From the NCBI GenBank assembly GCA_020200935.1, contig JAIVHR010000181.1:1-17031 (forward strand): DNA of 17,031 bases, in the 5' to 3' direction. This stretch comes from Sphingomonadales bacterium. GTDB taxonomy: Bacteria; Pseudomonadota; Alphaproteobacteria; Sphingomonadales; Sphingomonadaceae. Numbering within the stretch: position 1 is the stretch's first letter; each line of letters opens with the position of its first letter. Position numbers and translations under genes: made by a program. The notes beneath the pieces are model-generated. The model ran no database searches, was not told where the DNA came from, and saw only the letters and a list, made by a program, of their open reading frames with translations. This document shows positions 1-17,031 of this stretch, piece by piece.

Positions 1-10
1 CCGGCGCAGC

Positions 11-94
11 CGGTGGAGGGGCGGCGAGGCGAAGCCGAGCCTCCATCGCTGGCGGAAACCCCATCCGTTGGTTGGTCGCAATGCCCCTCCACCG
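11..94. repeat. Palindromic intergenic repeat downstream of argD
   Basis: A perfect 12-nt inverted repeat, cggtggaggggc at 11-22 and gcccctccaccg at 83-94, brackets about 60 bp of GC-rich sequence. It is followed by a smaller hairpin-prone stretch (accgccttcggcggt, about 91-105). Such C-rich/G-rich dyads are typical of intergenic DNA in sphingomonads. It lies after the argD stop and could act as a terminator or mRNA-stabilising hairpin. No gene is seen in 1-147. Confidence 0.6.
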
Positions 95-147
95 CCTTCG
101 GCGGTCCCCCTCCCCACGGCTTCGCCGCAGGGAGGATTCTCAAACCC

Positions 148-1332
148 TCACTCATCGGGGATTTCATACTCGGCCGCCGCCTTCGACAGGCCCTCGACGA
201 ATTCGGTGATGTGCTTTTCCTCGATATTGAGCGGCGGCAGGACGCGGACGACATTGTCGGCGGCGGCGACCGTCAGCAGGCCCTTTTCGCGCAAATGGGC
301 GACGAAGGGCTTGTTATCGACCTTCATCTTCAGCCCGAGCATCAGCCCGCGGCCCCTCACGCCCTCGAACAATTCGTCATGGTTGGGGATCATCTGTTCG
401 AGCGCGCCGCGCAGCCGGTCGCCCATCGCGCGGACATGCTCGAAAAAGCCCTCTTCGAGGATCACGTCGAGTATCGCCTCGCCGGCCGCCATCGCGAGCG
501 GATTGCCGCCATAGGTCGAGCCGTGGGTACCGATCACCATGCCCGATGCGGCCTCCTCGGTGGCCAGACACGCACCGAGCGGGAAGCCGCCGCCGATACC
601 CTTGGCCGCGGCGAGGATATCGGGCTCGAGATCATACTGCTCATAGGCCCACCACGTCCCGGACCGGCCATAACCGCACTGCACCTCGTCGAATATGAGC
701 AGGATGCCGTGGGTGTCGGCCAGCGCGCGCAGCCCTTGCAGGAACTCGTCGCTCGCCGGGCGGATGCCGCCCTCGCCCTGGATCGGCTCGACCAGAAAAC
801 CCGCCGTCGTCTCGTCGACCGCCGCCTCGGCCGCGTCGAGATTGTCGAATTCGACGACCTCGAAACCCGGTAGCAACGGATCGAAGCCCTCGCGCAGCTT
901 GTCCGACGCGGTGGCGCTGATCGTGCCGAGCGTACGGCCGTGAAAGGCGGCCGAGAAGCTGATGATCTTGGTGCGATGCTTGTCGCCGCTGGCCCAGTGA
1001 TAGCGGCGCGCGGTCTTGATCGCGCATTCGACCGCCTCGGCGCCCGAATTGGTGAAGAAGACGGTATCGGCAAAGCAATTGTCGCAGATCCGCCGGGCAA
1101 GATGCTCGCCCTGGGGGGAACCATACATGTTCGACACATGCATCAAGGTCGCCGCTTGCTCCTGAATCGCCTCGACGAGATGCGGATGGCCGTGGCCGAG
1201 CAGGTTAACGGCGATACCGCTCGCGAAATCGAGATATTTTTCTCCCTTTTCGCCATAGAGATAGGCGCCCTCTCCGCGCACCGGGCGAACCGGGCTGCGC
1301 GGGTAAACGGGCATCAGCGGCGTGATCGTCAT
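148..1332 (-). CDS. argD: Acetylornithine/N-succinyldiaminopimelate aminotransferase (PLP class III)
   Basis: Full-length 394-residue fold-type I, class III PLP aminotransferase. It transfers an amino group from glutamate to N-acetylglutamate semialdehyde in cytosolic arginine synthesis, and usually also serves the DAP/lysine pathway. Visible signatures are the substrate/phosphate region TNSGAEAVE (about 94-102), AAFHGRT (128-134), the cofactor Asp in FDEVQCGYGR (D215) and the Schiff-base lysine in AAAKGIGGGFPLG (K244). GSTYGGNPLA follows. The ATG start has a good AGGAG Shine-Dalgarno about 8 nt upstream and the length fits the family. In many alphaproteobacteria argF follows argD; it would lie beyond the left edge. 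A strong hairpin terminator ends only 28 nt before the start codon, which leaves little room for a separate promoter. Other class III ornithine-type aminotransferases are the alternative, but similarity to ArgD is strong. Confidence 0.93.
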   Translation of the reverse strand: MTITPLMPVYPRSPVRPVRGEGAYLYGEKGEKYLDFASGIAVNLLGHGHPHLVEAIQEQAATLMHVSNMYGSPQGEHLARRICDNCFADTVFFTNSGAEAVECAIKTARRYHWASGDKHRTKIISFSAAFHGRTLGTISATASDKLREGFDPLLPGFEVVEFDNLDAAEAAVDETTAGFLVEPIQGEGGIRPASDEFLQGLRALADTHGILLIFDEVQCGYGRSGTWWAYEQYDLEPDILAAAKGIGGGFPLGACLATEEAASGMVIGTHGSTYGGNPLAMAAGEAILDVILEEGFFEHVRAMGDRLRGALEQMIPNHDELFEGVRGRGLMLGLKMKVDNKPFVAHLREKGLLTVAAADNVVRVLPPLNIEEKHITEFVEGLSKAAAEYEIPDE

Positions 1333-1360
1333 CGAAGGCTCCTGCCATGCGAGAGAACGG

Positions 1361-1388
1361 AAAAGGGCGGCCGTTCGACCGCCCTTTT
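1361..1388 (-). terminator. Rho-independent terminator between the small secreted gene and argD
   Basis: A perfect 10-bp stem (aaaagggcgg / ccgccctttt) with an 8-nt loop. On the minus strand the stem ends in TTTT followed by a pyrimidine-rich stretch. It follows the stop of the 103-residue secreted gene by about 30 bp and precedes the argD start by 28 bp. It may also terminate plus-strand transcripts because its ends are symmetric. Confidence 0.8.
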
Positions 1389-1419
1389 CCCCTGTTATAC
1401 CGGTCCCGTCCGGGCGGCG

Positions 1420-1731
1420 TCAATCGAAGCGCAGCATCCGCGCGCCGTCGTCGAGTTCGCGAAACTCCCAGCGGTCGAGCCCGTCGCGGCGAGCATATTG
1501 GAAGCGGTCGAATAGCCGCTGACCCTCGCGATGGAGCGCCCGCGCCTCGGGTCCGGCAAAGCGGCCCGAGCGGCGCGCCCGCTCGATGGTCTCGTAAATC
1601 TCGTCGAGCTGCCATCCGATATCCTGCTCGGCGCTCGGATCCTGCGCCAGGGTCGGCGGATAATATTGCGCGGCGGCCGGAGCAGTGCCGATCGTCGCCG
1701 CAAGAATGGCAGCAGCAAGTGCAATGCGCAT
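1420..1731 (-). CDS. Small secreted protein of unknown function
   Basis: 103 residues. The N-terminus is a clear Sec signal peptide: Arg2, then an Ala/Ile-rich core, with likely cleavage after APAAA (residue 21) before QYYPP. The mature part, about 82 residues, is charged and predicted helical, with many Arg, Glu and Asp, and contains IGWQLDEIYETIERARRSGR and a DGLDRWEFRELDD segment near the end. It would be exported to the periplasm. I do not recognise a named family; proteins of this general layout occur in sphingomonads. The start is supported by AGGAG 7 nt upstream. The leader aggagccttc is shared with argD next door. A hairpin terminator follows directly, so this gene is probably its own transcription unit or is attenuated before argD. 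Confidence 0.75.
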   Translation of the reverse strand: MRIALAAAILAATIGTAPAAAQYYPPTLAQDPSAEQDIGWQLDEIYETIERARRSGRFAGPEARALHREGQRLFDRFQYARRDGLDRWEFRELDDGARMLRFD

Positions 1732-1852
1732 GAAGGCTCCTGTGTTTGCCGGCTCGCGCGCTGTCTAGCACAAAGGCAGCCCGGAATCGCTGAACGGCAA
1801 TGTCAGGATTCGTTCATCGCCTCGCGACACAAATCGGGGCTCGGCGCCGGCC

Positions 1853-2677
1853 CTAGCTCTTGATCCTCCAGCCGCGGCTCAACAATCCGTAACAAAGCAG
1901 GCACAGGGCGATATTGACCCCCGCCAGCACCAGCACGCCGGCGAGAATATTCGAATCGGAGGCATCGATGAAGCCGTAGCGGAAGCCGGAAATGACGTAG
2001 AAAAAGGGATTGAGCTGGCTGACCGACTGGAAGACCGGATCGAGCCTTTCGATCGTGTAGAAGGTGCCCGACAGCAGCGCCAGCGGCTGGACGACGAAAT
2101 TGGTCACCGCCGCCGCATGATCGAACTTTTCCGCCCACATCGACGTCAGCACGCCGAAAAAGGCGAGCATCGCCGATCCCGTCAGCCCGAAATAGGCGAT
2201 CGCCCAGAGGTGCGCGGGCGAGACGTCGATACCCCACAGCCACATCGCTACCCAGACCGTCAGTCCGACGCAGATCGCCCGGGTCACCGCGCCGGCGACG
2301 AGCCCGGTGAGCAATTCGAGCGTCGACAGCGGTGGCATCAGATAGTCGACGATCGTCCCCTGGATCTTGCCGACCAGCAGCGCAAAGCTCGAATTGGCGA
2401 AGGCGTTCTGGATCATCCCCATGACGATCAGCCCCGGCGCGAGGAAGGCCTCGAATGGCACGCCGAGGATCGTCCGGTCGCCGCGGCCGAGCGCCACCGT
2501 GAAGATGACGAGAAACAGCAAGGTGGTCAGCGCGGGCGCCCAGATCGTCTGCAGCTGGACCTTGAAGAAACGCCGAACCTCCTTAATGTATAGGGTTCTG
2601 AGCCCACCCCAATTGACCAGCGGAATGGCCGGTTCTCCCGGGTTGGGCAGTGTGCGAGTTTTTTGCTGGTCGTGCAT
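1853..2677 (-). CDS. ABC-2 type transporter permease
   Basis: 274 residues from the ATG at 2677. A TTG 42 nt further upstream is in frame but less likely. The protein is an ABC-2 family inner-membrane permease with about six hydrophobic segments, beginning around residue 45 (WAPALTTLLFLVIFTVAL). The family hallmark LSGTFYTIERLDPVFQ followed by LNPFFYVISGFRYGF lies near residues 203-236 before the last helix. Such permeases pair with a separate ATPase to export drugs, polysaccharide or other hydrophobic cargo. No ATPase gene is in the window, so the partner lies elsewhere or beyond reach. It is divergent from gcrA, with 63 bp between the starts, which must hold promoters for both. The substrate cannot be inferred from sequence. 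Confidence 0.85.
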   Translation of the reverse strand: MHDQQKTRTLPNPGEPAIPLVNWGGLRTLYIKEVRRFFKVQLQTIWAPALTTLLFLVIFTVALGRGDRTILGVPFEAFLAPGLIVMGMIQNAFANSSFALLVGKIQGTIVDYLMPPLSTLELLTGLVAGAVTRAICVGLTVWVAMWLWGIDVSPAHLWAIAYFGLTGSAMLAFFGVLTSMWAEKFDHAAAVTNFVVQPLALLSGTFYTIERLDPVFQSVSQLNPFFYVISGFRYGFIDASDSNILAGVLVLAGVNIALCLLCYGLLSRGWRIKS

Positions 2678-2740
2678 CGCCCGAGCGACTATCCGCTGCG
2701 GGCCTGCCCGGCAAGCCAAGCAGGGACTTTAGGGACCAAG

Positions 2741-3385
2741 ATGGCCTGGACCGACGAACGTATCGACCAGCTCAAGAAGCTGTGGGAAAAAGGCATGACG
2801 GCGAGCCAGATCGCCGACGAGCTCGGCGGGGTCAGCCGCAATGCGGTGATCGGCAAGGCACATCGGCTCGGCCTCAAATCGCGCCCCTCGCCGGTCAAGG
2901 CGACGGCCCAGAAGAAGAAGGCCGCGAGCAAGCCCAAAGACAAGGCCCGGCCCAAAGCCAAACCGGCGGCGAAACAGCCGGCGCCCAGGCCGTCCGAGAG
3001 CAAACCGGCCGCGCCGGCGCCGCCGCCGAGCCCTTCGCCGGCGCCCTCGGGCCCGCAATATAAGTCGATCGGTCCGGGCGGCTTCACCCGCCAGTCGCCG
3101 GCCGACCAGGCGCCTTTGCCGCCGGCCCCGCCGCGCCGGCTGGTGCCCGCCAAGCTCGATCCTCAATTCGAGGACAAGACCGGGCTGCTCGACCTCACCG
3201 AAAAGATCTGCAAATGGCCGATGGGCCATCCCGGCGAGCCCGACTTCCACTTTTGCGGCGAGCCGATCAATCCGGGCTTTCCCTATTGCGTCGAACATTG
3301 CGGCCGCGCCTATCAGGCGCAGCTGCCGCGCAAGGACAGGAAACCCCCGCCCCCGCTCCCCTTCGGCGGCCCGCGGGTGCGCTGA
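2741..3385 (+). CDS. gcrA: GcrA cell-cycle regulator
   Basis: 214 residues. The N-terminal helix-turn-helix (about 1-47) reads MAWTDERIDQLKKLWEKGMT, then ASQIADELGGVSRNAVIGKA, the classic GcrA opening. A Lys/Pro/Ala-rich disordered linker (about 50-135) follows. The C-terminal domain, which contacts sigma70 region 2 in Caulobacter, has Cys157, Cys172, Cys183 and Cys187 with nearby His, in a CKWPMGHP...FCGEP...PYCVEHCGRAY pattern. In Caulobacter, GcrA recruits RNA polymerase to promoters carrying CcrM-methylated GANTC sites. The ATG at 2741 gives the canonical MAWT start; an upstream in-frame start would add non-conserved residues. The linker is long and repetitive in KAK/PAP, a common variation among sphingomonad GcrAs. 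A small gene follows 5 bp after the stop. Confidence 0.95.
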   Translation: MAWTDERIDQLKKLWEKGMTASQIADELGGVSRNAVIGKAHRLGLKSRPSPVKATAQKKKAASKPKDKARPKAKPAAKQPAPRPSESKPAAPAPPPSPSPAPSGPQYKSIGPGGFTRQSPADQAPLPPAPPRRLVPAKLDPQFEDKTGLLDLTEKICKWPMGHPGEPDFHFCGEPINPGFPYCVEHCGRAYQAQLPRKDRKPPPPLPFGGPRVR

Positions 3386-3390
3386 GTGGC

Positions 3391-3642
3391 GTGACGCTCT
3401 ATCTCGTCTGGCACCAACCCGGCGCGATCATCGAACAGGAATTGCGTCAGGCGCTCGACCGGTTCGAGCTTCAGCCCGGATTGCTGCTCGTCGATAGCGA
3501 GCTGAGCCGCTCGAAACTCTATCACCAGATCAAATGGGCGCTGCCCAAAGACACGCCGCTGCTCGTCGCGCCGCTCGAAGACGCCCCCAAATTCAAGGGC
3601 ATGGAGACAGGCGCGCTCAATTGGGTCAAGTCCCGGGGCTGA
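3391..3642 (+). CDS. Conserved small protein of unknown function downstream of gcrA
   Basis: 83 residues from a GTG start only 5 bp after the gcrA stop, so probably co-transcribed and perhaps translationally coupled. It starts MTLYLVWHQPGAIIEQELRQ and ends ALNWVKSRG. There is no signal peptide or membrane helix; it looks like a small soluble alpha/beta protein with alternating hydrophobic stretches (GLLLVDSELS, TPLLVAPLEDAP). I do not recognise a named family. Its coding nature is supported by the tight spacing, good codon use and a sensible amphipathic composition. The earlier GTG at 3386 is out of frame. An upstream extension in frame would run through gcrA and is unlikely. Confidence 0.7.
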   Translation: MTLYLVWHQPGAIIEQELRQALDRFELQPGLLLVDSELSRSKLYHQIKWALPKDTPLLVAPLEDAPKFKGMETGALNWVKSRG

Positions 3643-3754
3643 GTTCAGGCAAAGGGCGCCGGCGGCCCGCCGAGAAACGCCTTCCAGCCGACGACTATCA
3701 GCCAGTGCAAAGCGACCACGGGGGTCGGCACCGCGACGCTTCCTTTCCGCGTGG

Positions 3755-3774
3755 ATTCCCGCTTTCGCGGGAAT
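3755..3774. repeat. Short palindromic repeat (REP-like)
   Basis: Perfect 8-bp stem attcccgc / gcgggaat with a TTTC loop, embedded in the frequent bacterial repeat ggattcccgctttcgcggga. It ends just before the phytanoyl-CoA dioxygenase start. Read on the minus strand it translates to the FPRKREST peptide typical of this repeat. It may act as a terminator for the gcrA transcription unit. Confidence 0.75.
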
Positions 3775-3797
3775 GACGAATGGGTAAGAATGCAGCG

Positions 3798-4820
3798 ATG
3801 AATCCGGCCCGCTATCTTCTCGCGCCGATCTGGCTCGCGCAGCTCGCGACGGGGGCGAAGAATTTCACCGGCAACCCGATCATCGGATCGCGGTGGCTCA
3901 ACGAGCGCGGGCTGCATGCCGCGCGGGTCAAGCGGGCGCATGCTCTGGCGGCGCGGCGGCGGGCCAGGCTCGCGCGGCTGATCGACCCGGCCGACCGCGA
4001 AGCCTTCGATCGCGACGGCTATGTCGAAAAGCGCGATTTCCTGCCGAGCGAGATTTTCGAGCAGCTGCGCGCCTCGATCTACACCTTCGCCGGGCCGGCG
4101 CGCGAGATGGTGCAGGGAGACACCATCACCCGCCGCATCGCGCTGTCCCCCCGGACGCTGAAGGCGATCCCCGAGGCGCGCGCGCTGCTCCGCGATCCGC
4201 AATGGGGCGGGCTGATCCGCTATGCGGGCAGCTTCGATGCCGAACCGCTGACCTATATCCAGTCGATCATCAGCCATGTCCGCGAGGCCGAGCCCGACCC
4301 GCAGACCCATTTCCACGCCGATACCTTCCATCCGACGGTCAAGGCCTGGCTGTTCCTGACCGACGTCGCCGAGGATGAAGGCCCCTTCTGCTACGTCCCC
4401 GGTTCGCACCGGCTGACCCCCGAAAGGCTGCGCTGGGAGCACGAGATGAGCCTCAAGGCGGTCGGGGGCGATGTCGACCGACTGTCGGCGAAGGGCTCCT
4501 TCCGGGTAAGCGAGGACGAGTTGCCCGGCCTCGGCCTGCCGCCGCCGCGCAAATTCGCGGTGCCCGCCAACACTTTGGTGGTCGGCGACACCTTCGGCTT
4601 CCACGCGCGCGGGCCATCGGTGCGCCCCTCGGTGCGCGCCGAGATCTGGGCCTATGGCCGCCGCAATCCCTTCCTCCCCTGGACCGGGCTCGACCCGCTG
4701 AGCCTGCCCGGCATCGCCGAGCGCCGCGTGCCCTATCTGTGGAGCTTCCGCGACCGCTGGAAGCGCTTCGTCGGCCAGCCCTGGAAGCCGGTCGGAATGA
4801 AGTCGCCGCTCGAGCGCTGA
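3798..4820 (+). CDS. Phytanoyl-CoA dioxygenase (PhyH) family Fe(II)/2-oxoglutarate oxygenase
   Basis: 340 residues from the ATG at 3798. An in-frame ATG at 3780 would begin inside the palindromic repeat and is less likely. The double-stranded beta-helix core carries the iron triad H173-x-D175 (in THFHADTFHP) and distal H269 (in GFHARGPS). R280, in VRAEIW, is placed to bind 2-oxoglutarate. The stretches AWLFLTDVAEDEGPFCYVPG and SHRL fit the PhyH family. Such enzymes hydroxylate lipids, CoA esters or natural products in the cytosol; the substrate here is unknown. Residues 1-65 form a basic helical extension before the DREAFDRDGYV segment where the family domain begins. No operon partner is evident: a repeat precedes it and a long leader separates it from parE. 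Confidence 0.85.
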   Translation: MNPARYLLAPIWLAQLATGAKNFTGNPIIGSRWLNERGLHAARVKRAHALAARRRARLARLIDPADREAFDRDGYVEKRDFLPSEIFEQLRASIYTFAGPAREMVQGDTITRRIALSPRTLKAIPEARALLRDPQWGGLIRYAGSFDAEPLTYIQSIISHVREAEPDPQTHFHADTFHPTVKAWLFLTDVAEDEGPFCYVPGSHRLTPERLRWEHEMSLKAVGGDVDRLSAKGSFRVSEDELPGLGLPPPRKFAVPANTLVVGDTFGFHARGPSVRPSVRAEIWAYGRRNPFLPWTGLDPLSLPGIAERRVPYLWSFRDRWKRFVGQPWKPVGMKSPLER

Positions 4821-4822
4821 CC

Positions 4823-5069
4823 GAATCCTGCCCCGAGGCCGTGGCGCCCTCGGAAGGAATTTGCTGTCCTACATGCCATGGTTCGGCGTAGTCTGCCCGC
4901 ATGCATCGGCGATTCACAATACGGCAACGCTCCAGGGAGTAACGATCGATCCAATGTAGGAAATTATCTTCGCCGACATTGCGTTACCTTCGTTACCTTT
5001 GCCGACCCTGAGGACCGGGCGTCACACCGAATCGGTGGACAACGCGCTGGCGCCCGGACTCGGCGATTC
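4823..5069 (+). promoter_or_regulatory. GANTC cluster in the parE leader
   Basis: Five GANTC sites lie in the gap between the dioxygenase stop and the parE start: GAATC 4823-4827, GATTC 4911-4915, GAATC 5029-5033, GACTC 5057-5061 and GATTC 5065-5069. The last two are 3 bp apart and end 13 bp before the parE ATG. CcrM methylates GANTC, and GcrA, encoded in this window, acts at methylated GANTC promoters in Caulobacter. A tandem cgttacctt repeat (about 4982-4999) lies in the same leader. I see no clear -35/-10 pair. Confidence 0.45.
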
Positions 5070-5082
5070 CTATAGCGTCACC

Positions 5083-7065
5083 ATGACCGACCTGTTTTCC
5101 GGCTCTTCGGGGGGCGGCACCTCCGACGATTACGACGCTTCCACGATCGAGGTGCTCGAAGGGCTCGAGCCGGTGCGCCGGCGGCCGGGAATGTATATCG
5201 GCGGCACCGACGAGCGGGCGCTGCATCACCTCGCCGCCGAGGTGCTCGACAATGCGATGGACGAGGCGGTGGCCGGCCATGCCAACCGGATCGAGGTGAC
5301 GCTCGATATCGGCAACCGGCTGACGATCGCCGACAATGGCCGCGGCATCCCGATCGATCCGCATCCCAAATTCCCGAAGAAATCGGCGCTCGAGGTGATC
5401 CTGACGACGCTCCATTCGGGCGGCAAATTCTCCGACAAGGCCTATGCGACGTCGGGGGGCCTGCACGGCGTCGGGGTCAGCGTTGTCAACGCGCTGTCAA
5501 GCGACACCGAGGTCGAGGTGGCGAAGAACCGGGAGGTCTGGCGCCAGAGTTTTTCGCGCGGCGAGCCGACCTCGAAGCTGAAGAAGATCGGCGATACCCC
5601 CAACCGGCGCGGCACGACGCTGAGCTTCGTCCCCGATCCCGAGATCTTCGGCGGCAAGGCCGGTTTCAAGCCGGCGCGGCTCTACCGGCTCGCCCGCTCC
5701 AAGGCCTATCTCTTCGCCGGGGTCGAGATCCGCTGGAAATGCGCGCTCTCGCTGATCAAGGACGAGACGCCCGAAGAAGCGGTCTTCCAGTTCCCGGGCG
5801 GCCTCGCCGATCACCTCAGGGAGCAGCTCGGCGAGCGGGCGCAGGCGACCACCGACTTTTTCGCCGGCAAGCAGGATTTCCCCGATACCCAGGGTTCGGT
5901 CGAATGGGCGGTCGCCTGGCCGCTCTGGTCGGACGGCGTCTATAGCTATTATTGCAACACCATCCCGACCCGCGACGGCGGCACGCACGAGGCCGGCATC
6001 CGCGCCGCGCTGACCAAGGGTATCCGCGGCTTCGGCGAACTCACCGGCAACAAGAAGGCCAACGGCATCTCGGCCGAGGATATCGTCGGCGGCTGCGAGC
6101 TGATGCTCTCGGTATTCCTGCGCGACCCGCAATTCCAGAGCCAGACCAAGGATCGGATGACCAGCCCCGAGGCCGCGAGGCTGGTCGAGAATGCCGTCCG
6201 CGACCATTTCGACCATTTCCTCTCGGACAATATGGAGCGCGGCAAGGCGCTGCTTTCCTATGCGATGGAGCGGATGGAGGATCGGCTGCGGCGCAAGGCC
6301 GAGAAGGAGGTCAAGCGCAAGACCGCCACCTCGGCGCGCAAGCTGCGGCTTCCCGGCAAGCTCACCGACTGTTCGGAGGTCGGGCCCGAGGGCACCGAGC
6401 TGTTCATCGTCGAGGGCGACAGCGCCGGCGGATCGGCCAAGCAGGCGCGCGACCGCAAGACGCAGGCGGTGCTGCCGATCCGCGGCAAGATCCTCAACGT
6501 CGCCTCGGCGACACTCGCCAAGATCGGCGCCAACAGCGAGATCGCCGATATCGTCCTCGCGCTCGGCTGCGGCACGCGCGAGCATTGCGACACCGGGCAG
6601 CTGCGCTACGAACGCATCATCATCATGACCGACGCCGATGTCGACGGCGCGCATATCGCGACCCTGCTGATGACCTACTTCTTCCAGGAGATGGCGCCGC
6701 TCGTCGAGCAGGGCCACCTGTTCCTCGCGCGCCCGCCGCTCTATCGGCTGACCGCCGGCGGCAAGAGCCTCTACGCCCAGGACGATGCCGAGCGCGCCGA
6801 GATCGAGGCGAGCGTGTTCAAGGGCAGGAAGGTCGATGTCGCCCGCTTCAAGGGACTCGGCGAGATGAACCCGCAGCAATTGCGCGAGACGACAATGAAT
6901 CCGGCTACGCGGTCATTGCTGCGCGTCAAGCTGCCCGAGAGCTATCAGAAGCAGGCCGGCGTCAAGGATCTCGTCGACCGGCTGATGGGCCGCCACCCCG
7001 AACACCGCTTCGCCTTCATCCAGGCGAATGCCGCGAGCCTCGCCGAGGACGCGATCGATGCGTAG
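5083..7065 (+). CDS. parE: DNA topoisomerase IV subunit B
   Basis: 660 residues, type IIA topoisomerase ATPase subunit, which with ParC decatenates daughter chromosomes. The GHKL ATPase has EVLDNAMDEA (catalytic E53, N57), DNGRGIP (84-90) and the ATP lid GGLHGVGVS (125-133). The QTK loop lysine is K356. The TOPRIM domain has EGDSAGGSA (E444) and DADVDG (D517, D519, D521), the Mg-binding acidic residues. The short length without the extra GyrB insert, and RDRKTQAVLPIRGKILNV after EGDSAGG, point to ParE rather than GyrB. The start MTDLFSGSS at 5083 gives the expected N-terminus; in-frame ATG codons upstream (from 4999) add unconserved residues. The leader carries five GANTC sites. The stop is followed at once by a palindromic repeat. 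Confidence 0.95.
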   Translation: MTDLFSGSSGGGTSDDYDASTIEVLEGLEPVRRRPGMYIGGTDERALHHLAAEVLDNAMDEAVAGHANRIEVTLDIGNRLTIADNGRGIPIDPHPKFPKKSALEVILTTLHSGGKFSDKAYATSGGLHGVGVSVVNALSSDTEVEVAKNREVWRQSFSRGEPTSKLKKIGDTPNRRGTTLSFVPDPEIFGGKAGFKPARLYRLARSKAYLFAGVEIRWKCALSLIKDETPEEAVFQFPGGLADHLREQLGERAQATTDFFAGKQDFPDTQGSVEWAVAWPLWSDGVYSYYCNTIPTRDGGTHEAGIRAALTKGIRGFGELTGNKKANGISAEDIVGGCELMLSVFLRDPQFQSQTKDRMTSPEAARLVENAVRDHFDHFLSDNMERGKALLSYAMERMEDRLRRKAEKEVKRKTATSARKLRLPGKLTDCSEVGPEGTELFIVEGDSAGGSAKQARDRKTQAVLPIRGKILNVASATLAKIGANSEIADIVLALGCGTREHCDTGQLRYERIIIMTDADVDGAHIATLLMTYFFQEMAPLVEQGHLFLARPPLYRLTAGGKSLYAQDDAERAEIEASVFKGRKVDVARFKGLGEMNPQQLRETTMNPATRSLLRVKLPESYQKQAGVKDLVDRLMGRHPEHRFAFIQANAASLAEDAIDA

Positions 7066-7156
7066 GCGTCATCCCAGCGAAAGTCGGGATCCAAGGCCAC
7101 AGGCCGAGGCGGTTCAGTCTAACTACCCGAGATTCCAGCTTTCGCTGGCCTGACGC
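7066..7156. repeat. Imperfect inverted repeat filling the parE/pccA convergent gap
   Basis: The left arm (7066-7090, gcgtcatcccagcgaaagtc...) and right arm (7131-7156, ...agctttcgctggcctgacgc) are imperfect reverse complements separated by about 40 bp. The left arm begins at the base after the parE stop and the right arm ends one base before the pccA stop. It probably folds into a long hairpin in both transcripts and may serve as a bidirectional terminator. Confidence 0.8.
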
Positions 7157-7157
7157 C

Positions 7158-8923
7158 TCATTCAAACTCCATGATCACGTCGTCGGCGGCCAGGCTGGCG
7201 CCTTGCTCGGCATCGATGCGGGTCACCACGCCGGCCTTTTCGGCGCGCAGGATATTCTCCATCTTCATCGCCTCGACCGTGGCCAGCGGCTGGCCCGCCT
7301 CGACCTGATCGCCTTCGGAAACGTGCAGCGCGGTCACCAGCCCCGGCATCGGACAGATCAGCAGCTTGGAGAGATCGGGCGGCTCTTTCTCGATCATGTG
7401 CGCGGCGAGCGGGGCGATATGGGCGGGGAGGACGCGCGCCACGCGGGTCGCACCGCGGGTGGTCAGCTCGAAGCTGTAGCGGCCCGGCGCAATGCGCACG
7501 GCGATCGGCTCGCCAGCAAACTCGGCCTCGAGCAGCCTATCGCCGGGCGAATAGGCCATCGAGAGTTCCATCGCCTCGCCGTCGACATGGACGTCGTCGA
7601 GATCGACGGTGACGTCATAATCCGTATCGTCGATCCGGATGTGCCAGTCGCCCGGCGTCGGCGGCGGGCCGTTGAGCTGGCCGTCGATGCGACGCGCGCG
7701 GTCCGAATAGGCGGTGGCGACGAAGCCGGCGATCGCGGCGAGGCGCTTGAGCAAAGTCTGGTCGGCCGGCGCGCCCTCGAAGCCCTCGGGATATTCCTCG
7801 GCGATGAAATTGGTCGTGATCTCGCCCGATCGGAAGCGCGAATGCTGCATCAGCGCCGAGAGGAAATCGATATTGTGGCCCAGTCCCGTAATCTCGAAGC
7901 GGTCGAGCGCGGCGATCTGGAGATCGATCGCCTCCTCGCGCGTCGCGCCGTAGGTGACGAGCTTGGCGATCATCGGATCGTAGAACATCGACACCTCGCC
8001 GCCCTCGAGGACGCCGTCATCGATCCTGACCTGCGCTGTTCCCTCGGGCGGGTTGTACCGCACCAGCCGCCCGATCGAGGGCAGGAATCCGCGATAGGGG
8101 TCTTCGGCATAGACGCGATTCTCGATCGCCCAGCCGTTCATCTCGATATCGTCCTGCGCGAAATCGAGCCTTTCGCCCGCTGCCACCCGGATCATCTGCT
8201 CGACGAGATCGAGACCGGTGACGAACTCGGTCACCGGATGCTCGACCTGGAGCCGGGTGTTCATCTCGAGGAAGTAGAAGCTCTCGCCGGTCGGATCGTT
8301 GCCCGCAACGATCAGCTCGACCGTGCCCGCGCTGTGATAATCGACCGCTCGGGCCAGCACGACGGCCTGCTCGCCCATCTTCCTGCGCATTTCGGGCGTG
8401 ACGAAGGGCGACGGCGCCTCCTCGACGACCTTCTGATGGCGGCGCTGGATCGAACATTCGCGCTCGCCGAGATAGACGATGTTGCCATGCTGATCGCCGA
8501 GCACCTGGATTTCGATGTGGCGCGGCTGCTCGATGAATTTCTCGATGAAGACGCGGTCGTCGCCGAAGCTCGCCAGGCCCTCGCGCTTGGTCGCCTCGAA
8601 GCCGTCGCGGACATCCTCCTCCTTCCAGGCGAGCCGCATCCCCTTGCCGCCGCCGCCGGCCGAGGCCTTCATCATCACCGGATGGGATGGACGGCATCGG
8701 CACCGGTCCGTTTGCAGGCCTCAATGATCTTGTCGGCGAGGAGGTAGCTCTCGGCGGCCGGAGGCGGCCCGAGCCGCACCGCCTCGTCGGCCATCTCGAC
8801 ATGCGGGCTGCGCGCATCGGCGTCCGAATAGACGGCCACCGTCGCAATACCCATTTTCCTGGCGGTCCGCATGACGCGGCAGGCAATTTCACCGCGATTG
8901 GCGATCAGGATTTTATTGAACAT
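7158..8923 (-). pseudogene. pccA: Propionyl-CoA carboxylase biotin-carrying alpha subunit, internal deletion and frameshift
   Basis: Starts at the ATG 8923 with [20 protein letters not shown], the biotin carboxylase opening. The frame continues to GADAVHP at about 8684, then shifts: the next frame resumes at [15 protein letters not shown], the ATP-grasp glycine loop. About 70 residues that normally lie between (from HPGYGFLSEN to the residues before GYPVMIKAS) are absent, so roughly 215 nt are missing and the frame changes. Downstream everything is intact: ECSIQRRHQKVVEEAPS, EMNTRLQVEHPVTE, and a biotinyl domain with EAMKMEN, whose lysine (codon 7263-7265) is the usual 35 residues from the C-terminus. 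PccA carboxylates propionyl-CoA with PccB, which is not in the window. As written the gene cannot give an active carboxylase; either a recent pseudogene or an assembly error. The upstream secreted-protein gene ends 3 bp before the start, suggesting co-transcription. Confidence 0.85.
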
Positions 8924-8926
8924 CAA

Positions 8927-9445
8927 TCAGAATCTTTGCTCTCTAAGATCGAATGTGGGTATTTTCGTCGGTTCGCAGGTCATTGACCAGGTGAATTCAT
9001 GGGATCGGCCATCAAAGAAGTCCAATCGGAGCTGATACTCCGCCTCGCCCGACATCCGGTCAACGCGGAATTCGCATGTTGGAAATGGAATCTCATCAAA
9101 GGCCCCACGAGAATTCGCCTGGATCAGACCTGGCGACAGGCTAACGTAACTGCTTCCCTGATCGTCAGAGCAGACATCCTCGAATTCTTGCCTTGGCAGC
9201 AATGCTCGTTTAACGGTTTCGGCCTCTTCGTCGACGACATAGGTTTGCCGGGGCACGTCATAATTGCGAACAATTCGGCTTTCGGTAACGGTATCGATGA
9301 CTTGAGCCGTGCCCAAGCAGGCAATCGCGAAGCGATCGGCCGCGATGGCTTGAGTCGGCAACGCCGCAACTGCGACGGTCGAAAGCCAAACGAAAGGCGA
9401 ACCCCCGTGCGCGCAGGGATCAGCATTAAAAGGTCCCTTTGTCAC
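8927..9445 (-). CDS. Secreted protein of unknown function, coupled to the LprI-like gene
   Basis: 172 residues from a GTG start that overlaps the stop of the LprI-like gene by 4 bp (GTGA), a sign of translational coupling. A hydrophobic stretch WLSTVAVAALPTQAIAA (about 20-36) looks like a signal peptide with cleavage near AIAA, but the n-region is unusually long and poorly charged. An alternative start in another frame at 9426 (MLIPARTGVRLSF) would give a better n-region only if a frameshift lies near 9370, so the N-terminus is uncertain. The mature part has four Cys (43, 92, 124, 157) that could form two disulfides, and ends EFTWSMTCEP...REQRF. No family is recognised. The base composition is lower in GC than the neighbouring pccA. 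It ends just before pccA. Confidence 0.65.
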   Translation of the reverse strand: MTKGPFNADPCAHGGSPFVWLSTVAVAALPTQAIAADRFAIACLGTAQVIDTVTESRIVRNYDVPRQTYVVDEEAETVKRALLPRQEFEDVCSDDQGSSYVSLSPGLIQANSRGAFDEIPFPTCEFRVDRMSGEAEYQLRLDFFDGRSHEFTWSMTCEPTKIPTFDLREQRF

Positions 9446-9837
9446 CTGTCCTCCAGCATCAAATCGCGCAGCTCCTCGGTTCGCTGTCGCGTCATCTCGG
9501 CGCGGCAGCCATTATAGAGCATCGGCTCGGCGCTGCCGCCGCGCATGTGGAAGGCCATCACGGTGCAATGCTCGTCGCGCAAGGTGATCCAGGCACGCTG
9601 GGCGGCGCGCAGACGGTATTCGCCGCTGCCGCGATCGTCCCAGGGCGGCGACTCGCTGAAAGTCTCGCGGACATAAGCGAGGACCTCGGCCCAGGTCTCG
9701 TTGAGCTCGGCATCGGCCTGCTCGAAATCCCACGCCGCGCAGGCATTCATCCCCTGCTGGGGCAGGTTGCCGCTGTCGGCGCAGATCTGTGCGTTGGTCT
9801 CCCATTGGAGGAGCATGAGGAGGGCCAAGCTAATCAT
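9442..9837 (-). CDS. LprI-like (DUF1311) secreted protein
   Basis: 131 residues from the ATG at 9837. The signal sequence is MISLALLMLLQWETNAQ, with cleavage near residue 16. The mature domain matches the LprI N-terminal/DUF1311 pattern: QQGMNACAAWDFEQADAELN, then LRAAQRAWITLRDEHC, then GGSAEPMLYNGCRAEMTRQR. Four Cys (19, 33, 91, 111) are spaced as expected for two disulfides. A family member in Mycobacterium inhibits lysozyme; many others are only known as small periplasmic proteins, so the role here is open. A longer start at 9906 would run into the upstream palindromic repeat and is rejected. The gene overlaps the next secreted-protein gene by 4 bp, so the two form a unit, placed between bioB and pccA. 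Confidence 0.8.
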   Translation of the reverse strand: MISLALLMLLQWETNAQICADSGNLPQQGMNACAAWDFEQADAELNETWAEVLAYVRETFSESPPWDDRGSGEYRLRAAQRAWITLRDEHCTVMAFHMRGGSAEPMLYNGCRAEMTRQRTEELRDLMLEDR

Positions 9838-9865
9838 TTGTCGACGCCCGACAAATCGAACGGCC

Positions 9866-9969
9866 GTCATTGCGAGCGCAGCGGGCCGCAGGCGACCGCA
9901 GGTCAACCAATCCAGAGCGGCACGGCACGGGCCTGGATTGCCGCGTCGCCTTCGGCTCCTCGCAATGAC
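9866..9969. repeat. Long palindromic repeat between bioB and the LprI-like gene
   Basis: The left arm starts gtcattgcgagcgcagcg and runs to caatccag; the right arm starts ctggattgccgcg and ends cctcgcaatgac. The outer ends (gtcattgcgag / ctcgcaatgac) and inner ends (caatccag / ctggattg) are perfect reverse complements. This is a widely scattered bacterial intergenic repeat type. It may terminate the mutase-bioB transcript and separate it from the secreted-protein pair and pccA. Confidence 0.85.
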
Positions 9970-9975
9970 GAATCC

Positions 9976-10980
9976 TCATTCTGCCGCCACCGCGTCTGCC
10001 CGCGCCGGCTCCTCGCCCTCGAGCGGGATCAGCCCGAGCTTTTCGAACAGCGCCGCATCGGCATCGTCGCCGCGATTGCCGGTGGTCAGCAGCTTGTCGC
10101 CGGTGAAAATGCTGTTGGCGCCGGCGAGGAAGCAGAGCGCCTGGACGGCCTCGCTCATGCTCTCACGGCCGGCCGAAAGCCGCACCATGCTCTTCGGCAT
10201 CGAAATCCGCGCGACGGCGACGGTGCGGACGAATTCGAGATCGTCGATCCTGGCCTCGGGCACGTCGTGGAGCATGTCGCCGAGCACCGTGCCCTTGACC
10301 GGCACCAGCGCGTTGACGGGAACGCTCTCGGGATGGCGCTCCAGCGTCGCCAGCGCGTGGAGGAAGCCGACGCGATCTTCCCGATCGTCGCCCATACCCA
10401 CTATCCCGCCTGAACAAACGTTTATGCCGGATTTCCTAACATTATCAATCGTTTGAATGCGATCTTCGAAACTTCTCGTCGTGATGATCTCTTCATAGCG
10501 TTCGGGCGAGGTATCGATATTGTGATTGTAATAATCGAGCCCCGCCTTGGCCAGCATATCGGCCTGCTCCGGCGTCAGCATGCCGAGCGTCATGCAGGTC
10601 TCGAGCCCCATGGCGCGGACGCCCTTCACGATCTCGACGATCGCCGGCATGTCGCGGTCCTTGGGGTTGCGCCAGGCGGCGCCCATGCAGAAGCGTTGCG
10701 ATCCGGCATCCTTCGCCTGCGCCGCCGATTGCAGCACCTGGCGGACATCCATCAGCCTGGTCGCCTCGACGCCGCTGTCTGCGTGGACCGACTGCGAACA
10801 ATAGCCGCAATCCTCGGGGCAGCCGCCGGTCTTGATCGAGAGCAAAGTGCACAGCTGGACCTCGCCCGGGGCATGGTGCTCGCGGTGGACGGTCTGCGCG
10901 CGCCACATCAACTCGTGGAAGGGGAGGTCGAAGAGTTCCGCGATCTCCTCGCGGGTCCAATCGGTGCGGATGTCTGTCAT
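9976..10980 (-). CDS. bioB: Biotin synthase
   Basis: 334 residues, radical-SAM enzyme inserting sulfur into dethiobiotin in the cytosol. The [4Fe-4S] motif is C54-x3-C58-x2-C61 ([12 protein letters not shown]). The [2Fe-2S] ligands are C98, C129 and C189, plus an Arg in [16 protein letters not shown], matching the E. coli set. [10 protein letters not shown] and GGIVGMGD are present and the length is normal. The ATG overlaps the upstream gene stop by 4 bp (ATGA), so it is part of the mutase operon; its product supplies biotin for PccA. Odd feature: 10411-10500 has only 36 G/C in 90 nt (40 %), while flanking parts of the gene are much richer, although the encoded residues (about 161-190, including C189) are family-like. 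Confidence 0.95.
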
Positions 10981-11450
10981 TTAGTGCTCCGGAACGGTAA
11001 CCGCGCCCGATCGTCAGTCGAGTCATTGAGTGCGGTCAGCCGCTTCAAACTCACGCACCGCTGGCCGGTCCATTTGTCCGGAAGCAGACCGACCACGGGC
11101 TCTTCTGGACCATTATAGATTATCTCGCCGCTGCACTCATCGTAGTTGAAGTGGAAGACCAATAGATGGTCAGCCTTGGTATCTACTGGTCTGAAGGCTG
11201 GTCCCCGCCGCGTCCCGCTAGCCTTAATCTGAACAGAGCGACCGTCCGGCGCGTAACCATCAACGCCTTCGTTGCTTCGCCCCGTTAGCTCGAGTGCAAA
11301 CATCTCGGCCGCTACCGCCTCCCCCAAGTCTCCCACCAAATTCCCATCAAACGTAAACCTAAGATCATAATTCGAATAATGTTCCTTCAGCTTGTTGCGT
11401 GCTGAGACCAGTTCGCGAATGTGCGGAGGTAATTCAAAACGATCGGTCAC
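10977..11450 (-). CDS. DUF6998-type protein with restriction-endonuclease-like core
   Basis: 157 residues from a GTG start that overlaps the mutase stop by 4 bp (GTGA); its own stop overlaps the bioB start by 4 bp (ATGA). The segment [16 protein letters not shown], then [18 protein letters not shown] resembles a PD-(D/E)xK nuclease core with E44, D64 and Q74-x-K76 as candidate active-site residues. [21 protein letters not shown] and [12 protein letters not shown] follow. I recognise it as DUF6998-like from memory of the family; no function is established for it. No signal peptide or membrane segment is seen. G+C is about 54 % over 11041-11400, lower than bioB and the mutase, and one 60-nt stretch (11341-11400) has only 21 G/C. 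It looks like a foreign gene fitted into a coupled operon. Another possibility is a Holliday-junction or DNA-repair nuclease fold without restriction role. Confidence 0.75.
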
Positions 11451-13681
11451 TCAGCAGCCTCCTCCAACGGCGGCAGGTTATGGCCGAGCAGCTTCAACAC
11501 CTCGCCTGCGGCATCCACCAGATTCGTCCCCGGCCCGAAGATCGCCTGGACGCCGGCATCGCGGAGGAACTGGTAATCCTGCTGCGGGATGACGCCGCCG
11601 GCGATCACCTTGATGTCGTCGCGGCCGGTGTCCTTGAGTTTCTGGATAAGCTCCGGAATTAGCGATTTATGCCCCGCGGCAAGGCTCGAAGCACCGATCA
11701 CGTCGACGTCATTTTCAATGGCATCCTTCGCGGTTTCCTCGGGCGTCTGGAAAAGCGGACCCGAGACGATCTCGAAGCCGAGATCGGCGAAGGCGGATGC
11801 GACGAGATTGGCGCCGCGATCGTGCCCGTCCTGCCCCATCTTGGCGACCATCAACCGTGGCTTGCGCCCGAGCCGCCGCTCGACCGCCTCGACCCCCTGC
11901 TCGGCGCGCTCCCATACCGGGTCGCCCTTGTACGCGCCGCCATAGACGCCGCTGACCGGCGTCGGACGCGTATCGTAGCGGCCGAAAGCGTCTTCCATCG
12001 CGCTCGAAATCTCGCCGAGCGTGCAGCGCGCGCGCGCGCATTCGATCGCGAGGGCAAGGAGGTTCGTCTCCATCCCCGTTCGGGCTGAGCTTGTCGAAGC
12101 CCTGCTCTTCTCTTTCTCGTCCGATGGAGAAAAGGACAGCCCTTCGGCAGGCTCAGGGCGAACGGAGTTTTGTTTGGCACCCTCGGTTAGCGCCTTGAGC
12201 GCCGCCTGCGCCTTGTCCTCGTCACGCTCGCTCCGCGTCTTCTCGATCCGCGCGATCTGGTCGCGGCGGACGCGGGCCGTATCGATATCGAGGAACTCGA
12301 TCTCGTCCTGGGTGTCGCGGCGATATCTGTTGACGCCGACGATCACCGTCTCGCCGCGATCGACGGCGGCGGCCTTGGCGGCGGCCGCCTCCTCGATATG
12401 GCGCTTGGGGAGACCCTCGGCGACCGCCCTGGTCATGCCGCCATGCGCCTCGACCTCCTCGATCAGCTCCCAGGCCTTGTCGGCGAGCTGCTGGGTCAAT
12501 TGTTCGACATAATAGGAGCCGCCCAAGGGATCGGCGACATTGGCGATGCCGCTCTCCTCGGCGAGGATCAACTGGGTGTTGCGCGCGATGCGGGCCGAAC
12601 GGTCGGTCGGTAGCGCGACGGCCTCGTCGAAGCTGTTGGTGTGGAGGCTCTGCGTCCCGCCCAGCGTCGCCGCCATCGCCTCGATCGTCGTGCGGACGAT
12701 GTTGTTATAGGGATCCTGCTCGGTCAGGCTGACGCCGCTCGTCTGGCAATGGGTGCGCAGCATCTTGGATTTGGGGTCCTTCGCGCTGAAATCCTCCATG
12801 ATCGAATGCCAGAGCTTCCGCGCGGCGCGCAGCTTGGCGACCTCCATGAAGAAATTCATACCGATGCCGAAAAAGAAACTCAGCCGCGGGGCAAAGCTGT
12901 CGACCGGCAGGCCGCGCGCCATCGCAACGCGGACATATTCCATCCCGTCGGCCAGCGTGTAGGCGAGCTCCTGCACCGCCGTCGCCCCGGCTTCGTGCAT
13001 GTGATAGCCGCTGATCGAGATCGAGTTGAAGCGCGGCATGTGCTCGCTGGTATAACCGATGATGTCGGCGACGATCCGCATCGAGGGTTCGGGCGGATAG
13101 ATATAGGTGTTGCGGACCATGAACTCCTTGAGGATGTCGTTCTGGATCGTCCCCGACAGATCCTTCTGCGCGACCCCCTGCTCCTCCGCCGCGACGATGT
13201 AAAAGGCCATCACCGGGATCACCGCGCCGTTCATCGTCATCGACACGCTCATCTCGTCGAGCGGGATCCGGTCGAACAGGATCTGCATGTCGGCCAGCGT
13301 GTCGATCGCCACCCCCGCCTTGCCGACATCGCCGGTGACGCGCGGGTGATCGCTGTCGTAACCGCGATGGGTAGCGAGATCGAAGGCGACCGACAGGCCC
13401 TTCTGCCCCATCGCGAGGTTGCGCCGATAGAAGGCGTTCGATTCCTCGGCCGTCGAGAAACCGGCATATTGCCGGATCGTCCAGGGCCGCCCGGTATACA
13501 TCGAGGCATAGGGTCCGCGGGTATAGGGCTCGAAACCGGGAAGCCCCGGGTCGAGCGCGTCCTCGGCCGAATAGACGGGCCGGACGGGAATCCCCTCGGG
13601 CGTCTCCCACGTCAGATCGCGCCCCTTCACCTCCTTGGCGGCGCGCTCCTGCCAGTCGGATTTGGTGGGTTTGTCGGACAT
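11447..13681 (-). CDS. scpA: Methylmalonyl-CoA mutase, with an in-frame palindromic repeat
   Basis: 744 residues. It converts (R)-methylmalonyl-CoA to succinyl-CoA with adenosylcobalamin in the cytosol. The N-terminal TIM barrel has [20 protein letters not shown] (CoA channel, substrate Tyr), [16 protein letters not shown], and [13 protein letters not shown] with H227 matching the catalytic His244 of Propionibacterium. The C-terminal B12 domain has GQDGHDRG, whose H620 is the cobalt ligand, and [14 protein letters not shown]. Between [10 protein letters not shown] and [12 protein letters not shown] the family normally has only a few residues; here about 30 extra residues (about 506-536, [10 protein letters not shown]...ASTSSARTG) are encoded by a palindromic repeat (12076-12165) that keeps the frame. 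The lengthened linker lies between the two domains and may be tolerated. The gene heads a coupled string: mutase, DUF6998-type gene, bioB. The start [10 protein letters not shown] fits the family. Confidence 0.93.
12076..12165. repeat. Palindromic repeat inside the methylmalonyl-CoA mutase gene
   Basis: The arms 12076-12103 (ccgttcgggctgagcttgtc...) and 12138-12165 (...aggctcagggcgaacgg) are 28-nt imperfect reverse complements with about 6 mismatches, around a 34-nt loop. The sequence type is a common sphingomonad intergenic repeat. Here it is read in frame as coding sequence on the minus strand and gives the peptides VRPEPAEG and STSSARTG. Confidence 0.88.
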
Positions 13682-13739
13682 GCGGGGTATTTAACGCGGC
13701 ATATGCGGCTTGTCTCCCTCTCCCCGGACGGCTGGGTAG

Positions 13740-13881
13740 CCCTCTCCCACAGGGAGAGGGTTGGGTGAGGGGATCCGCACCATCGGCAAGGGCAGAACCC
13801 CTCATCCGACTCCGCCTAATTTCGCCCTTCGCTCCGCTCGGCCTCATTAAGGCTCCGTTGCCTTCTCCCTCCGGGAGAAGG
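13740..13881. repeat. Compound palindromic repeat between the enoyl-CoA hydratase and mutase genes
   Basis: Two 9-bp hairpins flank the element: ccctctccc/gggagaggg (13740-13748 with 13752-13760) and ccttctccc/gggagaagg (13861-13869 with 13873-13881). An inner pair tgagggg/cccctca (13765-13771 with 13798-13804) lies between. The second hairpin ends 2 bp before the hydratase stop codon. It occupies most of the 201-bp gap (13682-13882); no gene is seen there. Confidence 0.8.
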
Positions 13882-13882
13882 G

Positions 13883-14438
13883 TCACTCCCCCGTAAATTC
13901 GGGCTTTTCCTTCTTGAGGAAGGCCACCGCGCCGATCACCGCGTCCTGGCTGTTGCCGGCTTCGCGCTGAGCGTTCGCCTCGGCATCAAGCGCGTCGCCG
14001 AAATCGCGATCGAGATTGCCGGCCGCGAGACGCCGCATCAGCCCGAGCGCCTTGGTCGGCCCCCTGGCCAGCCGCTCGGCCAGCGCGCGCGCCTCGTCGA
14101 TCAACGCATCATCCTCGACGACGCGGGAGACGAGCCCCCATTCGGCGGCCCTTTTGGCGCCGATCTTCTCGCCGAGCATCATCATTTCGAAGGCGCGTGC
14201 TTTGCCGACGAGCCGAGCTGCGGTCGCGCCCGCCCGCCAGATCGGCGCCCGAACAGAAAGCCCGCCCCTCGCCGGTCATCAACAGGCAGCGCGCGCCTTC
14301 GCCCAGCGCCTCGTCGCAGGCGGCGACGATCTCGTCGGCCATGCCGATCGGCGCCGCGTTGAGGCGTTCCGGGCGGTTGAGGGTGATCGTCGCGACATTG
14401 TCGGCGATATCGAGCTTGATGGTTTCGTAATCGGCCAT
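13883..14438 (-). pseudogene. Enoyl-CoA hydratase/isomerase family, internal deletion and frameshift
   Basis: Starts at the ATG 14438 (MADYETIKLDIADNVATITL) behind a GAGGAG Shine-Dalgarno. The crotonase N-terminus continues NRPERLNAAPIGMADEI and ends at EGRAFCSGADLAGG near 14235. The other frame resumes with ARLVGKARAFEMMMLGEKIG near 14215 and continues cleanly to FLKKEKPEFTGE. In PaaG-like crotonases roughly 75-80 residues lie between these points, including the GAAAGVG loop and the catalytic region, so about 230 nt are missing and the frame is changed. The remaining 185 codons cannot form an active enzyme. Intact relatives hydrate enoyl-CoA in fatty-acid or phenylacetate breakdown, consistent with feeding propionyl-CoA metabolism. 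Recent pseudogene or assembly error. Confidence 0.82.
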
Positions 14439-14507
14439 GGCGGAGCTCCTCGGGTTTACGTTTGCGTCAAGCGTGGCGGAGTGAGGCATGGCGATCAAGC
14501 ACAAAAT

Positions 14508-14683
14508 CCTCTCCCTTCAAGGGAGAGGACGGCGAGGCAACGCCGAGCCCGGTGAGGGTGCAGAGCGAGCGGAAGCGAGCGTGAAGGCGAAGGGCACCTC
14601 CCTCGCAATTACGCTCGCTAACGCTCGCTCTGCCCCCTCTCCTGCCGACTACACCGGCTTTCCTCTCCCCTGAAGGGGAGAGG
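14508..14683. repeat. Compound palindromic repeat between the epimerase and enoyl-CoA hydratase genes
   Basis: The outer hairpins are cctctccc/gggagagg with a ttcaa loop (about 14508-14528) and cctctcccc/ggggagagg with a tgaa loop (14662-14683). Between them is gagcgagcggaagcgagcgt and, inverted, acgctcgctaacgctcgctc. It resembles the 13740-13881 element in its cctctccc hairpins. It fills most of the 249-bp gap 14439-14687 and ends 4 bp before the epimerase stop, so it may act as its terminator. No gene is seen in the gap. Confidence 0.8.
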
Positions 14684-14687
14684 GAAT

Positions 14688-15098
14688 CTATTTCGGCGTT
14701 TCCATGATCTCGGTCAGGACGCCGCCCATGTCCTTGGGATGGACGAAGAAGATCAGGGTACCGTGCGCGCCGACCCGGGGTTCGCCGAGCACGCGCTTGC
14801 CCATCGCCTCGAACTCCTCCTTCGCCGCATGGATGTTGGGCACCTCGAAGCACAGATGATGCTGGCCGCCTTGCGGATTGGCCTCGAGGAAGCCGGCGAT
14901 CGGCGAATCCGCGCCGAGCGGCTCGATCAGCTCGATCTGCGTGTTGGGCGTATCGACGAAGCAGACCTTCACCCCCTGCGAGGGCATGTCGAAGGGATCG
15001 TGGATCTTGGTCGCGCCCATCACGTCGCGCCAGAAACCGATGCTGTCTTCGATCGAAGGCGTCGCGACGCCGACATGGTTGAGCGGTCCGAGTTTCAT
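14688..15098 (-). CDS. mce: Methylmalonyl-CoA epimerase
   Basis: 136 residues, VOC/glyoxalase fold. It interconverts (S)- and (R)-methylmalonyl-CoA between the carboxylase and the mutase. The two-module fold is visible: LNHVGVATPSIEDSIGFW with metal ligand H8, TQIELIEPLG with a Glu ligand, GGQHHLCFEV with H80/H81, and GVLTEIMETP with E130. The length is normal for the family. The ATG overlaps the stop of the DUF808 gene by 4 bp (ATGA), so the two are translationally coupled. Intact, in contrast to its neighbours on both sides. It is the only known partner between pccA and the mutase in this cluster, which supports the pathway assignment. Confidence 0.95.
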   Translation of the reverse strand: MKLGPLNHVGVATPSIEDSIGFWRDVMGATKIHDPFDMPSQGVKVCFVDTPNTQIELIEPLGADSPIAGFLEANPQGGQHHLCFEVPNIHAAKEEFEAMGKRVLGEPRVGAHGTLIFFVHPKDMGGVLTEIMETPK

Positions 15099-16019
15099 TT
15101 CTTGACGTCCTCATGATTGTCGCCATGCGGCATCAGGCGGTGGACGATCGGCGCGAGGATCGAGCCGACGATCACCGCCGCCAGCGCCGAGACTATCGCA
15201 AAGACCAGCCAGTCGAGAAAGCCCGTCATGCCTCCGGGGGCAATTCCGTGCAGGGCATGCGCGACGGCCTCGATCCAGTGTTCGGGGCCGTGCCAGCCCA
15301 GTTTCGCGGCGTTGTGCACGAGCAGCCCGCCGCCGACCCAGGCCATCGCCATCGTGCCGACGATCGAGATGAAGGTCAGCAGCTTCGGCATGAAATTGAC
15401 CAGCCCGCGGCCGAAATCCGCCGCGAAGCCTTCGCGCGTCCTGGCCAGATGGAGCCCCACATCGTCCATCTTCACGATCAGCGCCACCGCGCCGTAGATA
15501 CCCGCGGTGACGACGAGGGCGATCAGCGCGAGGATCAGCGCCTGCTCCCACCAGATCTCGTCGGTCACCTCGGCGAGCGCGATCGCCATGATCTCGGCCG
15601 AGAGGATCAGATCGGTGCGGATCGCGCCCGCAACCATCTGCCGCTCGCGCTCGGGGCCCGCATCGATCGCCGGCTGCTCGTGCTTGTTGGTCGCGTCGAC
15701 ATGGAACAGCTCGAGGATCTTCTCGGCCGCCTCGTAGGAGAGGAACAGCCCGCCGACTATCAGGACCACCGGGATCAGGAAGCAGGATCAGCAGCTTGTT
15801 CTTGATCGAGCCCTTGGCGATCCGCGCGATCATCGGCAATTCGCGCGCCGGATCGAAGCCGGTGACATAGCGCGGCGTGACCGCCGCATCGTCGATCACC
15901 ACGCCGGCGGTCTTGGTCCCCGCGCGCCCCGCCGCCGCGCCGATATCGTCGACCGACGCCGCCGCGACCTTGGCGATCGCGGCAACGTCGTCGAGCAGGG
16001 CTACGAGGCCGGAGGGCAT
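15095..16019 (-). pseudogene. DUF808 (YedI-type) inner-membrane protein, internal frameshift
   Basis: The start at 16019, MPSGLVALLDDVAAIAKVAA, then KTAGVVIDDAAVTPRYVTGF, matches the DUF808/YedI opening. The first frame runs through ARELPMIARIAKGSIKNKLLIL and then becomes nonsense (DPGGPDSRR) near 15779. The second frame resumes with LIPVVLIVGGLFLSYEAAEK and continues through GAIRTDLILSAEIMAIALAE to HEDVKK. Compared with E. coli YedI about 11 residues are missing at the junction, so roughly 32-34 nt may be lost. The 7-mer ctgatcc occurs on both sides of the junction (minus strand), which could promote slippage. The family has several membrane helices and no settled function. The stop overlaps the epimerase start by 4 bp. 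Either a recent pseudogene or a sequencing/assembly error. Confidence 0.8.
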
Positions 16020-16484
16020 GTTCGCCGTTCCGTTATGATTTCGCTCCTTCGCGTCGAATCATCCGTCGGCGCGGCACGCCGACCGCTTCCGGTTGACACC
16101 GAACGGCATTTTTCTTTTCTGTGACCTTGGCCCGTAACCCGCGGAAAACAGGGCGTGGCGATAGTGGCGCTGCGCGGCCACCGTGACTTTTCAATCAGCC
16201 GTAATCCTTTGTCTCGCTGCCCGGCCGGTAACGAAAGGCGGGCGTTCGATTCTCATCTTTTAGCACAATTGCCCGAATGTAGGACAGCATTAACGGCATC
16301 GTTCGGGTTTCAGGGGGATGCACGACGGTCAGGCCGGTAGGCACCCGAGCGCGAGGGACAGGGGAAATCTTCATTCGGTGTGCAGGATCGTCATTATGCG
16401 AGGCAACGCGACGAAACAATCCGTGCCCACCTGCAATATGTGATTGTACCGTTTCGCTAACAGCGGGAATAAGAATGCCAAGTT
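16020..16484. other. Gene-poor 465-bp stretch, nothing recognised
   Basis: It lies between the DUF808 start and the end of the AT-rich membrane gene. GC falls toward the right. It holds GANTC sites (GAATC at 16056-16060, GATTC near 16248), the weak dyad cccgaa...ttcggg around 16272-16312, and short open frames without credible starts or codon use. It should include the promoter for the DUF808-epimerase unit, but no convincing -35/-10 pair was found. No tRNA, terminator or attachment site was seen. Confidence 0.5.
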
Positions 16485-17031
16485 TTACAGTCCATTAATC
16501 AGCAAAATTGCGAACCCTGCCAACACGGAAACAAGAAACGGCATGATCGCAACATTGATGACCCTTTGCCACCCATCTCTGTCGCGTTTGGCAATAGCGC
16601 CAAAATCTCCGAGTGAAATGAGGGAACGAGGAAGGATAGCCCCGAAAAGCATTGTAAGACAAAAACCGCCAACGAAGAGAACTAGAATAAAGACCGCTGA
16701 TACACCTAATATATGTGCTCCCGTATCTGGCGCCGAATTCCACAATATTGCTAGCAAATCTATTTTACCGGTAACACTATCGGTATTTAGTATATTTCTA
16801 ACAGCAATGGTTCTTTCACTTTCACCAAAGAAGGCGTTAATTATATAATCTATACCAAGAATGCGCTCTGTAATGAACCCAGAAATTAATATCATTGGCC
16901 AGATCAAGTCACCAGAAGTAACTAGAAACCTTCTTGGTAACTGGCTCCATTTCGAGTCGGCTAGTATACTAGCCATGTTTCTAAGTCTCTTATCTGTATT
17001 TCTGACCCATGTCTGATTCGACCCCTCAATT
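16485..17031 (-). CDS. Unrecognised membrane protein, AT-rich, runs off the right edge
   Basis: The frame is open from its stop at 16485 to the window edge, so the gene may start outside. An internal ATG at 16976 would give 163 residues, but the in-frame upstream codons (IEGSNQTWVRNTDKRLRN) read sensibly. From that ATG, hydrophobic segments lie near residues 24-43 (LIWPMILISGFITERILGI), 89-115 (SAVFILVLFVGGFCLTMLF) and 141-161 (MPFLVSVLAGFAILLI), so it is an integral membrane protein with three or more helices. There are several charged residues between the segments and no known motif. GC is about 33 % over 16741-16860 (39 of 120), far below the rest of the window, suggesting horizontal acquisition. 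No family is recognised. Confidence 0.6.
   Translation of the reverse strand, partial: IEGSNQTWVRNTDKRLRNMASILADSKWSQLPRRFLVTSGDLIWPMILISGFITERILGIDYIINAFFGESERTIAVRNILNTDSVTGKIDLLAILWNSAPDTGAHILGVSAVFILVLFVGGFCLTMLFGAILPRSLISLGDFGAIAKRDRDGWQRVINVAIMPFLVSVLAGFAILLINGL

Follow-up and report, generated by a model that had tools for sequence, protein, structure and literature searches.

The methylmalonyl-CoA mutase gene of a sphingomonad carries a 90-nt imperfect palindrome by which the enzyme, intact in all other respects, is extended in frame by 33 residues. The palindrome is a copy of a repeat that is dispersed in the genome, and in other genera the same loop of the mutase is filled by elements of different sequence types. 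We consider it very likely that palindromes resident in these genomes insert widely and that selection keeps those which lie in frame in this tolerant loop. What looks new is the recurrence, with different element types at one mutase loop across genera. The window, that is, the whole stretch of 17,031 nucleotides that was analysed, is contig C210 of genome G000, a draft of 2.1 Mb in 343 contigs that is 66% complete. The features under study are as follows.

11447..13681, minus strand: methylmalonyl-CoA mutase, 744 aa, intact frame with insert (ORF list; Pfam; NCBIfam; pN/pS)
12065..12172, minus strand: extended loop, codons 504-539 (alignment with relatives; AlphaFold pLDDT <50 at 507-537)
12076..12165, no strand: imperfect palindrome, type A element, consisting of two inverted arms and a loop (fold; repeat cores 12084-12099 and 12142-12157)
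12076..12099, plus strand: left arm, with the exact core GCTGAGCTTGTCGAAG at 12084-12099
12142..12165, minus strand: right arm, with the core at 12142-12157 (3 mismatches)

The mutase reaches 1202 bits against the NCBIfam model PRK09426 (cut-off 876), and Pfam assigns residues 26-567 to MM_CoA_mutase and 609-724 to B12-binding. The preliminary description of this DNA had reported a palindrome inside an otherwise intact mutase frame. This was confirmed: the frame is open over its 744 residues, and the palindrome, as single-stranded DNA, folds with -24.9 kcal/mol, compared to a mean of -15.4 kcal/mol upon shuffling (z -3.67; none of 200 shuffles was equally good). In this fold, 12076-12082 pair with 12159-12165 and 12085-12099 with 12142-12156. 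At the RNA level, 3 of 12 windows of the same length from this gene reach or exceed the stability of the insert, so that the identity of the repeat is stronger evidence than its folding. The whole element lies within an intact, conserved coding frame, which is the general kind of the in-frame intragenic palindromic repeat.

The insert was originally described as about 30 residues (506-536) located precisely at the linker that precedes the B12 domain. That it is in frame stands, while its extent had to be revised: the loop spans residues 504-539 and has 36 residues in the window mutase versus 3 in same-genus relatives, which gives 33 extra residues. Its position had to be revised as well, as Pfam and AlphaFold place the site about 70 residues earlier. 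The AlphaFold model (24-sequence alignment, mean pLDDT 77.5) has a helix at 488-504, a pLDDT below 50 at 507-537, a second helix at 541-550 and the first strand of the B12 domain at 609. According to this model, the insert lies in a turn that joins two helices within the Pfam mutase domain. Six further short segments of the model also have a pLDDT below 50, so that low confidence by itself is no proof of disorder. Human MMUT can be aligned on both sides of the insert and is contiguous across the insert point.

An alignment with mutases from related genomes had been suggested to see if only this strain has the insert. Within the genus (ten genomes including the window's own), this is the case: none of the nine orthologues read from same-genus relatives has an insert.

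The repeat of the window (type A) had been expected to occur elsewhere in the genome, and it does. With up to 2 mismatches, the core GCTGAGCTTGTCGAAG has 148 matches in the own genome, compared to 10 for the reversed control. These form at least 76 clusters in 70 loci, and 45 of the clusters are paired inverted arms. Type A is thus a dispersed, many-copy repeat. A profile of 89 arm ends from the own genome has CCGTT(C/A)G in common ahead of the core. Beyond the element, no base exceeds 0.35 bits in this profile, so that no strong target motif is seen.

In at least 59 frames, a type A copy is at least 40 codons away from both ends. Mutase apart, a Pfam scan covered the 45 of these that have 170 codons or more. 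No family was assigned to 31, the copy is upstream of the domain in 9, and 2 have a weak single core within a domain. The latter (Pro_dh in L010 and Fasciclin in L350) were taken to be chance matches. The other three have an internal in-frame copy, so that the search for additional in-frame copies, as originally proposed, was successful. One is in an isoleucyl-tRNA synthetase-like gene (L315), one in a radical-SAM methylthiotransferase gene (L336) and a less certain one in a gene for an ATP-dependent DNA ligase (L025), for which the N-terminal domain match is below its cut-off. We take L315 to be an isoleucyl-tRNA synthetase (IleRS) and L336 to be a methylthiotransferase, based on their Pfam domains and on general knowledge.

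The own genome encodes one REP-associated tyrosine transposase (RAYT) (L411, 1462-2124; NF047646 with 82.4 bits, cut-off 80). A RAYT as the mobiliser of type A is unsupported. No type A core with up to 3 mismatches was found in the 3.3-kb locus around this gene, which is the only PF01797 gene found in this 66% complete genome. In addition, 12 of 14 genomes tested lack a PF01797 match, among them the carriers of type A inserts G023, G035, G101 and G161.

Palindromic repeats within coding regions have precedents. E. lithoralis and S. alaskensis are among the species concerned, and we take both to be sphingomonads. Intragenic REPs are reported for tRNA synthetase and truB genes of these two species in the parts of PMC3733652 (2013) considered here. 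There, REPs (GTAG and CGTC superfamilies) are described as mostly intergenic, with some being wholly inside coding regions, in many bacteria. The same parts report different REPs at about one recB site in two Xanthomonas species, and the authors already suggested that inserts in flexible linkers or loops are neutral. Thus, as far as these parts go, in-frame palindromic repeats outside Rickettsia are already known, and the proposal that the mutase may be a natural example of a protein-coding repeat outside that genus was preceded by this 2013 paper. The facts given in the preliminary description were right, but its position for the insert was slightly inaccurate and its novelty was overstated. 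The parts of PMC3733652 considered do not contain a case of several families filling one loop again and again in many genera. Nor did we find this in the open-licence literature, and no paper on a mutase insertion hotspot was found in open-licence PMC literature.

Type A resembles the REPs of PMC3733652, as far as described in these parts, in being a short palindrome with some intragenic copies, including those in sphingomonad genes. It differs in its ends, as the unpaired GTAG or CGTC end tag is not seen among the 89 arm ends profiled. With the REPIN/RAYT systems (PMC3116915 and PMC2817692), it shares genome-dispersed paired inverted arms, but it differs in that element copies do not flank the RAYT gene within the 3.3-kb locus. 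Having neither such a tag nor a tie to the only RAYT gene found, type A was not filed in the REP/REPIN families. According to PMC10969869 and PMC3733652, the Rickettsia palindromic elements (RPE) are also in-frame elements that add a peptide to proteins. They have, however, about 150 bp versus the 90 bp of the window element, a comparison made by description rather than by sequence.

To place the insert in a wider context, the mutase was analyzed across the family. A mutase anchor is present in 125 of 139 genomes, and the loop was read in 119 of these, including the window's genome (the others being G111, G080, G074, G153, G034 and G129; further mutase copies in G179, G203, G225 and G232 were left out). 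The loop is of ordinary length in 89 genomes, longer by 4 residues in 8, and has 24-79 extra residues in 22. When the DNA was inspected by eye, 21 of these 22 inserts look derived from palindromic elements, with three or more sequence types among them; one of the 21, that of L036, is decayed and at best a palindrome remnant. By the same inspection, 11 inserts were assigned to type A, 3 to type B, 7 to type C and 1 to type D. Types A2 and C' were added from scans of the genus groups g75 and g15. The types are defined as follows.

Type A: the repeat of the window, core GCTGAGCTTGTCGAAG
Type A2: GAGCGAAGTCGAGGG
Type B: AGTCCCCGCGCAGGCGGGGAC
Type C: TCCTCCCC...GGGGAGGA
Type C': CCCTTCAGGGGAGGGGGTTGGGG
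Type D: non-palindromic peptide, core GRDEKGVPLPPS

By eye, types A, B and C look mutually unrelated, while a relationship is possible between A2 and A and between C' and C. Of the loci whose loop could be read, 6 of 24 have an insert in g75 (A 1, A2 1, C 4, one C being decayed) and 13 of 29 in g15 (A 3, B 1, C' 2, D 7); each of these counts includes two loci from the family sample. Among the best 80 named loci listed, 4 have inserts, and all of these have sphingomonad titles (L162; L163 from Sphingomonas yabuuchiae NS355; L167 from S. segetis YJ09; and L176). The others are of ordinary or nearly ordinary length (75) or unreadable (1).

The insert is not a unique oddity, as five relatives from other genera also carry inserts. 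Neither are all inserts palindromic. Type D is an insert of about 32 residues in the same mutase loop of L286, L287, L288, L290, L291, L292 and L296 (all g15) and of L133 (g99), thus found at 8 tips, and 37 of 96 control windows are equally stable; the L036 insert is decayed.

The loop of L105 contains approximately three tandem in-frame copies of a type A-like unit, with 79 extra residues.

Within the enzyme, no second place of this kind was seen. Three alignments with 723, 721 and 718 match columns show no other insert of at least 5 residues inside the mutase between column 11 and the last match column. Three N-terminal runs of 5-6 inserted residues are at columns 4, 8 and 11, where the start is unresolved. 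This survey uses the best open frame per locus, up to the last match column, a procedure that frame-breaking inserts would escape.

The resident repeats of other genomes were also considered. In the three genomes with a type B insert, the type B core has 16, 27 and 4 matches (with the mutase copy counted); it has none in the seven other genomes tested, and the reversed control has none in all ten. Type C is scarce in the stretch examined, with one further copy in 400 kb of G086, so that the evidence for it as a resident element is thin.

A FastTree tree was computed for 178 mutase tips with the loop excluded, leaving out 22 duplicate or partial loci (of which L262, L263, L264 and L299 have a readable, uninserted loop). 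The minimum is 30 changes when all states are considered and 23 for presence or absence of a palindrome (type D left out); some branches are weak and gain cannot be separated from loss, so that the 23 changes are indicative. For the individual types, the minimum is 12 changes for the 13 tips with type A, 3 for 3 tips (B), 9 for 10 (C), 2 for 2 (C'), 1 for 1 (A2) and 4 for 8 (D). The firm part of the recurrence is that close relatives hold different elements or differ in insert presence. Two sister species from g75 have different types (L064 type A, L065 type C, distance 0.057), and presence differs in the close pairs L110/L101 (g66, 0.036) and L293/L279 (g15, 0.059).

L034 and L084 carry a nearly identical insert; they are from genomes of different genus groups and are grouped on the tree (distance 0.024). 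The likeness of this single pair may be due to conversion or transfer.

The mutase was expected to survive the insert, and the data agree: its frame is open and its pN/pS is 0.18 against each of four relatives. Judged by these ratios, the window gene is clearly constrained, and the insert-bearing genes are under purifying selection. Between uninserted relatives, pN/pS is 0.17 for one pair and 0.10 for the other (L040 and L042); the latter value means that a slight relaxation in the window gene is possible. Seven other triplets range from 0.12 to 0.31. The inserts themselves behave differently according to type. In type B inserts, pN is close to pS or larger, which is expected for elements rather than for a conserved peptide and speaks against a protein constraint. 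In type D, pN is smaller than pS in 15 of 15 pairs, with a constraint weaker than in the rest of the gene. In the L034/L084 insert, there are no synonymous differences over about 24 sites, compared to 20% in the rest of the gene.

The structure of the inserts was compared to control windows of the same length from the same gene. Windows that match the insert in stability are absent for A2 (0 of 12), B (0 of 36) and C' (0 of 36) and rare for C (1 of 156). They are more frequent for A (28 of 156; 3 of 12 for the window insert) and for D (37 of 96).

Ahead of the next helix (NLL motif), the pattern x-[DE]-[TNR]-N is present in 15 of 37 inserted versus 8 of 140 uninserted sequences (140 of 141 uninserted tips, one having no readable motif); it occurs with types A, C and D, and the tips are not independent. 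This enrichment is perhaps a helix cap.

Two other enzymes with type A copies were aligned for 30 loci each (from 69 matching genomes for IleRS and 71 for the methylthiotransferase). In both, a few positions repeatedly hold repeat-like inserts, which are of several types: columns about 337-340, 490 and 868 in the IleRS-like proteins, and about 169 and 456 in the methylthiotransferases. Ten of these inserts were folded, in this case without control windows, and all ten form a hairpin. The length of IleRS also varies at columns 284-311 without evident repeats, so that the mutase loop is the cleaner example.

The IleRS-like gene of the own genome (L315, contig C31) has three repeat-like in-frame inserts of different types.

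We propose that a short palindromic repeat, of which this sphingomonad genome harbours many copies, would have inserted into the mutase gene, presumably by transposition, and that the copy seen is one that preserved the frame. The net gain is 99 nt, and the span from core to core is 74 nt, which is not a multiple of three; the difference is thus made up by flanking bases. The peptide is presumably translated. It would be kept because it is probably disordered and lies in a turn between two helices, a position that appears to be the sole inner place where the mutase accepts long inserts, with the added residues being probably neutral. In other lineages, the same loop would have been filled repeatedly by different palindromic families, and their diversity at one loop indicates that the shared position reflects tolerance of the protein more than a choice of the DNA target.

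An assembly error is very improbable. Although the genome is a draft in 343 contigs and repeats are common points of misassembly, the insert is in mid-contig with the mutase frame continuing on both sides, and comparable inserts occur in relatives with 1 to 6 contigs and a completeness of 99-100% (e.g., G023, G086, G135 and G161). If the elements chose the DNA sequence encoded at the loop, insertion machinery rather than selection would explain the position. This would fit with a position that varies by no more than a few residues among the inserts read and with a weak C/A-rich context ahead of the A elements (up to 0.35 bits per base), but the at least three types at one site (A, B and C) look unrelated by eye, the codons at the insertion point vary among uninserted genes, and sites are reused in the two other enzymes as well, which makes target preference quite doubtful. 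The mutase loop did not yield a clean empty site with a target duplication, nor is a target-site duplication readable there (without L279). Where an insert is present, the codons at the insertion site can no longer be aligned, and the length of some inserts exceeds that of the palindrome.

The near-identical insert of L034 and L084 across genus groups, and the occurrence of type D in seven g15 loci and one g99 locus, would be accounted for if there had been just one or a few ancient insertions, or if the gene or its loop had been transferred, with loss, conversion or replacement later on. We consider this unlikely, given types A and C in the sister species of g75, the presence of A, B, C' and D all within g15, the close pairs that differ in insert presence, and the match between resident and inserted type for B. 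It is similarly improbable that an mRNA hairpin or the added peptide is selected, e.g., for a translation pause between folding units or for altered enzyme contacts. The unchanged synonymous sites of the L034/L084 insert, the conserved peptide core of type D and the x-[DE]-[TNR]-N enrichment in inserted genes, with its non-independent tips, point in this direction, but 97 of 119 family genomes do without a long insert, type B inserts show no sign of protein constraint, type D inserts are not more structured than their control windows, and 3 of 12 windows of its gene match the window insert. Resident palindromes that pass a selective filter in a tolerant loop remain the preferred explanation. 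It is tempting to speculate that the loop does more than tolerate its inserts and that the hairpin or peptide has acquired a use in some lineages, as synonymous sites are unchanged in L034/L084 and the type D peptide is conserved. Mobile palindromes would then have presented a central enzyme time and again with a candidate for a new segment at a fixed position, which in some cases was adopted; we rate this as rather unlikely.

The pattern can be read as a natural insertion scan, in which different elements mark a mutase loop that accepts long foreign peptides; IleRS and the methylthiotransferase add a few further accepting places which are less cleanly marked. It now becomes testable if selection does no more than filter such repeats or if some of them turn into useful protein, which the work on Rickettsia and on REPs had left open. 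For genome annotation, peptides like VRPEPVEG...STSSARTG inside conserved enzymes are likely to be repeat-derived.

The window contains two further inverted structures. At 7064-7158, at the end of the 4999-7065 frame, there is a second palindrome with 28-nt arms that are 82% complementary and 39 nt apart. Its sequence, CGTCATCCCAGCGAAAG, probably resembles a CGTC-type REP. At 14551-14642, between the 14109-14504 and 14688-15098 frames, there is an inverted repeat with 43-nt arms that are 81% complementary and 6 nt apart.
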